From the NCBI RefSeq assembly GCF_003337245.1, contig NZ_QPJE01000003.1, forward strand, positions 1 through 64,000: DNA of 64,000 nt, read 5' to 3'. This DNA comes from Halanaerobium sp. MA284_MarDTE_T2. GTDB lineage: Bacteria; Bacillota; Halanaerobiia; Halanaerobiales; Halanaerobiaceae. The notes below the pieces were generated by a model, which did no database searches, was not told the DNA's origin, and saw only the letters and a list, made by a program, of their open reading frames with translations. Of this stretch, positions 1-64,000 are shown in pieces. A program made the position numbers and the translations under genes. How positions within the stretch are numbered: the stretch's first letter is position 1; each line of letters starts with the position of its first letter.

Positions 1-94
1 TCACACCCGAATTGAGTTTTAGATAAATCTAAAAATTTCGTTGATGACTAAAGCCCCCTTTTTGCAGCTTGAAAATAAATTTTGGGGAAACTCC
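1..94. repeat. 94-bp repeat, near-identical to 53694-53787
   Basis: The first 94 bases recur in the same orientation at 53694-53787 with one mismatch by hand comparison. The repeat holds an 8-bp hairpin (TTTTAGATAAATCTAAAA, about 17-34) and ends at GGGGAAACTCC. The 53.6-kb copy has a further hairpin on its left; here that part lies outside the window. Such high identity in AT-rich intergenic DNA suggests the end of a recently mobile element or a conserved structured RNA. The family is not recognised. Confidence 0.75.
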
Positions 95-107
95 TATTTT
101 CTATAAA

Positions 108-136
108 TTGACAGGCATTTTATTCTGTGTTATACT
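108..136 (+). promoter_or_regulatory. consensus sigma-A-type promoter
   Basis: TTGACA at 108-113 and TATACT at 131-136 are separated by 17 bp. It lies just downstream of the repeat and about 200 bp before the flavoprotein gene at 334, leaving a long untranslated leader. Confidence 0.6.
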
Positions 137-256
137 TGCTCTGTTTGACAGATGAATTCGTTAATATATAGTTTCAGGAGGTGAAAAAAACAGAAATAAT
201 AACTAATTACATACTTGTTCAAAATTAAATAAAAGACCAATTTTTTGTTAAATGTA

Positions 257-281
257 GTGATATTTTTCACAAAAATATCAC
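257..281. promoter_or_regulatory. perfect 11-bp inverted repeat, operator-like
   Basis: GTGATATTTTT (257-267), loop CAC, AAAAATATCAC (271-281). It lies between the promoter at 108-136 and the start codon at 334. It could be an operator for a dimeric regulator (the half-sites vaguely recall CRP/FNR or Rex sites) or a leader hairpin. The regulator is not identified. Confidence 0.4.
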
Positions 282-333
282 AGTAAATAACTAAAATAAT
301 TTAAAAGATTTAAAATCAAGGAGGACTATTAAA

Positions 334-2085
334 ATGAAGAAAATCGCAGTAATTATAATGTCTCTTATGTTAATCATTGGTGGTATGACTTCAGCAGTGA
401 TAGCAGAAGATCTTACTATGGAAGCTGGAATATATAATGGAAAAGCACAGGGAATGAATGGGGAAATTGAAGTAAAAGTTAAAGTAAGTGAAAGCGAAAT
501 TGAAAGTATTGAAATTATAAGTGAAGATGAAACTGATGGTATTACAGATTCAGTTTTTGAAGAAATTCCTGCAGAAATCATAGCAAATCAGAGTTTTTCT
601 GTGGATATTATCTCTGGTGCTACTTTTGCCAGTGAAGGTCTCATAGAAGCTGTTAAAAATGCAGTTAAAAAAGCAAAAGGTATAGAAGTAGCTTCTACCG
701 AAAAAACAGAAGAAAGAGAAGAAGCTTTAGAACAGAGTTATGATGTAGTAATTGTAGGTGCTGGTGGTGCAGGTCTGGCCGCTGCAGTAGAAGCCAGAAA
801 TGGTGGAGCAGATATTGTACTTTTAGAAAAAATGCCTACAATTGGAGGTAATACAAAAATTTCTGGTGGAGAAATGGCTGCAGCTGAAAACTGGGTACAG
901 AAAGAAAAAGGAATTGAAGACAGTAAAGCAAGACATATTAAAGATACACTTGCTGGTGGAGATTTCAAAAATGATCCCAAACTTGTCACAAAGCTTGCTT
1001 ATAAAGCAACAGAAGCTGCTGAATGGTTAAGAGATTATGTTAATGTAGTATTTGAAGATCATCTATTCTTATTTGGTGGACATACTGCAAAAAGAAGTCT
1101 TATACCTGAAGGTGCTACAGGATATGAACTTATTCAAAAATTTGCGGTAAAAGCTGATGAATTAAATATTCCCATTAAACTTGAAACAAAAGCTGTTGAA
1201 TTAATAAAAGATGGTAATAGAATAACTGGTGTAAAAGCAGAAAAAAATGGTAAAGAAATAGTTTTTCATGCTAAAAAAGGTGTTATTCTTACAACAGGTG
1301 GATTTGGTTCAAATGTTGAAATGAGAAAGCGTTTTAATCCAGAATATGACGAACATTATCTAAGTACTAATGGTGAAGGAATTACAGGTGATGGAATTGT
1401 TATGGCTGAAAATGCTGGTGCGGCTCTAGAAGGCATGGAGTATATTCAATCATATCCTATCTGTAATCCAATAACTGGTCAGCTTTCTTATATTGGTGAT
1501 ACACGTTTTGTAAGTACAATACTTGTTAATAAAGAAGGTAATCGCTTTGTTGAAGAATTGGAACGCAGAGATATTGTTTCCAGATCTATTATTGCTCAGA
1601 CAGGTTCTGCAGCATATCAGATATGGGATCAGAATATAATGAATATTAGTAAAGTAGAAGAAAATCACAAAGCTGAAATGAATTATTTATTAAAAAATAA
1701 TCTGCTTGTAAAAGTTGATAATATTAAAGAAGGAGCAGAAATTTTCGCTATAAACGCTGAACAGCTCAGTAAAACAGTGGCCCGTTATAATAAATTTGCT
1801 GAACAGGGTTATGACGAAGATTTTAATAATAGAGGAGATATGCTGCCAATTGAAAAAGCACCATTTTATATTTTGAAAGCAGTACCTGCTATCCATCATA
1901 CAATGGGTGGAATTAAGATCAATACTAATGCTCAGGTATTAGATAAAGATGGAAATGTTATTCCTGGCCTATATGCAGCTGGTGAGGTAACTGGTGGAAT
2001 ACATGGTACTAATAGGCTTGGTAGTAATGCAATTACAGATGCAATTGTTTATGGTAGAACTGCCGGTCAGATGATAAGTAAATAA
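334..2085 (+). CDS. Exported flavoprotein, fumarate/urocanate reductase-like, with FMN-binding domain
   Basis: 583 aa. Residues 1-24 form a signal peptide. Residues about 30-113 match the FMN_bind domain, with the flavinylation motif DIISGAT (residues 91-97; Thr97 the likely covalent FMN site). From about 135 a FAD-binding domain begins (GAGGAG dinucleotide fold) and runs to a C-terminal GLYAAGEVTGG motif typical of the FAD_binding_2/flavocytochrome c family. Known relatives reduce fumarate, urocanate or other unsaturated acids outside the membrane, fed through the FMN group. No heme-binding CxxCH is present, so electrons must arrive from a separate donor. The substrate cannot be told from sequence. 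A good ribosome site (AAGGAGG) precedes the ATG. Monocistronic, with a terminator after it. Confidence 0.88.
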   Translation: MKKIAVIIMSLMLIIGGMTSAVIAEDLTMEAGIYNGKAQGMNGEIEVKVKVSESEIESIEIISEDETDGITDSVFEEIPAEIIANQSFSVDIISGATFASEGLIEAVKNAVKKAKGIEVASTEKTEEREEALEQSYDVVIVGAGGAGLAAAVEARNGGADIVLLEKMPTIGGNTKISGGEMAAAENWVQKEKGIEDSKARHIKDTLAGGDFKNDPKLVTKLAYKATEAAEWLRDYVNVVFEDHLFLFGGHTAKRSLIPEGATGYELIQKFAVKADELNIPIKLETKAVELIKDGNRITGVKAEKNGKEIVFHAKKGVILTTGGFGSNVEMRKRFNPEYDEHYLSTNGEGITGDGIVMAENAGAALEGMEYIQSYPICNPITGQLSYIGDTRFVSTILVNKEGNRFVEELERRDIVSRSIIAQTGSAAYQIWDQNIMNISKVEENHKAEMNYLLKNNLLVKVDNIKEGAEIFAINAEQLSKTVARYNKFAEQGYDEDFNNRGDMLPIEKAPFYILKAVPAIHHTMGGIKINTNAQVLDKDGNVIPGLYAAGEVTGGIHGTNRLGSNAITDAIVYGRTAGQMISK

Positions 2086-2140
2086 AGTGGATTATTTATA
2101 ATTATAAATATTAAATAAATAATCGTTTAAATAATTAACA

Positions 2141-2179
2141 CAGGCTGATAACTATTTTATTAGTTATTAGCCTGTTTTT
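2141..2179 (+). terminator. Rho-independent terminator of the flavoprotein gene
   Basis: CAGGCTGATAAC and GTTATTAGCCTG form a 12-bp stem (one G-U pair) with a short AT loop, followed by TTTTT. Confidence 0.8.
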
Positions 2180-2241
2180 GTCTAAAAAATTAAAAAACTG
2201 AGCTTAAGATACAAATATTCTATATAATGCAGAATAAATAT

Positions 2242-2271
2242 TTGACATTATTTTGGAATTTAAACTATAAT
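2242..2271 (+). promoter_or_regulatory. promoter upstream of 2296/2580
   Basis: TTGACA at 2242-2247 and TATAAT at 2266-2271, 18-bp spacer. A transcript would start only about 20 nt before the small ORF at 2296. Confidence 0.5.
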
Positions 2272-2295
2272 TAATATAACTATATATTATGATGA

Positions 2296-2499
2296 ATGAT
2301 ATATATCAGCTTTTTCTCTGCAACCTCAAAAAAAGAATATGAGGTTGATATTAATGAAAGTGAAGAAGATTTAAACCGGTTTTTCACCATGGTTTATAAT
2401 TATATACCTCTACAGCAGAAAACACATGACAATGATGAAGATAATATTAAATTTATTAATGATACAGTAAATTCCTATCTTGAAAGCTTTTTTGATTAA
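2296..2499 (+). CDS. Small acidic hypothetical protein
   Basis: 67 aa, not recognised. It is rich in Asp/Glu after residue 13, with no signal peptide or membrane segment. It lies right after a good promoter but has no clear ribosome binding site, so it may be leaderless-like, a decayed gene, or not expressed. The next gene starts 80 bp downstream and could share its promoter. Confidence 0.3.
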   Translation: MIYISFFSATSKKEYEVDINESEEDLNRFFTMVYNYIPLQQKTHDNDEDNIKFINDTVNSYLESFFD

Positions 2500-2579
2500 A
2501 GATTAAGATAGAGAATAATAATTTCAGGATAAAGAAAAAGCTCATTCTATCTTATAAAAAATTTACAGGGGTGGTTAAA

Positions 2580-3767
2580 ATGACAGATAAGTTAAAAATA
2601 GAAGTTTATTCTAAAGGATGGTGTCCATACTGTAAAAAGGCTAAAGCATTTTTAAAATCAAAAAATCTTGATTATATCGAATATAATATCGATAATGAAG
2701 AAAAATTTGAAGAAATGAAGACTAGAACTGGCAGAAAAACAGTTCCTCAGATAATAATAAATGGACAGTGCCTAGGTGGATATGATGATCTTATTAAGCT
2801 GGAAAAATCTGGTGATCTCGATAATATACTCGGAGTTAAAAGTGAAGATTACAGCCAAAAAAAGTGGGATCTAATAATTATTGGTGCTGGCCCGGCAGGT
2901 TTAAATGCAGTTCTTTATGCAGCACGCAAGGGTATTGATCTGCTGCTGATATCCAAAGATATCGGTGGACAGGTTATAGATACCAATGAAATCGATAATT
3001 ATCTGGGCAAAGCACAGATAAATGGAGATGATTTAATTATGGATTTCTGGGACCATATTCACAATTATGATATTACAGCTGTCATTGGAGAAGAAATACT
3101 AAAAATAGAAAGTCAGAATGGTGAACATATTTTAAGAACAGATTCTGAAAAGGAATATATTGCTCGTTCAGTGATAATAGCATCAGGTGCAGAAAAAAGA
3201 CATCTCGGTATGAAACAGGAGTATGTGCTTAAAGGAAAAGGAGTTCACTACTGCATTAGCTGTGATGGATATCTTTATGCAGGCAAAAGGGCAGCAGTGG
3301 TTGGAGGAGGAAATTCAGGACTTGAAGCAGCCCTGGACCTTGCAAAAATGGATGCAGAAGTTATTTTAGTAGAAATTATGGATTATTTAATGGGAGATGA
3401 AGTACTTCGGGAGAAAGTTGCCAGTTCAGATAAAATAGATGTTTATACTTCAACCAGTGTTAAAGAAATTATAGGAGAAGATAGTCTTGAGGCAGTTATT
3501 CTGGAAAATAAAAATACAGGTGAAGAAAAAAGAATAGAACTTGATGGTCTGTTTATAGAAATTGGTCTTTCTGCAAAAAGTGATTTTGTTCCAGATATAA
3601 TGGAAAGGAATAAACAGAAGGAAATAATAATAAATGATAAAAACGAGACAAATATTGAAGGATTATTTGCCGCAGGAGATGTAAGCAATATTATAGATAA
3701 ACAGATAGTAATTTCTGCTGCAGAAGGAGCAAAAGCTGCACTTAGAGTAAACCAGTATTTAAGTTAA
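2580..3767 (+). CDS. Glutaredoxin-thioredoxin reductase fusion
   Basis: 395 aa from the ATG at 2580, placed 5 nt after AGGGGTGG; an in-frame GTG at 2571 overlaps that site and is less likely. Residues about 5-80 are a glutaredoxin domain with a CPYC active site and the TVPQI cis-Pro motif. From about 100 a thioredoxin-reductase/AhpF-type module follows: FAD site GAGPAG, redox pair CISC, NADPH site GGGNSG, and the C-terminal GLFAAGDV motif. The fusion would pass electrons from NAD(P)H through FAD and the CISC disulfide to its own glutaredoxin arm, probably to reduce a peroxidase or protein disulfides. Cytosolic. The partner is not visible in the neighbourhood. Confidence 0.85.
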   Translation: MTDKLKIEVYSKGWCPYCKKAKAFLKSKNLDYIEYNIDNEEKFEEMKTRTGRKTVPQIIINGQCLGGYDDLIKLEKSGDLDNILGVKSEDYSQKKWDLIIIGAGPAGLNAVLYAARKGIDLLLISKDIGGQVIDTNEIDNYLGKAQINGDDLIMDFWDHIHNYDITAVIGEEILKIESQNGEHILRTDSEKEYIARSVIIASGAEKRHLGMKQEYVLKGKGVHYCISCDGYLYAGKRAAVVGGGNSGLEAALDLAKMDAEVILVEIMDYLMGDEVLREKVASSDKIDVYTSTSVKEIIGEDSLEAVILENKNTGEEKRIELDGLFIEIGLSAKSDFVPDIMERNKQKEIIINDKNETNIEGLFAAGDVSNIIDKQIVISAAEGAKAALRVNQYLS

Positions 3768-3898
3768 TTGACTGGTAAAAATAATAAATTGGTAAAATTA
3801 TAAAATTTATGATATTGTATAGTTAAAACTGAAATGATTGAAAATAAAGTAAAATTTAAAATTTACACTTCAATATTTTAAAAGGTAGGGGATTTTTG

Positions 3899-5197
3899 GT
3901 GCAGCTTTTAGTATTCGGAATTAATCATAAAACAGCTCCTATATCAATTAGAGACCGACTTTCTCAAGAAATATCTAAAATTAAAAAAGAATTAAAACAA
4001 GAATTGGATAATAATACTTTTGCAGAATTTTTTATTCTAAATACCTGTAATCGTTTTGAGATTTATCTTTATTCTGAAAAAGAAGCTGAATTCAGAAAAT
4101 ATTTGGAAAAATATATTTTTCGATTGTTCAAAAAAACTTTAAAAGGATATTTTAAATACGCGAGAAATGATTTAAATGATTATCTTTATCATTATCATGA
4201 TCTGCAGGCAGTTGAACATTTATACCGGGTAGCTTCAGGTCTTGATTCGTTGGTTAAAGGAGAAGATCAGATATTAGCTCAGATTAAAAAACAGTTTCAA
4301 GAATATAAAGAAGAAAATTTTACAGATTCCTATTTAAATCAGTTATGTCTAGAAGCCATTAAAGTTGGCAAATTAGTAAGAACTAAGACTAAAATTAATG
4401 AACGAGCGGTATCAGTTAGTTATGCAGCTGTAGAGCTGGCTAGAGATATATTTGGGAATCTTGATGGGGAGAAGATTATGATTCTTGGTGCTGGGAAAAC
4501 AGCAGAGCTTACACTCAAAAACTTACTTAATTATGGTGTAGAAGGAATTCTGGTGGCAAATCGTACTTATGCTAATGGACAAAAACTAGCAGTTGAATAT
4601 GGGGGAGAAGCTATTCACTGGGAAGAATTTAAAGCTAGAGTGGAAGAAGTTGATATTATAATTGCTTCTACAGCAGCTCCTCATACAGTACTTCATAAAG
4701 ATGATCTTTTAGATACAGTAGAGAAAAAACATGGACCAATGTTTTTAATTGATATTGCTCTACCAAGAGATATTGATCAAAATGTCAAAGAACTGCCTGG
4801 GGTACATTTATATAATATTGACGATTTAAAAAATGTTATTGATAAAAATTTAGATTTAAGAGAAAATGAAGTAGAAAAAGCTGAAGCAATAATAAAAGAA
4901 GAAAAATATAATTTTCAGCGCTGGCTGCTTGAGCGGAGCTGTGTTCCACTGATTAAAGAAATGAGAGCTAATGCTTGCTGTATTAAGGAAAAAGAAGTTA
5001 AAAGAGCTTTGCATCTGCTGCAAAATTCAGAACTGGAAGCTTCAGAGATTATTCAACAGCTGGGTCATCGCCTTTTAAATAAGCTTTTACATCAACCCAC
5101 AGTTGGTCTTAAAAAATTAGCGGTAGAAAATGAAAAAACTAAAGAAGTTCAATTAGAGGCTGCAAAAATTATTTTTGCAGTAGGTGGAAAAGATTAA
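3899..5197 (+). CDS. hemA: Glutamyl-tRNA reductase
   Basis: Reduces glutamyl-tRNA(Glu) to glutamate-1-semialdehyde with NADPH, the entry step of C5 tetrapyrrole synthesis. 432 aa from GTG at 3899, 7 nt after AGGGGA; a TTG at 3896 is too close to that site. The N-terminal catalytic domain carries NTCNR with the nucleophile Cys50; the NADPH domain shows ILGAGKTAE near residue 200; a C-terminal helical dimerisation domain follows. First gene of the tetrapyrrole block, followed after 23 bp by the precorrin-2 dehydrogenase gene, so the pair feeds siroheme/B12. Confidence 0.95.
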   Translation: MQLLVFGINHKTAPISIRDRLSQEISKIKKELKQELDNNTFAEFFILNTCNRFEIYLYSEKEAEFRKYLEKYIFRLFKKTLKGYFKYARNDLNDYLYHYHDLQAVEHLYRVASGLDSLVKGEDQILAQIKKQFQEYKEENFTDSYLNQLCLEAIKVGKLVRTKTKINERAVSVSYAAVELARDIFGNLDGEKIMILGAGKTAELTLKNLLNYGVEGILVANRTYANGQKLAVEYGGEAIHWEEFKARVEEVDIIIASTAAPHTVLHKDDLLDTVEKKHGPMFLIDIALPRDIDQNVKELPGVHLYNIDDLKNVIDKNLDLRENEVEKAEAIIKEEKYNFQRWLLERSCVPLIKEMRANACCIKEKEVKRALHLLQNSELEASEIIQQLGHRLLNKLLHQPTVGLKKLAVENEKTKEVQLEAAKIIFAVGGKD

Positions 5198-5220
5198 TTG
5201 TAAATTGAAGGAGGAAAGAT

Positions 5221-5952
5221 GTGAAATTTTACCCAATCAATTTAAATCTGAGAGATAAAAAAGTTTTAATTGTAGGAGCGGGCAGAGTGGCACTGCGTAA
5301 ATTCAAGAGGCTCCTGCAGGCCGGAGCCCAGATAAAAATAACTTCACCGGAATTTAATCAGGAATTTTTACCCTATTTAAATCAGAAATCAGAAAAATAT
5401 ATTTTTTTAAAAAGAAAATTTAGAGATGAAGATTTAAATGGACAATTTTTAGTTTTTGCTGCCACTAATAATTCAGAATTAAATCGACGGATTGCTTTCC
5501 TGGCTAGAAAAAAAAACATTTTAGTCAATACAGCTGATAATGCTGAAATATCTGATTTTACTTTACCAGCAATTGTTAACAGAGGAGAACTACTTTTAAC
5601 TATTTCTACTGGTTCTAGTCTACCTGCACTTTCTAAAAATATTAGAAAAAAAATGGAATCTGAGTTTGGGATTGAGTATCAACTTCTTTTAGACATTATG
5701 TCCGGAAATAGAGGAAATATGGTAGAGAATATAGAAAATAATCAACTCAGAAAAAATATTTTTAGAAAAATTGCTGCTGATGATTTTTTGATTAAAATAA
5801 GGGATATTATAGATAATTATGATTCTCAAATTTTAGCAAATGATAATTACAATCTTAAAAAATCAGAATATCTAGCCTTGAAAGAAGAAATAAAAAAAGA
5901 AATTACATATTTAATAGCACGAACGAAAAATAATCAAAATTTAGAAAAATAA
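5221..5952 (+). CDS. Precorrin-2 dehydrogenase / sirohydrochlorin ferrochelatase-like
   Basis: 243 aa, GTG start after AGGAGG; the overlapping ATG is out of frame. The N-terminal NAD domain begins LRDKKVLIVGAGRVALRK, typical of the CysG N-terminal/Met8/SirC family, which oxidises precorrin-2 to sirohydrochlorin and in some members inserts iron. TLPAIVNRG near residue 120 is the family's central motif. The anaerobic B12 route needs sirohydrochlorin for CbiK, so this links uroporphyrinogen methylation to cobalt insertion. The C-terminus is about 30 residues longer than minimal SirC proteins. Iron chelation is possible but not provable here. Confidence 0.85.
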   Translation: MKFYPINLNLRDKKVLIVGAGRVALRKFKRLLQAGAQIKITSPEFNQEFLPYLNQKSEKYIFLKRKFRDEDLNGQFLVFAATNNSELNRRIAFLARKKNILVNTADNAEISDFTLPAIVNRGELLLTISTGSSLPALSKNIRKKMESEFGIEYQLLLDIMSGNRGNMVENIENNQLRKNIFRKIAADDFLIKIRDIIDNYDSQILANDNYNLKKSEYLALKEEIKKEITYLIARTKNNQNLEK

Positions 5953-6117
5953 GTTTTGAGGATTGGAAAAAGCTTAAATTTACAGATATAAAATTTTATA
6001 ATATGGATATAAATTTTAACTTAAATTGTATAATTAAATTTTACAAATACGTTAAATTGTTATATAGTTATAATATAAATTGTTAAATATTTATTTTTAA
6101 AATTAAATAATTTATAT

Positions 6118-6324
6118 AAAAAGGTGCTTCAGCTATTACTGAAGAGAATAGGGAATCAGGTTAAAATCCTGAACGGGCCCGCCACTGTAACTGATCTTTA
6201 GATTCTTTTATACCACCTGTAATGTTATTACAGGGAAGGTTAGAATTTAAAATGTAAATCAGGAGTCAGGAGACCTGCCTTTTATATAATCTACAATTGG
6301 CCTCGGGAACAGGTTGCAGGTGGA
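6118..6324 (+). promoter_or_regulatory. Cobalamin (adenosylcobalamin) riboswitch
   Basis: Contains the conserved core AGGGAA...GGTTAAAATCC, GCCCGCCACTGTAA and the B12 box GTCAGGAGACCTGCC (about 6265-6280) in the expected order. The AT-rich DNA before it (5953-6117) shows no gene. It controls the cbiP-cobO genes downstream, presumably lowering their expression when cobalamin is plentiful. Confidence 0.93.
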
Positions 6325-6396
6325 TAATCATTAGTTTTTTTACTAAAGCTAATCAGACTATCAATTTATTTAGCTTTAATTATGATTATATACTTT

Positions 6397-6424
6397 AAAT
6401 CTCAACCTTTAGGTTGAGATTTTC
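6397..6424 (+). terminator. Riboswitch terminator
   Basis: AATCTCAACC, loop TTTA, GGTTGAGATT followed by TTCTTG, between the B12 aptamer and the first cbiP. This suggests control by transcription termination. The U-run is short. Confidence 0.7.
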
Positions 6425-6457
6425 TTGTTATATATAGCTTTTTAAGGAGTTAAAAAA

Positions 6458-7996
6458 ATGAAGAATAAAACTGGAACTTTAATGATTCAAGGCACTTCTT
6501 CTGATGCTGGTAAAAGTTTTTTTGTTACTGCTTTATGCAGAATTTTTACTAGAAAAGGAATAAAAACTGTGCCCTTTAAAGCCTGGAATATGTCTCTTAA
6601 TTCTTACATAACAAAAAATGGCAAAGAAATTGGCATAGCGCAAGCTTTACAGGCGAGAGCTGCTTTTAGAGAAGCCTCTGTAGATATGCAGCCAATTTTA
6701 GTTAAAGCGATGGGAGACGGCCAGACCCAAATTGTTATTAATGGTGAAGTGGATAAGAATATTAATTATCAAAAAAACAAAAAAAAATATCTTGAAATTT
6801 ATGAGAGCACAATTAAGGATTCATTAAAAAGATTGAGAAAAGATAATGAGCTGATAATTATTGAGGGAGCAGGAAGTCCTGCAGAAATTAATAGAACTAC
6901 ACCTGATTTTGCTAATATGTTTACAGCAGAAATTTATAATTCTCCAGTGCTTTTAATCAGCAGTATTGAAAAAGGAGGCTGTCTTGCTTCTTTAGTTGGA
7001 ACATTAAAACTCTTATCTCCAGTCCATAAAAAGTTGATAAAAGGATTGATAATCAATAAATTTCGGGGAGATTATAATTTGTTAAAACCTGCAGTTAAGT
7101 TTTTAGAGGATTATACAGAAAAAGAAGTTATGTCTGTTTTACCTTATCTTAAAAGTCTTAATTTACCAGAAGAAGATTCTGCTTCTTTAAACTTAAATAA
7201 TTATGGAGAAAATTCTAAAAAATTAAAAATCGCTGTAATAAGATTACCTCACATGTCAAATTTTAGTGATTTTAATAGTTTGAAAATGGAAGTTGATCTA
7301 AAACTTGAATATATTAAAAACAACCAAGAATTACTTAATTTTGATTTAATAATTATACCAGGAACTAAAACAACCACTAAAGATCTTGATTTTTTAAAGA
7401 AAAGCGGATTGGCAGCCGAAATTAAAAAAGCTAATAAAGCCGGAATTATGATAATTGGTATTTGTGGTGGATTCCAAATGCTCGGACGAAAACTAATTGA
7501 TAAATATGGAACAGAAGGAGATATAAAAAAAATAAATGGACTTGGATTACTAGATATTAATACAGTATTTTTAAATAAAAAAACTACTCATCAAGTAAAA
7601 GTGAAAATCAATTTAACTCAGCAGCTTGAAAATTTGATGTCTAGATTTAACCCTCAAGAGTTTTTTTTAGGGTATGAAATTCATATGGGTCAGACAGAGT
7701 ATTTAAATGGGACTGAAGAATTATTCAGAATAATAAAGAGATCTAACATAAAAGTAAATTTAAAAGATGGTGCAGTTAATCAGGCTGGAAATTGTTTTGG
7801 AAGTTATCTGCATGGATTATTTGATAATGATAATTTTCGCAGTGCACTTTTAAATAAGCTCAGAAATAATAATAGTTCAGCCAGCTCGAAATCATGTAAC
7901 TATCAGCAGGAAATTGAAAAAAATATTGACAGGCTGGCAGATGTGGTAGCAGAAAATATTGATACTGATAAATTATTAAATTTAAGTAGAAGGTGA
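6458..7996 (+). CDS. Cobyric acid synthase-like amidotransferase, divergent first copy
   Basis: 512 aa. CbiP/CobQ family, which amidates side chains b, d, e and g of cobyrinic acid a,c-diamide using glutamine and ATP. The P-loop region GTSSDAGKS (12-20), class-I glutaminase triad Cys336 in GICGG, and a C-terminal SYLHGLF His are present, so it looks catalytic. It departs from the family where the next gene does not: PFKAWNMSLNS has Trp43 for the usual Gln, and the usual ADID(K/R)GGVFA reads SSIEKGGCLA (168-177). Directly behind the B12 riboswitch and 4 bp before the second copy. It may take a subset of the four amidations, another corrinoid, or be a drifting paralog. Confidence 0.85.
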   Translation: MKNKTGTLMIQGTSSDAGKSFFVTALCRIFTRKGIKTVPFKAWNMSLNSYITKNGKEIGIAQALQARAAFREASVDMQPILVKAMGDGQTQIVINGEVDKNINYQKNKKKYLEIYESTIKDSLKRLRKDNELIIIEGAGSPAEINRTTPDFANMFTAEIYNSPVLLISSIEKGGCLASLVGTLKLLSPVHKKLIKGLIINKFRGDYNLLKPAVKFLEDYTEKEVMSVLPYLKSLNLPEEDSASLNLNNYGENSKKLKIAVIRLPHMSNFSDFNSLKMEVDLKLEYIKNNQELLNFDLIIIPGTKTTTKDLDFLKKSGLAAEIKKANKAGIMIIGICGGFQMLGRKLIDKYGTEGDIKKINGLGLLDINTVFLNKKTTHQVKVKINLTQQLENLMSRFNPQEFFLGYEIHMGQTEYLNGTEELFRIIKRSNIKVNLKDGAVNQAGNCFGSYLHGLFDNDNFRSALLNKLRNNNSSASSKSCNYQQEIEKNIDRLADVVAENIDTDKLLNLSRR

Positions 7997-8000
7997 TCAA

Positions 8001-9524
8001 ATGGCAGATACAGTTATGATTCAGGGTACAGCTTCAGATGCCGGCAAAAGTATTTTAGCAGCTGCTCTATGCAGAGTACTGGCTCAGGATGGATATAAAA
8101 CAGCTCCCTTTAAATCTCAAAACATGTCTTTGAATTCTTATATTACAAAAGAGGGTCAGGAAATTGCAATTGCCCAGACAGTACAGGCAGAGGCAGCAAA
8201 AGTAGAAGCAGAAGTTAATATGAGTCCAATTTTGATGAAGCCTATCGCCGATGATATGTCTCAGATAATCTTAAAGGGAAGAGTATTTAAAAATATGAAG
8301 GCTGCTGATTATTTTTCCCAAAAAGAGAAGTTACTTAAAATTATAAGAGAAGCCCTTGCTGAATTAAAAATGGATTATGATCTTTTAGTTTTAGAAGGTG
8401 GGGGTAATCCGGCTGAAGTAAATTTAAGAGATAAGGATCTTGTTAATATGAAAGCAGCAGAAATAGCTGATGCGCCAGTGATTTTAGTTGCAGATATTGA
8501 TAAAGGTGGAGTTTTTGCTTCAATTGTTGGAACTCTGGATTTGCTTACTGAAAAAGAAAGAAAGAGAGTTAAAGGAATAATAGTCAATAAATTTAGAGGT
8601 GATCCTGCTGCTTTTAAATCTGGAGTAGAGTTGATAGAAAAATATTCTAATAAAAAAGTATTGGGAGTTATGCCATATTTAGAAAAACTTAATTTACCTT
8701 CAGAAGATAGTTTGCAGCAAGAAATTTATAGTAATCAGAACTACAAGGTTGATATTGCAGTTATTGCCTATCCAGGGATGTCAAACTTTACAGATTTTGA
8801 TTATTTTAAAACTGCAAAAGATATTCAGCTTAGATATGTAAAAAAGGAAATGGAGCTGGGAGATCCTGATTTAATTATACTGCCTGGTTCTAAAACTACT
8901 ATTAGTGACTTAGAATTTTTATATGAATCAAAACTTTCTGGAAAAATCATTGAAAAGGCAGCCCAAAATACTGAAATTATCGGTATTTGTGGGGGCTATC
9001 AAATGCTAGGTCAAAAAATATCAGATCCGGATAATTTGGAAGGGACCAGGCAAAATATAAAAGGCCTTTCACTACTAAAGATTAGTACTGTTCTGGAATC
9101 TCAAAAAATAACGAGACAGGTTAAGGTGGAGAGTTTAAATAAACTAAATTTTTTTAAAAATAGTCAGAAGAAAGTTTTAAGTGGTTATGAAATTCATCAG
9201 GGTAAAACTATACTAGCTGCTGATCAGAAATCATTATTTAAGTTAAAAAGACAGAAATTAGGTAAGTCAGAAAAAACTGTTTGTGATGGAACAGTAAATG
9301 AGAGAGGAAATGTCTGGGGTACATATATTCATGATATTTTCAAAAATGATTGTTTTAGAAAATCATTAATTAATCATCTTTTAACAAAAAAAGGTCTGAG
9401 TTTAGATTCAGAACTAGAAAAAAGTGCAGCTGAGATCAGAGAAGACAATTATAACTATCTGGCATCAGAATTTAGAAAACATATTGATCTTGAGTCATTA
9501 TATAAAATTATTTTTGATAATTAG
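8001..9524 (+). CDS. cbiP: Cobyric acid synthase
   Basis: 507 aa, ATG after AAGGTGAT. Carries canonical CbiP features: GTASDAGKS near the N-terminus, PFKSQNMSLNS with the usual Gln40, VADIDKGGVFAS (163-174), glutaminase Cys in GICGGYQMLGQK near residue 335, and a late GTYIHDIF His. It converts adenosylcobyrinic a,c-diamide to adenosylcobyric acid by four Gln/ATP-dependent amidations. Of the tandem pair this one keeps the standard motifs and is the better candidate for the housekeeping activity. Confidence 0.94.
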   Translation: MADTVMIQGTASDAGKSILAAALCRVLAQDGYKTAPFKSQNMSLNSYITKEGQEIAIAQTVQAEAAKVEAEVNMSPILMKPIADDMSQIILKGRVFKNMKAADYFSQKEKLLKIIREALAELKMDYDLLVLEGGGNPAEVNLRDKDLVNMKAAEIADAPVILVADIDKGGVFASIVGTLDLLTEKERKRVKGIIVNKFRGDPAAFKSGVELIEKYSNKKVLGVMPYLEKLNLPSEDSLQQEIYSNQNYKVDIAVIAYPGMSNFTDFDYFKTAKDIQLRYVKKEMELGDPDLIILPGSKTTISDLEFLYESKLSGKIIEKAAQNTEIIGICGGYQMLGQKISDPDNLEGTRQNIKGLSLLKISTVLESQKITRQVKVESLNKLNFFKNSQKKVLSGYEIHQGKTILAADQKSLFKLKRQKLGKSEKTVCDGTVNERGNVWGTYIHDIFKNDCFRKSLINHLLTKKGLSLDSELEKSAAEIREDNYNYLASEFRKHIDLESLYKIIFDN

Positions 9525-9536
9525 GTGGTGTAATAG

Positions 9537-10049
9537 ATGCAGGGAATGGTTCATGTTTATACAGGTAAAGGCAAAGGGAAAACAACTGCTGCCTTTGGAT
9601 TGGCAATTAGGGCAGTAGGAGCAGGGAAAAATGTTTATATAGCTCAGTTTGTTAAAGGTATGAAATATAGTGAATTAAAAAGCTTAAAAAAGATAGAAAG
9701 AATTGAGATTAAACAGTATGGATTAAATTGTTTTATCAAAGGGAAAGCAGAAGAGGAAGATATTAATGCAGCTCGCAAAGGCCTAGAAGAAGTAGCCAAG
9801 ATTTTAAAATCAGGTGAGTATGAGCTAGTAATTTTGGATGAAGCAAATATTGCTGTTTATTATGATCTTTTTTCTGAAGAGCAATTAATTGAAGCTATAG
9901 ATAATCGTTCAGAAGAAGTGGAAGTTGTAATTACTGGTCGTTATGCGGCAGATAAGATAATAGAATATGCTGATCTGGTAACAGAAATGAAAGAAATTAA
10001 ACATTATTATCAAAAAGGTGTTAAAGCAAGAATTGGAATTGAAAAATAA
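9537..10049 (+). CDS. cobO: Cob(I)yrinic acid a,c-diamide adenosyltransferase
   Basis: 170 aa. Transfers the 5'-deoxyadenosyl group of ATP to cob(I)yrinic a,c-diamide and salvaged corrinoids. CobA/CobO/BtuR type: P-loop YTGKGKGKTTAAFG near the N-terminus, then VILDEANIA as Walker B. Start chosen at the ATG 6 nt after AGGTGGTG; an in-frame ATG three codons later has no site of its own. It sits after the cbiP pair, whose substrate must be adenosylated. Confidence 0.93.
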   Translation: MQGMVHVYTGKGKGKTTAAFGLAIRAVGAGKNVYIAQFVKGMKYSELKSLKKIERIEIKQYGLNCFIKGKAEEEDINAARKGLEEVAKILKSGEYELVILDEANIAVYYDLFSEEQLIEAIDNRSEEVEVVITGRYAADKIIEYADLVTEMKEIKHYYQKGVKARIGIEK

Positions 10050-10128
10050 ATTTTTGAGACATATTTTGAAGCTTTAGCTTCAACTTAGAGAAATTTATTG
10101 GGCTTTTTAAAAAATTGAGGAGGAAAGT

Positions 10129-10746
10129 ATGAAAGATAATAATCCAAAAAAGATAGAAGCTAAAAGCATGAGGTTGATCGATCAAGAAATTGGCAAGTTA
10201 GACTGCAGTGATGCAGAATTAAAAACAATCAAACGGGTGATTCATGCTTCAGCGGAGCCAAAGCTAGCTTCAAAGGTTAAATTTTCTCAAAATGCAATAG
10301 AAATTATGAGTAATTTAATTAGAGAAGGAGCAGATATCATAACTGATGTTACAATGCTTAAAGCTGGTATTAATGAGCATAAATTGGCTGAATATGGAGG
10401 AGAGGTAAAATGTTTTATTGCTGATCAAGATGTTAGAGATAAAGCAGAAAAGACCTCTTTAACGAGATCAATTATGGCTATGCGGAAAGCTATTGATTTA
10501 CCAGGTAAGAAAATTTTTGCTATAGGTAATGCACCTACAGCCTTATTTGAGTTAATTAACTTAAGTCAAAAAGGAAAAAAAGTTGATTTCATTGTCGGCA
10601 CACCTGTTGGTTTTGTGGGAGCAGCTGAATCTAAAGATGATTTAATGCAGACTGAAATACCACATATTTCTTTAAAAGGCCGTAAAGGTGGCAGTGCTAT
10701 TGCTGCTTCAATTGTTAATTCTGTCTTATATAATTTAGATGATTAA
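10129..10746 (+). CDS. cbiC: Cobalt-precorrin-8 methylmutase
   Basis: 205 aa, ATG after GGAGGAA. Moves the C11 methyl group to C12, giving cobyrinic acid. Family signatures: RVIHASAEP with the catalytic His, the IREGADIITDVTMLKAGI segment, and the C-terminal TPVGFVGAAESK...GRKGGS loop. Opens the run cbiC-D-E-T-L-(F-K), with 2 bp to cbiD. Confidence 0.95.
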   Translation: MKDNNPKKIEAKSMRLIDQEIGKLDCSDAELKTIKRVIHASAEPKLASKVKFSQNAIEIMSNLIREGADIITDVTMLKAGINEHKLAEYGGEVKCFIADQDVRDKAEKTSLTRSIMAMRKAIDLPGKKIFAIGNAPTALFELINLSQKGKKVDFIVGTPVGFVGAAESKDDLMQTEIPHISLKGRKGGSAIAASIVNSVLYNLDD

Positions 10747-10748
10747 TT

Positions 10749-11879
10749 ATGGCTTTTGAACGTTATATAACAAAAGGTGGTAAAAAATATAGATTGGGTT
10801 ATACTACTGGCACCACAGCTGCTGGGGCAGTAAAAGCTGCGGCACTAATGTTATTAGAACAGAAAACTGTAAACAAAATCATTATTAAGACGCCTGCAGA
10901 AATAGAAGTTGAAATGGAGACCCAGGATTGTTTTTACAGTACAGATCTGGCCCGGGCGGCAGTTGTTAAAGATGCTGGTGATGATCCAGATCAGACAGAT
11001 GGAATAAAAATTACAGTAGAATTAAAAAGAATAAAATTTGATAAAACTTTGAACAAAAGCAAAGTGATACTCAAAGGAGGTAAAGGAGTTGGTAAAGTAA
11101 CTAAACCTGGACTGCAGCTGGATGTTGGTCAGGCGGCAATCAACCCTGAACCTCGTAAAATGATTAAAAAAGCTGTGCGGGATATTTTTCCAGAAAACAA
11201 TATTTTTGAAGTGCATATTTCTGCTCCTGCAGGAGTAGAGATTGCTAAAAAAACTTTTAATCCCAAACTGGGAATTAAAGGTGGTATTTCAATTCTTGGG
11301 ACGACTGGTATTGTAGAACCGATGTCAGAATCAGCCTACAAAGAGTCGCTAGCTGTAGAATTGAGACAGGCAGCTGCCTTAGGATATAAAAAATTAATTT
11401 TTGTTTTTGGCAATCATGGCAAAAAGCGGGCTCTGAAGGCAGGCTTTAAAGAAGAACAGATTATTAGAATGAGTAATTTTGTAGGTTTTATGCTGACAGA
11501 GCTTAAGGAGCTTAAAATAGATGAGATTGTGATGGTTGGTCATATTGGTAAAATAGTTAAAGTTGCCGGTGGAATTTTTAATACACATAGTAAGTTAGCT
11601 GATGGCCGCCGGGAAATAATTGCTGCTCATGCAGCTTTAACGGGAGCAGAACAAAAAATAATTGAAGATATTTTTGCAATTAATACTGCTGAGGAAGCTG
11701 CTGAATTTCTTCTTGCTCATAATCTGGAGAGTGTTTTGCAAAATATTAGTGAAGCAGTAGTCAGTAAAGTAGAAGCAAAACTTGAAAATAAAATTAAGTG
11801 TAAAGCAGTAATTTTTACTTTAAATCAGGGTATTGTTGCTCTTTCAAAAGAAGCAGAGGAGGATTTTAATTTTGAATAA
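10749..11879 (+). CDS. cbiD: Cobalt-precorrin-5B (C1)-methyltransferase
   Basis: 376 aa. SAM-dependent C1 methylation in the anaerobic pathway; CbiD is diagnostic of that route. The N-terminal LGYTTGTTAAGAVKAAALML and the downstream GDDPDQTDG motifs are typical, as are GKGVGKVTKPGL and GTTGIVEPMS. Only 2 bp separate it from cbiC, without a strong ribosome site, implying translational coupling. Its 3' end overlaps the start of cbiE by 8 bp. Confidence 0.95.
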   Translation: MAFERYITKGGKKYRLGYTTGTTAAGAVKAAALMLLEQKTVNKIIIKTPAEIEVEMETQDCFYSTDLARAAVVKDAGDDPDQTDGIKITVELKRIKFDKTLNKSKVILKGGKGVGKVTKPGLQLDVGQAAINPEPRKMIKKAVRDIFPENNIFEVHISAPAGVEIAKKTFNPKLGIKGGISILGTTGIVEPMSESAYKESLAVELRQAAALGYKKLIFVFGNHGKKRALKAGFKEEQIIRMSNFVGFMLTELKELKIDEIVMVGHIGKIVKVAGGIFNTHSKLADGRREIIAAHAALTGAEQKIIEDIFAINTAEEAAEFLLAHNLESVLQNISEAVVSKVEAKLENKIKCKAVIFTLNQGIVALSKEAEEDFNFE

Positions 11880-12537
11880 AGTTTATGTACTGGGAATTGG
11901 ACCGGGAAATAAAGACTATTTACTAAAAAAAACAGAAAAAATTATAGAAAAAATGGATGTTTTAATCGGAGGCAGTAGAGCTTTAGAGACTTTTGCAGAA
12001 CAAAAGGCTAAAAAAATTAAAATTACTCTGCCCTTAGTTAAAATTAAAAATTATATTTTGACTAATTATGAGAAGAAAAAAATTGCTGTTTTAGTTTCAG
12101 GAGATCCAGGTTTATACAGCTTACTTAATTATTTAAAAAGAGAAATAAATCTTGATATTTTGGAAGTTATTCCTGGGATCAGTTCTTTACAGCTTGCTGC
12201 TTCTAGAATTCAAATTAGTTGGAATGATATGAGAATTACCAGTCTCCACGGTAAAGATAATAAAGAGGAGCTGTTTGTTCTCTTAAAAAAAGAAGCTAAG
12301 GTTGGATTTTTTACAGATAGCAAATTTCCTCCGGCAAAGATTGCTGAGTATTTAATAGAAAATAAAATTAAAGATAAAACTATTTGTGTTTTTGAAAATC
12401 TTTCTTATGTAGATGAAAATATTACTGTTGGCAGTGCAGAAGAAATTAAAAAGTTTTCATTTTCTAAACTGACAGTGATTATTATTCTGGATAAGAATCA
12501 ATTAAATTCTAGCCTTAGAGGTGATATTGATGAGTGA
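11872..12537 (+). CDS. cbiE: Cobalt-precorrin-7 (C5)-methyltransferase
   Basis: 221 aa from TTG at 11872, 8 nt after GAGGAGG inside the end of cbiD; an upstream in-frame ATG at 11833 would add 13 residues that are not family-like. Tetrapyrrole methylase fold: GIGPGNKDYL at the N-terminus and SGDPGLYSLL near residue 80 for SAM binding. Works with CbiT, encoded as a separate protein here whereas CobL fuses the two. Confidence 0.92.
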   Translation: MNKVYVLGIGPGNKDYLLKKTEKIIEKMDVLIGGSRALETFAEQKAKKIKITLPLVKIKNYILTNYEKKKIAVLVSGDPGLYSLLNYLKREINLDILEVIPGISSLQLAASRIQISWNDMRITSLHGKDNKEELFVLLKKEAKVGFFTDSKFPPAKIAEYLIENKIKDKTICVFENLSYVDENITVGSAEEIKKFSFSKLTVIIILDKNQLNSSLRGDIDE

Positions 12538-13117
12538 ATGGGAATATAATACTCCTGGGATTGCTGATGATTGTTTTATCAGAGATGAAGTTCCGATGAC
12601 TAAAGAAGAAGTAAGAGCGGTACTCTTATCTAAATTAAGACTTAAAAAAAATCAGGTAGTTTATGATATTGGAGCCGGCAGCGGTAGTGTTGCAATTGAG
12701 ATGGCTTTGGTTTTAAAAAAAGGAAAAGTTTATGCACTAGAAAGAAAAAAGAAGGCCCTTAATTTAATTAAAAAAAATGTTATAAAATTTAATATAAACA
12801 ACATTGAAATAATCGCGGCGGAAGCTCCTGCAGGAATTGATGCTTTACCTGGGGCAGATAGAATTTTTATCGGCGGCAGTGGAGGCCAACTTACTGCAAT
12901 TCTTGAGGCGGCTGATCAAAAGCTAAAAGATACAGGTAGAATTGTATTAACTGCAGTTACAATTAATACTTTGACAACTGCTGTCCAGGAACTTGAAAGA
13001 TTAGATTATCACCTGGATATTGTTAATGTTGCTGTGACTAGGACTAAAGATATTAATAAATACAAAATGTTTAGAGCTTTAAGTCCAGTTTATATCATTA
13101 GTGCAGTAAAAAACTAA
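12530..13117 (+). CDS. cbiT: Cobalt-precorrin-6B (C15)-methyltransferase, decarboxylating
   Basis: 195 aa from ATG 12530, 5 nt after AGAGGTGA, overlapping cbiE by 8 bp. Rossmann SAM methyltransferase with motif I VYDIGAGSGSVAIE near residue 45, and the N-terminal PGIADDCFIRDEVPMTKEEVR typical of CbiT. Methylates C15 and removes the acetate carboxyl at C12. Confidence 0.93.
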   Translation: MSEWEYNTPGIADDCFIRDEVPMTKEEVRAVLLSKLRLKKNQVVYDIGAGSGSVAIEMALVLKKGKVYALERKKKALNLIKKNVIKFNINNIEIIAAEAPAGIDALPGADRIFIGGSGGQLTAILEAADQKLKDTGRIVLTAVTINTLTTAVQELERLDYHLDIVNVAVTRTKDINKYKMFRALSPVYIISAVKN

Positions 13118-13166
13118 AAATTCAAGAAAAGTATCTGAATAAATTTAAATGAATGGAGGAACTAAT

Positions 13167-13877
13167 TTGGCTAAAAAATTGTATGGAATCGGGGTTGGCG
13201 TAGGAGAATCTGGATTAGTCAATTTAAAAGCAGTAGAAATTTTAAAAGAAGTTGACTATATCTGTACTCCAATGTCTGCTAAAAGTGATTCCAGTAAAGC
13301 TCTTGAAATTATTTCTAATTTAATAGAGCTAAAAGGTAGAATTGTTAAATTGAGTTTTAAAATGTCAAAAAGCAGAAAAGAGCTTGAACAATCACGCACA
13401 GCTGCTGCTCGAAAGATATATCAGTTATTAAAAAAAGATAAGAAGATTGCTTTTGTAACTATAGGGGATCCTTTATTGTACAGCACTTATTCTTATATGC
13501 TAAAAAAGATTAAAGATTGGGATAATTCAATTGAAATTGAAACAATACCCGGGATTAATTCTATTGCAGCTGCTACTTCAAGATATAATCTACCTCTGGC
13601 AGAAGAAAAAGAAAATACAGCAATTTTATCTAATATTAAAAACGAAGACCATTTAGAAAGAGTTTTTGATTTATTTGAAACAGTAGTAATTTTAAAGTTG
13701 AGCCGCAATTATGAGACAGCATACCGTGTCTTAGAAAAATTAGGTTTAAAGAAAAATGTGCTTATTGCTAGTAAATGCGGTTTTGAAGATGAGTTTTATA
13801 CTGAAAATATAGAAGTGTTTAAAAATAAAAAAATTGAATATATGACATTAATGATAGTAAAAAGAAAGGGGCTCTAA
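13167..13877 (+). CDS. cbiL: Cobalt-precorrin-2 C20-methyltransferase
   Basis: 236 aa from TTG 13167, 6 nt after GGAGGA; the in-frame ATG at 13149 lies before that site. Tetrapyrrole methylase with N-terminal YGIGVGVGESGLVNLKA and TIGDPLLYSTYSYM near residue 100. CbiL/CobI proteins keep this VGVGxGxxxxxTLKA style instead of GxGPG. First methylation after cobalt insertion; it sits 3 bp before the cbiF-cbiK fusion that makes its substrate. Confidence 0.93.
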   Translation: MAKKLYGIGVGVGESGLVNLKAVEILKEVDYICTPMSAKSDSSKALEIISNLIELKGRIVKLSFKMSKSRKELEQSRTAAARKIYQLLKKDKKIAFVTIGDPLLYSTYSYMLKKIKDWDNSIEIETIPGINSIAAATSRYNLPLAEEKENTAILSNIKNEDHLERVFDLFETVVILKLSRNYETAYRVLEKLGLKKNVLIASKCGFEDEFYTENIEVFKNKKIEYMTLMIVKRKGL

Positions 13878-13880
13878 TAG

Positions 13881-15410
13881 ATGAAAGTATATATAATAGG
13901 TGCTGGTGCTGGTGATCCAGAATTATTAACTATTAAAGGAAAAAAAGCAATAGAGAATTCAGAAATCATAATTTATGCTGGTTCATTAGTTAATCCAGAA
14001 GTTTTAAAGTATAATAAAGCAGCTAAAACATATAATAGTGCTAAATTAAGTTTAGATCAGGTAATTGAGATAATAAAAAAAGCTGCAGCTGAGGATAAGA
14101 ATGTAGCTAGAGTCCATACAGGAGATCCCTCTATTTATGGAGCAATTAAAGAACAGATTGATAGTTTAGCAGAAAATGAAATTGATTATCAGATTATACC
14201 AGGAGTTAGTTCGTTTTTAGCTGCAGCAGCAGCTTTAGAAGCAGAATATACTTTACCAGATGTTTCCCAAACTGTTATTTTAACTAGACAGGCTGGAAGA
14301 ACTCCAGTTCCAGACAAAGAAAAATTGGCTAGTTTAGCTCAACATCAAGCTTCAATGGCTATCTTTTTAAGTGTACAGATGATAGAAGAAGTAGTAGATA
14401 ATTTAAGCAAGGAATATCCTTTAACAACTCCAGCTGCTATTGCAGCCAAAGCTTCTTGGCCAGATCAGAAGGTAATTAAAGCTACTTTAGGTGAAATTGC
14501 AGCTGAAGTAAAAGCAGCTGGGATTAAAAAGACTGCCTTGATTTTAGTTGGTGATTTTTTAGACAGTGATTATCAAAAATCTAAATTATATGATAAGAAT
14601 TTTGCCCATGAATATAGAAATGGAAAAAAAGGGGAAAAAGCAGTTTTAGTTGTTAGTTTTGGAACAAGTTATCATGAAACCAGAAAGAAAACTATTGCAG
14701 CATGTGAAAAAAGAATAAAAGATCATTTTCCGGAATATGAAGTAAAAAGAGCTTTTACTTCAGGAATGATAATTGAAAAACTTAAGAAAAGAGACAATAT
14801 TGATATCGATAATCCTAAAGAAGCTCTAAAAAAATTGTATAAGGAAGATTTCCAGGAGGTAATTGTTCAGCCTCTTCATATAATTAATGGTAGCGAATTT
14901 CATGATTTGATTAGAACTGTAAAGAAATTTAAAAATAATTTTAGAAGCTTAAAATGGGGTAATGCACTTTTATCTAAAACTGCTGATTATTTTGATGTAG
15001 CAAAAATATTAAAAACTGAAGTAGAAAACAATTCAGAAGAAGAGGCTGTTGTACTAATGGGACATGGAAGTTCTTATGCTGCTAATTCAGACTATGCTGC
15101 TCTTGATTATGTGCTAAAAGAAAGGGGTATGAAGGATTATTATGTTGGCGCAGTTGAAGGATATCCAGAAATTCAGGTAGTTATTAAACAACTTAAGAAA
15201 AAAAACTATAAAAAAGTAAAGTTGGCGCCGCTTATGCTTGTAGCAGGAGCTCATGCACAAAATGATATGATTGGAGAAAATGAAGATAGCTGGAAAAATC
15301 TTTTAGAAAATGAAGGTTTTGAGGTAGAATTTCAGCTAAAAGGACTTGGTGAATATGAGGGTATTCAAAATAAATATGCAGAAAAAGTAAAGTCTTTACT
15401 GGAAAAGTAG
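13881..15410 (+). CDS. CbiF-CbiK fusion: cobalt-precorrin-4 C11-methyltransferase / sirohydrochlorin cobaltochelatase
   Basis: 509 aa, one uninterrupted reading frame. Residues 1-235 are CbiF: GAGAGDPELLTIKG, VHTGDPSIYGA (79-89), and VILTRQAGRTPVP. After a short charged linker, residues about 252-509 are CbiK: LVVSFGTSYHETR, metal/proton-transfer His395 in LMGHGSS and His458 in LVAGAHAQNDM. It thus joins cobalt insertion with a later ring methylation. CbiK forms are normally separate proteins of about 260 aa, and the second half has that length with no truncation. Lacking a signal peptide, it is cytosolic, unlike periplasmic CbiK forms. Frame and codon use are continuous across the junction, so an assembly error is unlikely. 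Confidence 0.93.
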   Translation: MKVYIIGAGAGDPELLTIKGKKAIENSEIIIYAGSLVNPEVLKYNKAAKTYNSAKLSLDQVIEIIKKAAAEDKNVARVHTGDPSIYGAIKEQIDSLAENEIDYQIIPGVSSFLAAAAALEAEYTLPDVSQTVILTRQAGRTPVPDKEKLASLAQHQASMAIFLSVQMIEEVVDNLSKEYPLTTPAAIAAKASWPDQKVIKATLGEIAAEVKAAGIKKTALILVGDFLDSDYQKSKLYDKNFAHEYRNGKKGEKAVLVVSFGTSYHETRKKTIAACEKRIKDHFPEYEVKRAFTSGMIIEKLKKRDNIDIDNPKEALKKLYKEDFQEVIVQPLHIINGSEFHDLIRTVKKFKNNFRSLKWGNALLSKTADYFDVAKILKTEVENNSEEEAVVLMGHGSSYAANSDYAALDYVLKERGMKDYYVGAVEGYPEIQVVIKQLKKKNYKKVKLAPLMLVAGAHAQNDMIGENEDSWKNLLENEGFEVEFQLKGLGEYEGIQNKYAEKVKSLLEK

Positions 15411-15452
15411 ATTACTTAAATTGAGATAAATTAAAAATAAAGGAGAGTAAGC

Positions 15453-16211
15453 ATGAAGAAAAATAAAATTGTTTTAACTACATCACTAATTTTTACTTTA
15501 CTTTTAATACCTAGAACTGTTTATGCAATGCATATTGCTGAAGGCTTTTTGCCAATGAAATGGGCTGGTTTTTGGACTGTGCTTGCGGTTCCATTTTTAA
15601 TAATCAGTGTTAAAAAAGTAAATAATATTCTAAAAGATGAAAATCCGGGTATTAAAATGCTTTTAGCTCTTGCTGGTGCATTTATATTTGTCTTATCCTC
15701 ACTTAAACTTCCGTCGTTAACTGGCAGTTGTTCTCATGCAACTGGCATCGGTTTGGGTGCTATTTTATTTGGTCCCTGGCCTATGGTTCTACTTGGGACA
15801 ATTGTGCTCATCTTTCAGGCAATTCTTTTAGCTCATGGAGGAATAACAACTCTTGGGGCAAATCTTTTTGCAATGGCAGTAGTCGGATCATTTGTAGCTC
15901 ATTTTATGTTTAAACTATCAAGAAAAGTTGGTACTCCGGTCTGGTTTTCTGTTTTTTTGGCTGCTTCATTGTCCGATTTCTTTACATATATTACAACTGC
16001 TGGACAGCTTGCGGCAGCTTTTCCTGAAAGTTCTGGGTTTATGGCTGCTTTATTTAAATTTTTAAGTGTATTTGCATTTACTCAATTACCTCTAGCTATT
16101 GTTGAGGGGCTTCTAACTGTTCTTGTATTTAATATCATTCAAGAATATAGTAAAAATGAACTAGATGAATTATCAATTATTTCAAGGAGGAAGAGACATG
16201 AGCTTAGCTAA
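15453..16211 (+). CDS. cbiM: Cobalt ECF transporter substrate-binding subunit
   Basis: 252 aa. Residues 1-25 resemble a signal peptide ending TVYA, which would expose the MHIAEGFLP N-terminus whose Met-His binds Co2+ in CbiM proteins. Several membrane helices follow, including GSCSHATGIGLGAILFGPW and the HGGITTLGAN loop. Belongs with cbiN, cbiQ and cbiO in one overlapping unit placed inside the biosynthetic cluster, so it supplies cobalt to the CbiK domain upstream. Confidence 0.93.
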   Translation: MKKNKIVLTTSLIFTLLLIPRTVYAMHIAEGFLPMKWAGFWTVLAVPFLIISVKKVNNILKDENPGIKMLLALAGAFIFVLSSLKLPSLTGSCSHATGIGLGAILFGPWPMVLLGTIVLIFQAILLAHGGITTLGANLFAMAVVGSFVAHFMFKLSRKVGTPVWFSVFLAASLSDFFTYITTAGQLAAAFPESSGFMAALFKFLSVFAFTQLPLAIVEGLLTVLVFNIIQEYSKNELDELSIISRRKRHELS

Positions 16212-16500
16212 GAAAAATTTAATAATAATTTTACTTATCCTCATAGTAGTTATTACTCCCTTAATAATAAAAAGAAATTCCGAATTTTTGGGTGCTGATG
16301 GAATGGCTGAAGGTGTGATTTCAGAAATAAATCCACAATATACTGCCTGGTTTAGCAATATATGGGAACCTCCAAGTGGAGAAATAGAAAGCTTGCTTTT
16401 TGCTCTTCAGGCAGCCATTGGTGCAGGATTTTTAGGATATTATATTGGTCTGCAGAGAGGCAAACACAAATATAATAATGATAGGCAAGATAAAAAATGA
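16198..16500 (+). CDS. cbiN: Cobalt ECF transporter auxiliary subunit
   Basis: 100 aa from ATG 16198 after AAGGAGGAAG; it starts inside the end of cbiM. Two membrane helices (about residues 7-24 and 67-85) flank an outside loop containing FLGADGMAEG and the WEPPSGEIESLLF segment typical of CbiN. CbiN activates the CbiM core of group I ECF cobalt importers. Confidence 0.92.
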   Translation: MSLAKKNLIIILLILIVVITPLIIKRNSEFLGADGMAEGVISEINPQYTAWFSNIWEPPSGEIESLLFALQAAIGAGFLGYYIGLQRGKHKYNNDRQDKK

Positions 16501-17279
16501 TAGATATTGATCAATATGCTTATAATAATAATTTCAGCAGTTTTCATCCATTAGAAAAATCTTTTTTTGCTCTATTCACAATATTAATCACTTTAACTGC
16601 CAATTCTTTTATGACATCAATAATTGTAATAGCAGTTATAAGTCTCATGCTTATAACTGCTGCAGGTATTCCGTTTAAGTTTTATTTAAAGCTGCTTTTT
16701 ATACCATTATCTTTTCTTATTATTGCCTCGATAACAGCAGTAGTTAGCTTTTCTCGAGAGTTAAATAACTATTTTTTTTATTTTGAATTAGGTGGATGGT
16801 TTTTCGGTTTAGAGTCTAAATCACTAAATACAGCAGTATTATTATTTTTAAAATCATTTGCTTCAATCTGCTGCCTGTATTTTTTAACTCTAACAACCCC
16901 AGTATTAGAAATTATTTCTGTCTTAAGAAAGTTCAAACTCCCTGAAATAGTTATAGAATTGATGATGCTTATTTATCGTTTTATTTTTGTTCTTTTAGAT
17001 ACTGCAGATTTAATAAGAACGTCACAGTTATCAAGATTGGGTTATTCTTCAATCAAGAAATCATTTTTTTCTATTGCTAAGTTGATATCTAATCTTTTTA
17101 TCAGGGCTTATTATCGGGCTCAAGGTCTGCTTACAGCTCTTGTGGCCAGGGGATATGATGGGAAGATAAGAGTACTAGAAAGAAAATATAGTTTTTCTTA
17201 TAAAAATATAATGATAATCATATTATTTGAAACATTTTTAATTATTATTTCAATATTCGGTGGTGGTAATTTTGTCTAA
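16497..17279 (+). CDS. cbiQ: Cobalt ECF transporter transmembrane (T) subunit
   Basis: 260 aa, ATG overlapping the cbiN stop codon. Around five hydrophobic helices, with the T-component coupling motif region ...RAYYRAQGLLTALVARGYDG near residue 205-225, which contacts the ATPase. Couples CbiO to CbiM. Confidence 0.92.
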   Translation: MIDIDQYAYNNNFSSFHPLEKSFFALFTILITLTANSFMTSIIVIAVISLMLITAAGIPFKFYLKLLFIPLSFLIIASITAVVSFSRELNNYFFYFELGGWFFGLESKSLNTAVLLFLKSFASICCLYFLTLTTPVLEIISVLRKFKLPEIVIELMMLIYRFIFVLLDTADLIRTSQLSRLGYSSIKKSFFSIAKLISNLFIRAYYRAQGLLTALVARGYDGKIRVLERKYSFSYKNIMIIILFETFLIIISIFGGGNFV

Positions 17280-18099
17280 AAAAGTACTTGAAGCAGAAAA
17301 TGTAGTTTTTAACTATCCAGATGGAACTAATGCATTAGATGGTTTATCCCTTAGCATTGAAAAGGGTAAAAAAATAGCTATTCTTGGAGCAAATGGTGCC
17401 GGAAAGTCAACATTATTTCTTCATTTCAATGGAATTTTAAAGCCTAAAAAAGGGAATATCAAATTTAGAGGGAAAAAAGTATCTTATAAGAAAAAAGAAT
17501 TGAAAAATTTAAGAAAAAATATTGGTATAGTTTTTCAGGATCCAGATATGCAGCTTTTTTCATCCAGTGTTTTTCAAGAAATTTCATTTGGCCCACTTAA
17601 TTTGGGTTTATCTGAAACAAAAACAAGGGAACGTGTTGATGAAGCTATGCAGATTATGGAGATTACTAATATAAAAGATAAACCTACTCACTTATTGAGT
17701 TATGGTCAGAAAAAAAGAATTTCTATAGCTGATATCCTGGCTATGAAACCTGAAGTTATAATATTTGATGAACCGACTGTCTGGCTTGATCCAAAACACT
17801 CAAAAGAGATATTAGGATTTATTAATCAGATTAATAAAAAAGGAACTACTGTAATTTTATCAACTCATGATGTTGATTTAGCTTACCAGTGGGCAGATTA
17901 TATTTATATTTTTTCTGATGGGAAAATCATTGGAGAAGGAAATTCAGAAAAAATATTTAGAGATAATAAACTTCTTAAAGAATCAGATCTTATAAAACCT
18001 TGGATAATTGAGGTATATGAAAAACTTATTCAAAATGGTAAAATATCTTCAACGGTTTCGGTGCCCAAATCTAAAAGTGAACTCTTCGAATTGATTTAA
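17272..18099 (+). CDS. cbiO: Cobalt ECF transporter ATP-binding subunit
   Basis: 275 aa from TTG 17272, 7 nt after GGTGGT and overlapping cbiQ by 8 bp; GTG codons at 17260/17263 lie on that site. ABC ATPase with Walker A GANGAGKST, Q-loop VFQDPDMQLFSS, signature LSYGQKKR, Walker B VIIFDEPT and switch His in STHD. Last gene of the first metal transporter. Confidence 0.93.
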   Translation: MSKKVLEAENVVFNYPDGTNALDGLSLSIEKGKKIAILGANGAGKSTLFLHFNGILKPKKGNIKFRGKKVSYKKKELKNLRKNIGIVFQDPDMQLFSSSVFQEISFGPLNLGLSETKTRERVDEAMQIMEITNIKDKPTHLLSYGQKKRISIADILAMKPEVIIFDEPTVWLDPKHSKEILGFINQINKKGTTVILSTHDVDLAYQWADYIYIFSDGKIIGEGNSEKIFRDNKLLKESDLIKPWIIEVYEKLIQNGKISSTVSVPKSKSELFELI

Positions 18100-18141
18100 A
18101 AAAATTGATTATTTTGTAGAATTTATTTTACAAAAGTATTC

Positions 18142-18157
18142 CTGCAGAATTCTGCAG
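18142..18157. promoter_or_regulatory. 16-bp perfect palindrome before cbiH
   Basis: CTGCAGAATTCTGCAG lies in the 71-bp gap between cbiO and cbiH, just before the AAAGGATG ribosome site. It could be an operator or a hairpin affecting cbiH translation; it has no T-run, so it is not a terminator. Confidence 0.4.
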
Positions 18158-18170
18158 AAAGGATGATTGG

Positions 18171-18914
18171 ATGAAGTTAAATGAAAATTTATATATAATT
18201 GGTATTGGTCCTGGTAATTTATCTGATATCAGCCGCAGAGCCTATCAGGTTTTAAAAGAGGTAGATGTCATAGTTGGTTATAAAAAATATATTGAATGTA
18301 TAAAAAAATTAATTTCCGAAGAACAGCAGATATATATTAGTGGAATGAGAAAAGAAAAAGAACGAGTTCAAAAAGCAATTGATTATGCCAAACAAGGTAA
18401 AAGATGTGCTTTAATTAGTAGTGGTGATCCTGGTGTTTATGGAATGGCAGGTCTGGCACTAGAATTGATAGAAGATCAAAAAATTAATATAAAAACAGAA
18501 ATTGTACCAGGTATTACTGCCGCTAATGCTGCAGCCGCTGTACTTGGTGCTCCACTGATGCATGATTATACTGTAATAAGTTTAAGTGATATTTTAACTC
18601 CCTGGAATCTGATTAAAAAAAGATTAGAAGCTGCTGCAGAAGCAGATTTTATAATTACTCTTTATAATCCTCGAAGTAGCAGAAGAAAAAAGCAGCTAAA
18701 AAAGGCTAGAGAAATTTTTCTAAAATATCGAAATCCAGAAACACCAGTTGGAATTGTCCGTAGTGTAGGAAGAGATGAAGAAGAGATTATGATCAGTACG
18801 CTAAAGAAGATGCCCTTAGAAAAGGTTGATATGCTGACAACAGTGATAATTGGAAATTCTCAGAGTTACATAGCAAATAAACAAATAATTACCCCAAGGG
18901 GTTACAATATATGA
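18171..18914 (+). CDS. cbiH: Cobalt-precorrin-3B C17-methyltransferase
   Basis: 247 aa. Tetrapyrrole methylase with GIGPGNLSDIS at the N-terminus and SSGDPGVYGMAG near residue 85, matching CbiH/CobJ. Catalyses C17 methylation with ring contraction to give cobalt-factor IV. The stop overlaps the cbiJ start by 4 bp. Confidence 0.94.
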   Translation: MKLNENLYIIGIGPGNLSDISRRAYQVLKEVDVIVGYKKYIECIKKLISEEQQIYISGMRKEKERVQKAIDYAKQGKRCALISSGDPGVYGMAGLALELIEDQKINIKTEIVPGITAANAAAAVLGAPLMHDYTVISLSDILTPWNLIKKRLEAAAEADFIITLYNPRSSRRKKQLKKAREIFLKYRNPETPVGIVRSVGRDEEEIMISTLKKMPLEKVDMLTTVIIGNSQSYIANKQIITPRGYNI

Positions 18915-19696
18915 TTTTACTTATTGCTGGAACATCTGATAGTTATCAAATAATCAAAGCTTTAAAAAAACAAAAAAAAAATTTAATAGCTACAGTCACT
19001 ACAGATTATGGAGAAAAATTAATTAAAGATAAATTTAAAATTAGAGTAATTAAGAAACGATTAGACCAGGATGATATTTATAATTTAATTAAAAAAGAAA
19101 AAATTTCATTAGTAGTGGATTCTACTCATCCTTTTGCGGAAGAAATAAGTAAAAAAGCAATAAAAGCAGCTGAAGAATCAGGAATTGAATATCTTCGTTT
19201 TGAAAGAAAAGAATTTGATTTAAGTCAGTATGCGTATTATAATGCAAAAATCATAAAAACTTCAAATTATGAAAAGGCAGCAAAAATAGCAAATGATTTT
19301 GAAAAAATATTTTTAACAACCGGCTCCAAAAATGTAGAAATCTTTATCAATGAGATCTCCAATTTTGAAAACAGATTATTTATGAGGATCATGACTTTCC
19401 CAGCATTTATTCAAAACACTATTGATCTTGGTCTGCCGCCTGCAAATATTATTGCAGCTAAAGGTCCTTTTACTAAAGAATTCAATCAGTCTTTATTTAA
19501 AGAATATGGGGCTGATGTAATAATTACTAAAGCAAGTGGAGATAGCGGTGGTTTAAAAAGCAAAATTGAGGCAGCAGTTGAGTTGGGGATAGCTGTTATT
19601 GTGATTCAAAGACCTAAGATAAATTATCCTCTTTTTTTTAATGAAGTTGATAATTTGATTAATTATATTAAAGCTAATTACAAAACTGAGGTGTAA
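18911..19696 (+). CDS. cbiJ: Cobalt-precorrin-6A reductase
   Basis: 261 aa. NAD(P)H-dependent reduction of cobalt-precorrin-6A. N-terminal LLIAGTSDSYQIIKALKK, then VVDSTHPFAEEISKKA and LFMRIMTFP segments characteristic of CbiJ/CobK. Coupled to cbiH by a 4-bp overlap and 2 bp from cbiG. Confidence 0.93.
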   Translation: MILLIAGTSDSYQIIKALKKQKKNLIATVTTDYGEKLIKDKFKIRVIKKRLDQDDIYNLIKKEKISLVVDSTHPFAEEISKKAIKAAEESGIEYLRFERKEFDLSQYAYYNAKIIKTSNYEKAAKIANDFEKIFLTTGSKNVEIFINEISNFENRLFMRIMTFPAFIQNTIDLGLPPANIIAAKGPFTKEFNQSLFKEYGADVIITKASGDSGGLKSKIEAAVELGIAVIVIQRPKINYPLFFNEVDNLINYIKANYKTEV

Positions 19697-19698
19697 CT

Positions 19699-20763
19699 AT
19701 GCTGAAAGATAAAAAAATAGCTATAATTATTTTGACTCCAGCCGCCAAAAAAATAGCTCTAAAGCTAAAAAAAGTAGTCAGCAGCCTGGATATATATTCG
19801 CCAAATAAATTAAAAGATAAGAATAATCAATTTTATTATTTTAATTCATTTAAAACAACAATAAATGATATATTTAATAAATATGATGGCATAGTTTTTA
19901 TCATGGCCCTGGGGATAGTTGTGCGGATAATTGCTCCGCTGCTGAATAACAAAAAAACTGATCCAGCTGTAATAACAATTGATGACTCAGGCCAGAATGT
20001 AATCAGTACTCTTTCTGGTCATCTGGGAGGAGCAAATCTGCTGACAGTAGAAATTGCTGCTGTTTTAGACTCTAATCCTGTAATTACTACCGCCACAGAT
20101 TGCAGTAATCAGCCTGCATTTGATCTTTTAGCTCAGAAACTTAACTGCAAAATAGAGCCTTTTAAAAGATTGAAAAAGGCAAATGGAGCTCTACTATTTG
20201 GTAAAGAAGTTCATATTTATACTGATTATAAAATTCATATTAAAGAAACTAAAAAATTAAAAAAACATAGTTTAAATTATGTTAATAACAAGATTAAAGA
20301 TGATGTTTTTGAAGTTATTATTTCCAATCAGCAGTATAAATTAAAAGAAAATCAACTGCAGTTAATTCCCAGAAATATTATTATTGGTATTGGCTGTAGA
20401 AAAAATATCTCTTTTTTCGCTATTAAAAGTGCATTAAATTCAATTTTGATTGAAAACAATTTATCTCGAGAAAGTATAAAAAAATTAGCAACTATTGATT
20501 TAAAAAAGAATGAAAAAGGTATTTTAAAACTGGCAGAAAAAAATGACTGGCCGCTTGAAATAATTACGCGAAAAAAAATCAGAGAAATTGAAGATAGTTT
20601 AAAAATAAAAAAATCAGATTTTGTTAAAAAAACAATTGGAGTTGCGGCAGCAGCAGCCCCGGCAGCAATTCTGGCATCAAACAATGGGGAATTAATAGTA
20701 GATAAGCAAAAATATGCAGGAATTACTCTAGCAGTTTTTGAGGAGGAAATTGAAAGTGAATAA
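19699..20763 (+). CDS. cbiG: Cobalt-precorrin-5A hydrolase
   Basis: 354 aa. Opens the delta-lactone and expels acetaldehyde; specific to the anaerobic pathway. Central motifs DGIVFIMALGIVVRIIAPLL and STLSGHLGGANLLT are family hallmarks, and the C-terminal domain carries GIGCRKNIS and a final Ala-rich GVAAAAAPAAILAS segment where many relatives have GV.EPAALLAS. Full length. Overlaps cbiA by 8 bp. Confidence 0.93.
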   Translation: MLKDKKIAIIILTPAAKKIALKLKKVVSSLDIYSPNKLKDKNNQFYYFNSFKTTINDIFNKYDGIVFIMALGIVVRIIAPLLNNKKTDPAVITIDDSGQNVISTLSGHLGGANLLTVEIAAVLDSNPVITTATDCSNQPAFDLLAQKLNCKIEPFKRLKKANGALLFGKEVHIYTDYKIHIKETKKLKKHSLNYVNNKIKDDVFEVIISNQQYKLKENQLQLIPRNIIIGIGCRKNISFFAIKSALNSILIENNLSRESIKKLATIDLKKNEKGILKLAEKNDWPLEIITRKKIREIEDSLKIKKSDFVKKTIGVAAAAAPAAILASNNGELIVDKQKYAGITLAVFEEEIESE

Positions 20764-22207
20764 AAAATTACTTATTGCCGGCAGTCGGAGTGGAGTTGGT
20801 AAAACTACAATTTCATTAGGGTTAATGGCAGCACTTAAAAAGCGAGGGCTTAAAGTACAGCCATTTAAAGTTGGACCTGATTATATAGATCCTGGTTTTC
20901 ATACTTTAATCTGTGGTAGGGATTCTTATAATTTAGACAGCTATTTTTTGGGAGCAGCTGGAGTTAAAAAAGTCTTTTCAGAAAACAGTAAGCAGGCTGA
21001 TATCTCGATGATTGAAGGAGTTATGGGTTTATTTGATGGTAAAGGTAAAGAGTCAGTCAGCAGTTCAGCTGAAATAGCTAAAATTATCAAGGCGTCTGTT
21101 ATTTTAATTATTGATGCTCGCAAAGTTGCTCAGAGTGCTGCAGCAGTAGTCTATGGTTATAAAAATTACGATCAAAAATTAAACCTAAAAGGAGTTATAA
21201 TTAATAATATAAGCAGTCCTCATCATTTCAAACTATTAAAAGAAGCAATTAAAGCTAAAATGAATGACTTAGTAGTTTTGGGCTATCTTCCTAAAAATCA
21301 GGATCTCGAACTTCCGGAAAGACATCTTGGTCTGGTACCAGTTTCTGAAAGTAGTGAACTTAAAGCATACAGTCAAAAATTAATTGAGATTATGGAAAAA
21401 TATATTGATATTGAGCAGGTAATAGAAATTTCGCAAGTAGAACCAGAAAATTTATTTAAAGATAATTCGGCTACGAAATCAACTATAAAAAATATAAAGA
21501 TAAAAAATAAAAGAGAAGAAAAAATTGAAACAAAAAGTTTTTCTGAAAATTTTAAAGGAAAAATGGAATCTGCAAATATAAAAATAGGTATTGCTTCTGA
21601 TCAGGCTTTTAACTTTTATTATCAAATAAATTTAGATCTTTTAAAAGCAGCGGGAGCAAAAATTGTCGAGTTCAGCCCCTTAACAGATTCTAGACTCCCT
21701 GAAGTAGATGCAGTTTATCTGGGAGGAGGATTTCCCGAAAGTTTTTTGCAAGAACTTGCTGCAAATAGAGAATTCAAAAGCGATTTCAAAGAAAAAGTCA
21801 AACAGGGACTTCCAGCTTATGCAGAATGCGGAGGGCTGATGTATTTCTGCCGTCAGGTCAAAGATTTTGAGGGGAAAGAATTTCAAATGCTGGACTTACT
21901 TCCAGCCGAGATAGAAATGACTTCTAAATTACAGGAAATGGGATATCGAGAAGTTGAAGCTTCAGCTGATAACTTATTATTTAAAAAAGGAGAAAAAGCA
22001 AGAGGGCATGTGTTTCATTATTCCAGAATTTCAAAGATTGACCAAAAAGTTAAAAGAAGTTATAATTATCGAAAAAAAGAAGAGGGTTACAGCAGTCTGG
22101 ATAATATTTTAGCCTCCTATATACACCTGCACTTTGCTTCTAACCTTCAAATAGTGAAAAATTATTTGGAAAAAGCTTTAATCTATAAAAAAAGTAGAGG
22201 TGCTTAG
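20756..22207 (+). CDS. cbiA: Cobyrinic acid a,c-diamide synthase
   Basis: 483 aa from GTG 20756, 9 nt after AGGAGG; TTG at 20750 is too near. Glutamine/ATP-dependent amidation at positions a and c of cobyrinate. P-loop AGSRSGVGKTT, VGPDYIDPGFH, VMGLFDG, C-terminal glutaminase with Cys in YAECGGLMYF and a late YIHLHFAS His. A Lys-rich insert (about residues 238-260) separates the two domains. Confidence 0.94.
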   Translation: MNKKLLIAGSRSGVGKTTISLGLMAALKKRGLKVQPFKVGPDYIDPGFHTLICGRDSYNLDSYFLGAAGVKKVFSENSKQADISMIEGVMGLFDGKGKESVSSSAEIAKIIKASVILIIDARKVAQSAAAVVYGYKNYDQKLNLKGVIINNISSPHHFKLLKEAIKAKMNDLVVLGYLPKNQDLELPERHLGLVPVSESSELKAYSQKLIEIMEKYIDIEQVIEISQVEPENLFKDNSATKSTIKNIKIKNKREEKIETKSFSENFKGKMESANIKIGIASDQAFNFYYQINLDLLKAAGAKIVEFSPLTDSRLPEVDAVYLGGGFPESFLQELAANREFKSDFKEKVKQGLPAYAECGGLMYFCRQVKDFEGKEFQMLDLLPAEIEMTSKLQEMGYREVEASADNLLFKKGEKARGHVFHYSRISKIDQKVKRSYNYRKKEEGYSSLDNILASYIHLHFASNLQIVKNYLEKALIYKKSRGA

Positions 22208-22208
22208 T

Positions 22209-23159
22209 TTGCAGTTCATATTATTTTTAATTATTGCCTTAATCATAGATTTGATTATTTCTGATCCGAACTGGATTACACATCCTGTTGTAATAATAGG
22301 TGGCTTAATAACTTTTTTGGAAAAACATTTACAAAAAGAAAGAGATGGTACTTTAGCTGCTAAATTAAAAGGTGGTTTTTTAGTAATCATAGTTTTATTA
22401 GTTAGCTATTTTATCTCAAATTATATTATTCAACAGTCACTGAGGCTAAATGAATATTTTGCTTATTTTATTGAAATAATTCTTCTGAGTTTAATGCTGG
22501 CCTTAAAAGGTTTGATCAAAGCTGGTAAAGAAGTTTATTTAGCCCTAAAAATCAATAATTTGGAGCAGGCCAGAAAAAAAGTCGATTTAATTGTGGGTAG
22601 AGACTGCAGTCAGAGCAGTCGCCAGGAAGTTATCAGAGCAGTTTTAGAAACTCTGGCTGAAAACACTTCAGATGGAATCCTGGCACCTGCCTTTTATTAT
22701 CTTTTAGGAGGGCTTCCACTTGCTGTTACATATAAGGCAGTAAATACTATGGATTCGATGCTGGGTTATAAAAATGATAAATATATAAATTTTGGCTATG
22801 CAGCAGCTAAAACTGATGATTTTTTTAATTATATTCCCGCCAGGATTACAGCATTTTTAATTATTGCAGCATCTTTTCTACTTGATTTCGATTTTAAGTC
22901 AGCTTTTAAAACAGTTTTAAATGATGCAGCAAAACATCCCAGTCCAAATGCTGGTTATCCAGAGGCAGCAGCTGCAGGAGCACTTTCTCTGCGTTTTGGA
23001 GGAATCAATTATTATCAGGGAGAGGAGAGTTTTAGGGCCTATATCGGACAGAAAAAGAAAAAATTTGAGGCTAGTGATATTTTAAAGCTGAATAAAATAA
23101 TTTATTATACGGTTGGATTATTTTTAATATTAGCTTTAATTATTTTTGCTTTGATTTAG
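22209..23159 (+). CDS. cbiB: Adenosylcobinamide-phosphate synthase
   Basis: 316 aa membrane protein from TTG 22209, 6 nt after AGAGGTG and 1 bp past the cbiA stop. Attaches aminopropanol phosphate (or its analogue) to adenosylcobyric acid. N-terminal DLIISDPNWITHPVV, the SRQEVIRAVLETLAENTSDG motif and KHPSPNAGYPEAAAAGAL are classic CbiB/CobD signatures. Followed by a 100-bp gap with nothing recognised. Confidence 0.94.
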   Translation: MQFILFLIIALIIDLIISDPNWITHPVVIIGGLITFLEKHLQKERDGTLAAKLKGGFLVIIVLLVSYFISNYIIQQSLRLNEYFAYFIEIILLSLMLALKGLIKAGKEVYLALKINNLEQARKKVDLIVGRDCSQSSRQEVIRAVLETLAENTSDGILAPAFYYLLGGLPLAVTYKAVNTMDSMLGYKNDKYINFGYAAAKTDDFFNYIPARITAFLIIAASFLLDFDFKSAFKTVLNDAAKHPSPNAGYPEAAAAGALSLRFGGINYYQGEESFRAYIGQKKKKFEASDILKLNKIIYYTVGLFLILALIIFALI

Positions 23160-23259
23160 AAATATCAAGAGCTTAAAAATATAAAATAAATATTTATAAA
23201 GTTAAATTTTTAATTTTAATTTGATTTATTAAAATTTAGTTATGAGAGGAGAATGAATA

Positions 23260-24189
23260 GTGCAGCAAGTTATACTTAGAGTTCCAGGCAGCTGTGGAGA
23301 ACTTCTTCAGGGCAGTATAGATGATCAGAATTTTTTGATTTCCTGCCCAATAAATTTATATACTGAAGTAAAGGCTCATTTTATTGATTCTGAAAAAAAA
23401 ATAATTATCAATAAGAACAACTCTAGCACAGAAAATACTTATAAAACAGAAATTGCAGTTAAAAAACTATTAAATCATTATAATTTTAAACAGAAAGCTA
23501 TAAAAATCAGAATAAATTCTCAATTAATATCAGGAATTGGGATGGCTTCTTCCACAGCAGATATAAGTGCTGCTGCTGCAGCAGTAATGCTTTTATTAAA
23601 AAATAAAGTTGATTTTAAGCTTTTGAAAAAAATATGTCTTGATCTAGAACCCACTGACAGTGTTTTTTTGGAAGGGATTAGATTTTTTGATCACTTAAAT
23701 GGGAAAAAAGATTATTTACTTACTGCTTTTCCTCCTGAAATAGATATACTAATCTTTAAAGAAAAAGGAACTGTGGATTCTATTAGCTTTAATCAATCAA
23801 AACAATTAAATCTTTTAAATAAAGACAAAGAAGAAAAAATAAAAAAATCTTTTAAATTAATAAAAAGTGGTTTTAAAGAAAATGATTATTATTTACTGGG
23901 GAGAGGTACTACTTTGAGCAGTCTTGCTCATCAAAAAATTCTTTATAAAAAAGATTTGAATAAATTATTACAGATAATCCAGAAAAATAATAAAATATAT
24001 GGGATAAATATTGCTCACAGTGGTACCATGATTGGAGTTTTAGCAGCTAAAAATTTAAGAACAGAAAAAATTTTAAACGAAATTAAAGAAAAAACAGAGC
24101 TTGAGCATTTAAAAAGAGTTAAAATAATTTCAGGTGGAATAGAAAGGAGGGTTAATAATGGAACACATGCATGGAGGCAGATTAACTGA
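23260..24189 (+). CDS. GHMP kinase, PduX-like L-threonine kinase
   Basis: 309 aa, GTG start after GAGAGGAG. The N-terminal VPGSCGELLQGSIDDQNFL motif is typical of PduX-like kinases; GIGMASSTADISAAAAA is the GHMP ATP loop. PduX phosphorylates L-threonine, and CobD then decarboxylates the product to aminopropanol phosphate for CbiB. It overlaps cobD by 32 bp, which supports exactly this role. Confidence 0.88.
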   Translation: MQQVILRVPGSCGELLQGSIDDQNFLISCPINLYTEVKAHFIDSEKKIIINKNNSSTENTYKTEIAVKKLLNHYNFKQKAIKIRINSQLISGIGMASSTADISAAAAAVMLLLKNKVDFKLLKKICLDLEPTDSVFLEGIRFFDHLNGKKDYLLTAFPPEIDILIFKEKGTVDSISFNQSKQLNLLNKDKEEKIKKSFKLIKSGFKENDYYLLGRGTTLSSLAHQKILYKKDLNKLLQIIQKNNKIYGINIAHSGTMIGVLAAKNLRTEKILNEIKEKTELEHLKRVKIISGGIERRVNNGTHAWRQIN

Positions 24190-25252
24190 GATGGCTCAAA
24201 AAAATAATTTGGATCCTGATGAGATTATTGACTTTAGTGCTAATATAAATTTTTTAGGACCCCCGTCTTTACTCTTAGAAGCTATTAAAAGTAATATGAA
24301 TAAAATAGAAAATTATCCTGAAATCAATTCGAAATCTCTTAAAAATGATATCGCAAAAAAACACTTTCTTGATCCTGAGCAGGTAACAGTTGCTAATGGT
24401 GCAGCAGAAATGATTTATCAGCTGACAAAGATATTAAAACCCAAAAAAGTGATGGTGATTGATCCTACATTTTCGGAATATGAGCTGGCAGCAGAGTCAG
24501 CAGCTGCAGCAGTAGAACATTTTAGCTTAAGTAAAAAAGCTGATTTTAAATTGGATTTAGAGAAGTTGAAAATAAGCTTAAATAAAGATATTGATCTATT
24601 GTTTATCTGTAATCCCAATAATCCAACTGCTCATTTATTAAAAACAGCTGAACTTGAAAGCTTAATTCAAAAAGCAGTTAAAGAAGAGATTATTGTTGTA
24701 ATAGATGAAGCCTTTATAGATTTCTTAACTGATCCCGATAAATATTCAACAATTAAATTATTAGACAGTTATAATAATTTAGTAATACTTAAATCAATGA
24801 CCAAACTATTTGCTATTCCAGGTTTGCGGCTGGGATATGCTCTAACAAATAAAAGTTTAAGTTTAGAACTGGAAACTAAAAGAGATCCCTGGTCAGTTAA
24901 TTATTTTTCGCAGCTGGCTGGAGAGATTATTTTTTCCAATCAGCAGGAAATAAAAGATTATGTTAAATTAAGTCAAGAAAAAATTGCTGCCGAAAGAAAA
25001 TACCTGTATCAAAAACTAAAAAAATTTAAAAAACTAAAAGTTTATCAGCCAACAACTAATTATATTTTTATAGATATTTCAGAAACAAATTATAACTCAG
25101 CCGAATTAAAACAGGAACTTTCCAAAGCAGCTATTTTAATTCGTAATTGTGATAGCTATTATAACCTACAGGATAACTATATTAGAGTTGCTGTTAAAAA
25201 TAGAAAGGCAAATAAGATCTTAATTGAAAAATTAAAAATTATATTAGATTAA
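24158..25252 (+). CDS. cobD: Threonine-phosphate decarboxylase
   Basis: 364 aa, ATG after AAAGGAGG. Fold-type I PLP enzyme of the CobD/HisC family: N-terminal HGGRLTEMA, DFSANINFLGPP, NPNNPTAHLL, PLP lysine in SMTKLFAIPGLRLGYA near residue 220. Starts within the kinase gene. It yields (R)-1-amino-2-propanol phosphate. Confidence 0.92.
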   Translation: MEHMHGGRLTEMAQKNNLDPDEIIDFSANINFLGPPSLLLEAIKSNMNKIENYPEINSKSLKNDIAKKHFLDPEQVTVANGAAEMIYQLTKILKPKKVMVIDPTFSEYELAAESAAAAVEHFSLSKKADFKLDLEKLKISLNKDIDLLFICNPNNPTAHLLKTAELESLIQKAVKEEIIVVIDEAFIDFLTDPDKYSTIKLLDSYNNLVILKSMTKLFAIPGLRLGYALTNKSLSLELETKRDPWSVNYFSQLAGEIIFSNQQEIKDYVKLSQEKIAAERKYLYQKLKKFKKLKVYQPTTNYIFIDISETNYNSAELKQELSKAAILIRNCDSYYNLQDNYIRVAVKNRKANKILIEKLKIILD

Positions 25253-25255
25253 AAA

Positions 25256-25354
25256 TTGGGTAGAGATTTTGGACATATTTCGGGAAGAGTCACTCAAATG
25301 GCAGCATTAATGTTGAATTTGAGAATCTCTTTTTATAAAATTAAGAAAATAAGG
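25256..25354 (+). pseudogene. Possible remnant of cobU C-terminus
   Basis: Between cobD and hemC a frame without its own start reads GRDFGHISGRVTQMAALM followed shortly by FYKIKK. The spacing resembles the C-terminus of CobU kinases (GR.fRd..GrvnQ.aA..., ending in G.PLKIK), with an apparent internal deletion. The frame runs on into hemC, so it could be misread as an N-terminal extension of that gene. Recognition is by eye over about 30 residues. Confidence 0.35.
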
Positions 25355-25363
25355 ATGATTAAA

Positions 25364-26293
25364 TTGAGTAAAAATTATATTATAGGTACTCGTGATAGCA
25401 ATCTTGCTTTGAAACAGTGTAATATAGTAAAAGAAAAACTACAAAAAAAATTTCCAGAAATAGGATTTGAATTTAAAGAAATTTCAACAAAGGGAGATCG
25501 AGAAAGAGATAAAAAATTTGCTGATATTAATGCAGAAGGTATTTTTGTTAGAGAAATAGAAATGGCCCTGATTTCGAGGGAGGTTGATCTGGCAGTACAT
25601 AGTTTTAAAGATCTTCCTACTAGGCTGCCCAAAGATTTAGAAATTGCAGCAATTGTTGATCGTGCTAATCGTTATGATGTACTTGCAGGGGCAGAAAAAA
25701 AGCTGGATGAATTACCTAAAGGGGCAAGGCTTGGAACTGGAAGTTTACGTCGAAAATCACAGCTTTTAGCTTACCGTTCTGATTTTGAAATTGTTCCTAT
25801 CAGAGGCAATGTAGAAACAAGACTAAAAAAGATTAAAAGTCAGAATCTAGATGGTATAATTTTAGCTGCAGCCGGTTTGGAACGTCTAGGACTTAAAGCG
25901 CAGATTACAGAATATTTACCACCTGAGATTTGTCTTCCTGCTGCCAGACAGGGTGCAGTAGCAGTAGAAATTAGAAAAGAAAGTACTGAACTAAAAAAAA
26001 TTTTAAAAATGATTGAAGATAAAAATACTGCTCTTGAAGTATGGACAGAGCATGCATTTTTAAAAGAGATGGAAGCTGGATGTCATGCACCACTTGCAGC
26101 CGAAGCATTAATTGAAGCTGAAAGCCTAACTTTAACAGCAGCAGTTGGGAAAATAGATGGCAGTAGAATTATAAAAAGAAAAGTCAGCACCAAAAAATTA
26201 AATTTAAATTCATTAAAAAAATTAGGAAAGGGTCTGGCACAAGAAATAAAAGCGGCTGGTGCAGCCGAAATTTTAGCTAGACTAAAGAAATAA
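25364..26293 (+). CDS. hemC: Hydroxymethylbilane synthase (porphobilinogen deaminase)
   Basis: 309 aa from TTG 25364, 8 nt after AAGGA; the longer in-frame extension upstream is not PBGD-like. Polymerises four porphobilinogens. IIGTRDSNLALKQ at the start, VHSFKDLPT, GTGSLRRKSQLL and RGNVETRL substrate-binding motifs, and the dipyrromethane-carrying Cys in EAGCHAPLA near residue 240. Opens hemC-cobA/hemD-hemB-hemL. Confidence 0.94.
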   Translation: MSKNYIIGTRDSNLALKQCNIVKEKLQKKFPEIGFEFKEISTKGDRERDKKFADINAEGIFVREIEMALISREVDLAVHSFKDLPTRLPKDLEIAAIVDRANRYDVLAGAEKKLDELPKGARLGTGSLRRKSQLLAYRSDFEIVPIRGNVETRLKKIKSQNLDGIILAAAGLERLGLKAQITEYLPPEICLPAARQGAVAVEIRKESTELKKILKMIEDKNTALEVWTEHAFLKEMEAGCHAPLAAEALIEAESLTLTAAVGKIDGSRIIKRKVSTKKLNLNSLKKLGKGLAQEIKAAGAAEILARLKK

Positions 26294-26309
26294 AAAAGGA
26301 GAATAAAAA

Positions 26310-27893
26310 ATGGGAGCAAAGGTTTATTTAACTGGAGCCGGTCCAGGTGATCCGTCTCTTTTAACATTAAAAGCAAAAAGAGCAATTGAAAAGGCAGACG
26401 TTATTTTATATGATCGTCTTGCAAATAATCGCTTCTTAGAATATGCCAGCAGTGAGGCCGAAAAAATTTATGTTGGTAAAAAAGCAAAGAATCATCACTA
26501 TACTCAGTCCGAAATTGAGGCTTTAATGATTGAAAAAGTTAAAGTTGGAAAAACTGTCTGTAGGCTTAAAGGCGGAGATCCGTTTGTTTATGGTCGTGGG
26601 GGTGAAGAGGCTTTAAAATTAAAAGAAGCAGGAATTGATTTTGAAATCATTCCTGGTATTAGTTCTTCACTTGCGGTACCTCTTTATGCGGGGATTCCAT
26701 TGACACAGAGACATCTAGCATCTTCATTTGCTGTGATTACCGGACACGAAGCAGCTGACAAAGAAAAGAGCACAATTGATATTGAAAAAATTGCAGCTGC
26801 TGTAGATACTCTGGTAGTTTTAATGGGAGTCGGTAAATTAGCTCAGACTGTAGAAAGAGTTTTAACTGCCGGTAAAAGTCCGGAAACTCCTGTGGCTCTA
26901 GTTCGCTGGGGAAGCCGATCCAAGCAGCAGACTATAACTGGCACATTAGACAACATAGTTCAAAAAGTTGAACAGGCAAATTTTAAGCCGCCAGCAGTAA
27001 TTGTGATTGGAAGTGTTGTTAATTTACGAGAAAAGCTGGCTTGGTTTGAAAACAAAAAATTGTTGGGTAAAAATATTTTAGTTACTAGACCTAAAAAACA
27101 GGCAATTTCTTTTATAGAAATGATTGAAGGAGAGGCTGGCAGCGCTGTTTTTGCTCCAACAATTGAGATTAAAGCAGCTGAAAATATTGGTCCTTTACAG
27201 AAAGAGGTTGGTAATTTAGAAAACTATAGTCATCTAATTTTTACTTCGGTTAACGGTGTTAAGTATTTTATGCAAGAACTGGATCGTCAGCAGCTTGATT
27301 TAAGAGCTCTGGCTGGAACAAAAATAATGACAATTGGTTCTAAAACTGCTGAAGAATTAAGAGTAAATGGAATTAGAACAGATTTTTTACCTGAAGATTA
27401 TTCAACTTCAGGTATCTTATATTATTTAAGAAAACTTCAGAGTAAAGGTGAAATTAATCTAAGACAAGCTTCATTTTTATTGCCCCGAGCGGATATTGCT
27501 CCTAAAATACTTGAAAAAGAACTTAAAAATATGGGCGCAAAAGTTAAAAATGTTGAAGCTTACAAAACAGAAGCAGTTGAGATGGAGGTAGAAATTTTAG
27601 ATCTGCTTAAAAATGATGACCTTGACTTATTAACTTTTACCAGTTCTTCAACAGTAGATAATTTCATTATTGGTTTAGAAAAATTAATTAAGTCTCAAAA
27701 TGAATTATTAGAAAATGATTCAAAAGAAATTGATCAAAAAAAATTATGGCAGCGGTTAAAAGAAATTCCAGCTGCTTGTATTGGTCCAGTAACAGCCAAT
27801 CAAGCTAAAAAGTATGGATTGAATGTTAAAATTACAGCAGCAGAATATACTATTGAAGGTTTATTTGACGAAATTTTAAAATATTATTTATAA
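26310..27893 (+). CDS. Uroporphyrinogen-III C-methyltransferase / uroporphyrinogen-III synthase fusion
   Basis: 527 aa. Residues about 1-245: SUMT (CobA) with [33 protein letters not shown] and a GIPLTQR loop. Residues about 250-527: HemD with [10 protein letters not shown] and the C-terminal [11 protein letters not shown] motif. The fusion makes uroporphyrinogen III and methylates it to precorrin-2, steering flux to B12/siroheme. CobA-HemD fusions are known in Firmicutes. Confidence 0.94.
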
Positions 27894-27909
27894 ATGGAGG
27901 TTTTTTAAA

Positions 27910-28881
27910 ATGGATTTAAATAGAAGACCGAGGCGTTTACGCAGTTCAAAAAATATTCGGGATTTAGTAAGGGAAACAAATTTATCTGCAGCAGACTTTG
28001 TTAAACCATTATTTGTAGTTAATGGTAAAAATATAAGAGAAGAAATTTCTTCAATGCCTGATAACTATCACTTATCTTTAGACCAGTTGCAAAAGGAAGT
28101 TGAAAGACTTTTAGATCTAGGAATTAAAGCAATTATACTTTTTGGGCTGCCTAAATACAAAGATGCAGAAGGGTCCAGTGCCTGGCAGCAGAATGGAATA
28201 GTACAAAAAGCTGTTCGACAGCTAAAAAAAGAATTTCCAGAACTTTTAGTGATTACTGATCTATGTTTATGTCAGTATACTGATCACGGCCACTGCGGAA
28301 TTTTAGAAAACGGTAAAATCAAAAATGATGCAACTTTAAGTAGATTGGCTAAAATTGCACTTTCACATGCAGAGGCAGGTGCAGATATGATTGCTCCCTC
28401 AGATATGATGGACGGGAGAGTGGCAAAAATAAGGCAGACATTAGATGAAAATGGATTCAAGGAAATAGGAATTATGGCCTATTCTGCTAAATATCATTCA
28501 TCATTTTATGGACCATTCCGTGATGCTGCTCATTCAGCACCAGAACAGGGTGACCGCAGCAGTTATCAGATGGATGCTGCTAATTCTGATGAAGCTTTAA
28601 GAGAAATAGAATTAGATATTAAGGAAGGTGCAGATATTATAATGGTTAAACCTGCTCTTTCTTATTTAGATATTATTCAAAAAGCCAGTGATAACTTTAA
28701 TCTACCTCTGGCAGCTTATAATGTAAGTGGAGAATATGCAATGGTTAAGGCTGCAGCAGAAAAAGGATGGATTGATGAAAAAAGTGTTGCTTTAGAAATT
28801 TTAACTTCTATTAAAAGGGCAGGTGCAGATATTATCATTACATACTGGGCTGATAGTGCTGTTCAGTGGTTAAATGAATAA
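27910..28881 (+). CDS. hemB: Porphobilinogen synthase (ALA dehydratase)
   Basis: 323 aa, ATG after TGGAGG. Condenses two ALA. The zinc-site type is visible: [14 protein letters not shown]. Schiff-base lysines lie in [13 protein letters not shown] and VKPALSYLD. Cytosolic octamer in the family. Seventeen bp after the fusion gene. Confidence 0.95.
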
Positions 28882-28941
28882 TTAAAACTTTATAAACAGT
28901 AAATGTGTTGGTGTGAAAATATTAGCAAAGGAGTGATTTTG

Positions 28942-30243
28942 ATGAGAGATAAAAGGAAAAAATCCAGTCAAGCTTTTAAGAAAGCAAAAAAATTTATTCC
29001 AGGTGGAGTTAATAGTCCAGCTCGAGCTTTTTCGGCTGTGGAAATGGATCCAATATTTATCGAAAAAGGAGATGGGGCCTATCTTTATGATATTGATGGT
29101 AATAAGTACTTAGATTATGTAAATTCCTGGGGCCCGATGATTTTAGGCTATAATCCACCCCAGGTAATAAAAAAATTAAAAAAACAGCTCAAAAAAGGTA
29201 CAAGTTTTGGAGCTCCAACTGAAATTGAAACAGAAATTGCGCAATTAATAGTAGATTTTTATCCTGCAGTTGATAAAGTGAGAATGGTTAATTCTGGTAC
29301 AGAAGCTACGATGAGTGCAATTAGGCTGGCGCGAGGTTATACTGGCAGGGATAAATTTATTAAGCTTGAAGGTTGTTATCATGGTCATGGGGATAGCCTT
29401 TTAGTTGATGCAGGTTCTGGGGTTGCAACTCTTGGTATTAAAGGTAGTCCTGGAGTAACTGAGAATACAGCTAAAGAGACAATAGTAGTACCTTATAATG
29501 ATCAGGAGGCAGTTGAAAAAGTTTTTGCTGAATATGGATCTGATATTGCAGCTATTATTTTAGAACCTGTAACTGGTAATATGGGAGTTATTGCTCCTGA
29601 AATAGGTTATTTAGAATTTTTAAGAGAAATTACCCGAAAAAATGGGGCACTTTTAATTTTTGATGAGGTTATGACAGGTTTTCGCCTGGCCCAGGGCGGA
29701 GCTCAAGAATTATATGAGATTGAGCCTGATTTAAGTACTTTCGGTAAAATAATAGGTGGCGGAATGCCAGTTGGTGCCTATGCTGGCAAAAAAGAAATTA
29801 TGGATTATGTTGCTCCTGCTGGGCCAGTTTATCAGGCAGGAACCTTATCTGGTAACCCGATGGCTATGCAGGCAGGATTAGCTACTTTAAAAAAATTAAA
29901 AAACAAAAGGATATATGATCAACTAGAAGCAAAAGCAGAAAAACTGGAAAAAGGGTTTAAAACGAATATTAAAAAGCTTAATTTCCCTGCTTATTTTAAT
30001 CGAGTTGGTTCCATGTTTACTTTATTTTTTACTGAGAAAAAAGTAAAAAATTATCAGGATGTTAAAAACTGTGATTTAGATCTTTTTGCAGCTTATTTTA
30101 AAGAAATGATTAACCAAGGTATTTATTTACCCCCATCACGATTTGAGGCTAATTTTATTTCCCTTGCCTTAACTGATGAAGATTTAGAAAAAACTATTAC
30201 TGCTAATTATCAAGCTTTAAAAAAATTGAAGGCTGGTTTATAA
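28942..30243 (+). CDS. hemL: Glutamate-1-semialdehyde 2,1-aminomutase
   Basis: 433 aa from ATG 28942 after AAAGGAG; an in-frame ATG at 28903 has no site. PLP enzyme of the class III aminotransferase fold: [11 protein letters not shown] at the N-terminus, [22 protein letters not shown] lysine in [14 protein letters not shown] near residue 265. Makes ALA from the HemA product and closes the tetrapyrrole block; no hemE/G/H follows. Confidence 0.95.
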
Positions 30244-30438
30244 GAATTATATAATTAAAAGTATTTTATACTTTTTAGAATAGCTAAAAAAAGAAAGGAA
30301 ATTCTGCTCTTATATGGTCAATTCAGCTTTTTGTTTTAAGTTGAAGAAAGAATATATTTAATCTATAATTATAATAATAAAAGAATATAGCTGCAAAAAA
30401 TATTTTCTGAAAATTTCCTTAAGAAAGAGGGGATTGAC

Positions 30439-31080
30439 TTGGATACTAAAAATGTTAAAAAAGCTGTAGATTGGTATAAAAAGAACAGAAAAAACTATAA
30501 AGAACTAACAGAGAAAACTGCTTCTATTATCCGAAAAATATTAAAAGATAATGATATACTTTATCAAAGTTTAGAAAGCAGGACAAAAGATATAAAGAGC
30601 TTTGAAAGAAAAGCCAGACGGGACAAATATGTTGATCCTCAAAATGAAATTACTGATCTGGCAGGTATACGTATTATTACACTGTTTGAAAAAGATGTTT
30701 ACAATATTAGTGATCTGATAAAGGAAAACTTTGAAATCGACTATATAAATAGTGAGGATAAATCTGATCTGCTGGATGCTGACAGAATGGGATATAAATC
30801 TGTTCACTATGTTGCCGCACTTTCTGAAAAACATTTGAATATAGAAAAATACAGCAGATTTTCTGGAATGGTTTTTGAAATTCAGCTAAGAAGCATACTT
30901 CAACATGCCTGGGCGGAAATTGAACATGACAGAAATTATAAGCTGCAGGGAAACCTGCCCAGACATCTGCAGAGAAGATTTTATTCTCTGGCTGGTATGC
31001 TGGAGATTGCCGACAGGGAGTTTAATTCTCTTGCAGAAGAAGTGGAAAAATACAAAAAAGTTTTTAGAGCTGAAAAATAA
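30439..31080 (+). CDS. Small RelA/SpoT-domain alarmone synthetase
   Basis: 213 aa, TTG start after AGAGGGGA. Single synthetase domain without hydrolase or regulatory domains. Visible motifs: RTKDIKSFERKARR, ITDLAGIRI, GYKSVHYV and EIQLRSILQHAWAEIEHDRNYK, all hallmarks of the ppGpp synthetase fold. Probably makes (p)ppGpp or a related product from GTP/GDP and ATP. Preceded by a 195-bp AT-rich gap with nothing recognised and followed by another of 184 bp; it looks monocistronic. A toxic SAS role is possible but no adjacent antitoxin is seen. Confidence 0.85.
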   Translation: MDTKNVKKAVDWYKKNRKNYKELTEKTASIIRKILKDNDILYQSLESRTKDIKSFERKARRDKYVDPQNEITDLAGIRIITLFEKDVYNISDLIKENFEIDYINSEDKSDLLDADRMGYKSVHYVAALSEKHLNIEKYSRFSGMVFEIQLRSILQHAWAEIEHDRNYKLQGNLPRHLQRRFYSLAGMLEIADREFNSLAEEVEKYKKVFRAEK

Positions 31081-31264
31081 TTATGTGATAAATTTATATA
31101 GTAAAAATTTCAATATTCATACTTTTGGCAGCATAATTTAAAAAATGGAGAAAGTTTAGTTATATATTTGTTAATGGAGAAAAAATAATATAAAATATAA
31201 TTAAATTAGATCCAATTAAAATTGTAATTCAAATAGAAAATTATTTAGCTGGAGGAATGATAAA

Positions 31265-32383
31265 ATGAAAATACCGCCATTTAAAGTAGAAGAGTGGATG
31301 AATGAGTATGAAATGGAAGCGGAATATAATATAGCAGAGACATGTGTTGAATCTTTAACTGTTGAGGAACTGCTGGAGCTTTCTGGAGAAGCTGAAGAGA
31401 AAATTAACAGGATAAAAGAAATGAAACTGACATATGGTCACATAACAGGATCCCCGGAATTCAAAAAAGAAGTAAGCACTCTTTATCAGACTTTAAATGA
31501 AGATAATATTCTTGCCACACATGGAGCAATTGGTGCTAATTTTTTAGCAATTTATTCTCTTGTGGAAAGTACTGATAATGTTGTTTCAGTTTTTCCTACC
31601 TATCAGCAGCTTTATTCTATACCTGCCTCATTTGGAGCAGAAGTAAGAAGGCTTAATCTTAAGTATAAAGATGGATTTATGCCTGATCTAAATGAAATTA
31701 AAAGTCTGGTTGATGAAAATACAAAGTTAATTGCTATTAACAATCCCAATAATCCTTCCGGGGCTCTGATGAGAGAAGATGTTTTAAAAGAAGTGGTCGA
31801 GATAGCTCGCTCAGTTGATGCATATCTGCTGAGTGATGAGGTTTACCGCGGTCTGTACCAGGAAGATATTGAAGTATCGTCTGCAGCTGACCTTTACGAA
31901 AAAGCAGTCAGCATCGGGAGCATGTCCAAAGTTTTTTCTCTGGCCGGACTGAGAATGGGCTGGATTGCAGCCGGGAAAGACGTAATTGAACTCTGTCAGC
32001 AGCATCGGGACTATACAGAGATCAGTATTGGTATGATAGATGATTATCTTTCTGTAATAGCACTTAAAAACAGAGATAAAATATTTGCTAGAAATACTGA
32101 AAAGATCAGAACACAGCTTGAACTGCTGGATAGCTGGGTAAAAAATGAGGAGCTGATAGATTACGTAAAACCACAGGCAGGAACAACAGCTTTTCTAAAA
32201 TATAATTTAGATATCGGTTCAGAAGAGCTGTGCCGCAGATTATTTGCTGAAAAGGGTGTGCTGGCAGTACCTGGCAGTGCATTTGGAAGAGATGGTTTTT
32301 TTAGAGTTGGTTTTGCAGGAAATAAAGATGAACTTGTTAAGGGACTGCAGCTGTTAAAAGAACTGCTGTATGAACTTGCTTAA
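31265..32383 (+). CDS. Class I/II PLP-dependent aminotransferase
   Basis: 372 aa, ATG after TGGAGGAATG. Fold-type I: THGAIGANFLA, NNPNNPSGALM, DEVYRG and the PLP lysine in SMSKVFSLAGLRMGW near residue 220. An arginine for the substrate carboxylate appears in FFRVGFAG near the C-terminus. The N-terminal part (IPPFKVEEWMNEYE) is the pattern of an aspartate/capreomycidine-synthase-like subgroup. Substrate unknown; neighbours give no pathway clue. Confidence 0.82.
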   Translation: MKIPPFKVEEWMNEYEMEAEYNIAETCVESLTVEELLELSGEAEEKINRIKEMKLTYGHITGSPEFKKEVSTLYQTLNEDNILATHGAIGANFLAIYSLVESTDNVVSVFPTYQQLYSIPASFGAEVRRLNLKYKDGFMPDLNEIKSLVDENTKLIAINNPNNPSGALMREDVLKEVVEIARSVDAYLLSDEVYRGLYQEDIEVSSAADLYEKAVSIGSMSKVFSLAGLRMGWIAAGKDVIELCQQHRDYTEISIGMIDDYLSVIALKNRDKIFARNTEKIRTQLELLDSWVKNEELIDYVKPQAGTTAFLKYNLDIGSEELCRRLFAEKGVLAVPGSAFGRDGFFRVGFAGNKDELVKGLQLLKELLYELA

Positions 32384-32483
32384 AAATTTTTGGACTAATG
32401 TCTCAATCTGGTTATCAATACAGAAGTAGTTGGGTGAAATTTTTGGAATTCAGCAAATAAATAATATAAATGGTGTGATAAAA

Positions 32484-32975
32484 ATGGTTAAAAAGATAAG
32501 TGAGAAGTATTTGAATACTGTAATAGTTGTTTTCTGTTATTTAATTAAAGATGATAAGGTACTGCTTATAAAGAGAAACAATCCACCTGCACAGTATGAA
32601 TATACTGTAGTGGGTGGAAAAAAAGAAAAAAACGAGAATCTGATAGATGCTTGTAAGCGAGAAGTAGAAGAAGAAACCAATCTTTTAGTTGATAACCTGA
32701 AGTTGATGGGAATAATAAACAATTTTATTGATGGACTTGAAGAAGAGTATCTGACATTTTATTTTAAGACTGAAAACTTTACTGGTGAAATAAAATCCAG
32801 TCTTGAAGGAAATGTACAGTGGTGTAATATTGAAGAAAGTTTTAAAAAAGAAGGGATAAGTAGATATTATGAGGAAATATCCCCTTTTGTTTTTGCAGGC
32901 GAGTTTTTTCTTGGTGATATATTTGTAGATCAGGAAGGAAAAATTAAAGAAGTTAAAATAAAAGCGGATTATTAA
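32484..32975 (+). CDS. Nudix hydrolase
   Basis: 163 aa from ATG 32484. The Nudix box spans GGKKEKNENLIDACKREVEE and matches GX5EX7REVXEE. The start is the codon nearest TGGTGTGAT, a weak site; an in-frame upstream start at 32430 has none. Hydrolyses a nucleoside-diphosphate-linked compound, specificity unknown. Confidence 0.82.
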   Translation: MVKKISEKYLNTVIVVFCYLIKDDKVLLIKRNNPPAQYEYTVVGGKKEKNENLIDACKREVEEETNLLVDNLKLMGIINNFIDGLEEEYLTFYFKTENFTGEIKSSLEGNVQWCNIEESFKKEGISRYYEEISPFVFAGEFFLGDIFVDQEGKIKEVKIKADY

Positions 32976-33053
32976 AAATAAAAACAGGAAATTTGATTTC
33001 TGTGTCTAATTTTATAGAATAGAGAATTGCTATGGATATGGAGGTGAGTTGAA

Positions 33054-33518
33054 TTGTTCAGGAATGCTGGTTTTAATATTCTGCTGTCAGTATTACTAAT
33101 TGTTGTGATAGCTGTTTCAGTGACGACTTTTAGTCCAGCTGCTTCGGCTGACAAATTATTGGGCCAACTGCTTAAAACCTTTGGCATCGGATTTGTAGTA
33201 AGTGAATTTGCAGAACCTATTGATAATTTTATCAATACTCTAACTTTTAACAATGGTGTTCAGGTTGAAACCGCAACAAAGGTGGTGCCGATTGTTACAG
33301 TAGGTTCTGGCACTTTTGCAGGAGCAGTACAGGTGTCAGGACCGGCCGCAGAGATTAATAAGGTTCAGGCAGTTGCCCAGCTTGAAGGTGATTTTAGAGA
33401 TGGTACATTTCGCATTAGAGCACTTGTACCTGTTAATACAAAAAATCCAATTGATATAAAAAATATTGATCGAATCGAAGGAGTGGGTGTAACTGCATTG
33501 ATCGATGTTGATGTTTAA
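33054..33518 (+). CDS. Exported protein of unknown function
   Basis: 154 aa, TTG start after GGAGGTGAG. Residues about 8-32 form a signal peptide or membrane anchor ending PAASA. The rest is Val/Ala-rich, probably beta-structured, with VGSGTFAGAVQVSG and VQAVAQLEGDFRDGTFRIRALVP. No cysteine, no metal motif. Family not recognised. Monocistronic with its own terminator. Confidence 0.7.
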   Translation: MFRNAGFNILLSVLLIVVIAVSVTTFSPAASADKLLGQLLKTFGIGFVVSEFAEPIDNFINTLTFNNGVQVETATKVVPIVTVGSGTFAGAVQVSGPAAEINKVQAVAQLEGDFRDGTFRIRALVPVNTKNPIDIKNIDRIEGVGVTALIDVDV

Positions 33519-33531
33519 GCATATAAAATAT

Positions 33532-33567
33532 ACCGCTTTCTTATTAAAGTAAGATAGCGGTTTTTTA
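33532..33567 (+). terminator. Rho-independent terminator
   Basis: ACCGCT...AGCGGT stem with further TCTTA/TAAGA pairing and a TTTTTT run, 14 bp after the exported protein gene. Confidence 0.85.
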
Positions 33568-33603
33568 CATGAAAAACTAAAATCATAAAGGGGATAAATA
33601 TGA

Positions 33604-34761
33604 ATGAAGGACAGTAAAGTATCTAAAATTCCTTATGGACATGTTGGTATAATTGTTCATAAGAGCTGTAAAGATTTGGGGGAAAAGATTGACGGACATC
33701 TTGCTGATCGGAGAAAATGGGAATTTAATCAGAGTAACAGCAAATATTTTCTCGAAGCATTAAAAGACAGCTATGTGATTGACAGTGATATCATACGATT
33801 TTCCAATGGAGAAGCAAAAGGAATCTTAAATGAGACAATCAGAGGTAAGGATATTTTTATAATTGCCGATGTGGGTAATTACAGCATCAAATATAATATG
33901 TTCGGTACAGAAAATAGAATGAGCCCTGATGATCATTTTCAGGATATTAAAAGGATGATTTCTGCCATCGCAGGTAAGGCACGTAGAATTTCTGTAATTA
34001 TGCCGATGCTTTATGAAGGAAGGCAGGACAAGAGAAATTCCAGGGAATCACTGGACTGTGCAATGGCTCTGCAGGAATTAGAAAACCTGGGTGTAGAAAA
34101 TATTTTTACTTTTGATGCACATGAAACCAGAGTACAAAATGCTATTCCTCTGATCGGTTTTGAAAGCCTGCATTCTACATATCAGATTATAAAATCCATG
34201 GTCGAAACACAAAATGAACTGCAGGTTGATAAGTCCAAACTGCTGGTAATAAGTCCGGACACAGGAGCAATGGATAGAGCTATCTACTATGCAAGTGTTC
34301 TGGGACTGGATGTCGGCCTTTTCTATAAAAGAAGAGATTACAAAAAAATTGTTAATGGGAAAAACCCAATTATACAGCATGAATATATGGGTTCAAAAGT
34401 TGCAGGCAAAGATGTTCTTATAGTGGATGATATGATTGCTTCTGGAGAATCAGTATTTGATATAGCCAGAGAGTTGAAGCAAAAAGATGCAGAAAATATC
34501 TATGTGGCTGTTTCTTTTGCCCTTTTTACTGAGGGGATAGATAAAATGGATGAATACTACAAAAAAGGAATTATCAAAAAGTTGTTTTCCACCAATTTGA
34601 CTTATATTCCCGAAAAATTTAAACAGGCAGACTGGTTTCAGGAAGTAGATATGTCACAGCTGATTGCAACATTGATCGATAAAGTGAATTATGATGATTC
34701 CATCAGTCCACTGCTTGATGCAACAGATAAGATAAAAAAATTTCTGCAGAAAAAAGGGTGA
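33604..34761 (+). CDS. Ribose-phosphate pyrophosphokinase-like protein
   Basis: 385 aa, about 65 residues longer than standard Prs. PRPP-synthetase folds are clear: IIADVGNYS, MPMLYEGRQDKRNSRES, FDAHETRVQNA (HA of the nucleotide loop), and the PRPP loop DVLIVDDMIASGES. The loop reads ASGES where Prs usually has (S/D)TGGT, and the extra length is mostly N- and C-terminal. It may make PRPP or be a regulatory homologue. Six bp from the esterase gene, so probably co-transcribed with it. Confidence 0.8.
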   Translation: MKDSKVSKIPYGHVGIIVHKSCKDLGEKIDGHLADRRKWEFNQSNSKYFLEALKDSYVIDSDIIRFSNGEAKGILNETIRGKDIFIIADVGNYSIKYNMFGTENRMSPDDHFQDIKRMISAIAGKARRISVIMPMLYEGRQDKRNSRESLDCAMALQELENLGVENIFTFDAHETRVQNAIPLIGFESLHSTYQIIKSMVETQNELQVDKSKLLVISPDTGAMDRAIYYASVLGLDVGLFYKRRDYKKIVNGKNPIIQHEYMGSKVAGKDVLIVDDMIASGESVFDIARELKQKDAENIYVAVSFALFTEGIDKMDEYYKKGIIKKLFSTNLTYIPEKFKQADWFQEVDMSQLIATLIDKVNYDDSISPLLDATDKIKKFLQKKG

Positions 34762-34767
34762 TCTAAA

Positions 34768-35565
34768 TTGGCATACATACAGTGTGATTTTTTTTCAGAA
34801 GTGCTTAAGGTATCTACACAGATAAATGTAATACTGCCAGATGATATTGAAGATTTTAAAGATAAAAACGGAAAGATTCCGGTTATATATCTCCTGCATG
34901 GGTTGTCTGATAATCATACAGGATGGCAGAGATATACTTCAGTGGAAAGATATGTTCAAAAATGGGGTTATGCACTTGTAATGCCTGATGTTCAGAGAAG
35001 TTTTTATACAGATATGAAAAATGGATATAATTACTGGACATATGTTAGTGAAGAACTTCCGAAAATAGCAGAAAATTATTTTCCTATTTCAGATAAAAAA
35101 GAAGATAATTATGTGGCTGGCCTTTCTATGGGGGGATATGGAGCAGTTAAACTTGCTTTGAGACTGCCGGATAAATTTGCAGCTGCAGCCAGCCTTTCAG
35201 GTGCTGTTGATCTGGCAAGAAGAATAATGGATTTTTCTGATGATGAAAAAAGAATGGCAGAATTCAGGAGGATTTTTGGTGTTCTAGAAAAATTGAAAGG
35301 CAGCAGTAATGATCTGCTTTACCTTTTATCTGAAGTTCAGGATGTAGAAAAATTACCCCGGCTTTATTTGTGCTGTGGTACAGAAGATTTTCTTTATCAG
35401 GATAATTTAACATTCAAAAAAATCTGTGAAGAAAAAGGTGTGGATCTGACTTTTGAAGAAGAAAAAGCCGGTCATGAGTGGGAATACTGGGATAAAAAAA
35501 TTCAGGATGTTTTCCGCTGGTTTTATCAGTTCAGAAGTTCTTCTTTAAGTTCTTCCAGTACATAA
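34768..35565 (+). CDS. Alpha/beta hydrolase, putative esterase (EstA/esterase D family)
   Basis: 265 aa, TTG start after GGGTGATC. Nucleophile elbow GLSMGGYG near residue 120, acid in CGTEDFLY, His in AGHEWEYW near residue 235: a complete triad. YLLHGLSDNHTGW is the oxyanion region typical of tributyrin esterase and S-formylglutathione hydrolase relatives. No signal peptide. Its last 40 bp overlap the end of the convergent YkgJ-family gene. Confidence 0.85.
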   Translation: MAYIQCDFFSEVLKVSTQINVILPDDIEDFKDKNGKIPVIYLLHGLSDNHTGWQRYTSVERYVQKWGYALVMPDVQRSFYTDMKNGYNYWTYVSEELPKIAENYFPISDKKEDNYVAGLSMGGYGAVKLALRLPDKFAAAASLSGAVDLARRIMDFSDDEKRMAEFRRIFGVLEKLKGSSNDLLYLLSEVQDVEKLPRLYLCCGTEDFLYQDNLTFKKICEEKGVDLTFEEEKAGHEWEYWDKKIQDVFRWFYQFRSSSLSSSST

Positions 35566-36026
35566 TATACAATTGGACATATCAAACTGTTATCTAAAAG
35601 TTCTATCAGTCTATGGTTAATATTATCTTTGTACAGGTGAGGAAATGAACTGCATGCTTCAGGCCTGATTTGATATATGGTACATTTATTATCTTCCTGC
35701 ATAAAGGGACAGCTGTCACCTTTGAGGACATAACCTCCCGGTATTTCTTTTTCGATATATTTTTTTTTGAACTTCTCTACACTTATATTAAATTCATGAG
35801 AAATTGCAAGTATTTTTGCATGGGACAGACTGGGAATGAGGCTGTGGCAGCAGTTTCCGCATTTTAGGCAGTCGTATTCTCGGAGATATTTTTTACCCAG
35901 TCTGTGGACTATTTTATCTACTTTTTTGTGGTCATAATTTTGGAGAAAGATTAAAAATTCTCTATTCTCTGATTCTTTTTCTTCTGCAAGTCTTAAAATT
36001 TTTTTAATATCATATTCAAAATTCAT
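35526..36026 (-). CDS. YkgJ-family cysteine cluster protein
   Basis: 166 aa. Cys-rich motif CLKCGNCC near residue 55, then CPFMQEDNKCTIYQIRPEAC and a later CPIVYY, matching the YkgJ family (putative Zn or Fe-S cluster; biochemical role unclear). Convergent with and overlapping the esterase gene by 40 bp. Confidence 0.85.
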   Translation of the reverse strand: MNFEYDIKKILRLAEEKESENREFLIFLQNYDHKKVDKIVHRLGKKYLREYDCLKCGNCCHSLIPSLSHAKILAISHEFNISVEKFKKKYIEKEIPGGYVLKGDSCPFMQEDNKCTIYQIRPEACSSFPHLYKDNINHRLIELLDNSLICPIVYYVLEELKEELLN

Positions 36027-36211
36027 ATTGATCAGGCTCCAGTCTTTAGTATGTTTTTAAATTTATGGTTAGTTAAAATTATTATCTGATAAATTTACTT
36101 TTAGTATACCATATTAAGCTCAACGTGTGTAGTATTTAATAACAGAGAGTTAAAATTATGTCATGTTAATATTAACAGTAAATAAAAAACTTAGAAATAC
36201 AGGTGAATACT

Positions 36212-37090
36212 ATGAAGCTAAATACGTTAAAAATATTTGTTAACTTAATAGATTTAGGCAGCTATTCGCTCACAGCAGAGAAGTTGAATTTAACTCAGCC
36301 TGCAGTCAGTATGCAGATTAAATCTCTTGAAGAAAAATTTAAAGATAAGCTGGTGGAGAAAGAACAGGGAGAGTTAAAGCTGACTCCTGTTGGAAAGATC
36401 ATTTACAGTGAGGGAAAAAAGATTTTACAGACCTGGGATGATCTACTGCAGAAGGTTGAGATGAACAGGGGGAAAGAAGTTAAAGAGCTGCATATAGCTT
36501 CCAGTACAATTCCATCTGAATATATGATCCCCGATATTTTATCCTGTCTTTTAAATTATATTCCCGATCTAATGGTAGAAGTTGCTGTAAGTGACAGCGC
36601 TAAATCCATAGAAATGCTGGAGGAAAACAAAGTTGACCTTGCTGTGGTTGGATATAGGCCGGAAAATAGTAAGTTTAAAATTCTTGAGGCAGCTGATGAC
36701 AGGCTGAAGCTGATTCTTCCTGCTGATCATGAGCTGGTCTTTAAGGATAATATTTCTCTAAAAGATCTGCAGAACGAAAAAATGATTATAAGGGAAAAAG
36801 GATCAGGTACGAGAAAAGCAATGGAGGCTGGATTTAAAAGATTATCATTAAATTTAAATGACTTCAATATAGTCGGTCAGCTGGGCAGTACTGAATCTGT
36901 TTTATCTGCAGTTCAGGCAGGACTGGGTATATCTTTTGTTTCACAGCTGGCATCTTCCAAAGCAGCAGGCTGCAGACCTGTTGTAGAAAAAGATGTTGCT
37001 GATATGCAGAGCGGCAGAAAATTTTATCTTGCTTTTTTTAAGAGCAGAGAGAATGATTCTATAATTAAGCGATTTATCGACTGTCTTTAA
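36212..37090 (+). CDS. LysR-type transcriptional regulator
   Basis: 292 aa from ATG 36212, after ACAGGTGA; a GTG at 36203 lies on that site. Winged HTH in residues 1-60 (TLKIFVNLIDLGSYSLTAEK, then LTQPAVSMQIKSLE), followed by a periplasmic-binding-like effector domain (LHIASSTIPSEYMIP; GLGISFVSQLA). The effector domain resembles the CysL/CysB-like subgroup. The target is not evident: the next gene set is riboswitch-controlled. Confidence 0.88.
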   Translation: MKLNTLKIFVNLIDLGSYSLTAEKLNLTQPAVSMQIKSLEEKFKDKLVEKEQGELKLTPVGKIIYSEGKKILQTWDDLLQKVEMNRGKEVKELHIASSTIPSEYMIPDILSCLLNYIPDLMVEVAVSDSAKSIEMLEENKVDLAVVGYRPENSKFKILEAADDRLKLILPADHELVFKDNISLKDLQNEKMIIREKGSGTRKAMEAGFKRLSLNLNDFNIVGQLGSTESVLSAVQAGLGISFVSQLASSKAAGCRPVVEKDVADMQSGRKFYLAFFKSRENDSIIKRFIDCL

Positions 37091-37103
37091 ATATAAAAAT
37101 TAA

Positions 37104-37232
37104 ATACACTTCAATTTTATCCGTGTTTATCCGTGGGTAATGCTGGCAGTATTATTATTTACTATTTTTACCGGATATGGCAGAACATTTATATCTGATG
37201 AAAAAACTGCTGTGCCTAAAAATAAAAAGTAA
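37104..37232 (+). other. Orphan open frame, possible membrane-protein tail
   Basis: In the gap between lysR and the FMN riboswitch, one frame runs open for about 40 codons without a ribosome site: FIRVYPWVMLAVLLFTIFTG then GYGRTFISDEKTAVPKNKK and stop. One hydrophobic helix with a basic tail resembles the end of a membrane protein. It may be a relic of a lost LysR-regulated transporter or chance. Confidence 0.2.
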
Positions 37233-37344
37233 GCCAGCGGTAAAGCTACTGCTGTTGAAAAAGTATAGCAGGATGTTTTTTTTACAATAAACCTTTACAA
37301 ATAGATACAGAACTGATAGAATAAATTCAGAAAAATTGAATATT

Positions 37345-37452
37345 AACTAACGAGGATGGGTGAAATTCCCTACCGGTGGTAAAGTCCACAAGCCTTTGGG
37401 GTTGATCTGGTGTAATTCCAGTACCGACAGTACAGTCTGGAAGGGAGTTAGG
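37345..37452 (+). promoter_or_regulatory. FMN riboswitch (RFN element)
   Basis: Core segments in order: GAGGATGGGTGAAATTCCC, TACCGGTGGTAAAGTCCAC, GATCTGGTGTAATTCCAG, TACCGACAGTACAGTCTGG and AAGGGAG, closed by CTAAC/GTTAG. It controls ribD-ribE-ribBA-ribH and should repress when FMN is abundant. Confidence 0.95.
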
Positions 37453-37554
37453 TGTTTCTGATGAGAAATTACCTAAATTTGTTCTGCATCTGCATTATAA
37501 ATTTAATCTGCAGAGATGATATTTAAGGTGTTTTTCGGCAGTGATGACTTCATA

Positions 37555-37582
37555 CCCTTCCAGAAATGGAAGGATTTTTTAA
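37555..37582 (+). terminator. FMN-riboswitch terminator
   Basis: CCTTCCA, loop GAAA, TGGAAGG then ATTTTTTAATT, just before the ribD ribosome site. It is the likely off-state structure. An in-frame ATG at 37516 lies upstream of this hairpin and so is not a credible ribD start. Confidence 0.85.
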
Positions 37583-37596
37583 TTGGAGGTGTGTTA

Positions 37597-38703
37597 ATGG
37601 AAAAAGAGGATAGAAAATATATGCAGAGGGCACTGGAGTTAGCTGTAAAAGGTGAGGGTTTTACCAGCCCCAATCCTGTTGTTGGTGCAGTTGTTGTGAA
37701 TAATGGAATTATAGTTGGAGAGGGGTATCATAAATATTATGGAGGTCCACATGCAGAGGTTTATGCTCTCAATGCAGCTGGCGAAAAAGCAGCAGGAGGG
37801 ACTATATATGTAACATTAGAACCCTGCAGCCATTATGGGAAAACACCACCATGTGCTCTAAAAATTATAGATTCCGATATAAGAAGGGCCGTTATAGCGC
37901 TGGAAGATCCCAATCCTGAAGTTGCTGGAGGAGGTATTGAAATGCTCAAAGAAGCTGGTATAGAAGTTGAAGTTGGTCTTCTAAAAAAGGAGGCTGAAAA
38001 ATTAAATGAAATTTTTTTAAAATATATTACTTCTGATCTGCCCTATGTATATCTCAAAAAAGCCCAGACTCTGGATGGATTTACTGCAGCCAGAAGTGGC
38101 GATTCTAAATGGATAACAAACAAAAAAGCAAGACTTGAAGGACATAAACTCCGCCATAAGGTTGATGCTGTACTGGTTGGTATTGGTACAGTTCTAAAGG
38201 ATAATCCATCTCTCACCACAAGACTGGAAGATAGTCCCGGCAGAGACTCCCTGCGAATTGTTTTGGATTCTAAACTGAGAATTTCTGCTGATCTAAAGAT
38301 ATTAAATCAGGAATCTGACGCTGGAACACTGATAGTATGTGGTAGAGAGGCTGATAGAGATAAAAAAAACATATTATCTCAAAAAGAAAATGTAGAGATG
38401 ATGGAAGTAGAACTTAATAGAGAAGGGAATATACCTGTTAAAAAACTGTTAAAAAAACTGCATAAACGAAAAATATCCAGTCTGCTTGTAGAAGGAGGGG
38501 CCAGGGTAAGTTATTCTTTTGCAAAGGCAGGACTGGTAGATAAATATTATTATTTTATTGCTCCTAAACTTCTGCTCGGAAGTGATGGGACTGCTGCTTT
38601 TTCGGGGGCTGGCCCGGAGCTGATGAAAGATGCAAAAGAACTTCATATAATTGAACAGAAAATGCTGGATGATAATATTTTTTTAATTGCGGAAGAAATT
38701 TGA
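37597..38703 (+). CDS. ribD: Bifunctional riboflavin deaminase/reductase
   Basis: 368 aa from ATG 37597 after TTGGAGGTG. N-terminal zinc deaminase (HAEVYAL, then EPCSHYGKTPPC), C-terminal NADPH reductase (LKKAQTLDGFTAARSGDSKW; LLVEGGARVSYSF). Carries out deamination and side-chain reduction of the pyrimidine intermediate. First gene of the rib operon. Confidence 0.95.
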   Translation: MEKEDRKYMQRALELAVKGEGFTSPNPVVGAVVVNNGIIVGEGYHKYYGGPHAEVYALNAAGEKAAGGTIYVTLEPCSHYGKTPPCALKIIDSDIRRAVIALEDPNPEVAGGGIEMLKEAGIEVEVGLLKKEAEKLNEIFLKYITSDLPYVYLKKAQTLDGFTAARSGDSKWITNKKARLEGHKLRHKVDAVLVGIGTVLKDNPSLTTRLEDSPGRDSLRIVLDSKLRISADLKILNQESDAGTLIVCGREADRDKKNILSQKENVEMMEVELNREGNIPVKKLLKKLHKRKISSLLVEGGARVSYSFAKAGLVDKYYYFIAPKLLLGSDGTAAFSGAGPELMKDAKELHIIEQKMLDDNIFLIAEEI

Positions 38704-38848
38704 TTCCCTATCCACATTTTAAAAAGAGCGAGACTTTTTCGGCTGAATTTGGTAATAGATAATATTAAGACAGATAATTAATAAAGTATTTTAACGAGTA
38801 TAGATAGTTTAACTTTAACTTAATAGATAAAAAAGTGAGGTGATGGTT

Positions 38849-39511
38849 GTGTTTACAGGAATTGTTCAGGAAACAGGAAAGCTGCAGAACAGAATTGAGG
38901 GTGCTACTAAATATCAGCTGAAAATATCAGCAGATAAAGTGCTGATAGATATTAAAAAAGGAGACAGTATTGCCGTTAATGGAGTCTGCCTTACTGTCGT
39001 AGATTTCGACAGCAGCTCTTTTACGGCAGATGTAATGCCGGAAACTTTAAATTCTACCAATCTATCTGATCTAAAAAGTTCTTCTATAATTAACCTGGAG
39101 CAGTCACTTAGAATGAATGATTTTGTGGGCGGCCATTTTGTTACAGGACATGTTGACGGTACTGCAGTTTTGAGAGATATCAAAAGAGAAAAAAATGCTC
39201 ACCTGCTTCAGCTGGTCTGCAGTGATAATTTAACTCAGTATATAGTAAAAAAAGGTTCTGCAGCTTTAAATGGAGTAAGTCTGACAGTTATGGATATTAA
39301 AGAAAATATATTAACAATATCTCTGATACCGGAAACATGGAGTTCAACCAATTTTAAATATATAAAGCGGGGAGACAGGATTAATATTGAAGCTGATATT
39401 TTGGGGAAATATGTTCTAAAATTGCTGGGAAAAGATAGGAATCAGGTTAAAAGCGGCAGTAATAATAGTAGTATAACAGCTGACTTTTTAAAGAAAAATG
39501 GTTTTTATTAG
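38849..39511 (+). CDS. ribE: Riboflavin synthase alpha chain
   Basis: 220 aa from GTG 38849, giving the canonical MFTGIVQE N-terminus, 5 nt after AGGTGAT; GTG 38840 and ATG 38843 overlap that site. Two tandem lumazine-binding repeats, with NGVCLTVVD, then GHFVTGHVDGT, then NGVSLTVMD. Dismutates 6,7-dimethyl-8-ribityllumazine. Preceded by a 145-bp spacer with no recognised signal and followed by 186 bp of AT-rich DNA before ribBA. Confidence 0.94.
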   Translation: MFTGIVQETGKLQNRIEGATKYQLKISADKVLIDIKKGDSIAVNGVCLTVVDFDSSSFTADVMPETLNSTNLSDLKSSSIINLEQSLRMNDFVGGHFVTGHVDGTAVLRDIKREKNAHLLQLVCSDNLTQYIVKKGSAALNGVSLTVMDIKENILTISLIPETWSSTNFKYIKRGDRINIEADILGKYVLKLLGKDRNQVKSGSNNSSITADFLKKNGFY

Positions 39512-39697
39512 AGTATTAATAGTTTTGGTTGATTAGTGGTTTAATTAGGCTGTATTTTCAAGTAAAATATAAAAAATTTCATTTATGACGGAATCTTTTT
39601 TGTAATTCTAAAAATAATTTTGAGTAAACTCCTTGTTATATCATTTCAAATTCATCAATTATTTTTTCTTAATTATATAAATCAGAAAGGAGCTATT

Positions 39698-40906
39698 ATG
39701 AATAAAATTGAAGAAGCTTTACAGGATATTAGAAGTGGGAAGATGATTATTGTTGTTGATGATGAAGATCGAGAAAACGAAGGTGACCTTTTTATGGCAG
39801 CTGAAAAAGTAACAACAGAAAATATTAATTTTATGATAAAGGAAGGTAGAGGTCTTGTCTGTACACCAATGCAGGAAGAGAGATTAAAAGAGCTGGATCT
39901 TCCCCTTATGGTTAGTAAGAATACTGATCCACATAGAACAGCATTTACAGTTTCTGTTGATCACAAAGATACTACAACTGGGATTTCTGCTGAAGAAAGG
40001 GCTTTGACTATCAGCAGGCTTATTGATGAAGAGGCTAAAAAGACTGATTTTAATAGGCCTGGGCATGTATTCCCTCTTATTGCAAAAAGAGGTGGGGTTT
40101 TAAGGAGGGCCGGACATACAGAAGCTGCTGTGGATCTGGCAAAAATGGCAGGTCTTTATCCGGCCGGTGTAATTTGTGAGATTATTAAAGAAGATGGTCA
40201 GATGGCACGAATGCCGTATTTAGAAAAATTTGCGGAAAAATATGATTTAAAAATAGTCACTATAAAAGATCTTATTAAATACAGAAAAAGAAAAGATAAA
40301 CTGATAAAAAAAGCGGCTGAAGCTGTACTGCCAACAAAATATGGAGAATTTGATATAAAGATTTACAGGAGTGAAATTGACAGCAGAGAGCATATTGCAT
40401 TAGTTAAAGGTGATGTCCAAAATAAAGAGAATGTTCTTGTTAGAGTTCATTCTGAATGTCTTACAGGTGATACATTTGGTTCACTGCGATGTGACTGTGG
40501 AGAGCAGCTGGCTGCAGCCCTATCAATTATCAATAAAGAAAAAAGCGGAGTTTTTCTTTATATGAGGCAGGAAGGACGTGGTATTGGGCTGGTTAATAAG
40601 ATAAAGGCATATGCACTTCAGGATAAAGGGATGGATACAGTTGAAGCAAATGTAGCACTCGGTTTTGACCCTGATCTCAGAGATTATGGTATTGGTGCTC
40701 AAATACTGGCTGATCTTGGCCTCAGCTCTATCAGACTGCTGACCAATAATCCCAAAAAGATTATTGGTTTGGAAGGTTATGGACTTAAAGTTACAGATAG
40801 AATTCCACTGGAAGTAGATCCAAATGAAGAAAATGAATTTTATCTTAAGGTAAAAAAAGAAAAAATGGGTCATATTTTAAATTTTAATAAAGGAGGAAAA
40901 GAATAA
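39698..40906 (+). CDS. ribBA: 3,4-dihydroxy-2-butanone-4-phosphate synthase / GTP cyclohydrolase II
   Basis: 402 aa from ATG 39698 after AAAGGAG. DHBPS domain ([34 protein letters not shown]), then GTP cyclohydrolase II with the zinc site [18 protein letters not shown] and RQEGRGIGL. Supplies both riboflavin precursors. Stop overlaps the ribH start. Confidence 0.95.
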
Positions 40907-41370
40907 TGACAAAAATTTATGAAGGAAAGCTGACAGGTAAAGGTATTAAAGTTGGTATAGTAGTAGGGCGTTTTAATGAATTTATATCCAGTAAACTTTT
41001 GGATGGGGCTCTTGATGGACTTAAAAGACACGGGGTTGAGGATGATAATATAGAGATTGCCTGGGTGCCTGGGTCTTTTGAAATTCCATTAACTGCTCAA
41101 AAAATGGCTTCAGGCAGCAAATATGATGGAGTTATAGCTCTTGGTGCAGTTATTAGAGGTGAAACACCACACTTTGATTATATTTCTTCTGAAGTGGCAA
41201 AAGGAGTTGCAAAGGTGGGACTGGATGCAGGAAAACCGGTTATATTTGGGGTTTTAACAACAGATACAATTGAGCAGGCCATTTCTCGGGCCGGTACAAA
41301 GTCAGGTAATAAGGGCTTTGATGCAGCTGTATCACTGATTGAGATGGTAAATCTTTTTAATGAATTATAA
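40906..41370 (+). CDS. ribH: 6,7-dimethyl-8-ribityllumazine synthase
   Basis: 154 aa, usual length. [44 protein letters not shown] with the catalytic His, and [11 protein letters not shown]. Last gene of the rib operon; ATG overlaps the ribBA stop after AAAGGAGG. Confidence 0.96.
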
Positions 41371-41448
41371 AAGCTGAAATTTACTTTTAAGCTCAGTTAT
41401 ATTATAATTATTTTAAACAATTATCTCTCAGCCAGGGTGGAGGCAGTT

Positions 41449-42501
41449 ATGGAAAATAAAAACAACCAGGGAAAAAAAATAAGTTTAAGAAAATATATGT
41501 TTTATTTTGTACTTTTTTTAATTATATCTGCACTGACACTGTATTATATTTATAATCTGCTTGGAAAAGAATCTGAATTCAAGATCTTTTTAGAATTTCC
41601 TCTTCCAGTAATAAGTTCATTATTTGTACTGCTGATGCTTTATTTTGTACTGGATGGGCTGCGCCTATTTTTTATATTAAAAACACTGCAGATAGAAATT
41701 GAATTCCTTCATATTTTAAAGCTTGTATTTATAAATTTGTTTGTTTCCAATATTACACCTCTTGCTACCGGTGGTGGGGTGGCTCAGGTATATTTTCTTC
41801 ACCGCAAAGGAATTCCTTTAGGCAGTGCTACAGCAGCAACTACTATCCGGACTGCCCTGGCTACTACAATTATTTTTACAGCAGCTCCACCTATACTTCT
41901 AAACAACCAGAAACTTTTGGCATCTTTTAGTGGCATACCCATTTTTGTGTATTTATTTATCTTTATAATTCTTTATTTTTTGGTTTTTTATATAATTATT
42001 TTTAAAAACAGATTTCTTAAAAAAGTTGTATATAGAGCCCTCAATTTTCTTAAAGAAAAAAATATTATTTCTGCCGATAAATATGATTCAGGGCTGAGAT
42101 ATATGCTGGAAAATATTAATCTGTTTGGAGAAAGATTGAGTTTTTTTTTGAAGGGGAATAAAGTACATATCTTTCTTTCTGTGCTTTTTACAATTTTATT
42201 TTTGCTGGCTGAGTTTTCCTTTTCTGTACTGCTTTTAATTGGAATGGGATATCAGATAAATTATTTGTCTGTTATTTTTCTGCAGCTTGTTGTTGTATTT
42301 TTTATGTACTTTGCTCCTACTCCTGGTGCAGCAGGTGTGGCAGAAGGTGGTTATTCTTTCTTTTTTAGCAGTTTTGTATCAAAACAGGATATTTTCCCAC
42401 TACTGTTTGCCTGGCGATTTTTAACAAAATATGTAGGAATATTTATAGGTATACTGGTATTTTTATTTTTAATGACCAGAGGAGAGGACAGCAATGAATA
42501 G
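41449..42501 (+). CDS. Polytopic membrane protein, UPF0104 / LPG-synthase transmembrane family
   Basis: 350 aa from ATG 41449 after GGGTGGAGG. Seven or eight hydrophobic helices; NLFVSNITPLATGGGVAQVYFL near residue 95 and PTPGAAGVAEGGY near residue 290 are the hallmark segments of the family (PF03706), whose members act in lipid flipping or aminoacylation. The catalytic C-terminal domain of MprF is absent. It overlaps the next gene by 8 bp, suggesting that the glycosyltransferase fusion and this protein work on the same membrane lipid or glycan. Confidence 0.85.
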   Translation: MENKNNQGKKISLRKYMFYFVLFLIISALTLYYIYNLLGKESEFKIFLEFPLPVISSLFVLLMLYFVLDGLRLFFILKTLQIEIEFLHILKLVFINLFVSNITPLATGGGVAQVYFLHRKGIPLGSATAATTIRTALATTIIFTAAPPILLNNQKLLASFSGIPIFVYLFIFIILYFLVFYIIIFKNRFLKKVVYRALNFLKEKNIISADKYDSGLRYMLENINLFGERLSFFLKGNKVHIFLSVLFTILFLLAEFSFSVLLLIGMGYQINYLSVIFLQLVVVFFMYFAPTPGAAGVAEGGYSFFFSSFVSKQDIFPLLFAWRFLTKYVGIFIGILVFLFLMTRGEDSNE

Positions 42502-44692
42502 CAAAAAAGTCGTATTTTTAATTACAGTTTTTATTTTACTAATTTTATTTACACACAGTATCTATGCACCAATGACAATTGAAAATTTTAATGCTGTTAA
42601 TTTGCAGAATATAAACCAGATTAAAGAAAATATAAAAGATAAAAAGTTTTCTTTTGCTGTTGTGGGAAATATAGAAAACTCTATCAGTATTTTTGATAAA
42701 AGAATACTGCCGGTTTTGAAATCCAATTCAGCAGATTTTATAATCTCCACTGGTAATAATGTGCGGGATGGTAATGAAGGTAAATACAGGGTTTTTTACC
42801 GCACACTGCAGAAAATGAATATACCATTTGTGACTGGAGTTGGGCAAAAAGAAATTGGAGATGAAGGATTTAAGAACTTTTATAAGTATTTTGGCCCATT
42901 TTATTTTTCTTTTGCTGCTGCTGATTCCTATTTTATTTTTCTGGATACAACCGGTCATACTCCGGACAACTGGCAGCAGTCATGGCTGGAAGATGAGCTT
43001 AAAACAGCTGTTTCTTTTGAAAATATTTTTGTAATAATGAATAAAGCTCCTTTTAAAGTGGAGACCGAATCACTGCTTGATGATAAAGAAAAGTTTATTG
43101 AACCTGATTCTAAACGAGAGTTTTACCAGTCATTATTTTCAGAATATAATGTGGATGCAGTTTTTTCGTCAAATGCTGATGTTTTTTCCAGAAAGAATAT
43201 CAATGGTGTCAGCTATATTATAACCGGTGGTGCAGGAGGAGAACTGATATTAGAAAATGACAGCAGCTTTTATCATTATATAGAAGTTGAGGTTGACCAG
43301 GCTGGTGTTGATATCGAGGTAAAAAAACTTGAAAACAATCCCGGGATAATTGCAAAAATAGCTGTCAATATCTGGGTTGCGGTTCAATCTTTTATTTACA
43401 CAAACTATATTAATATTATAATTGCCGCACTGATAATTTTTATGGTAGGTTATATAATTTATAGAGAAATGACAAGAGAAATTGACTATTACCGCAACTT
43501 TTCCTATTCGGAAGAGGTAGATGAGGACAGAAAACTAAAAATTGCTATGTTCACCAACAATTATTTTCCGGTAATAGGTGGTGTCCCTATTTCTATAGAA
43601 AGGCTGTCCAGATCTCTGCGCAATCTTGGACATGAGGTTAAGATATTTGCGCCTCAATATCCGGATTATGACAGAGAGAAAGAAAATATTATACGCTGCA
43701 GCTTACTATATTATTATAAACAGGATGGAATGGATATTCCTATAACTAATATTTTTTCCAGAAAGATAGAAAATGAATTTTATAAAAATGATTTTGATAT
43801 TGTTCACTGTCATCACCCTTTCTGGCTTGGCTCAAAAGGAATGTCCTTAGGACACAAATATAATGTGCCGGTAGTTTTCACCTATCATACAAGGCTGGAA
43901 AAATATGCTCACTATATACCTGGATTTCTATTTTTGCGCAGGCTTTTTGCAAATAGGTTTGCCCATCTTATGATCAGACATTTTTCTAACAGGGCCAATG
44001 CTGTATTTGCCCCTACAGATTCTACACAAGAATATCTGAGGGCTATTGGTGTTAAACGATTTATTAAAGTTATACCGACAGGAGTGGATTTTGATAATTA
44101 CAGCATAGATGAAGGTTCAATTTCCAAGCTGCGCAGTAAGCTGGCAGATGAAGAGATACTGCTCATTACTGTTGCCCGTCTTTCTAAAGAAAAAAATCTA
44201 TATTTTCTGCTGGATGGAATTAAGTATGTTAAGAAAAATTCTGATTTAAATTTTAAACTAATTGTGCTGGGAGATGGACCGGAACGAGATAATCTTCAGG
44301 ATTATATTAAGGAAAACAACTTAGAAAATAATGTTGAACTGCTGGGCAGCATCGATTTTGAGGAAATAAGCAGATATTATCTGGCTTCAGATTTATTTGT
44401 ATTTGCTTCAACCAGTGAAACTCAGGGTATGGTTCTGCTGGAAGCCATGGCAGGTAAAACGCCTGTGGTTGCAGTTAGATCAAGTGGAACAGATGATGTA
44501 ATTAAAAATGGATATAACGGTTATAAAACAGAAGAGGATGTAAAGAGCTGGGCCGAAAAAGTTATTAAGTTAATGAAAGATGATGAATTATTAGCGAAAA
44601 CATCAGAAAACGCCCTAAAGATGGCACAGAAATATTCTATTATGAATATGGGAAAAGAAGCGGAAAAGGTTTATAAAAAGCTTCTTAAATAA
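42494..44692 (+). CDS. Membrane-bound fusion: degenerate metallophosphatase domain + GT4 glycosyltransferase
   Basis: 732 aa. Residues 7-24: first membrane segment; about 50-265: outside domain with a calcineurin-phosphoesterase layout; 305-323: second membrane segment; 348-732: cytosolic GT4 glycosyltransferase. The GT half is complete (NNYFPVIGGVPISIERL; HCHHPFWLG; PTGVDFDNY; ETQGMVLLE as the EX7E motif) and resembles diacylglycerol glucosyltransferases. In the outside half the metal-binding sites look replaced: GDxH reads GNIE (58-61), GD reads GN (87-88), GNHE reads GVGQ, and GHDH reads SNAD (226-229), while the fold segment YIITGGAGG is kept. It is therefore probably a binding or sensing pseudo-enzyme. 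Confidence 0.82.
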   Translation: MNSKKVVFLITVFILLILFTHSIYAPMTIENFNAVNLQNINQIKENIKDKKFSFAVVGNIENSISIFDKRILPVLKSNSADFIISTGNNVRDGNEGKYRVFYRTLQKMNIPFVTGVGQKEIGDEGFKNFYKYFGPFYFSFAAADSYFIFLDTTGHTPDNWQQSWLEDELKTAVSFENIFVIMNKAPFKVETESLLDDKEKFIEPDSKREFYQSLFSEYNVDAVFSSNADVFSRKNINGVSYIITGGAGGELILENDSSFYHYIEVEVDQAGVDIEVKKLENNPGIIAKIAVNIWVAVQSFIYTNYINIIIAALIIFMVGYIIYREMTREIDYYRNFSYSEEVDEDRKLKIAMFTNNYFPVIGGVPISIERLSRSLRNLGHEVKIFAPQYPDYDREKENIIRCSLLYYYKQDGMDIPITNIFSRKIENEFYKNDFDIVHCHHPFWLGSKGMSLGHKYNVPVVFTYHTRLEKYAHYIPGFLFLRRLFANRFAHLMIRHFSNRANAVFAPTDSTQEYLRAIGVKRFIKVIPTGVDFDNYSIDEGSISKLRSKLADEEILLITVARLSKEKNLYFLLDGIKYVKKNSDLNFKLIVLGDGPERDNLQDYIKENNLENNVELLGSIDFEEISRYYLASDLFVFASTSETQGMVLLEAMAGKTPVVAVRSSGTDDVIKNGYNGYKTEEDVKSWAEKVIKLMKDDELLAKTSENALKMAQKYSIMNMGKEAEKVYKKLLK

Positions 44693-44804
44693 TCTGGTCT
44701 GTTCAACACTGATGAAAATATAATGAAGTTATTTAATCTGCAGTGACCTCTCCCACAAAAATTCATCTCACTTTATATCAAATTAAAATTTTAAATAAAT
44801 AGCT

Positions 44805-44862
44805 AAAAAATCCCCTTTTAAGGAGGACATATTTTTCATCTTCCACCAGAAGGGGATTTTAC
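44805..44862. terminator. Bidirectional terminator between convergent genes
   Basis: AAATCCCCTT (44808-44817) pairs with AAGGGGATTT (44850-44859); A-run on one side and T-run on the other allow use from both strands. The stretch 44693-44975 otherwise holds nothing recognised. Confidence 0.7.
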
Positions 44863-44975
44863 TATTATATCAATATAAAGTTTTTTTCTTATCTATCAAC
44901 ATTATATAATACCAGGATATCTGTCCGGTCCTATTTTTACTAATTCTTAGTATTTCAAATTAATTTTATACCGAA

Positions 44976-46568
44976 TTATCTGGGCTTTGCAGGTTCTATA
45001 TTGATTTTTTTGCCTTTTATATAATTATCCTTCATTATCTGCAGAACATCCTGGCCGCTTTCTTTTGGTACTTCTACAAAGGTGAAGTTTTCGAAAACAT
45101 CGATAGCTCCAATGAGGCTGCCTGATAGTCCGGTTTCTCCAGCAATTGCTCCAACTATGTGGCGGGGAGATACTCTATCTTTTTTGCCAACATTAACAAA
45201 TAATCGTACCATGCCTGGCTCTGCACCTGTATCACCAAAATCTTTTATTTCAACTACATCCTCATCCTCTGTATCCAGTGATTTTTTCATCAGTGCTGCT
45301 GCAATTTCTATAGCAGTATAATCATCATCAAGCAGATCTTCGATTATTTTTATATATCTTCCCAGACGTTCTTTTGCCATATAATCAGATAATTCATCTA
45401 TAAACTGCTCAAATTTTGCTTCTTCTACATCATCCACAGTAGGAATCGGCTGGCGTTTTACCTTGGTTTTTGTATATTTTTGAATATCTCTCAACTTGTA
45501 AATATCTTTGCCAACTATAAATGTAAATGCCTGGCCGGTTTTCCCAGCTCTCCCGGTTCTGCCTATTCTGTGTACATAATAATCTGTATCCTGAGGAACA
45601 TCATAATTAAATACTGCTTCTACATCATCAACATCTATACCTCTTGCTGCAACATCTGTGGCAACTAAGATTTCTATAATACCGGTGCGAAATTTTTCCA
45701 TGACTCTGTCGCGCTGGTTCTGATTTAAACCACCGTGGATGGAATCGGATAAATATCCTCTGGCCTGCAGCTGAATATTCAGCTCATCGACCATTTTTCT
45801 GGTATTACAGAATACTATAGAAAGATTGGGAGTGTGATAATCCAGCAGTCTTGTTAGTACTTTTAATTTGTTACCTCTTCTTACATCATAATAATTCTGT
45901 TCAATTCCTGGAACTGTCAGCCTCTCATGTGCTACTTTAACAAATTCTGAGTTTTTTTGATATCTTTTGCTGAGGTTCCTAATAGCTCTTGGAATTGTAG
46001 CAGAAAAGAAGAGTGTCTGTCTGTTTTCTGGAATATCTTTCAGTATTGTCTCAATATCGTCTACAAATCCCATATCCAGCATTACATCTGCTTCATCTAA
46101 AACAACATAATCTATGCTGGAAAGCTTTAAAGTACCGCGGCGGATATGATCCATTACTCTGCCTGGAGTTCCTATAACTACCTGAACACCTTTTTTGAGT
46201 GCTTTAATCTGTCTTTTAATTGACTGCCCTCCATAAACCGGCAGGGTATGAAGATTTCTCTTATATTTTGCCAGTCTTTTTAGTTCTTCTGCAACCTGAA
46301 TTGCAAGTTCTCTTGTTGGGCAGAGTATAATCGCCTGTGGATTTTTGTTATTTGTATCAACTTCATCCAGAAGAGGAATACCAAAAGCTGCTGTTTTCCC
46401 TGTACCTGTCTGTGCCTGCCCAATAATATCTTTACCGTCTAAAATTTTGGGAATAGAGTTTGTCTGAATCGGTGTTGTTTCTTCAAATCCCATGTCATTT
46501 ACTGCTTTTAATATATCTTTTGATACATTTAATTCTTCAAATTTAATTTTTTGCAAATCTATTTTCAC
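44976..46568 (-). CDS. DEAD-box ATP-dependent RNA helicase, CshA/DeaD type
   Basis: 530 aa. Q motif GFEETTPIQ, AQTGTGKT, PTRELA, VLDEADVML, FFSATIP, and HRIGRTGRAG. C-terminal residues about 455-530 form a DbpA-type RNA-binding domain (VRLFVNVGKKDRVSPRHIVG). Starts at GTG 46568 by frame; a TTG four codons in has better spacing to AAAGGAAG and may be the real start. Sits after a Csp gene on the same strand, so probably aids RNA unfolding at low temperature and ribosome assembly. Confidence 0.92.
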   Translation of the reverse strand: MKIDLQKIKFEELNVSKDILKAVNDMGFEETTPIQTNSIPKILDGKDIIGQAQTGTGKTAAFGIPLLDEVDTNNKNPQAIILCPTRELAIQVAEELKRLAKYKRNLHTLPVYGGQSIKRQIKALKKGVQVVIGTPGRVMDHIRRGTLKLSSIDYVVLDEADVMLDMGFVDDIETILKDIPENRQTLFFSATIPRAIRNLSKRYQKNSEFVKVAHERLTVPGIEQNYYDVRRGNKLKVLTRLLDYHTPNLSIVFCNTRKMVDELNIQLQARGYLSDSIHGGLNQNQRDRVMEKFRTGIIEILVATDVAARGIDVDDVEAVFNYDVPQDTDYYVHRIGRTGRAGKTGQAFTFIVGKDIYKLRDIQKYTKTKVKRQPIPTVDDVEEAKFEQFIDELSDYMAKERLGRYIKIIEDLLDDDYTAIEIAAALMKKSLDTEDEDVVEIKDFGDTGAEPGMVRLFVNVGKKDRVSPRHIVGAIAGETGLSGSLIGAIDVFENFTFVEVPKESGQDVLQIMKDNYIKGKKINIEPAKPR

Positions 46569-46587
46569 TTCCTTTTTTTATTACAAA

Positions 46588-46621
46588 TAAAAATCCCCGA
46601 CTAAAGAAATATAGTCAGGGA
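46588..46621 (-). terminator. Terminator after csp
   Basis: On the minus strand CCCTGACTA and TAGTCGGGG form a stem followed by ATTTTTA, between csp and the helicase gene. Partial read-through would give the helicase. Confidence 0.7.
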
Positions 46622-46653
46622 ACAGCTGCTATATATAAAAGATTTAAATAATC

Positions 46654-46857
46654 TTATACTGCAACAACATTCTCAGCCTGTGGACCTCGGTCACCTTCTA
46701 CTACTTCAAATTCTACTTCCTGACCTTCTTCTAAACTCTTAAAACCATCACTATTGATAGCAGAGAAGTGAACAAATACATCATCGCCAGATTCTCTCTC
46801 AATAAAACCAAAACCCTTTTGGTCATTAAACCATTTTACTTTACCACTATAAATCAT
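46654..46857 (-). CDS. Cold shock protein
   Basis: 67 aa from ATG 46857, after AGGAGGAA. One CSD with RNP1 KGFGFIE and RNP2 [13 protein letters not shown] at the N-terminus. Single-stranded nucleic-acid chaperone. The leader (46858 to about 46915) holds a CTGGAC...GTCCAG hairpin before the ribosome site. Confidence 0.95.
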
Positions 46858-46921
46858 TAAATAAATTCCTCCTAGTTGTCTCTGGACAAGTCTACATATA
46901 TTTTTAATGTCCAGCCTATTT

Positions 46922-46950
46922 AGTATAACCCAGGTTAGAGACAATGTCAA
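46922..46950 (-). promoter_or_regulatory. csp promoter
   Basis: Reading the minus strand: TTGACA (46950-46945), 17-bp spacer, TATACT (46927-46922). It fits a strongly expressed cold-shock gene. Confidence 0.7.
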
Positions 46951-47173
46951 ATACAATTTTCATTCTACCTTTTACAGGAAAGTATAAAAATAGAAGTCAA
47001 GCAGAACAGGATAATTTTCATTATATTGAAGCTTATTACAATAGATGAGAATGCATTCCAATTTAAATTATAAAAGTCATAAATACTACGAAAACTAGAA
47101 AAAATGTCTAAACTATGTATCGAATTTAAGTGGGGCTTATAAATAATATAGGATAATATTTTGGCGTAACAAT

Positions 47174-47203
47174 TTGACAATTAGTATATTTTTGTTTTAT
47201 AAT
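47174..47203 (+). promoter_or_regulatory. Promoter of the marR-MATE operon
   Basis: TTGACA 47174-47179, 18-bp spacer, TATAAT 47198-47203. The AT-rich DNA around it could contain the operator of the MarR protein itself; no clean palindrome was found. Confidence 0.65.
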
Positions 47204-47253
47204 ATTTATAGTCACGAAATATTAATGATAATAACTATGAGGAGTGATTTTTG

Positions 47254-47742
47254 ATGGATTCAAATCAAAAAATAATGAATTTAAACAAAGAAACCAGGGA
47301 TATTGATAAACTCGTCCGGGATATTCATAAATATTTAGTGCAGTTTACTAAAAGAAATTTAAAGAAGAACGGATTAACAATGCCGCGTTTTATGGTTCTC
47401 TGGAACATAAAGAAAAACCAGCCGGTTAACATGAGTTTTTTACATGAAAAAATGTATATGGCAAATAGTACTCTTACTGTTATAGTGGATAAATTAGTTG
47501 ATGAAAAATTTGTAAAACGCTATAGGAGTCCTGAAGACAGAAGAGTAGTATTGCTGGAATTAACAGAGAGTGGAGATAAACTTCTCTGTAAAATGCTCTA
47601 TGTACGTCAAAGCTTTCTGGAGAAGGCTTTAAATGATCTGGATTTGCAAGAACAGGATAAAGTAATTGAATCTATTAGTTCTGTTTGTAATAATCTTGAA
47701 AGTTTGTTGAAAAAAGGAGATGATATGGATGAGTATAGCTGA
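47254..47742 (+). CDS. MarR-family transcriptional regulator
   Basis: 162 aa from ATG 47254, 6 nt after GAGGAGTGA. Winged HTH with MSFLHEKMYMANSTLTVIVDKLVDE and the wing RSPEDRRVVLLELTE. Overlaps the downstream MATE gene by 14 bp, so it most likely represses its own operon and releases it on binding an exported compound. Confidence 0.9.
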   Translation: MDSNQKIMNLNKETRDIDKLVRDIHKYLVQFTKRNLKKNGLTMPRFMVLWNIKKNQPVNMSFLHEKMYMANSTLTVIVDKLVDEKFVKRYRSPEDRRVVLLELTESGDKLLCKMLYVRQSFLEKALNDLDLQEQDKVIESISSVCNNLESLLKKGDDMDEYS

Positions 47743-49144
47743 TAACGAAACTCTAGATTTTGAGGACGAAGAAATAATAAATAGCCCAAAATTGGGAAAT
47801 AGAGAGCATATAATAAATGGTCCAATAGCCAGTACTCTTTTTAAACTGGCCTGGCCGGTTATGATTGGTAATACTATGCAGGTTGTATATAATCTTGCTG
47901 ATACATTCTGGTTGGGAAAGCTGGGAGCTGACTCAGTTGCAGCACTTTCTGTTGGTTTTCCTCTTGTTTTTCTTATGATATCCATAGGTGGAGGTATTAC
48001 TGTCGCTGGTACTACGCTGGTAGCTCAGTATATGGGGTCTGATAACCAGAAAATGGCTAATAAAATTACAGGCCAGATTTTTGTTTTTGTAATGACTCTT
48101 TCGCTTGTTTTGGCTGCAATTGGAGTTTTATTCAACAAGAATATTTTGCATTTGATGGGGGCTCCCGCCGGGATATTACCTGATGCATCTTCATACCTAA
48201 CAATTATTTTTGCAGGACTGCCATTTATGTTTTCATTTTTTATATTTTCTGCTCTGCTTAGAGGTTATGGTGATACCAAAACACCAATGAAAATGGTTAT
48301 TTTTTCTGCAATATTGAATATAATTTTGGATCCATTTCTAATTTTTGGAGTCGGATTTATTCCAAATTTAGGTGTTAGAGGAGCGGCTATTGCTACAGTT
48401 TTTTCCAGAGCAGTTGCTGGAGTTATTGGTATCTATATTTTATTTACAGGTAAAAAAGGTTTAGTTCTTTCCTTGGACTCACTTAAGCCAGATTTTAAGG
48501 AAATTAAAAAGATCTTAATTTTGGGTTTACCTTCTGCGGGAGAACAGTCTATTGTGGCTCTGGGTATGACACTTTTAATGAGTATAGTTTCTCAATTTGG
48601 CACAATAGCAGTTGCAGCATATGGGATAGGTTCTCGTATTTTGTCGGTAGTTATGCTTCCTACTAGAGGTTTTGCAACTGCAACTACAACAATGGTTGGA
48701 CAGAATTTAGGAGCAGAACAATCTGACAGGGCTGAAAAAAGTGCCTGGGTTAGTACAGGAATTATATTGTTCTTATTAACACTGCTGGCCTTTTTATTTA
48801 ATTTATTTCCAAAAGCAGTGATTTCTATATTTAATTCAAATCCTGAAGTGATTAAAATAGGAACATCATTTTTACGGATTGTCGGTTTTTCATTTGGTTT
48901 TCTTGGAATTAGATTTATTCTTGGTGGTTCTTTTAGAGGGGCAGGTAATACTGTTATTGCAATGGTTCTGGCAATAATTGCTCTCTGGGGAATACGTCTG
49001 CCATTGGCTCATTATCTTAGCATAAATTTAGGATGGGGAACAAATGGTATCTGGTGGGGAATGTTTTTCTCCAACTTTATCACTTCAATTATTGCTGTTA
49101 TCTGGTTTAAAAAAGGTGGTTGGAAAGAAAAAGCCATTGAATAG
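47729..49144 (+). CDS. MATE-family multidrug efflux transporter
   Basis: 471 aa from ATG 47729, 8 nt after AAAGGAGA. About 12 helices in two related halves; WPVMIGNTMQVVYNLADTFW and GAPAGILPDASSYL in the first, LPSAGEQSI and GQNLGAEQSDRAEKSAW in the second. The acidic N-terminal tail is short. Cation-antiport drug/metabolite export; the substrate cannot be told. Confidence 0.92.
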   Translation: MSIADNETLDFEDEEIINSPKLGNREHIINGPIASTLFKLAWPVMIGNTMQVVYNLADTFWLGKLGADSVAALSVGFPLVFLMISIGGGITVAGTTLVAQYMGSDNQKMANKITGQIFVFVMTLSLVLAAIGVLFNKNILHLMGAPAGILPDASSYLTIIFAGLPFMFSFFIFSALLRGYGDTKTPMKMVIFSAILNIILDPFLIFGVGFIPNLGVRGAAIATVFSRAVAGVIGIYILFTGKKGLVLSLDSLKPDFKEIKKILILGLPSAGEQSIVALGMTLLMSIVSQFGTIAVAAYGIGSRILSVVMLPTRGFATATTTMVGQNLGAEQSDRAEKSAWVSTGIILFLLTLLAFLFNLFPKAVISIFNSNPEVIKIGTSFLRIVGFSFGFLGIRFILGGSFRGAGNTVIAMVLAIIALWGIRLPLAHYLSINLGWGTNGIWWGMFFSNFITSIIAVIWFKKGGWKEKAIE

Positions 49145-49191
49145 CAAAGGTATGATAAAGCTTTTACCAGAGATGATTGAACCGAATAAAG

Positions 49192-49229
49192 AATTAAAGC
49201 ATATTTTCAATTGAAAATATGCTTTAATT
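49192..49229 (+). terminator. 38-bp perfect palindrome, terminator of the MATE operon
   Basis: AATTAAAGCATATTTTCAA is followed directly by its exact complement, then TTATTAG. The stem is strong but the T-run weak. Confidence 0.6.
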
Positions 49230-49591
49230 TATTAGTAATTCTGCAAAGCGCATGATACATCTTTCTTAAATTTGTTTTGTTATTAAACCTATTAGTTTTT
49301 TGTTAGAACATAATATACTTTTTAAATTTTCGATTATGTTTATAATAATAGGGCAGAGGTAATAGGTATAAACGGCTTCTATCTCGATTTTATGATCATA
49401 AATACTATCTTAAAAAGTTTTATAACCAAATTTTAAATTATTTAAAAGGAGAAATCCCTTTTATATTTGTTTATTTTTGTGAGTACAAAAAACTCAAAAG
49501 TTTAAATTTAAAAGAAAATTATAAAAATCACATATTAAAAACACATATTTCAGCTCAAATTTCAGCTCAAAAGTAGACTGAAATAAGAAAA
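49230..49591. other. AT-rich intergenic stretch
   Basis: No convincing gene. One frame stays open for about 70 Lys/Tyr-rich codons (to near 49576) but has no start codon or ribosome site. A tandem pair of TTTCAGCTCAAA units lies at about 49548-49571. Confidence 0.4.
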
Positions 49592-49618
49592 ACCCCCTAG
49601 AAATTAATCCAGGAGGTG
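49592..49618 (-). terminator. Terminator of the exported FMN-binding protein gene
   Basis: CCCCCTAGA...TCCAGGAGG stem (two mismatches) with AAAAA on the plus-strand side, i.e. a T-run for the minus strand. Confidence 0.6.
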
Positions 49619-49642
49619 ATTTTAAATATATATGTTATTGCT

Positions 49643-50197
49643 TTATTCTCCAGCTAAAGGGCCAAGTTCAGCAGCTGTTAATAAAATATTTCTCATTTCA
49701 AAATAGAAAGTATTACATGAAATTGTAGAACCTGAAATTACATCAGTTTCAGGATTAAAAGTAGAATCAAGTGTCATACCATAATATCTGCTTATATACT
49801 CTTCTTTTCTCATTTCTGGATGATGATCATTTGCATCAAGTGGTTTCCACTTTAAGATGCTGGCATCCGGAGCAACTACTGCAATAAAGTCTTCAGGGTG
49901 CTGATAAATAACTGTATTAACCCATGTACCATAACCTAAAAGTTCTCCATCTTTGTAAAGTGGAACAAAAAGATAGCGGTATTCATTTTCATCAGGATAA
50001 ATAATGTCGCCTGCTTTATCAGCATCAACAAGTGTAATTAATTCTTTTACATAATCAGAAGTAGTTCTGTCTGTTGAAAATTCAGCAGCGTTTTCACCAT
50101 CACCAACAATCACCAGATTTGAGTTTTTAGCCATAGCTGAACTAGCTAATCCCAAGATTAAAAATGCTACCATTAAAAAGACTAAGGTTTTCTTCAT
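49643..50197 (-). CDS. Exported FMN-binding-domain-like protein
   Basis: 184 aa from ATG 50197, after GAGGAGG. Signal peptide in residues 1-24 (ends SSAMA). Near the C-terminus DVISGSTISC matches the DxxSGA(T/S) flavinylation motif of NqrC/RnfG-type FMN_bind domains, with Ser for Ala. It could carry covalent FMN outside the cell and pass electrons to a reductase such as the flavoprotein at 334. The rest of the domain is divergent; a simple binding role is also possible. Confidence 0.7.
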   Translation of the reverse strand: MKKTLVFLMVAFLILGLASSAMAKNSNLVIVGDGENAAEFSTDRTTSDYVKELITLVDADKAGDIIYPDENEYRYLFVPLYKDGELLGYGTWVNTVIYQHPEDFIAVVAPDASILKWKPLDANDHHPEMRKEEYISRYYGMTLDSTFNPETDVISGSTISCNTFYFEMRNILLTAAELGPLAGE

Positions 50198-50480
50198 GAT
50201 AAATCTCCTCCTCTTAATATATATTGTTATATTTCTCACACATTAATTATATTATACAGATATAAAATTAAAATGTCAATATCAATTTTACAAAAGGACT
50301 TTCCCCATTTTTTAATTTTAAAAATAAATTTGGAAAACCTCTATCAATTTATTTATTTCACTTTATTTTTTTAGGATATCTCATTATACTGAAAATAAAA
50401 ATAAGATTTTATTTCAAAAAGCTAAATAAATTTTTTAATATAAATAATAACAATTAAATATCCTTTTATCATTCAAAAAA

Positions 50481-50544
50481 CCTGAATTACAGGAAAAGCT
50501 TGGGGCATAAATTATCTTATTAAATTAAGATAGTGCCGAAAGGC
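50481..50544. repeat. Degenerate copy of the tRNA-Leu(GAG) 3' flank
   Basis: CCTGAATTAC...ATAGTGCCGA parallels 53866-53927, which covers the tRNA-Leu(GAG) 3' end and its terminator, at roughly 80% identity with small gaps. Only about ten bases of the tRNA are kept and the terminator has lost one arm. Together with the tRNA at 53.9 kb it brackets the second ECF transporter. Upstream, 50198-50480 contains a GGACTTTCCCCATTTTTT string also found at 53528 but no gene. Confidence 0.55.
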
Positions 50545-50618
50545 ATTTTTTCTGTTTTTATAAAAACAATTTGTAATTAAAGAAGGATTTTTAAAAGATT
50601 TAGGGAAAAATAATATAT

Positions 50619-50641
50619 AACACGAAAAAAAAATTCGTGTT
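50619..50641. promoter_or_regulatory. Inverted repeat just before the second cbiM/nikM
   Basis: AACACGAA (50619-50626), seven A residues, TTCGTGTT (50634-50641), ending about 10 nt before the AAAGGAGG ribosome site. A candidate operator for a metal-responsive repressor or an RNA hairpin. No cobalamin riboswitch precedes this transporter. Confidence 0.45.
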
Positions 50642-50665
50642 ACTAAAAAGGAGGTAAGATAATTT

Positions 50666-51313
50666 ATGCATATACCTGACGGTTTTTTAGATTTAAAAAC
50701 CTGTGTAACTACATATCTTTTATCTGGTGCAGCTTTAAGTTATGGAATAAATAAATTAAAAAATAATTTTTCTGAAAAAAATATCCCTATTTTAGGAATT
50801 TTGGGAGCCTTTATTTTTGCAGCACAAATGATTAATATTCCAATTGGATTTGGAACTTCCGGGCATCTTATGGGTGGTGTACTGGCTATGTTGGTTTTAG
50901 GTCCCTGGTCAGCAAGTTTAATTATAACTTCAATTTTGGTTATTCAGTCTGTTTTTTTTATGGATGGAGGGATTCTGGCTCTGGGAGCAAATGTTTTAAA
51001 TATGGCTTTAATTCAAGTATGGGCTGGTTATTTTATTTATAACTTTTTAACTAAGATTAACTTTTCTGATAAATTAAGAATTGTTATAACTGGTTTATCT
51101 GCGACAGTTATTTCAGCAGTGTTTACAGCATTGGAATTATCTTTTTCTAATATAGTTAATTTAAACTTCATATTGGCAGCTATGGTTGGCTGGCACACAA
51201 TTATTGGTTTAATGGAAGGTATAATTACAATGCTTGTACTTTCCTATCTCAAAAAAACAGTTTCAACACAATTTGAATTGGCATATCAAAAGGAAGGAGT
51301 TAAGGATGCTTAA
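50666..51313 (+). CDS. ECF metal transporter substrate-binding subunit, NikM/CbiM type
   Basis: 215 aa. It starts directly with MHIPDGFLD, with no signal peptide; the Met-His-Ile-Pro-Asp form is common in NikM and CbiM proteins. Six to seven helices; GTSGHLMGGVLAMLVLGPW and DGGILALGAN match the family. With a PDGLE-type partner next to it, nickel is the more likely ion, though cobalt cannot be ruled out. Confidence 0.88.
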   Translation: MHIPDGFLDLKTCVTTYLLSGAALSYGINKLKNNFSEKNIPILGILGAFIFAAQMINIPIGFGTSGHLMGGVLAMLVLGPWSASLIITSILVIQSVFFMDGGILALGANVLNMALIQVWAGYFIYNFLTKINFSDKLRIVITGLSATVISAVFTALELSFSNIVNLNFILAAMVGWHTIIGLMEGIITMLVLSYLKKTVSTQFELAYQKEGVKDA

Positions 51314-51584
51314 AGTAAATAAATATATTTATCTCATAATAGCATTTATTGCTTTTTTGGCATTTTTAAATCCTATTTTAAGTTCTTCTTTGCCGGATGG
51401 ACTGGAAAAAGTGGCTGAGACTAAAAATTTTATAAATAAAGCCCAGGACAGTTTTTCTATTTTTGAAGATTATTCACTTCCAATCAATAATGAACTATTA
51501 AGTAGAGGAGCTGCCGGTTTATTGGGAGCTATTATCCTATATTTATTATTATTAAAAATAGGGAAAATACTATCTAAAAATTAA
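51306..51584 (+). CDS. PDGLE-domain auxiliary subunit (NikN/CbiN-like)
   Basis: 92 aa from ATG 51306 after AAGGAAGGAG, overlapping the upstream gene by 8 bp. Helix at about 7-27, the LPDGLEKVAE motif just after it, and a C-terminal helix (about 65-85). PDGLE proteins replace CbiN in many nickel ECF importers. Confidence 0.85.
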   Translation: MLKVNKYIYLIIAFIAFLAFLNPILSSSLPDGLEKVAETKNFINKAQDSFSIFEDYSLPINNELLSRGAAGLLGAIILYLLLLKIGKILSKN

Positions 51585-51629
51585 TCAATTTTAAATATGA
51601 CTAAATATAATAGGTAAGGAGAACGTATT

Positions 51630-52292
51630 TTGAAGAATACAGCAGGAGGTAAATTAATAGTTTATTTAATCGGTATTATTACAATTTTAATTGTAAAATC
51701 TATTTCTTTACATTTAGTTATGTTCATTTTTTTTCTATTTGTAGATATATACCTGAATTTATTGGGAAAATTAAAGAAGTTGTTTTTAGTTTTTTTACCA
51801 TTTTTAATAACCGCTTCTTTACTTGTTTGGCTTCAAAGTGAGAAAAACTGGGTTTTAGTATCTAGATTAATAAATATAATCTTATGGAATGTATTAATCT
51901 TTAAAGATTTTGCAGAGCAGGATTTAAAAGATGGGCTTGCCCAACTGCATTTTCCAAATTTGATAATTTTAACGATTTTTTTTATTCTAAGATATTTTAG
52001 AGTTATAAAAGAAGAAATCAATAGATTAATAAGAGCTAGAAAATTGAGGGGAGCCGAAATCAAAAATAAATTTTTTAATATTAAGGAATATATAATTTTA
52101 GCTCAGATTATAGGCAGCAGTTTAGATAGGTCTCTAAAAAGAAGTGACCGCATTTACAAAGCGATGCAGCTCAGAGGACTAAAAAGTGCAACTTTTGTAA
52201 AAAGTAAACAAAAATTAATTATCAGCTGGCAGCCAATATTTCTGACGCTGTTTATTTCAGCTTTGATCATTTTATTAGATAGAGGATGGTAA
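51630..52292 (+). CDS. ECF metal transporter transmembrane (T) subunit
   Basis: 220 aa, TTG start after AAGGAGAA. Four or five helices and the coupling segment RSDRIYKAMQLRGLKSA near residue 175, equivalent to the CbiQ ARG motif. It is shorter than the first CbiQ in this window (260 aa). Confidence 0.85.
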   Translation: MKNTAGGKLIVYLIGIITILIVKSISLHLVMFIFFLFVDIYLNLLGKLKKLFLVFLPFLITASLLVWLQSEKNWVLVSRLINIILWNVLIFKDFAEQDLKDGLAQLHFPNLIILTIFFILRYFRVIKEEINRLIRARKLRGAEIKNKFFNIKEYIILAQIIGSSLDRSLKRSDRIYKAMQLRGLKSATFVKSKQKLIISWQPIFLTLFISALIILLDRGW

Positions 52293-52294
52293 TA

Positions 52295-53125
52295 ATGGTA
52301 AAATCGTTTAAAACAATTTTGAAGGTTGAAAATCTTAATTTCAGTTATCCTGAAAGTAAAAAAAATGTTTTAAAAAATATATCTTTTGAAATTTTACCAA
52401 ATAAAAAAGTTGTATTACTTGGTCCTAATGGTGCCGGTAAAACAACTTTAATGCACAATATTTTAAAAATTAATGAACCTCAAAATGGAAAAATATATTT
52501 TAAAGATAATTTATTAAATTACTATGAAGAGGATGAATTAAGACAGTCCATTTCTTATGTCTTTCAAAATCCTGATGACCAGATTTTTGCCTCTACAGTA
52601 CAAGATGATATATTGTTTGGGCCAGAGCAATTTTCTTTTCCAGAATATTTACAGAAAAAACGATTTAATCGAGTTATAGAACTGCTTGCTATAAAAAATA
52701 TTCTCGAGAGAAATCCACACAACTTAAGTTATGGAGAAAAAAGAAAAGTGGCTTTAGCAGGAGTTTTAATTTTAGAACCTGATTTAATTTTATTTGATGA
52801 ACCTCTAGCATTTTTGGATCCTCCTACCCAGCAGCTTTTTATAAATGTCTTAAATCAAATTTCAGCTAATGGTAAATCAATTATTATAGCTACCCATGAT
52901 CTCAATTTTGCTGCTGAATGGGGAGAAAAATTTTTACTGCTCAATAAAACTGGAGAATTAACAGTCAGAGAAAATAAAAATTTCTTTCGTTCCGGTGTCG
53001 AAAATCTGGGAAATAGCTTAACAAACAGCAGTAAAATATTTAAAGGATTTGCAGCAAAAAATGATTTGCCGGTAACGATTAAGGAAAGCAGAGATTATTT
53101 AAAGAATACTATTAGACTAAAATGA
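52295..53125 (+). CDS. ECF metal transporter ATP-binding subunit
   Basis: 276 aa from ATG 52295, 8 nt after AGAGGA. Walker A GPNGAGKTT, Q-loop VFQNPDDQIFAS, signature LSYGEKRK, Walker B LILFDEPLAFLDPP and ATHD switch. Closes the second metal transporter. Confidence 0.92.
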   Translation: MVKSFKTILKVENLNFSYPESKKNVLKNISFEILPNKKVVLLGPNGAGKTTLMHNILKINEPQNGKIYFKDNLLNYYEEDELRQSISYVFQNPDDQIFASTVQDDILFGPEQFSFPEYLQKKRFNRVIELLAIKNILERNPHNLSYGEKRKVALAGVLILEPDLILFDEPLAFLDPPTQQLFINVLNQISANGKSIIIATHDLNFAAEWGEKFLLLNKTGELTVRENKNFFRSGVENLGNSLTNSSKIFKGFAAKNDLPVTIKESRDYLKNTIRLK

Positions 53126-53220
53126 GCTGGTAGAGAGATTGAATAATAAAAATTTATATTCTCGTTTACCATGTAAAATTCTTCTAAATTCAATTATTTT
53201 ATGGAGATAATTGATTATAT

Positions 53221-53607
53221 TTGAGAAAGTTATTTTGTAACAGCTTCATCAGTAAAAAGGTAATCGATAAAAATAAAACAGACAAAGTTAGAGATATTAT
53301 AAATTTTGAGATTGTATATAATGATAGTCAAGAAGTAATTAGAGCTCTTATAAATGAAGGGCAGATACTGCAGTTGAAAATGAAGCTGATAGAAAGCAGT
53401 TGAATATATTGATATATACTGATGATTTTAAAATAAATTTTGAAGTTGTATCTGAAAATAAGTATTTAATTAAAACTGATGCTTATTGGAACTTGAATGA
53501 TGCAGGTTACTGAAAATATTAGTTTACTGGACTTTCCCCATTTTTTATATACTGCTGCAAAAAGGGGAGATGCAGGAATATTGAAATTTTTAGTCAATGA
53601 ATCTTAA
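53221..53607 (+). pseudogene. Decayed ankyrin-repeat-like coding remnant
   Basis: One frame reads VYNDSQEVIRALINEG before a stop; a later piece reads GLSPFF, then after a one-base shift TAAKRGDAGILKFLVNES and stop. These look like ankyrin helices (G.TPL..AA..G...I...L). Stops and frameshifts break the region. Part of it (53528-53567) also resembles, inverted, the end of the repeat at 53750-53789, so a short mobile element is an alternative reading. Confidence 0.35.
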
Positions 53608-53619
53608 CGAAATGAAGGA

Positions 53620-53789
53620 AGAAATAGGGTTGAACTACAGGATGGAGTGAGCTAATCATGAGTCAGGAGGACTCATTGATTAGTGTGCCCTATTTCACAC
53701 CCGAATTGAGTTTTAGATAAATCTAAAAATTTCGTTGATGACTAAAGCCCTCTTTTTGCAGCTTGAAAATAAATTTTGGGGAAACTCCT
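53620..53789. repeat. Structured repeat; right part identical to window positions 1-94
   Basis: Outer inverted repeat GAAATAGGG/CCCTATTTC (53620-53628, 53685-53693) encloses an inner hairpin CTAATCATGAGTC...GACTCATTGATTAG. After it come the 94 bases shared with the window start, including the TTTTAGAT/ATCTAAAA hairpin. It may be the end of an insertion sequence, a MITE, or a non-coding RNA carried by a mobile element. No transposase is attached. Confidence 0.6.
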
Positions 53790-53847
53790 GTTAGTTTATC
53801 CTTGACAATTAATTTTATTGAATAAATTCAGCTAAAAATATATAAAT

Positions 53848-53892
53848 CAAAAAACCCCCAAGAAACCTGTATTACCAGGGAAAACTTGGGGG
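53848..53892 (-). terminator. tRNA-Leu(GAG) terminator
   Basis: CCCCCAAG (53855-53862) and CTTGGGGG (53885-53892) form an 8-bp stem; on the minus strand a run of T residues follows. Confidence 0.85.
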
Positions 53893-53915
53893 TAAATTAA
53901 TTTATTAAATAAAGA

Positions 53916-54002
53916 TGGTGCCGAGGGCGGGACTCGAACCCGCACAGGCAAAAGCCCACAGCGCCCTCAACGCTGCGCGTCTGCCAGTTCCGCCACCTCG
54001 GC
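53916..54002 (-). tRNA. tRNA-Leu (anticodon GAG)
   Basis: Reading the minus strand: acceptor GCCGAGG/CCTCGGC, anticodon stem CAGCG/CGCTG with loop TTGAGGG, long variable arm, T-arm GGGTTCGAGTCCC, encoded CCA. Single gene with its own promoter and terminator. Confidence 0.95.
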
Positions 54003-54015
54003 GTCACATTTATAA

Positions 54016-54043
54016 ATTATACCATATAATCAATTTTTGTCAA
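54016..54043 (-). promoter_or_regulatory. tRNA-Leu(GAG) promoter
   Basis: Minus strand TTGACA (54043-54038), 16-bp spacer, TATAAT (54021-54016), a short distance before the tRNA 5' end. Confidence 0.65.
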
Positions 54044-54142
54044 TAATTTTTAAGAAATTAGTACAAAATATTTATTTATGCAGGAATTTGTTATTATTAT
54101 CGCGAATATTTAATTTAGCGAAGGCTGAGGAGGTATTTTAGA

Positions 54143-54973
54143 GTGGCTGAGTTAAATAATGAAACTAAAAAAAATACGGAAGCAGATAATGGTAATAAAG
54201 CAACGAATAATAAAAATTCAAAAAACAGATGGGTCTGGGTAATTTTATTAGCGCTTCTTTTATTATTTGCTGGAACAGCTGGATATTATCTGAAGACTGG
54301 AGATCTTCCAGAACTGGTAGGTTTAAATGATTCAAATTTTGAACAGAATTTAAATATTTTGTTTGTAGGTCTGGATGATGAAGAAAGTGTTGCCAGAGGT
54401 ACAGTTGAAGCTGATTCTATTATGATTGTAAGCTTGAGGCCGTCAGAAAATAAATTAATTATTGAACCTTTAAAAAGCAGTATAAAATATAATGGCAAAA
54501 AATTAAGCCAAAATTATGGTGATAATTTTGGCGATATTGTAGAAGAAATTAGAGGAGAAAAAATAGATTACCATGTTTATATTGATTATAAAGCTTTCGA
54601 AAAAGTAATTGATGAACTGGGTGGAATAAAAATTAATTTAGAAGAATCCCTCCGAATTCCAGATTTGGGACTTAATTTAAAAAAAGGAAATAATTTGTTA
54701 TCTGGTAAAGAAGCTTTGAATTATGTAAGATGGTATAACTATGACAGTAATAATGGGGATAGACTTATGAGGCAAAAGAAAGTCATAGATGCGGTAATTG
54801 CCAAGGTATTAGATGGTGATTTATTTTTTAATATAAAAGATTTTTATACTGCGATAGTAAATACATATCAATCAGTTGATACAGATATGGGACCAGCACT
54901 TGTGGCTGATATATATAATTATATGAAGAAAAATAAGGATCTGGAAATGATTTTTAACTTACCTGGAGAATAA
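54143..54973 (+). CDS. LytR-CpsA-Psr (LCP) family protein
   Basis: 276 aa, GTG start after GAGGAGG. Charged cytosolic tail (1-28), one membrane helix (about 30-49), then the LCP domain: NILFVGLDDEE, VEADSIMIVSL, DELGGIKINL, and NYVRWYN near residue 205. LCP enzymes join undecaprenyl-linked polymers to peptidoglycan or other acceptors. The first half of the domain is shorter than usual and the DTRxP-type Arg region reads EPLKSS, so activity is uncertain. Confidence 0.82.
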   Translation: MAELNNETKKNTEADNGNKATNNKNSKNRWVWVILLALLLLFAGTAGYYLKTGDLPELVGLNDSNFEQNLNILFVGLDDEESVARGTVEADSIMIVSLRPSENKLIIEPLKSSIKYNGKKLSQNYGDNFGDIVEEIRGEKIDYHVYIDYKAFEKVIDELGGIKINLEESLRIPDLGLNLKKGNNLLSGKEALNYVRWYNYDSNNGDRLMRQKKVIDAVIAKVLDGDLFFNIKDFYTAIVNTYQSVDTDMGPALVADIYNYMKKNKDLEMIFNLPGE

Positions 54974-55067
54974 ATAAAAATTTATTATTTGGACTTGAAT
55001 TTCAAAGTATTTTGTAGTATTTTTAATATAATAGAGTTTTATTCTTTCTTAAGGCATTTTTCCTTTT

Positions 55068-55096
55068 TTGACTTAGACTGCATCATTGTGTATACT
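55068..55096 (+). promoter_or_regulatory. tRNA operon promoter
   Basis: TTGACT 55068-55073, 17-bp spacer, TATACT 55091-55096, about 48 bp before the first tRNA. Confidence 0.65.
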
Positions 55097-55143
55097 AGTT
55101 ATTGCTGACACAACAAAGGGCTGCTAATTAAGCAGCTGAAAAA

Positions 55144-55219
55144 GGGCGAATAGCTCAGCTGGGAGAGCACCTGCCTTACAAGCAGGGGGTCACAGGTTCG
55201 AGCCCTGTTTCGCCCACCA
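55144..55219 (+). tRNA. tRNA-Val (anticodon TAC)
   Basis: Acceptor GGGCGAA/TTCGCCC, anticodon loop CTTACAA, CCA encoded. First of a seven-gene operon. Confidence 0.96.
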
Positions 55220-55222
55220 TTA

Positions 55223-55299
55223 GGAGGTGTAGCGTAGCGGTTTAACGCGCCGGCCTGTCAAGCCGGAGATCGCGGGTTCAAATCCCGTCTCCTCCGCCA
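55223..55299 (+). tRNA. tRNA-Asp (anticodon GTC)
   Basis: Anticodon stem CCGGC/GCCGG with loop CTGTCAA; T-arm GCGGGTTCAAATCCCGT; CCA encoded. One U-U mismatch in the acceptor stem. Confidence 0.95.
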
Positions 55300-55304
55300 T
55301 TTTT

Positions 55305-55380
55305 GGTGAGATAGCTCAGTCGGTAGAGCAGTGGATTGAAAATCCACGTGTCGACAGTTCGATTCTGTCTCTCACCACCA
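55305..55380 (+). tRNA. tRNA-Phe (anticodon GAA)
   Basis: Acceptor GGTGAGA/TCTCACC, anticodon loop TTGAAAA, CCA encoded. Confidence 0.96.
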
Positions 55381-55390
55381 TGTTTTTTTT

Positions 55391-55465
55391 GCGGGAATAG
55401 CTCAGTGGTAGAGCATCACGTTGCCAACGTGAGGGTCGCGAGTTCAAATCTCGTTTCCCGCTCCA
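55391..55465 (+). tRNA. tRNA-Gly (anticodon GCC)
   Basis: Acceptor GCGGGAA/TTCCCGC, anticodon stem CACGT/ACGTG with loop TGCCA region giving GCC, CCA encoded. Confidence 0.95.
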
Positions 55466-55477
55466 TTTGGTCATTAT

Positions 55478-55552
55478 GGCGGCATAGCCAAGTGGTAAGG
55501 CAGAGGACTGCAAATCCTTTATTCGACGGTTCAAATCCGTCTGCCGCCTCCA
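55478..55552 (+). tRNA. tRNA-Cys (anticodon GCA)
   Basis: Acceptor GGCGGCA/TGCCGCC, anticodon stem AGGA/TCCT with loop CTGCAAA, CCA encoded. Confidence 0.96.
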
Positions 55553-55584
55553 AAAAAAGATTTAAAAAATTGCCAGTGAAATCT

Positions 55585-55673
55585 GCCGGGGTGGCGGAAT
55601 TGGCAGACGCATCGGACTTAAAATCCGGTGGGTATTTTTACCCGTGTCGGTTCGAGCCCGACCCCCGGCACCA
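55585..55673 (+). tRNA. tRNA-Leu (anticodon TAA)
   Basis: Acceptor GCCGGGG/CCCCGGC, anticodon loop CTTAAAA, long variable arm GGGTATTTTTACCC, CCA encoded. A decayed copy of its 3' two-thirds is found at 56144. Confidence 0.96.
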
Positions 55674-55690
55674 CTTTTTGAAATTGAAAT

Positions 55691-55709
55691 ACGACAAGTT
55701 TCTTGTCGT
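55691..55709 (+). other. Hairpin abutting tRNA-Val(GAC) 5' end
   Basis: ACGACAAG, loop TTT, CTTGTCGT: a perfect 8-bp stem ending on the base before the mature tRNA 5' end. It may help RNase P or endonuclease processing of the precursor. Confidence 0.5.
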
Positions 55710-55786
55710 GTGGATATAGCTCAGCTGGTCAGAGCGCTACGTTGACATCGTAGAAGTCAGTGGTTCGAATCCACTTATCCACACCA
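55710..55786 (+). tRNA. tRNA-Val (anticodon GAC)
   Basis: Acceptor GTGGATA/TATCCAC, anticodon stem CTACG/CGTAG with loop TTGACAT, CCA encoded. Last gene of the tRNA operon. Confidence 0.95.
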
Positions 55787-55808
55787 TTTAAATAAGAGCT
55801 TTGTATTT

Positions 55809-55857
55809 AATCCAGAGCAGAGGATTTTAGTTAAGTCCTATGCTGTGGATTTTTTTG
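55809..55857 (+). terminator. tRNA operon terminator
   Basis: AATCCAGAGCA...AGGA pairs with TCCT...GCTGTGGATT, followed by seven T residues. Confidence 0.8.
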
Positions 55858-56143
55858 TTTATTAGATATGCTATAATCTACAGAATTTTCTTTTATATTA
55901 TTTATTATTAAATTGTTTATTTAATAATATAATTTTTTAGTAGCCTGATGTTTTGGCAAATAGATAATGTAGTCCAAATTTATAATATTATTACAATAAT
56001 GTTATATGAGCTTATTAAAATGTCTTGCCTTAATCTTAAATAAAATTTTAGCATAACTATTATTTTAATTAAGATTTTAGAGATTAGCAAAAAGAATTCT
56101 TTCAATATATAGAAGTAATATTTAATCATATATGCAAACCGTT

Positions 56144-56206
56144 CATCAAATTTGAAATTCAGTAAGTATTTTTATTCGTGGTAATTTGAACCTGACCGCT
56201 GGTAAC
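56144..56206 (+). pseudogene. Decayed tRNA-Leu(TAA) copy
   Basis: Aligned by hand to the real tRNA (55610-55672), 42 of 63 bases match; 17 of the 21 differences are G or C in the tRNA and A or T here. Similarity continues into the spacer after the tRNA, up to ATACGAC (56224-56230). The acceptor and T-arm can no longer pair properly. The rest of 55858-56300 is AT-rich with nothing recognised. Confidence 0.6.
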
Positions 56207-56300
56207 TGCTGTTCAAAAATAAAATACGACGTTTTTAGTCAAAGATTCCGCAAAGAATTTTTAAAAAATAAAGAAAATACCGTTCAGACAGTATTCTTAG

Positions 56301-56924
56301 CAGTGGTGTCAAAATAAAGAATATTATAAATATTGTAACAGAGTTTACGATTTAATTCAAAAATTAGAGAAGATTAAAGATAAAAGAGTTCATCCTTCAG
56401 TTAAACTACCAACTGTAATTTTAGTTAATCTTTTTTCTTTAATGTCTGGATTACACAATTTTAAAACTATGGAAGATGCAATTAAAGATGGTGATTTTGA
56501 TAAGTTTTTTGAGAATACAAACCTGCCATCTGCAGATACAATATCCTATGCCTTAAAACATGCTGATCTGGATGATCTAAGACAGATAGCAGTAGACACT
56601 ATCCAAAAAGCCAGATATAATAAATCTTTAAATGCAAACACAATAGATGGTTTAAAAGTAGTTGCAATTGATGGCAGTAATGTTTTTAGTATGGAAAGTG
56701 AGAGGCTGGGTAAGGATGCTCATAAATATGAGCATAAAGATGTTAAATCAACAAAATATTATGAAAAAATGAGAACATACAATTTATTTCATTTATATAT
56801 CTACAGAAACTTAAGAACTTTTGATTTCAAAAAAGGAACTAAAAAGACATTTTTAAGAAGATTTTACAAGGGACTTATCCTTTTAAATGAACCGCTATAT
56901 TATCCAGGAGCTTCTTCAGGATAA
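56301..56924 (+). pseudogene. Broken DDE-type transposase
   Basis: The frame is open from 56301 without a start: RVHPSVKLPTVILVNLFSLM and, from 56442, MSGLHNFKTMEDAIKDGDF, then VVAIDGSN with the first catalytic Asp of an RNase-H-like transposase. It then jumps to a C-terminus-like KKTFLRRFYKGLILLNEPLY. At about 205 residues it is far short of a whole enzyme and appears internally deleted. No terminal repeats were found. IS4-like by appearance. Confidence 0.6.
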
Positions 56925-57186
56925 TATCTGAATTTGTACAGCTGGTATTAGAACTGAAAAACAAATACGCTAAAAGCCTTCCATTCCAATGGGGGAAAGG
57001 GGGTACTGTATCTTATTTAAGTTGTTTTAAGGTGAAAAATAATGTTTAAAGTAATATATTCTCTTTTTTTATTTTTTAAAAATCATTTGCGAAATTTCTG
57101 ATCTTACACAAGGTTTCTTTATAAAATTGGTTGCTGATGGTATAATGTATATAAGAATTAAATTTCCAAATTGGAGTTTGATATAA

Positions 57187-57504
57187 ATGGATTTGAACAG
57201 AATAATTCAATTATTAGAATCTGAAAAGATCAACTGGAGTCAACATATTTTAAAGAAAATGCAGAAAAGAAGAATAAAAATTAATGATATTATGTTTTCA
57301 ATAAAGAATGGAGAAATTAATGGAGAAATTATTGAAAATTATCCTGATGATTATCCTTATCCCAGTTGTCTTATTTTAGGCTATAATAAAGAGAAAAACC
57401 CAATTCATATAGTTTGTGCTGTAGGAAATGATAATTTATGGATGATTACTACTTATTATCCTGATGAAGAAATTTGGAAAGATGATTTTAAGAATCGGAG
57501 GTGA
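57187..57504 (+). CDS. DUF4258-type protein, probable toxin of a TA pair
   Basis: 105 aa, ATG after TTGGAG. SQHILKKMQKRRIKINDI and the C-terminal HIVCAVGNDNLWMITTYYPD are the conserved ends of DUF4258 (a RelE/BrnT-like fold). The family is often paired with YgiT-type zinc proteins, as here, 6 bp downstream. The GEIIENYPDDYPYPSCLILG segment is typical. The ribosome-directed or RNase role is inferred from family context. Confidence 0.78.
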   Translation: MDLNRIIQLLESEKINWSQHILKKMQKRRIKINDIMFSIKNGEINGEIIENYPDDYPYPSCLILGYNKEKNPIHIVCAVGNDNLWMITTYYPDEEIWKDDFKNRR

Positions 57505-57510
57505 AGCGAT

Positions 57511-57744
57511 ATGGAAAAATGCTTGATGTGCAAAGGTGATTTAGAAAAAGGAAATGTAAATCATATTGTGGATCTTGATAATTTTATTATTATTATTAAA
57601 AATGTTCCTGCTAAAGTTTGTAAGCAATGTGGTGAATATTATTTAGAGCATAAAGTTGCTTTAGAAATTGAAAAGATTATTGATAATTATAGAGAAAATG
57701 CTGCTGAAGTGATAATTATTAATTATTTTGATTTAGTTGCTTAA
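57511..57744 (+). CDS. YgiT-type zinc-finger protein, probable antitoxin
   Basis: 77 aa, ATG after CGGAGGTGA. CLMCKGDLEKG and VCKQCGEYYLEHKVALEIEKI give two CxxC zinc pairs, as in the N-terminal half of MqsA. The HTH half of MqsA is absent. It probably binds and neutralises the DUF4258 protein. Confidence 0.8.
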   Translation: MEKCLMCKGDLEKGNVNHIVDLDNFIIIIKNVPAKVCKQCGEYYLEHKVALEIEKIIDNYRENAAEVIIINYFDLVA

Positions 57745-57837
57745 CAAATTTAACTTGAATTCGCAAGTAAAATACCGAATCCCGTTATGATAGCCTTTAA
57801 ACAGTAAATCTAGTTCAAATTTTTTTGAATAAAAAAA

Positions 57838-57986
57838 TAGAATCTCCCTTAAGGTTTGTGGTAAAATGTTTTTAGGATAAAAAACCATACCAAAACCAAA
57901 AAGGAGATTCTGATATGAGTTTGCCACAAAACAACAATAAAATAAATAGTTTTAACAAATTAACAGCAAAAAAAGAGAAATACTAA
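57838..57986 (+). mobile_element. Possible IS 5' fragment
   Basis: AGAATCTCCCTT and AAGGAGATTCT are inverted around 57838-57912. Right after them AAGGAG and ATG open a 23-codon frame, MSLPQNNNKINSFNKLTAKK, then a stop. This looks like a promoter and start of a transposase gene cut short. Not matched to a family. Confidence 0.35.
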
Positions 57987-58089
57987 TTGTAATAAAAACC
58001 CATAAATAGAAATAAAAGATTAAAGATTTTAGCTTATATAATTCTGCAATTAATTTTTACTCTTTATTGCTGGTTTTTAGTAATTTCAC

Positions 58090-58118
58090 TTGACATTTAC
58101 TAAATAAAATAATATAAT
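58090..58118 (+). promoter_or_regulatory. thrS promoter
   Basis: TTGACA 58090-58095, 17-bp spacer, TATAAT 58113-58118, about 25 bp before the T-box leader begins. Confidence 0.75.
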
Positions 58119-58140
58119 TATAAAAAATTTATATTATTAA

Positions 58141-58368
58141 ATACGCTGAGAGGGAAGAGTAAGTTTTGCTAATTCTAAAAGAGAATTGTGCCTTTGGCTG
58201 AAAGCACATAGAATTTATCTTAACTGAAAACCACCCTGGAGTAGGCAGGAGGAATTAAGTATTCCTGCTCGGATAACTCGTTAAAAATTTGAAAGTGGTC
58301 AGTTGATCTGGCAACTAGAGTGGAACCGCGACCCGTCGTCTCTATTTATTGAGATGGACGGATTTTTT
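58141..58368 (+). promoter_or_regulatory. T-box leader of thrS, with terminator
   Basis: The stem I start GAGAGGGAAGAGTAAG, the T-box AGAGTGGAACCGCG (58317-58330) and the terminator CCGTCGTCTC...GAGATGGACGG with TTTTTT (to 58368) are present. The likely specifier is ACC (Thr) in GAAAACCACC of stem I. Uncharged tRNA-Thr would favour read-through into thrS. Confidence 0.92.
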
Positions 58369-58487
58369 AATGTCTAGGGAATCACACCAGATGGTTTATT
58401 TTGGATAAAATTTATGGATTCATAATTTCCGGCATCAACAAAACTTTATCTTACTGTAATAAAGAATCCGAAAGACATTTTGTTCTT
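58369..58487 (+). repeat. Post-T-box element, copy 1 (before thrS)
   Basis: About 119 nt, starting right at the T-box terminator U-run, about 90% identical to 63277-63396 in the pheS leader. It contains CTTTAT/ATAAAG and TCCGAAAGA hairpin segments. It has no long reading frame. About 100 nt separate it from the thrS ATG. Confidence 0.75.
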
Positions 58488-58587
58488 TTGAATAAACTTT
58501 TTAAAATTAATGTTCTAACAAAATTAAGATACTGATATTAGACTATTAGATTTGACGTAACGGAGAAATTTTAAGGAGGGAATTATA

Positions 58588-60498
58588 ATGGAGAAAGTAA
58601 AAGTAACTCTTCCAGATGGTTCGGTAAAGGAATATGATTCTGGAATTACCGTAAAAGATGTGGCTTATTCTATTGGTAGTCGGCTGGGTCGTGATGCAGT
58701 TGCTGGAGTAGTTGATGGTAAGAAAGTTGATGCAGATTATAAAATCGAAAATGATGTGGAACTTTCAATTATTACAGTTGACAGTGAAGAATGTCTTGAT
58801 ATAATTAGACACACTGCCTCTCATGTAATGGCACAGGCCGTGAAGCGTCTTTATGATGATGTCAAAGTTGCTATAGGACCTTCAATAGAAGATGGTTTTT
58901 ATTATGATTTTGATTTAGAGGAAACATTTAATCAGGAATCTTTAGATAAGATAGAAGAGGAAATGAGGAAAATTATTGATGAGGATATAGAGGTTGAACG
59001 CAAACTTCTGCCGAGAGAAGAAGCTATTGAACTGATGAAAAAAAGAGGAGAAGAATACAAAATAGAGCTTATTGAAGGTCTAGATGATGAAATGATAAGC
59101 CTCTATCAGCAGGGGGATTTTGTGGATCTCTGCCGTGGGCCACATCTTCCTTCTACAGGCTATATTAAGGCAGTTAAACTTTTAAATACAGCCGGAGCTT
59201 ACTGGCGTGGTGATGAAAACAATAAAATGCTGCAGAGAATTTATGGTACAGCCTTTGCATCAGAAAAAGATCTGCAGAAATATTTAGAAAGAATTGAAGA
59301 AGCCAAAAAGAGAGATCACAGAAAAATAGGTAAAGAAATGGATCTGTTCAGCCTGCAGGATGAAGGAAGAGGTTTTCCATTTTTCCATCCAAAAGGTATG
59401 GCCATCAGAAATGAATTAATAAATTTCTGGAAAGAAGAGCACCGTAAAGCTGGCTACAAAGAAATTAGTACTCCAATTATATTAAATCAATCCCTCTGGA
59501 AGCGTTCAGGTCACTGGGATCACTATAAAGATAATATGTACTTTACCGAGATAGATGGAGAAACACATGCTGTTAAGCCTATGAATTGTCCGGGCGGACT
59601 TTTAGTCTACAAAAATAGTATGCACAGCTATCGTGACCTGCCGATTAGAATGGGAGAGCTGGGACTTGTACACAGACATGAAATGTCCGGTGTCCTGCAT
59701 GGTCTGATGAGAGTTAGAAGCTTTACCCAGGATGATGCACATATCTACTGTCTGCCTTCACAAATTGAAGATGAATTAATAGGTGTAATAGATCTGGTAG
59801 ATATTCTTTACGGTGCATTTGGATTTAAATATAGTGTTGAACTGAGTACAAAGCCAGAAAAAGCTATGGGGTCTGAGGAACTCTGGGATAAAGCAACAGA
59901 TGCGCTCAGAAAAGCAGTAGAAAAAAAAGGCCTGGCGTATGAAGTAAATGAAGGTGATGGAGCATTTTATGGGCCTAAAATAGATTTTCATCTTGAGGAC
60001 TGTCTGGGAAGAACCTGGCAGTGTGGAACAATTCAGCTTGATTTCCAGATGCCGGAAAGGTTTGATCTGACATATATTGGACAGGATGGTGAAGAACACA
60101 GACCTGTTATGATACACAGAGCTCTTTACGGAAGTCTGGAAAGATTTATAGGAATTCTAATAGAACATTATGCGGGAGCATTTCCAACCTGGCTTGCTCC
60201 GATTCAGGTGCAAATTATTCCTGTTTCTGATGATCAGGTTAATTATGCATATAAAGTTAAGGAAGAGCTGTTTAAAGAAAAAGTTAGAGTTGAAGTTGAC
60301 AGCCGTTCCGAAAAGGTTGGTTATAAGATTAGAGAGGCTCAATTACAGCAGGTTCCGTATATGCTGATTGTTGGTGGAAGAGAAGAGGAAAATGAAACTG
60401 TATCTGTAAGAGATAGAAGAGAAGGAGATTTAGGTGAGAGCAGTGTAGCTGAATTTAAAAAGAGGCTGCTGAAAGAAATTGAAGAAAAAGCTGGATAA
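58588..60498 (+). CDS. thrS: Threonyl-tRNA synthetase
   Basis: 636 aa, ATG after AAGGAGGG. Residues 1-62: TGS domain; then the editing domain with HTASHVMAQA and CRGPHLPSTG; class II catalytic core with MNCPGG, RMGELGLVHRHEMSGVLHG and GRTWQCGTIQLDF; C-terminal anticodon domain (QIIPVSDDQ...GYKIREAQLQQVPYML). Complete. Confidence 0.97.
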   Translation: MEKVKVTLPDGSVKEYDSGITVKDVAYSIGSRLGRDAVAGVVDGKKVDADYKIENDVELSIITVDSEECLDIIRHTASHVMAQAVKRLYDDVKVAIGPSIEDGFYYDFDLEETFNQESLDKIEEEMRKIIDEDIEVERKLLPREEAIELMKKRGEEYKIELIEGLDDEMISLYQQGDFVDLCRGPHLPSTGYIKAVKLLNTAGAYWRGDENNKMLQRIYGTAFASEKDLQKYLERIEEAKKRDHRKIGKEMDLFSLQDEGRGFPFFHPKGMAIRNELINFWKEEHRKAGYKEISTPIILNQSLWKRSGHWDHYKDNMYFTEIDGETHAVKPMNCPGGLLVYKNSMHSYRDLPIRMGELGLVHRHEMSGVLHGLMRVRSFTQDDAHIYCLPSQIEDELIGVIDLVDILYGAFGFKYSVELSTKPEKAMGSEELWDKATDALRKAVEKKGLAYEVNEGDGAFYGPKIDFHLEDCLGRTWQCGTIQLDFQMPERFDLTYIGQDGEEHRPVMIHRALYGSLERFIGILIEHYAGAFPTWLAPIQVQIIPVSDDQVNYAYKVKEELFKEKVRVEVDSRSEKVGYKIREAQLQQVPYMLIVGGREEENETVSVRDRREGDLGESSVAEFKKRLLKEIEEKAG

Positions 60499-60517
60499 AT
60501 TAAATACCTCAAAAAAA

Positions 60518-60547
60518 TTGACAAACTCTGTATAACTGTGGTATACT
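60518..60547 (+). promoter_or_regulatory. infC operon promoter
   Basis: TTGACA 60518-60523, 18-bp spacer, TATACT 60542-60547, just after the thrS stop. Confidence 0.7.
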
Positions 60548-60554
60548 TTTATAG

Positions 60555-60750
60555 GAAAATAAAGAGGAAACACCTGTTTCTCACCAGTTAATTATGGTTA
60601 ATAGGCAGCAGACAGCGGATTTTATTCCATGTGGAATAACTATCTCCTGTTTTGAAAGACATTTTAAATTTGGACAGAAGATTTAATTTAAAATGTTATT
60701 TTACTGACTATTTACAGCGGGTGTTTTAAAACACCCGTATTTTTTATTTA
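60555..60750 (+). promoter_or_regulatory. infC-rpmI-rplT leader (probable L20 leader) with terminator
   Basis: A roughly 200-nt structured leader ends in CGGGTGTTTTAAAACACCCG (60718-60737) and a T-rich tail. In Firmicutes this position is occupied by the L20-binding autoregulatory leader, which terminates transcription when L20 is in excess. The assignment rests on position and terminator, not on a covariance search. Confidence 0.7.
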
Positions 60751-60786
60751 CACAGTTTTTTCCAAATACTTAGGAGGTGCGTAAAT

Positions 60787-61305
60787 ATCGTTAATGATTT
60801 AAAGGTAAACAATCAAATCAGGGCAAAGAAAGTACGTTTGATCGATCAAGAAGGTGAACAGATTGGTATTAAGTCTATAAATGAAGCACTTGATATTTCT
60901 GCAGAAAGAGGACTTGATCTGGTTGAAGTTGCTCCACAGGCAAATCCACCTGTATGTAGAATTATGGATTACGGAAAATATAAGTATGAACAGGCTAAGA
61001 AAGAAAAAGAAGCTAAGAAAAATCAGAATGTAATGAATGTAAAAGAAGTTCAAATGGGTGTAAAAATCGAGGACCATGACTTTAATGTTAAATTAAAGCA
61101 GGCCCGAAGATTTCTAAATAATAAGGATAAAGTTAAGGTGAGAATTAGATTTAGGGGTAGAGAAATGATGCATAAGGAGCTTGGCTATGATCTGATGGAC
61201 CGCCTCATTGAAGAAACAGAAGATATTGGGCAGGTAGAAAGCAAGCCTAAAATGGAAGGCAGGAATATGATGATGTTCCTGACTCCTAAAAGTGAAAAAC
61301 AGTAG
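60787..61305 (+). CDS. infC: Translation initiation factor IF-3
   Basis: 172 aa from ATC 60787, 8 nt after AGGAGGT, giving IVNDLKVNNQIRAKKVRLID, the usual IF-3 N-terminus. Rare ATT/ATC starts are typical of infC and let IF-3 repress its own translation. A TTG at 60838 would remove the N-terminal helix and has no ribosome site. N- and C-domains are complete (VCRIMDYGKYKYEQ; VKIEDHDFNVKLKQARRFL). Confidence 0.93.
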   Translation: MVNDLKVNNQIRAKKVRLIDQEGEQIGIKSINEALDISAERGLDLVEVAPQANPPVCRIMDYGKYKYEQAKKEKEAKKNQNVMNVKEVQMGVKIEDHDFNVKLKQARRFLNNKDKVKVRIRFRGREMMHKELGYDLMDRLIEETEDIGQVESKPKMEGRNMMMFLTPKSEKQ

Positions 61306-61354
61306 AAATAAACAAATACAGCCATTATTTTAATTGGAAAAGGGAGGTTAAATA

Positions 61355-61552
61355 ATGCCAAAGCTTAAAACTCACAAAGGTATTGCTAAGAGAGTTAAGA
61401 CAACTGCAAACGGTAAATTAAAGCGCCACAAAGGTTTCCACAGTCATATTTTAACCAAAAAATCTGGAAGTAGAAAGCGGAAGCTCCGCAAAGCTACTCT
61501 AATAGATAAAACATATCAAAAAAGATATAAAAGATTACTACCATATAAATAA
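61355..61552 (+). CDS. rpmI: 50S ribosomal protein L35
   Basis: 65 aa, ATG after [26 protein letters not shown] and the basic [13 protein letters not shown] segment. Between infC and rplT, the conserved order. Confidence 0.97.
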
Positions 61553-61590
61553 ATATATAATATAGATATAATCTGGAGGGAGTGTTAAAG

Positions 61591-61950
61591 ATGCCGCGAA
61601 TAAAAAGAGGTAATAAAGCAAGAAACCGCAGAAAAAAGGTGCTCAAGCTTGCAAAGGGATATTTTGGTTCCAGAAGTAAGCTTTATCGTCCTGCAAATCA
61701 GGCAGTAATGAAGTCACTTCATTATGCATATAGAGATAGAAGAAACAAAAAACGTAATTTTAGAAGACTATGGATTACCAGAATAAATGCAGCTGCAAGA
61801 AAAGAAGGTCTTTCCTACAGCCGTTTTATCAATGGATTAAAACAGGCAGATGTAGAAATTGACAGAAAAATGCTTGCAGATCTGGCAGTTAATGACGAAA
61901 ATGCATTCAGTGAACTGGTTTCTGTTGCAAAAAATGGATTGGATATGTAG
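61591..61950 (+). CDS. rplT: 50S ribosomal protein L20
   Basis: 119 aa from ATG 61591, after GGAGGGAG; an upstream in-frame GTG overlaps that site. [20 protein letters not shown], then [20 protein letters not shown]. Assembly protein and likely repressor of this operon. Confidence 0.97.
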
Positions 61951-61955
61951 TTATT

Positions 61956-62756
61956 ATGAATAGAATAAGCAGCCCCAACAACAGTAAAATTAAATATTTA
62001 AATAAGCTTTACCGGAGCAGAGCCAGGAGAAAAGAAGGATGCTTTGTTCTGGAAGGTAAAAGACTTATTGAGGCTGCAGCAGGAGGAGCAGATTTTGAAG
62101 AAATATTTGTTACTCCTGCTTTTTTTCGGCAGAAAGAAAATAAAAATCTGCTGGATATACTTCAAAAAAAAGCAGTTCTGAATGTAGTTGATGAAGATAT
62201 ATTTAATCAAAGTGCTGATACTGTTAACCCACAGGGAATAATGGCAGTAGTTAAAGAAACAGAATTTGACAAAAGTACTTTTTTAAAAAAGGTGAAAAGA
62301 ATACTTCTGCTTGATAGAATACAGGATCCCGGTAATATGGGAACAATTATTAGGACAGCAGCAGCTTCAGGTTTTGACGGCATAATTGCAGCTAAAGGTT
62401 CAGTAGATATATATAATCAGAAAGTTTTGCGTGCTACAATGGGGGCTATTTTTTCTCTCCCTATCTGGCAGAAGGTTGACAGAAAAAGGATAATTGATAT
62501 TTTAAAATCTAAGTCAGATGAATTTGAAATTATTGCTGCAGATGTGAATGCAGAAGAATATTACTTTCAGCACAGCTATAAAGATAAGGTAATTGTGTTA
62601 ATAGGTAATGAAGCAAACGGACTTGATAAAAATTATCTAGAACTTGCTTCTGCAGAGGTGAAAATTCCACTTGCTGCCGATATTGAATCATTAAATGCAG
62701 CAGTTGCAGCAGCAATATTGTGCTATGAAATTGCAAAAAAAGATTATATAATCTGA
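61956..62756 (+). CDS. TrmH/SpoU-family RNA methyltransferase
   Basis: 266 aa. N-terminal RNA-binding domain (SPNNSKIKYLNKLYRSRARR; FVLEGKRLIEAA), then the SPOUT knot: DRIQDPGNMGTIIRTAAASG, LIGNEANGLDKNYL, and IPLAADIESLNAAVA. Probable 23S rRNA 2'-O-methyltransferase. Five bp after rplT, weak ribosome site, so probably co-translated with it. Confidence 0.92.
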   Translation: MNRISSPNNSKIKYLNKLYRSRARRKEGCFVLEGKRLIEAAAGGADFEEIFVTPAFFRQKENKNLLDILQKKAVLNVVDEDIFNQSADTVNPQGIMAVVKETEFDKSTFLKKVKRILLLDRIQDPGNMGTIIRTAAASGFDGIIAAKGSVDIYNQKVLRATMGAIFSLPIWQKVDRKRIIDILKSKSDEFEIIAADVNAEEYYFQHSYKDKVIVLIGNEANGLDKNYLELASAEVKIPLAADIESLNAAVAAAILCYEIAKKDYII

Positions 62757-62775
62757 AAATTGACAGATCAGCTAC

Positions 62776-62805
62776 TTGTCAATAATGCACCGGTTATGAT
62801 ATAAT
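62776..62805 (+). promoter_or_regulatory. Promoter before yqzL
   Basis: TTGTCA 62776-62781, 18-bp spacer, TATAAT 62800-62805. It overlaps an imperfect inverted pair TTGACA...TGTCAA (62760-62782). Confidence 0.55.
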
Positions 62806-62845
62806 TATATAAAGCTTTAGCAATTCCTGAAAGGGAGTGATTTTT

Positions 62846-62947
62846 GTGGGTTTAAACGCAAAATTATTCTGGAAAATTTTTGAGAATACCGGTTCTGTTG
62901 ATGCTTATCTGGCCTATAAACAGTTTTTTGTTTTTAGTAGAGCTTAA
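62846..62947 (+). CDS. yqzL: YqzL-like small protein
   Basis: 33 aa, GTG start 8 nt after AAAGGGAG. KLFWKIFENTGSVDAYLAYK matches the YqzL family (WKvF..TGSid.YLlyk), a tiny conserved Firmicute protein of unknown function. Own promoter and following hairpin suggest it is expressed. Confidence 0.75.
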   Translation: MGLNAKLFWKIFENTGSVDAYLAYKQFFVFSRA

Positions 62948-62971
62948 AATTAGATTTCCAAGGCAAATTTT

Positions 62972-63007
62972 ATCTGAATTCAGAAATGAATTCAGCAGAT
63001 TTTTTTA
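62972..63007 (+). terminator. Terminator after yqzL
   Basis: CTGAATTC, loop AGAAAT, GAATTCAG, extended by ATCTG/CAGAT, then seven T residues. Confidence 0.7.
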
Positions 63008-63011
63008 CATC

Positions 63012-63276
63012 AAAATATATTAACAGCGCTGAAGGAGAGAGTAATTATTTTGTTTCTTTAATAGGGAACAGCTGTCAGTGACTGAAAACAGCTGTACTGA
63101 AACTAATACTGAAATTCACTCTAGAGCTGAAGGCTGAACAATTGAGTAGGCTGGTCCGGAAACTGACGCCATGAAGACATAGTTTTCGTTAACAAAGTAA
63201 AGTGATCCCATCATATTGGTGGGATAATCAGGGTGGTAACACGGTAATCTCGTCCCTTTTTGGGCGGGATTTTTTT
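63012..63276 (+). promoter_or_regulatory. T-box leader of pheS, with terminator
   Basis: Stem I begins GCTGAAGGAGAGAGTAA; likely specifier TTC (Phe) in CTGAAATTCACTC; T-box AGGGTGGTAACACGG (63230-63244); terminator TCGTCCC/GGGCGGGA with a seven-T run. The T-box variant has AACAC where the usual is ACCGC. No clear promoter lies between it and the yqzL terminator. Confidence 0.92.
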
Positions 63277-63396
63277 AATGTTTAGGAAATTATACTAGAT
63301 GGTTTATTATGGATAAAATTTATGGATTCATAATTTCCGACATCAACAAAATTTTATCTTACTGTAATAAAGAAGTCCGAAGGACATTTGGTTCTT
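63277..63396 (+). repeat. Post-T-box element, copy 2 (before pheS)
   Basis: Partner of 58369-58487. Here GGAAATTAT (63285-63293) and ATAATTTCC (63330-63338) form a perfect 9-bp pair, TTTTAT/ATAAAG a second stem and GTCC/GGAC a third. It ends about 38 nt before the pheS start. Confidence 0.75.
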
Positions 63397-63433
63397 ACTG
63401 ACAAAATTTTAATATTTTATGGAGGTGTTTGGT

Positions 63434-64000
63434 TTGGATCTATTAAAAGATCTTAAAGAAATCGAAAAAAAAGCAGAAGAAGAATTAAAAGAAATTAAAA
63501 ACCTGGATATGCTGGAAGAAATGCGTATTAAATATCTGGGCAAAAAAGGAGCTGTACAGTCAATTTTTAATCAGATGGGTAAAATTGATGCTGAGCAGCG
63601 TCCTGCTGTAGGTAAAAATGCCAACAAACTTAAACAGAAGATAGAAAAATGGCTGAGTGAACATAAGGAAAAACTGGAAAAAAAAGCTGCAGCAGAGAGA
63701 TTTAAAAAAGAAAAAATAGATGTCACACTGCCGGGAAAAGAGATAAAAGCAGGAACAACACATCCTCTTTCTTTAATAACAGAAGAACTGGAGGAAATTT
63801 TTATTGGTCTTGGATTTAGTATTGCAGAAGGACCGGAAATAGAGAGTGAGTATTATAATTTTGAAGCACTCAATATTCCGGAACACCATCCGGCAAGAGA
63901 TCTTCAGGATACACTCTATATAAATGATAATTATCTGCTTAGAACACATACTTCACCTGTTCAGGTGCGGACGATGGAGGCACAGGAACCACCTGTAAGG
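63434..64000 (+). CDS. pheS: Phenylalanyl-tRNA synthetase alpha subunit, partial
   Basis: 189 codons to the window edge, from TTG 63434 after GGAGGTG. N-terminal coiled coil (residues about 1-85, KIEKWLSEHKEKLEKKAAAE), then the class II core: PLSLITEELEEIF, GFSIAEGPEIE, NFEALNIPEHHPARD and LLRTHTSPVQVR (motif 2). The missing half would carry motif 3; pheT probably follows. Confidence 0.95.
   Translation, partial: MDLLKDLKEIEKKAEEELKEIKNLDMLEEMRIKYLGKKGAVQSIFNQMGKIDAEQRPAVGKNANKLKQKIEKWLSEHKEKLEKKAAAERFKKEKIDVTLPGKEIKAGTTHPLSLITEELEEIFIGLGFSIAEGPEIESEYYNFEALNIPEHHPARDLQDTLYINDNYLLRTHTSPVQVRTMEAQEPPVR

Follow-up and report, generated by a model that had tools for sequence, protein, structure and literature searches.

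Two adjacent genes in the window, the 64,000-nucleotide stretch of the Halanaerobium genome that was analysed, encode old, co-inherited paralogues of the cobyric acid synthase CbiP, here called W and Q after the tryptophan or glutamine at column 43 of their alignment; the two proteins are most likely joined in a hetero-oligomer whose subunits share active sites, a reading to which we give about an even chance. The pairing, the gene order, the single W clade, the selection, the W-specific residues, the one-sided decay in one family (f76) and the link between the Q copy and the cobyrinic acid a,c-diamide synthase CbiA are established by the comparisons below, and from these we infer physical association and composite sites. 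The fixed-order amidation of four carboxylates on a large ring by one enzyme is, in our judgement, poorly understood, and a natural pair with diverged sites, of which one partner can be without catalytic motifs, makes the question divisible experimentally. If the model is true, many anaerobes use two genes for a step that annotation assigns to one, and a glutaminase-less, possibly ammonia-fed CbiP exists.

The gene pair and its operon

The W gene (cbiP-W, a cobyric acid synthase paralogue, 6458..7996, forward strand) and the Q gene (cbiP-Q, canonical cobyric acid synthase, 8001..9524, forward strand) are intact orfs of 512 and 507 amino acids spaced by four bases, downstream of a cobalamin riboswitch (RF00174, 6104..6296, forward strand; 114.4 bits, gathering score 31.5), as the first-pass annotation had described them. 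Both match NCBIfam models over their full length and belong to CbiP by the curated cut-offs: NF001989 (cobyric acid synthase; 571 bits for W and 617 for Q, cut-off 273) and TIGR00313 (490 and 528 bits, cut-off 309.9). The riboswitch stands directly before the W gene at two of seven relatives' loci scanned (G007 and G010). The next gene of the operon (9537..10049, forward strand) encodes a cob(I)yrinic acid a,c-diamide adenosyltransferase (NF004637, 213 bits), and CbiA, whose presence in genomes goes with that of the Q copy, is encoded at 20738..22207 on the forward strand (NF002204, 540 bits).

The window pair are the only CbiP copies of the source genome. A recent local duplication was rejected because their mutual identity is 46% and they fall in separate clades, and a pseudogene or assembly artefact because both orfs are open, both are under purifying selection and both occur in single-contig genomes (G002, G005). 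By our own pairwise Nei-Gojobori count, dN/dS within the window's family (f1) is 0.08-0.16 for the two copies and 0.13-0.16 for W, so the check for relaxed selection proposed in the first-pass annotation finds none in the first copy.

Distribution and phylogeny

Contiguous W/Q pairs were found at 32 loci, spread over nine GTDB-coded families, always on one strand, always with W first and with at most 125 bases between the genes (nine pairs overlap by the start codons chosen); nine further W/Q loci belong to family f76. Among the 14 genomes of family f1, CbiP is encoded in seven, each with both copies, so that the first copy is present and intact in close relatives; in the other seven, a query with the Q copy also found no CbiP.

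The W copies group in a single clade that contains no glutamine bearer (SH-aLRT 96; trees with 30 and 38 W rows), and a phylogeny of both copies, as had been suggested, sets the tryptophan bearers apart from Q. The Q partners within the class also form one clade (SH-aLRT 97; 17 and 24 rows) with a branching order similar to that of W; those of families f76, f128 and f11 fall outside this clade, and the claim of common origin is limited to the W clade. The trees were rooted by midpoint and used 30 of 80 named loci (first tree, proteins below 440 amino acids removed) and 21 (second tree); G036 and G037b were left out of the second tree and of the tree for changes to Phe176. The scan of the collection for W relatives used the best 80 of 590 confirmed loci, from which most of the single-copy CbiPs were taken, with a bias to full length; pattern scans covered 398 genomes of the phylum (19 with the W motif) and 59 of the class (31 with the W motif).

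Residues that distinguish W from Q

Column 43 corresponds to Trp43 in the PFKAWNM loop of the window's W copy (codon 6584..6586, forward strand) and to Gln40 of its Q copy (8118..8120, forward strand), in agreement with the earlier reading of the second copy as canonical and of the first as having Trp for Gln. The motif PFKxQNM, defined in this analysis and not by curators, is present in Q; because Trp replaces its Gln in W, W was placed within the CbiP family as a paralogous subfamily. In the two sets of CbiPs compared, every CbiP with a readable motif has Trp or Gln at this column, the residue by which W and Q are typed, and since the tryptophan bearers are also a single clade, chance is no sensible account of Trp43.

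The P-loop, the Lys of PFK, Glu136 and the glutaminase Cys and His are in both window copies. The P-loop of W (GTSSDAGKS, 6491..6517, forward strand) contains Lys19, found in 40/40 W and 115/115 non-degenerate Q copies; W also retains Lys41 and, as had been noted together with the P-loop, the glutaminase Cys336 (7463..7465, forward strand), in addition to His452 (7811..7813, forward strand). Cys336 and His452 are each conserved in 28/28 paired W copies with the domain; the W copy of G455, which was fetched later, has Gly at the position of Cys336. These residue counts, those for column 169 and the f76 decay counts omit the partial copies L055, L056 and L113 and the G435-like L114.

By thresholds of our own choice, as for the 95%-conserved columns below, W is separated from Q at columns 43, 152, 175 and 176, all in the synthetase domain, where the W-type residues are Trp43, Ala152, Cys175 and Leu176. 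In the alignment, enterobacterial Asp146 lies two positions away from column 152 and is, we take it, the residue mutated in the CbiP point-mutant study; BioD residues near 150-153 presumably have a role in dimer contact. Leu176 is found in 32/32 paired W copies, Phe in 8/8 unpaired W copies and 30/30 paired Q copies, and Leu176 in 14/85 single CbiPs; the link between Phe176 and unpaired W amounts to two independent changes (sign test p 0.5).

The sequence SSIEKGGCLA in place of ADIDKGGVFA, which had been given as a second alteration of the first copy, is present in the window (residues 168-177, including Ser169 and Leu176; 6959..6988, forward strand) and is no general mark of first copies: column 169 is Ser or Asn in 7/32 paired W copies, all from family f1, and Asp in 25/32. 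As a trait of f1 only, it was discarded as the key difference between W and Q. Among 30 pairs (G133 and G316 left out), Asp169 is lost in W only (seven) or in Q only (four) and never in both; it is lost in 1/85 single Q-type CbiPs. In the alignment of conserved f76 columns, the W proteins from G133 and G316 carry Tyr107, unlike the W copies of those 30 pairs.

Predicted structure and comparison with known systems

The W copy is predicted to consist of a synthetase domain like that of dethiobiotin synthetase (DTBS, BioD) with an inserted glutaminase domain (AlphaFold model, pLDDT 90; Z 19 to DTBS over residues 5..506 and Z 20.7 to GatD over 244..490). Homology of the synthetase domain to DTBS (hhalign E 3e-10) provides the homologous fold on which a DTBS-like dimer would be built. 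The likeness includes the C-terminal helices (about residues 482-510; 7901..7987, forward strand), which complete the synthetase fold and are retained in glutaminase-less relatives. BioD differs in being a homodimer, in lacking a glutaminase domain and in its substrate; its substrate cavity, as described in text from PMC8659263, sits between the two subunits.

The pair shares with CbiP/CobQ the two-domain architecture, the P-loop, the glutaminase Cys and His and the operon position. CbiP is described as a single gene product (PMC8123684, PMC7242693) and as dimeric (PMC8123684), whereas the window has two diverged paralogues side by side, one with the four W-type residues; the literature matches listed include no account of tandem or paralogous CbiP. 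CbiA/CobB has homologous synthetase and glutaminase domains (hhalign E 4e-10), but it makes the a,c-diamide and has PFKVGPDY where CbiP has PFKx[W/Q]NM. The nearest solved glutaminase fold is GatD of the lipid II isoglutaminyl synthase MurT-GatD, in which MurT is a Mur ligase. There, synthetase and glutaminase are on separate chains, whereas each chain of the window pair has both domains, and the glutaminase is internal rather than a free-standing subunit. A PDB sequence search returned glutaminase chains of GatD type only, and the composite site is therefore proposed by analogy.

One-sided decay in family f76

In six f76 genomes, the Q copy has lost the glutaminase domain and Lys41, Asn44 and Met45, and its W partner retains nearly all catalytic motifs. 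The synthetase domain has 68 columns with conservation of at least 95% in single CbiPs. Of these (the chimeric G443 frame being left out), 19 are changed in at least four of the six degenerate Q copies and at most one of the six W partners; the reverse pattern is seen at two (Ile170 and Arg203), eight are mixed and 39 are kept in both partners. The idea that W is the degenerate partner was not borne out: in pairs with extensive loss of conserved columns on one side, that side is Q. The degenerate Q copies still have Asp169 (5/6), Gly173-174 (6/6) and Phe176 (5/6), that of G133 is predicted to adopt the DTBS fold (pLDDT 91, Z 19.9), and they are under purifying selection in two genera (dN/dS 0.17-0.18, with 0.13-0.18 for the W partners; dS is saturated between the Q copies of G455 and G450, which are further apart, and the G443 frame is again left out). 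All six belong to one family and may have a single origin, a point counter to the W-Q model.

The glutaminase domain is missing from Q only in G442 and G455 and from both copies in genus g12 of family f4 and genera g109 and g288 of f76. In g109, W too departs from Arg203 and from the consensus at a few more conserved columns (the two column sets were hand-picked after inspection). No stand-alone CbiP-type glutaminase was found in G024, G025, G133 or G316 at E 0.001, a search in which the CbiA glutaminase was also not returned and which a distant one would escape.

W copies without a Q partner

Of the W genomes, all 30 that encode CbiA retain the Q copy; 7/9 without CbiA lack Q. These seven W-only genomes (including G034, G036 and G037, which are 62-80% complete) have neither CbiA nor CbiD; paired genomes have CbiA in 30/32 (the exceptions being G316 and G038) and CbiD in 27/32. 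In G033, W is in a salvage-type cluster with genes resembling CobU, CbiB, CobT, CobS, PduX, CobD and BtuF (names by inspection). W is therefore not always in need of Q, which suggests that the Trp change by itself does not cripple the protein, and the W-only salvage-type genomes probably carry out all four amidations.

A proposed hetero-oligomer with shared sites and its alternatives

In the proposed hetero-oligomer, the arrangement would be that of dethiobiotin synthetase, with synthetase sites at the junction of two subunits: the ATP-binding and catalytic residues of a site would belong to one chain, and the other chain would add a part of the substrate pocket, namely the start of the DIDRGGxF helix and Arg203. 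The indispensable site would have W as the catalytic and Q as the pocket chain, leaving the reverse site free to change or die; the glutaminase domains would supply ammonia and might be shared or dispensed with. Which carboxylates each W/Q site amidates is a part of the model that we infer. A stricter version, in which the heteromer is obligate, W is the ATP and catalytic half, Q is a pocket acting in trans and in one family a pseudo-enzyme subunit, and some genera have shed the glutaminase and use free ammonia, is held tentatively, at somewhat less than even confidence. Counter to the W-Q model are the seven genomes with W alone, the four Q copies that have lost Asp169, a residue that Q is supposed to supply, the two pairs without CbiA and the changed Arg203 of W in g109.

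The first-pass annotation had offered three options: a split of the four positions, a hetero-oligomer, or action of the first copy on another corrinoid. Comparative sequence evidence favours the hetero-oligomer, through the one-sided decay in f76. Also in its favour are the constant W-first pairing, the similarly branching W and Q clades, the selection on the degenerate Q, the glutaminase losses, the loss of Asp169 from one partner at a time, the contrast at position 176 and the homology to DTBS with its cavity between subunits. If W and Q were instead separate homo-oligomers, each amidating its own set of carboxylates on cobyrinic acid a,c-diamide and passing on released intermediates, which we consider rather unlikely, the hand-over would be chemically easy, since the amidations by CbiP were reportedly found in Raushel's 2007 work to be sequential and dissociative, with an order partly randomised by a single point mutation. 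The confinement of the separating columns to the synthetase domain, with column 152 near enterobacterial Asp146, and the retention of Q alongside CbiA also accord with such a division of labour, but the six f76 Q copies are kept without Lys41, Asn44 and Met45, even in G133, which has CbiA and CbiD, and seven salvage-type genomes have W alone, where one CbiP would be expected to perform all four steps. W may be confined to late steps of the route as a form of this split, and the same genomes speak against it.

Redundancy, with two full-range enzymes kept for flux and drifting apart, is improbable: both copies exceed the family cut-off, and the existence of W-only and Q-only genomes means that each type may serve alone, but redundancy would not lead one to expect a single W clade whose gene order is constant and whose spacing stays short across several families, nor the constant residue differences, the decay of one partner and the selection on a degenerate Q. 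Least credible, and indeed very improbable, is that W acts off the main route on a different corrinoid that is salvaged, partly amidated or damaged. The lack of CbiA and CbiD in W-only genomes and the salvage-type cluster of G033 are in its favour; the frequency of CbiA and of the ring-making gene CbiD in paired genomes leaves it little support. Genomes with CbiP and CbiB but without CbiA are classed in PMC8123684 with the uptake of cobyrinate diamide, which is the normal substrate of CbiP.

Paired CbiP-type genes at the head of a cobalamin operon

Two full-length CbiP-type genes had been proposed behind a B12 riboswitch in the first-pass annotation, and both are intact. Downstream of the cobalamin riboswitch (6104-6296) lies the gene of a paralogue with tryptophan at column 43 (W copy, 6458-7996, 512 aa; columns follow its residue numbering), and 4 bases farther, in the same orientation, that of a canonical CbiP with glutamine there (Q copy, 8001-9524, 507 aa). 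Each protein scores above the curated thresholds of the cobyric acid synthase family, and no third CbiP-type copy was found in this genome. The pair heads a long operon that continues with an adenosyltransferase gene and with genes that, by inspection of reading frames (except for cbiA, identified by family match), resemble cbiC, D, E, T, L, F, MNQO, H, J, G, A, B and pduX. Among the loci of seven relatives scanned, a riboswitch lies directly 5′ of the W gene in two genomes (G007 and G010). In the window, a single 509-aa frame (13881-15410) resembles a fusion of CbiF with a CbiK-type chelatase, and its counterparts in families f8 and f10 reach only about half that length; by inspection, the frame at 2571-3767 resembles a glutaredoxin-thioredoxin reductase fusion.

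No account of tandem, duplicated or paralogous CbiP was found in the literature searched, which included few subscription papers and is therefore weak evidence of absence. Both proteins belong to a known family; what is new is their conserved, possibly heteromeric, pairing.

Distribution and phylogeny

CbiP is present in 7 of 14 genomes of the window's family (f1), all seven of which have both copies. Scans for the W motif, covering 59 genomes of the window's class (31 with the motif) and 398 taken from the phylum (19 with it), gave 39 distinct genomes; 32 of these have a contiguous pair, W first, and seven have W without Q (G014, G021, G033-G037). In G021 the W gene is near a contig end, yet a CbiB-like gene comes after it. 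A search of 19 genomes of family f76 yielded 14 contiguous pairs, all W first, five of them already among the 32; the rest have a pair on two contigs (G453), a chimeric frame (G443), a single Q copy (G449, G454) or no match (G444). The chimeric frame (L275, about 390 aa, open) joins the start of W to the end of Q and is either a real fusion or an assembly collapse.

The W copies group together as a single clade in each of the two trees (SH-aLRT 96; 30 and 38 rows), as do the Q partners within the class (97; 17 and 24 rows). None of the Q-only genomes examined falls inside the latter clade, the Q copies of G022, G023, G026, G029, G154 and G434 belonging to other clades. Q partners from three families outside the class also fall elsewhere, so that the pair as a whole may have more than one origin.

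Residues and selection

Four columns, all in the synthetase domain, set 32 paired W copies apart from 115 Q copies, of which 30 are paired and 85 single, at the cut-offs chosen: 43 (Trp in W, Gln in Q), by which the copies were themselves typed, in the PFKxxNM loop; 152 (Ala, Val), adjoining the column of enterobacterial Asp146; and 175 (Ala, Val) and 176 (Leu, Phe), where the helix following DIDRGG begins. Over the 30 pairs other than those of G133 and G316, further W traits are Gln or His at 78 (at least 23 pairs), loss of Tyr107 (all 30) and loss of Leu146 (24). All 40 W copies retain Lys19 of the P-loop, Lys41, Glu136, Asn145 and Asp150, and those of the 40 with a glutaminase domain also retain Cys336 and His452. 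The change at column 169 stressed in the first-pass annotation is present in the window's W copy but does not hold as a general W trait: seven of the 32 paired W copies, all from f1, have Ser or Asn there. Asp169 is lost in four Q copies outside f1 and in one of 85 single Q-type CbiPs, never in both partners (0 of 30 pairs). Column 176 is Phe in all eight unpaired W copies, as in paired Q copies, versus Leu in all 32 paired W copies, an association that amounts to two independent changes, too few for a test; Leu176 also occurs among single CbiPs.

Selection on the first copy, which had been singled out for checking, is not relaxed, nor is that on Q: pairwise dN/dS within f1 ranges from 0.13 to 0.16 for W and from 0.08 to 0.13 for Q, and the remaining comparisons give 0.04-0.18.

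Domain architecture and loss of the glutaminase

The AlphaFold model of the W copy has two confidently predicted domains (pLDDT 90), a synthetase domain similar to dethiobiotin synthetase (DTBS; 1dbs, Z 19.1, rmsd 3.3, 216 residues, model residues 5..506) and a glutaminase domain similar to GatD (9sq9_D, Z 20.7, rmsd 3.7, 223 residues, model residues 244..490). The glutaminase is thus inserted into a DTBS-like fold, whose final helices are C-terminal to it; DTBS has the same fold, these helices included. Because the glutaminase precedes the last helices, relatives that have lost it keep them, and they look like clean excisions rather than truncations.

In G024 and G025 (f4) and in G133, G316, G450 and G451 (f76), neither copy has the glutaminase domain; G442 and G455 lack it in Q only, and the lone W of G014 lacks it too. 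A search that missed even the glutaminase of CbiA found no CbiP-type glutaminase elsewhere in G024, G025, G133 and G316; the nitrogen would have to come from free ammonia or from the glutaminase of another protein. In genus g12 (loci L057 5177-6872 and L058 6639-8355), both copies lack the domain, retain the C-terminal helix and are possibly ammonia-dependent or served in trans. G025 has an extra glutaminase-less Q copy at a contig edge (L113 1-3516), followed by second CbiA-, CbiB- and PduX-like genes. The W copy of G455 (L273), next to a glutaminase-less Q, keeps the domain with its Cys changed to Gly (GIGGGYQ), perhaps an intermediate stage towards domain loss.

A degenerate Q copy as a putative partner subunit

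The clearest lead of the study is in f76, where a short, glutaminase-less Q copy with lost catalytic motifs stands beside a W copy whose synthetase motifs are nearly intact (L101 8713-10415; L276 3335-5034; L277; L274; L273). The six short Q copies that could be analysed have all lost Lys41, Asn44 and Met45, and two the P-loop Lys. Of the synthetase columns, 68 show conservation of 95% or more in single CbiPs. At 19 of these the change affects four or more of the six Q copies and no more than one of the six W partners; two show the reverse (Ile170 and Arg203), 8 are mixed and 39 are kept in both. For two column sets picked by hand after these copies had been inspected, each copy was compared with the consensus of its own type. 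On the catalytic side (33 columns), agreement is 32 or 33 for the W partners and 15 to 21 for the Q copies; around DIDRGG (12 columns), it is 8 to 12 for the Q copies and 8 or 9 for the W partners, but normal f76 W copies likewise span 8 to 12. The degenerate Q of G133 has a predicted DTBS fold (pLDDT 91, Z 19.9), and dN/dS of 0.17-0.18 in genera g288 and g109 indicates that these copies are still selected.

Judged by its motifs, the degenerate Q is best explained as a partner subunit of W, because it has lost a catalytic lysine and several of its neighbours, yet is kept beside a near-intact paralogue and preserves most of the DIDRGG region. The DTBS substrate is described as bound between two subunits (PMC8659263), and a mixed W-Q dimer would therefore hold two composite sites. 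The decay has the form expected if one of them were live, combining the catalytic half of W and the pocket half of Q, both kept, and the other dead, combining the decayed catalytic half of Q and the variable pocket half of W. Phe176 in partnerless W copies would fit such sites. We infer the whole picture, association and composite sites alike; against it are the four Q copies without Asp169, the confinement of degenerate Q to one family and the presence of Leu176 in 14 of 85 single CbiPs. The window's own pair, with its canonical Q and a W changed at 169, may instead divide the labour between separate W and Q homo-oligomers.

Association with CbiA

In the seven W-only genomes (three 62-80% complete, four 93-100%), no CbiA was found at E 1e-6, save for one weak hit in G037 to the glutaminase part of CbiA, and no CbiD at E 1e-15. 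Among the 32 paired genomes, 30 have CbiA (absent from G316 and G038) and 27 have CbiD. Q tracks CbiA more closely than CbiD, since G032, G187 and G439 lack CbiD and retain CbiA with both copies. The classification of PMC8123684 places genomes that have CbiP and CbiB and lack CbiA with cobyrinate diamide uptake, a class that the W-only genomes would fit; we infer that W alone would therefore perform all four steps there. One of them, G037, without CbiA and CbiD, has two W copies on separate contigs (L044, L045) that are 85% identical.

Follow-up and report, generated by a model that had tools for sequence, protein, structure and literature searches.

The 64,000-nucleotide stretch of Halanaerobium sp. 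MA284_MarDTE_T2 DNA analysed here (hereafter the window) encodes a protein in which an extracytoplasmic metallophosphatase fold lacking its metal site is fused to a cytosolic GT4 glycosyltransferase, and the gene overlaps that of a UPF0104-type flippase-like protein. We consider it moderately probable that the fusion is a membrane-tethered diacylglycerol glycosyltransferase, the product of which would be exported by the UPF0104 protein, and that the inactive outer domain binds the headgroup of the glycolipid or the flippase.

In the ORF list of the window the fusion appeared as one continuous frame sharing 8 bases with the UPF0104 frame upstream (Table 1). A strong ribosome-binding sequence, the Shine–Dalgarno-like GAGGAGAGGA, is situated 5′ of the fusion ATG within the UPF0104 gene. 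The latter probably starts at the ATG at 41449, since this codon is preceded by GGAGG and the GTG at 41437 overlaps GGAGG. Its product belongs to both families against which it was scored (PF03706, 124.1 bits vs. a cut-off of 33.4; TIGR00374, 107.9 bits vs. 43.2), which confirmed the overlapping flippase-like neighbour named in the initial annotation. The next gene 3′ of the fusion, by its sequence a DEAD-box helicase gene (44976–46568), lies on the opposite strand. The ORF coordinates, the AF2 model and Pfam agreed with the earlier description of an outside phosphatase-type domain joined through a membrane helix to a cytosolic GT4 half. In the full-length AF2 model, the linker following TM2 (residues 328–341) was of low confidence (pLDDT < 50).

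Table 1. Features of the UPF0104–fusion gene pair (positions in the window; residues of the fusion protein)
Feature	Position	Strand	Residues	Basis and remarks
UPF0104 / LPG_synthase_TM (MprF-type flippase domain) gene	41437..42501	+		PF03706, TIGR00374
Fusion gene: TM1 - inactive metallophosphatase ectodomain - TM2 - GT4	42494..44692	+	732 aa	Sequence, AF2, Foldseek
TM1	42500..42577	+	3-28	Helix in both AF2 models; hydrophobic, Lys before; N-terminus inside
Extracytoplasmic pseudo-metallophosphatase domain	42578..43345	+	29-284	Profile match, Foldseek, metal-site alignment
Former motif I, now VGNIEN	42662..42679	+	57-62	Ligand Asp replaced by N59; alignment with 14 intact relatives
Former motif II, now TGNNV	42749..42763	+	86-90	Ligand Asp replaced by N88, Asn in 24/25
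Former motif III GNHD, now GQKE	42842..42853	+	117-120	Variable residues in place of the catalytic pair Asn and His; E120 invariant
Former motif IV HxPL, now MNKAPF	43037..43054	+	182-187	Ligand His replaced by N183, Asn in 21/25
Former motif V GHxH, now SSNADVFS	43166..43189	+	225-232	Both His ligands (227, 229) gone
Juxtamembrane helix and TM2 (out to in)	43346..43474	+	285-327	Single helix, full-length model
Cytosolic GT-B fold GT4 domain	43532..44689	+	347-732	Pfam, NF049988, Foldseek; EX7E = E642/E650

The ectodomain was hardly visible to ordinary family searches. With PF00149 the window protein gave no match, even when E values up to 10 were admitted, which leaves it below the Pfam gathering cut-off, while active stand-alone relatives scored 35–53 bits against a cut-off of 21.5. 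Pfam, NCBIfam and plain phmmer searches with the ectodomain alone returned no clear family, phmmer giving weak matches to purple acid phosphatases (E 0.001). The family assignment came only from a family profile and a fold search. The AF2 model of the ectodomain (pLDDT 87.7, pTM 0.83) was compared with the PDB by Foldseek, where purple acid phosphatases ranked at the top (E 1.5e-12), Plasmodium GAP50 (3tgh) was third, Rv0805 reached a TM-score of 0.75 by target length, and GpdQ was also matched. A profile built from 12 ectodomain homologues hit a plant purple acid phosphatase (2qfp) at E 8e-7, and in this alignment the ligand histidines of the phosphatase stand opposite the N and SSNxE of the fusion family. 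The ectodomain thus resembles the SpdA-Rv0805-type and purple acid phosphatases (PF00149) in fold, strand order and profile match, and AF2, Foldseek and the profile all placed it in the calcineurin-like/purple acid phosphatase fold (alpha/beta/beta/alpha metallophosphatase). The phosphoesterase fold expected from the letters alone was therefore recovered by structure prediction and comparison with calcineurin phosphatases.

The metal site was inspected in an alignment of the window protein and 24 other ectodomains from the fusion family (23 joined to an open GT4 frame and one truncated at a contig end) with 14 stand-alone relatives. The five metal-binding motifs (GD, GD, GNHD, H and HxH) were intact in all 14 stand-alone relatives. 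In the window protein every canonical ligand was substituted (N59, N88, Q118-K119-E120, N183, N227 and D229), and none of the 24 further ectodomains keeps a metal site. Unlike purple acid phosphatases, which possess this site, all 25 fused homologues lack it, two retaining a single Asp each (the first in L034, the second in L030), and neither the window protein nor the 24 aligned homologues can be counted among the catalytic five-motif enzymes. The motif changes reported in the initial annotation were mostly in register with the active relatives: the two GD motifs became GN59 and GN88, and GHDH became SNAD, in which HxH is now N227-A-D229. The third motif was also changed as reported, but its replacement had been read three residues early as ‘GVGQ’ for GNHE, the true counterpart being G117-Q118-K119-E120. 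A fifth change, His to N183 (NKAP for HxPL), had been overlooked.

The replacements did not follow a random pattern, as positions 59, 88 and 183 usually carry Asn, and the catalytic Asn-His of GNHD varies freely. Near the old motifs in sequence, residues S63, K97, R99, E120, Y130 and T153 are new and invariant in the dead clade, and S85, N88 and T156 are nearly invariant. The basic K97 and R99, invariant in the fusion ectodomains, are absent from most active relatives, and judging from this pair an anionic ligand, such as the phosphorylated lipid or glycan suggested in the initial annotation, is possible. A substitute metal site was sought through the conservation of D/E/H/C across the ectodomains; no new conserved set was found. 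Of the two outcomes that the initial annotation would have taken as refuting, a site rebuilt by other residues and a fold other than that of phosphoesterases, neither appeared, the first being judged by conservation.

In a maximum-likelihood tree constructed without the motif columns, and rooted on an outgroup that we chose, the dead ectodomains formed one clade (support 100/100). The simplest reading of this tree is that the metal site was lost a single time, long ago. Purifying selection acts on the ectodomain, since in close pairs dN/dS was roughly 0.1–0.4, with dN well below dS, therefore it is a maintained rather than a decaying domain. Ectodomain and GT4 identities were correlated (r = 0.93). 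Degeneration toward a pseudogene was rejected on the dN << dS relation together with conservation in members from Bacillota, Deferribacterota and Thermodesulfobacteriota. Within the order to which the window belongs, the fusion was present in 10 of 38 genomes and in two genera only. Some Halanaerobium genomes carry two copies, and none was found in near-complete Halanaerobium genomes G011 and G013, nor in G022 of a third genus. Outside the order the fusion occurred in Clostridium, Sinanaerobacter, Hespellia, Epulonipiscium-type MAGs, Deferribacterales and one Desulfobacterales MAG.

The GT4 protein is not always fused, as unfused orthologues were found at 50–54% identity. In the GT4 tree, several deeper branches of which were moderately supported, two unfused pairs were nested inside the fused group and a third pair was basal. 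The nested position implies that the ectodomain has been lost at least twice, and the flippase neighbour was not kept on either occasion. The persistence of the GT4 gene after loss of the ectodomain in at least two lineages is consistent with another explanation, which we regard as rather unlikely: the ectodomain would be a structural anchor or a dimerization/scaffold module that holds GT4 at the membrane beside the flippase and binds no small ligand. A membrane-anchored protein of the purple acid phosphatase fold with an anchor role is indeed known, namely the third-ranked GAP50 (PMC8949495), although this protein is eukaryotic and without a fused enzyme, and it was described as an active acid phosphatase in an earlier study. 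However, the two TM helices alone would be enough for anchoring, and the clade-specific S63, S85, N88, K97, R99, E120, T153 and T156 exceed the needs of an inert anchor.

The survey of homologues bore out the proposed two-gene unit. A UPF0104/MprF-type gene adjoined 24 of the 28 fused loci having a readable upstream side and none of the six unfused GT4 orthologues, a difference (Fisher p 1.6e-4, calculated from related, not independent loci) by which chance adjacency was rejected; the real independent events behind this count number two or three, and the unfused lineages two to three. Among the 24, one UPF0104 gene was split over two frames and one was separated from the fusion by a transposase. 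In genome G643, which contains both a fused and an unfused GT4, the partners were located only at the fused copy. As for the four exceptions, a VTT/DedA gene overlapped the fusion in place of UPF0104 in L030, a GtrA-type gene adjoined it in L111, and the genomes of the related Epulonipiscium MAGs L033 and L034 gave no UPF0104 match anywhere. Consequently, the coupling between ectodomain and UPF0104 is not absolute. A DUF374-like gene adjoined the fusion in 13 loci, which belong to Clostridia, Deferribacterota and G732 and not to Halanaerobium, and it was found at none of the six unfused orthologues. DUF374 scored above the Pfam cut-off in the three members tested, while the G732 member matched the family weakly and had no hit in Pfam. 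The DUF374 family presumably resembles lysophospholipid acyltransferases.

The enzyme half is an ordinary GT4 domain by several measures, having a GT-B fold, EX7E and Pfam matches far above threshold (136.6 bits vs. a cut-off of 26.4; PF00534 at 7.8e-40, PF13439 at 2.7e-33). In the Foldseek comparison of the GT domain with the PDB, BshA and MshA were the best hits and PimA was lower. Its EX7E glutamates, E642 and E650, were invariant in 25 homologues, in accordance with the motif assigned earlier. With regard to the substrate, the best of all NCBIfam models was NF049988 (alpha-MGlcDAG synthase), which matched residues 348–731 with 196 bits, about 68 bits ahead of the next model. The GT4 fold, EX7E and full-length match are shared with alpha-MGlcDAG synthase (MGS type, GT4), whereas that family (398 positions) has neither the ectodomain nor the TM helices, and because the scores of 196–200 bits fall short of the 400 bits required of an equivalog, the fusion was not filed as a member. 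The fusion stood apart within its genomes: it scored 200 bits in the genome of the window, where the second-best gene had 55, and 196 bits in H. praevalens, where the second-best had 57 and the genome of which (G014) carries the fusion gene; matches below the cut-off were also obtained in 11 of 14 control genomes. The other H. praevalens GT4s tested scored better on polysaccharide or other non-lipid models, and no PF06925 (UgtP/MGDG-type) lipid glycosyltransferase was found in 14 Halanaerobiaceae genomes, including H. praevalens. In this species glycolipid was reported to make up 43–47% of total lipid and to be a single diacylglycerol derivative (PMC3156398). From the H. praevalens lipid data, the lack of PF06925 and the lack of a comparable rival gene, the fusion emerged as the leading candidate gene for the diacylglycerol glycolipid of H. 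praevalens. Against this assignment stand the low equivalog score, the matches in the control genomes, the absence of the fusion from G011, G013 and G022, and a lipidomics paper on H. congolense, which features PG, CL, PE, PC and DG and mentions ‘glycolipid’ only in its introduction.

Alternatively, GT4 might act on a polyprenyl-linked glycan or polysaccharide, with the flippase-like gene moving that intermediate. The specificity of GT4 is unreadable from sequence, and BshA and polysaccharide models match as well. The GtrA and DedA/VTT genes that take the usual place of UPF0104 in two fused loci fit the same idea, as these families also serve polyprenyl carriers. We nevertheless judge it unlikely in view of the lead of the lipid model, the location of the fusion gene outside any polysaccharide cluster and the recurrence of DUF374 and MprF-type neighbours. 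Furthermore, a diacylglycerol glycosyltransferase is required in H. praevalens, and the search of its genes yielded none that fits this role better.

An apparent separate-gene version of the system was encountered in two Deferribacterales genomes (G791 and G793), where the genes of a GT28, an active two-TM phosphatase with all metal motifs intact, and an MprF-flippase-like protein overlap in one operon. The best model for the G791 GT28 was diglucosyl-diacylglycerol synthase (204 bits). This operon brings together the same three functions as the fusion pair, and its phosphatase has the same two-TM layout and is about 25% identical to the ectodomain, but the genes are separate, the metal site is intact and the glycosyltransferase is GT28, not GT4. 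In a third Deferribacterales genome (G790) the active phosphatase occurs without the GT28 and flippase companions, and in G650 an intact phosphatase gene immediately precedes the UPF0104 and fusion genes. The glycolipid role proposed in the initial annotation thus gains support from the diglucosyl-diacylglycerol synthase homologue of the separate-gene version, besides the H. praevalens lipid data and the exclusivity of the NF049988 match within genomes. The arrangement in G791 and G793 recalls hexS-hexD-hexF of C. difficile, which makes a membrane glycolipid and in which HexD was proposed to tailor the flipped lipid on the outer face (PMC10128005), and gpgSDF of P. aeruginosa, a glycolipid operon with a UPF0104/MprF-type flippase (PMC12713373). 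Both combine a lipid glycosyltransferase and such a flippase in one operon, as at the fusion locus, but their third gene encodes a deacetylase, which the fusion locus lacks, having instead a dead phosphatase domain fused to the glycosyltransferase. The locus therefore comprises synthase and flippase only and is not of the synthase–deacetylase–flippase type.

Since active cousins occupy the outer-face tailoring slot in lipid operons, comparable to the proposed HexD step (PMC10128005), and D151, E120, K97 and R99 persist as conserved residues, the outer domain could be thought of as a repurposed enzyme, for example one performing metal-independent hydrolysis or transfer on the flipped lipid. This is very improbable in our estimation, given that no new D/E/H/C set for a metal site is conserved and that in GNHD the two catalytic residues, Asn and His, are now free to vary.

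Considering these results, we favour the tethered diacylglycerol glycosyltransferase, working as follows. The GT4 half would attach a hexose (probably glucose, donated by UDP-glucose) to diacylglycerol at the inner leaflet, and the glycolipid would then reach the outer leaflet by way of the UPF0104/MprF-type protein. The ectodomain may descend from an enzyme that acted in this pathway as a membrane phosphatase or phosphodiesterase, and it would have lost its metal site a single time, when it was fused to the glycosyltransferase or later. The dead ectodomain may have been retained for binding the headgroup of the exported glycolipid or the flippase, and it would couple synthesis with export, perhaps adjusting synthesis to the outer-leaflet supply. 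Its position, its co-occurrence with the flippase and the separate-gene version support the view that the ectodomain works alongside export on the outer side of the membrane, where its role is probably to assist in receiving or sensing the glycolipid after export, not to cut phosphate. A more specific form of this idea, in which a lipid phosphatase of the outer face, taken over by a lipid glycosyltransferase, became after loss of its activity an outer-leaflet receptor of glycolipid or flippase that signals through TM2 to the glycosyltransferase, is tentative.

Glycolipid operons combining a glycosyltransferase with UPF0104 are already known. In contrast, a fused, conserved pseudo-metallophosphatase ectodomain of single origin appears to be undescribed in the family libraries and literature searched; no description of a metallophosphoesterase–glycosyltransferase fusion was found in that literature, and work elsewhere may exist. 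For Halanaerobium praevalens, close to half of whose lipid was reported to be glycolipid, the analysis provides a candidate for the responsible gene. It also lays out an evolutionary series that begins with an active phosphatase encoded by its own gene among those of a lipid operon, continues with a fused dead ectodomain beside a flippase and ends with the secondary loss of both, and this series suggests why a dead phosphatase fold persists. If the receptor reading is true, a single protein built from a pseudoenzyme would regulate, across a bacterial membrane, how much glycolipid is supplied. To our knowledge, the partner proteins of MprF/UPF0104-type flippases are mostly unknown, and the fusion may be a tractable system in which inner-leaflet glycolipid synthesis is matched to export by these flippases.

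In the window, the riboflavin biosynthesis genes, which follow an FMN riboswitch, end 66 bases upstream of the UPF0104 ORF, and it is possible that transcription from them reads through into the glycolipid pair formed by the UPF0104 gene and the fusion.

Features of the window and of two Deferribacterales loci
Feature	Location	Remark
Cobalamin riboswitch	window 6104-6296	Identified with Rfam
FMN riboswitch	window 37342-37456	
Riboflavin biosynthesis genes	window 37516-41370	38840-41370 recognised by sequence
tRNA gene cluster (n=7)	window 55144-55783	Identified with Rfam
T-box leaders (n=2)	window 58137-58346; 63020-63260	Identified with Rfam
Overlapping operon: diglucosyl-DAG-synthase-like GT28, active two-TM phosphatase, MprF-flippase-like protein	L099:3551-6685; L100:3635-6760	

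Among the fused loci, that of one Halanaerobium saccharolyticum strain has a tandem duplication of the UPF0104 gene 5′ of the fusion (L022:3854-5957). In Sinanaerobacter chloroacetimidivorans the UPF0104 gene is split between two frames (L029:4882-5712), which reflects either a sequencing error or a broken gene. Active and dead cousin genes were next to each other at one locus of genome G650, where an intact, PF00149-positive ectodomain relative (L109:2534-4033) is located directly 5′ of UPF0104 and the dead-ectodomain fusion; the GT4 reading frame of this fusion stops about 60 residues early.

The Deferribacterales operon, which a VTT-PAP2-LssY gene adjoins in one genome (G793), apparently represents an undescribed type of glycolipid operon.
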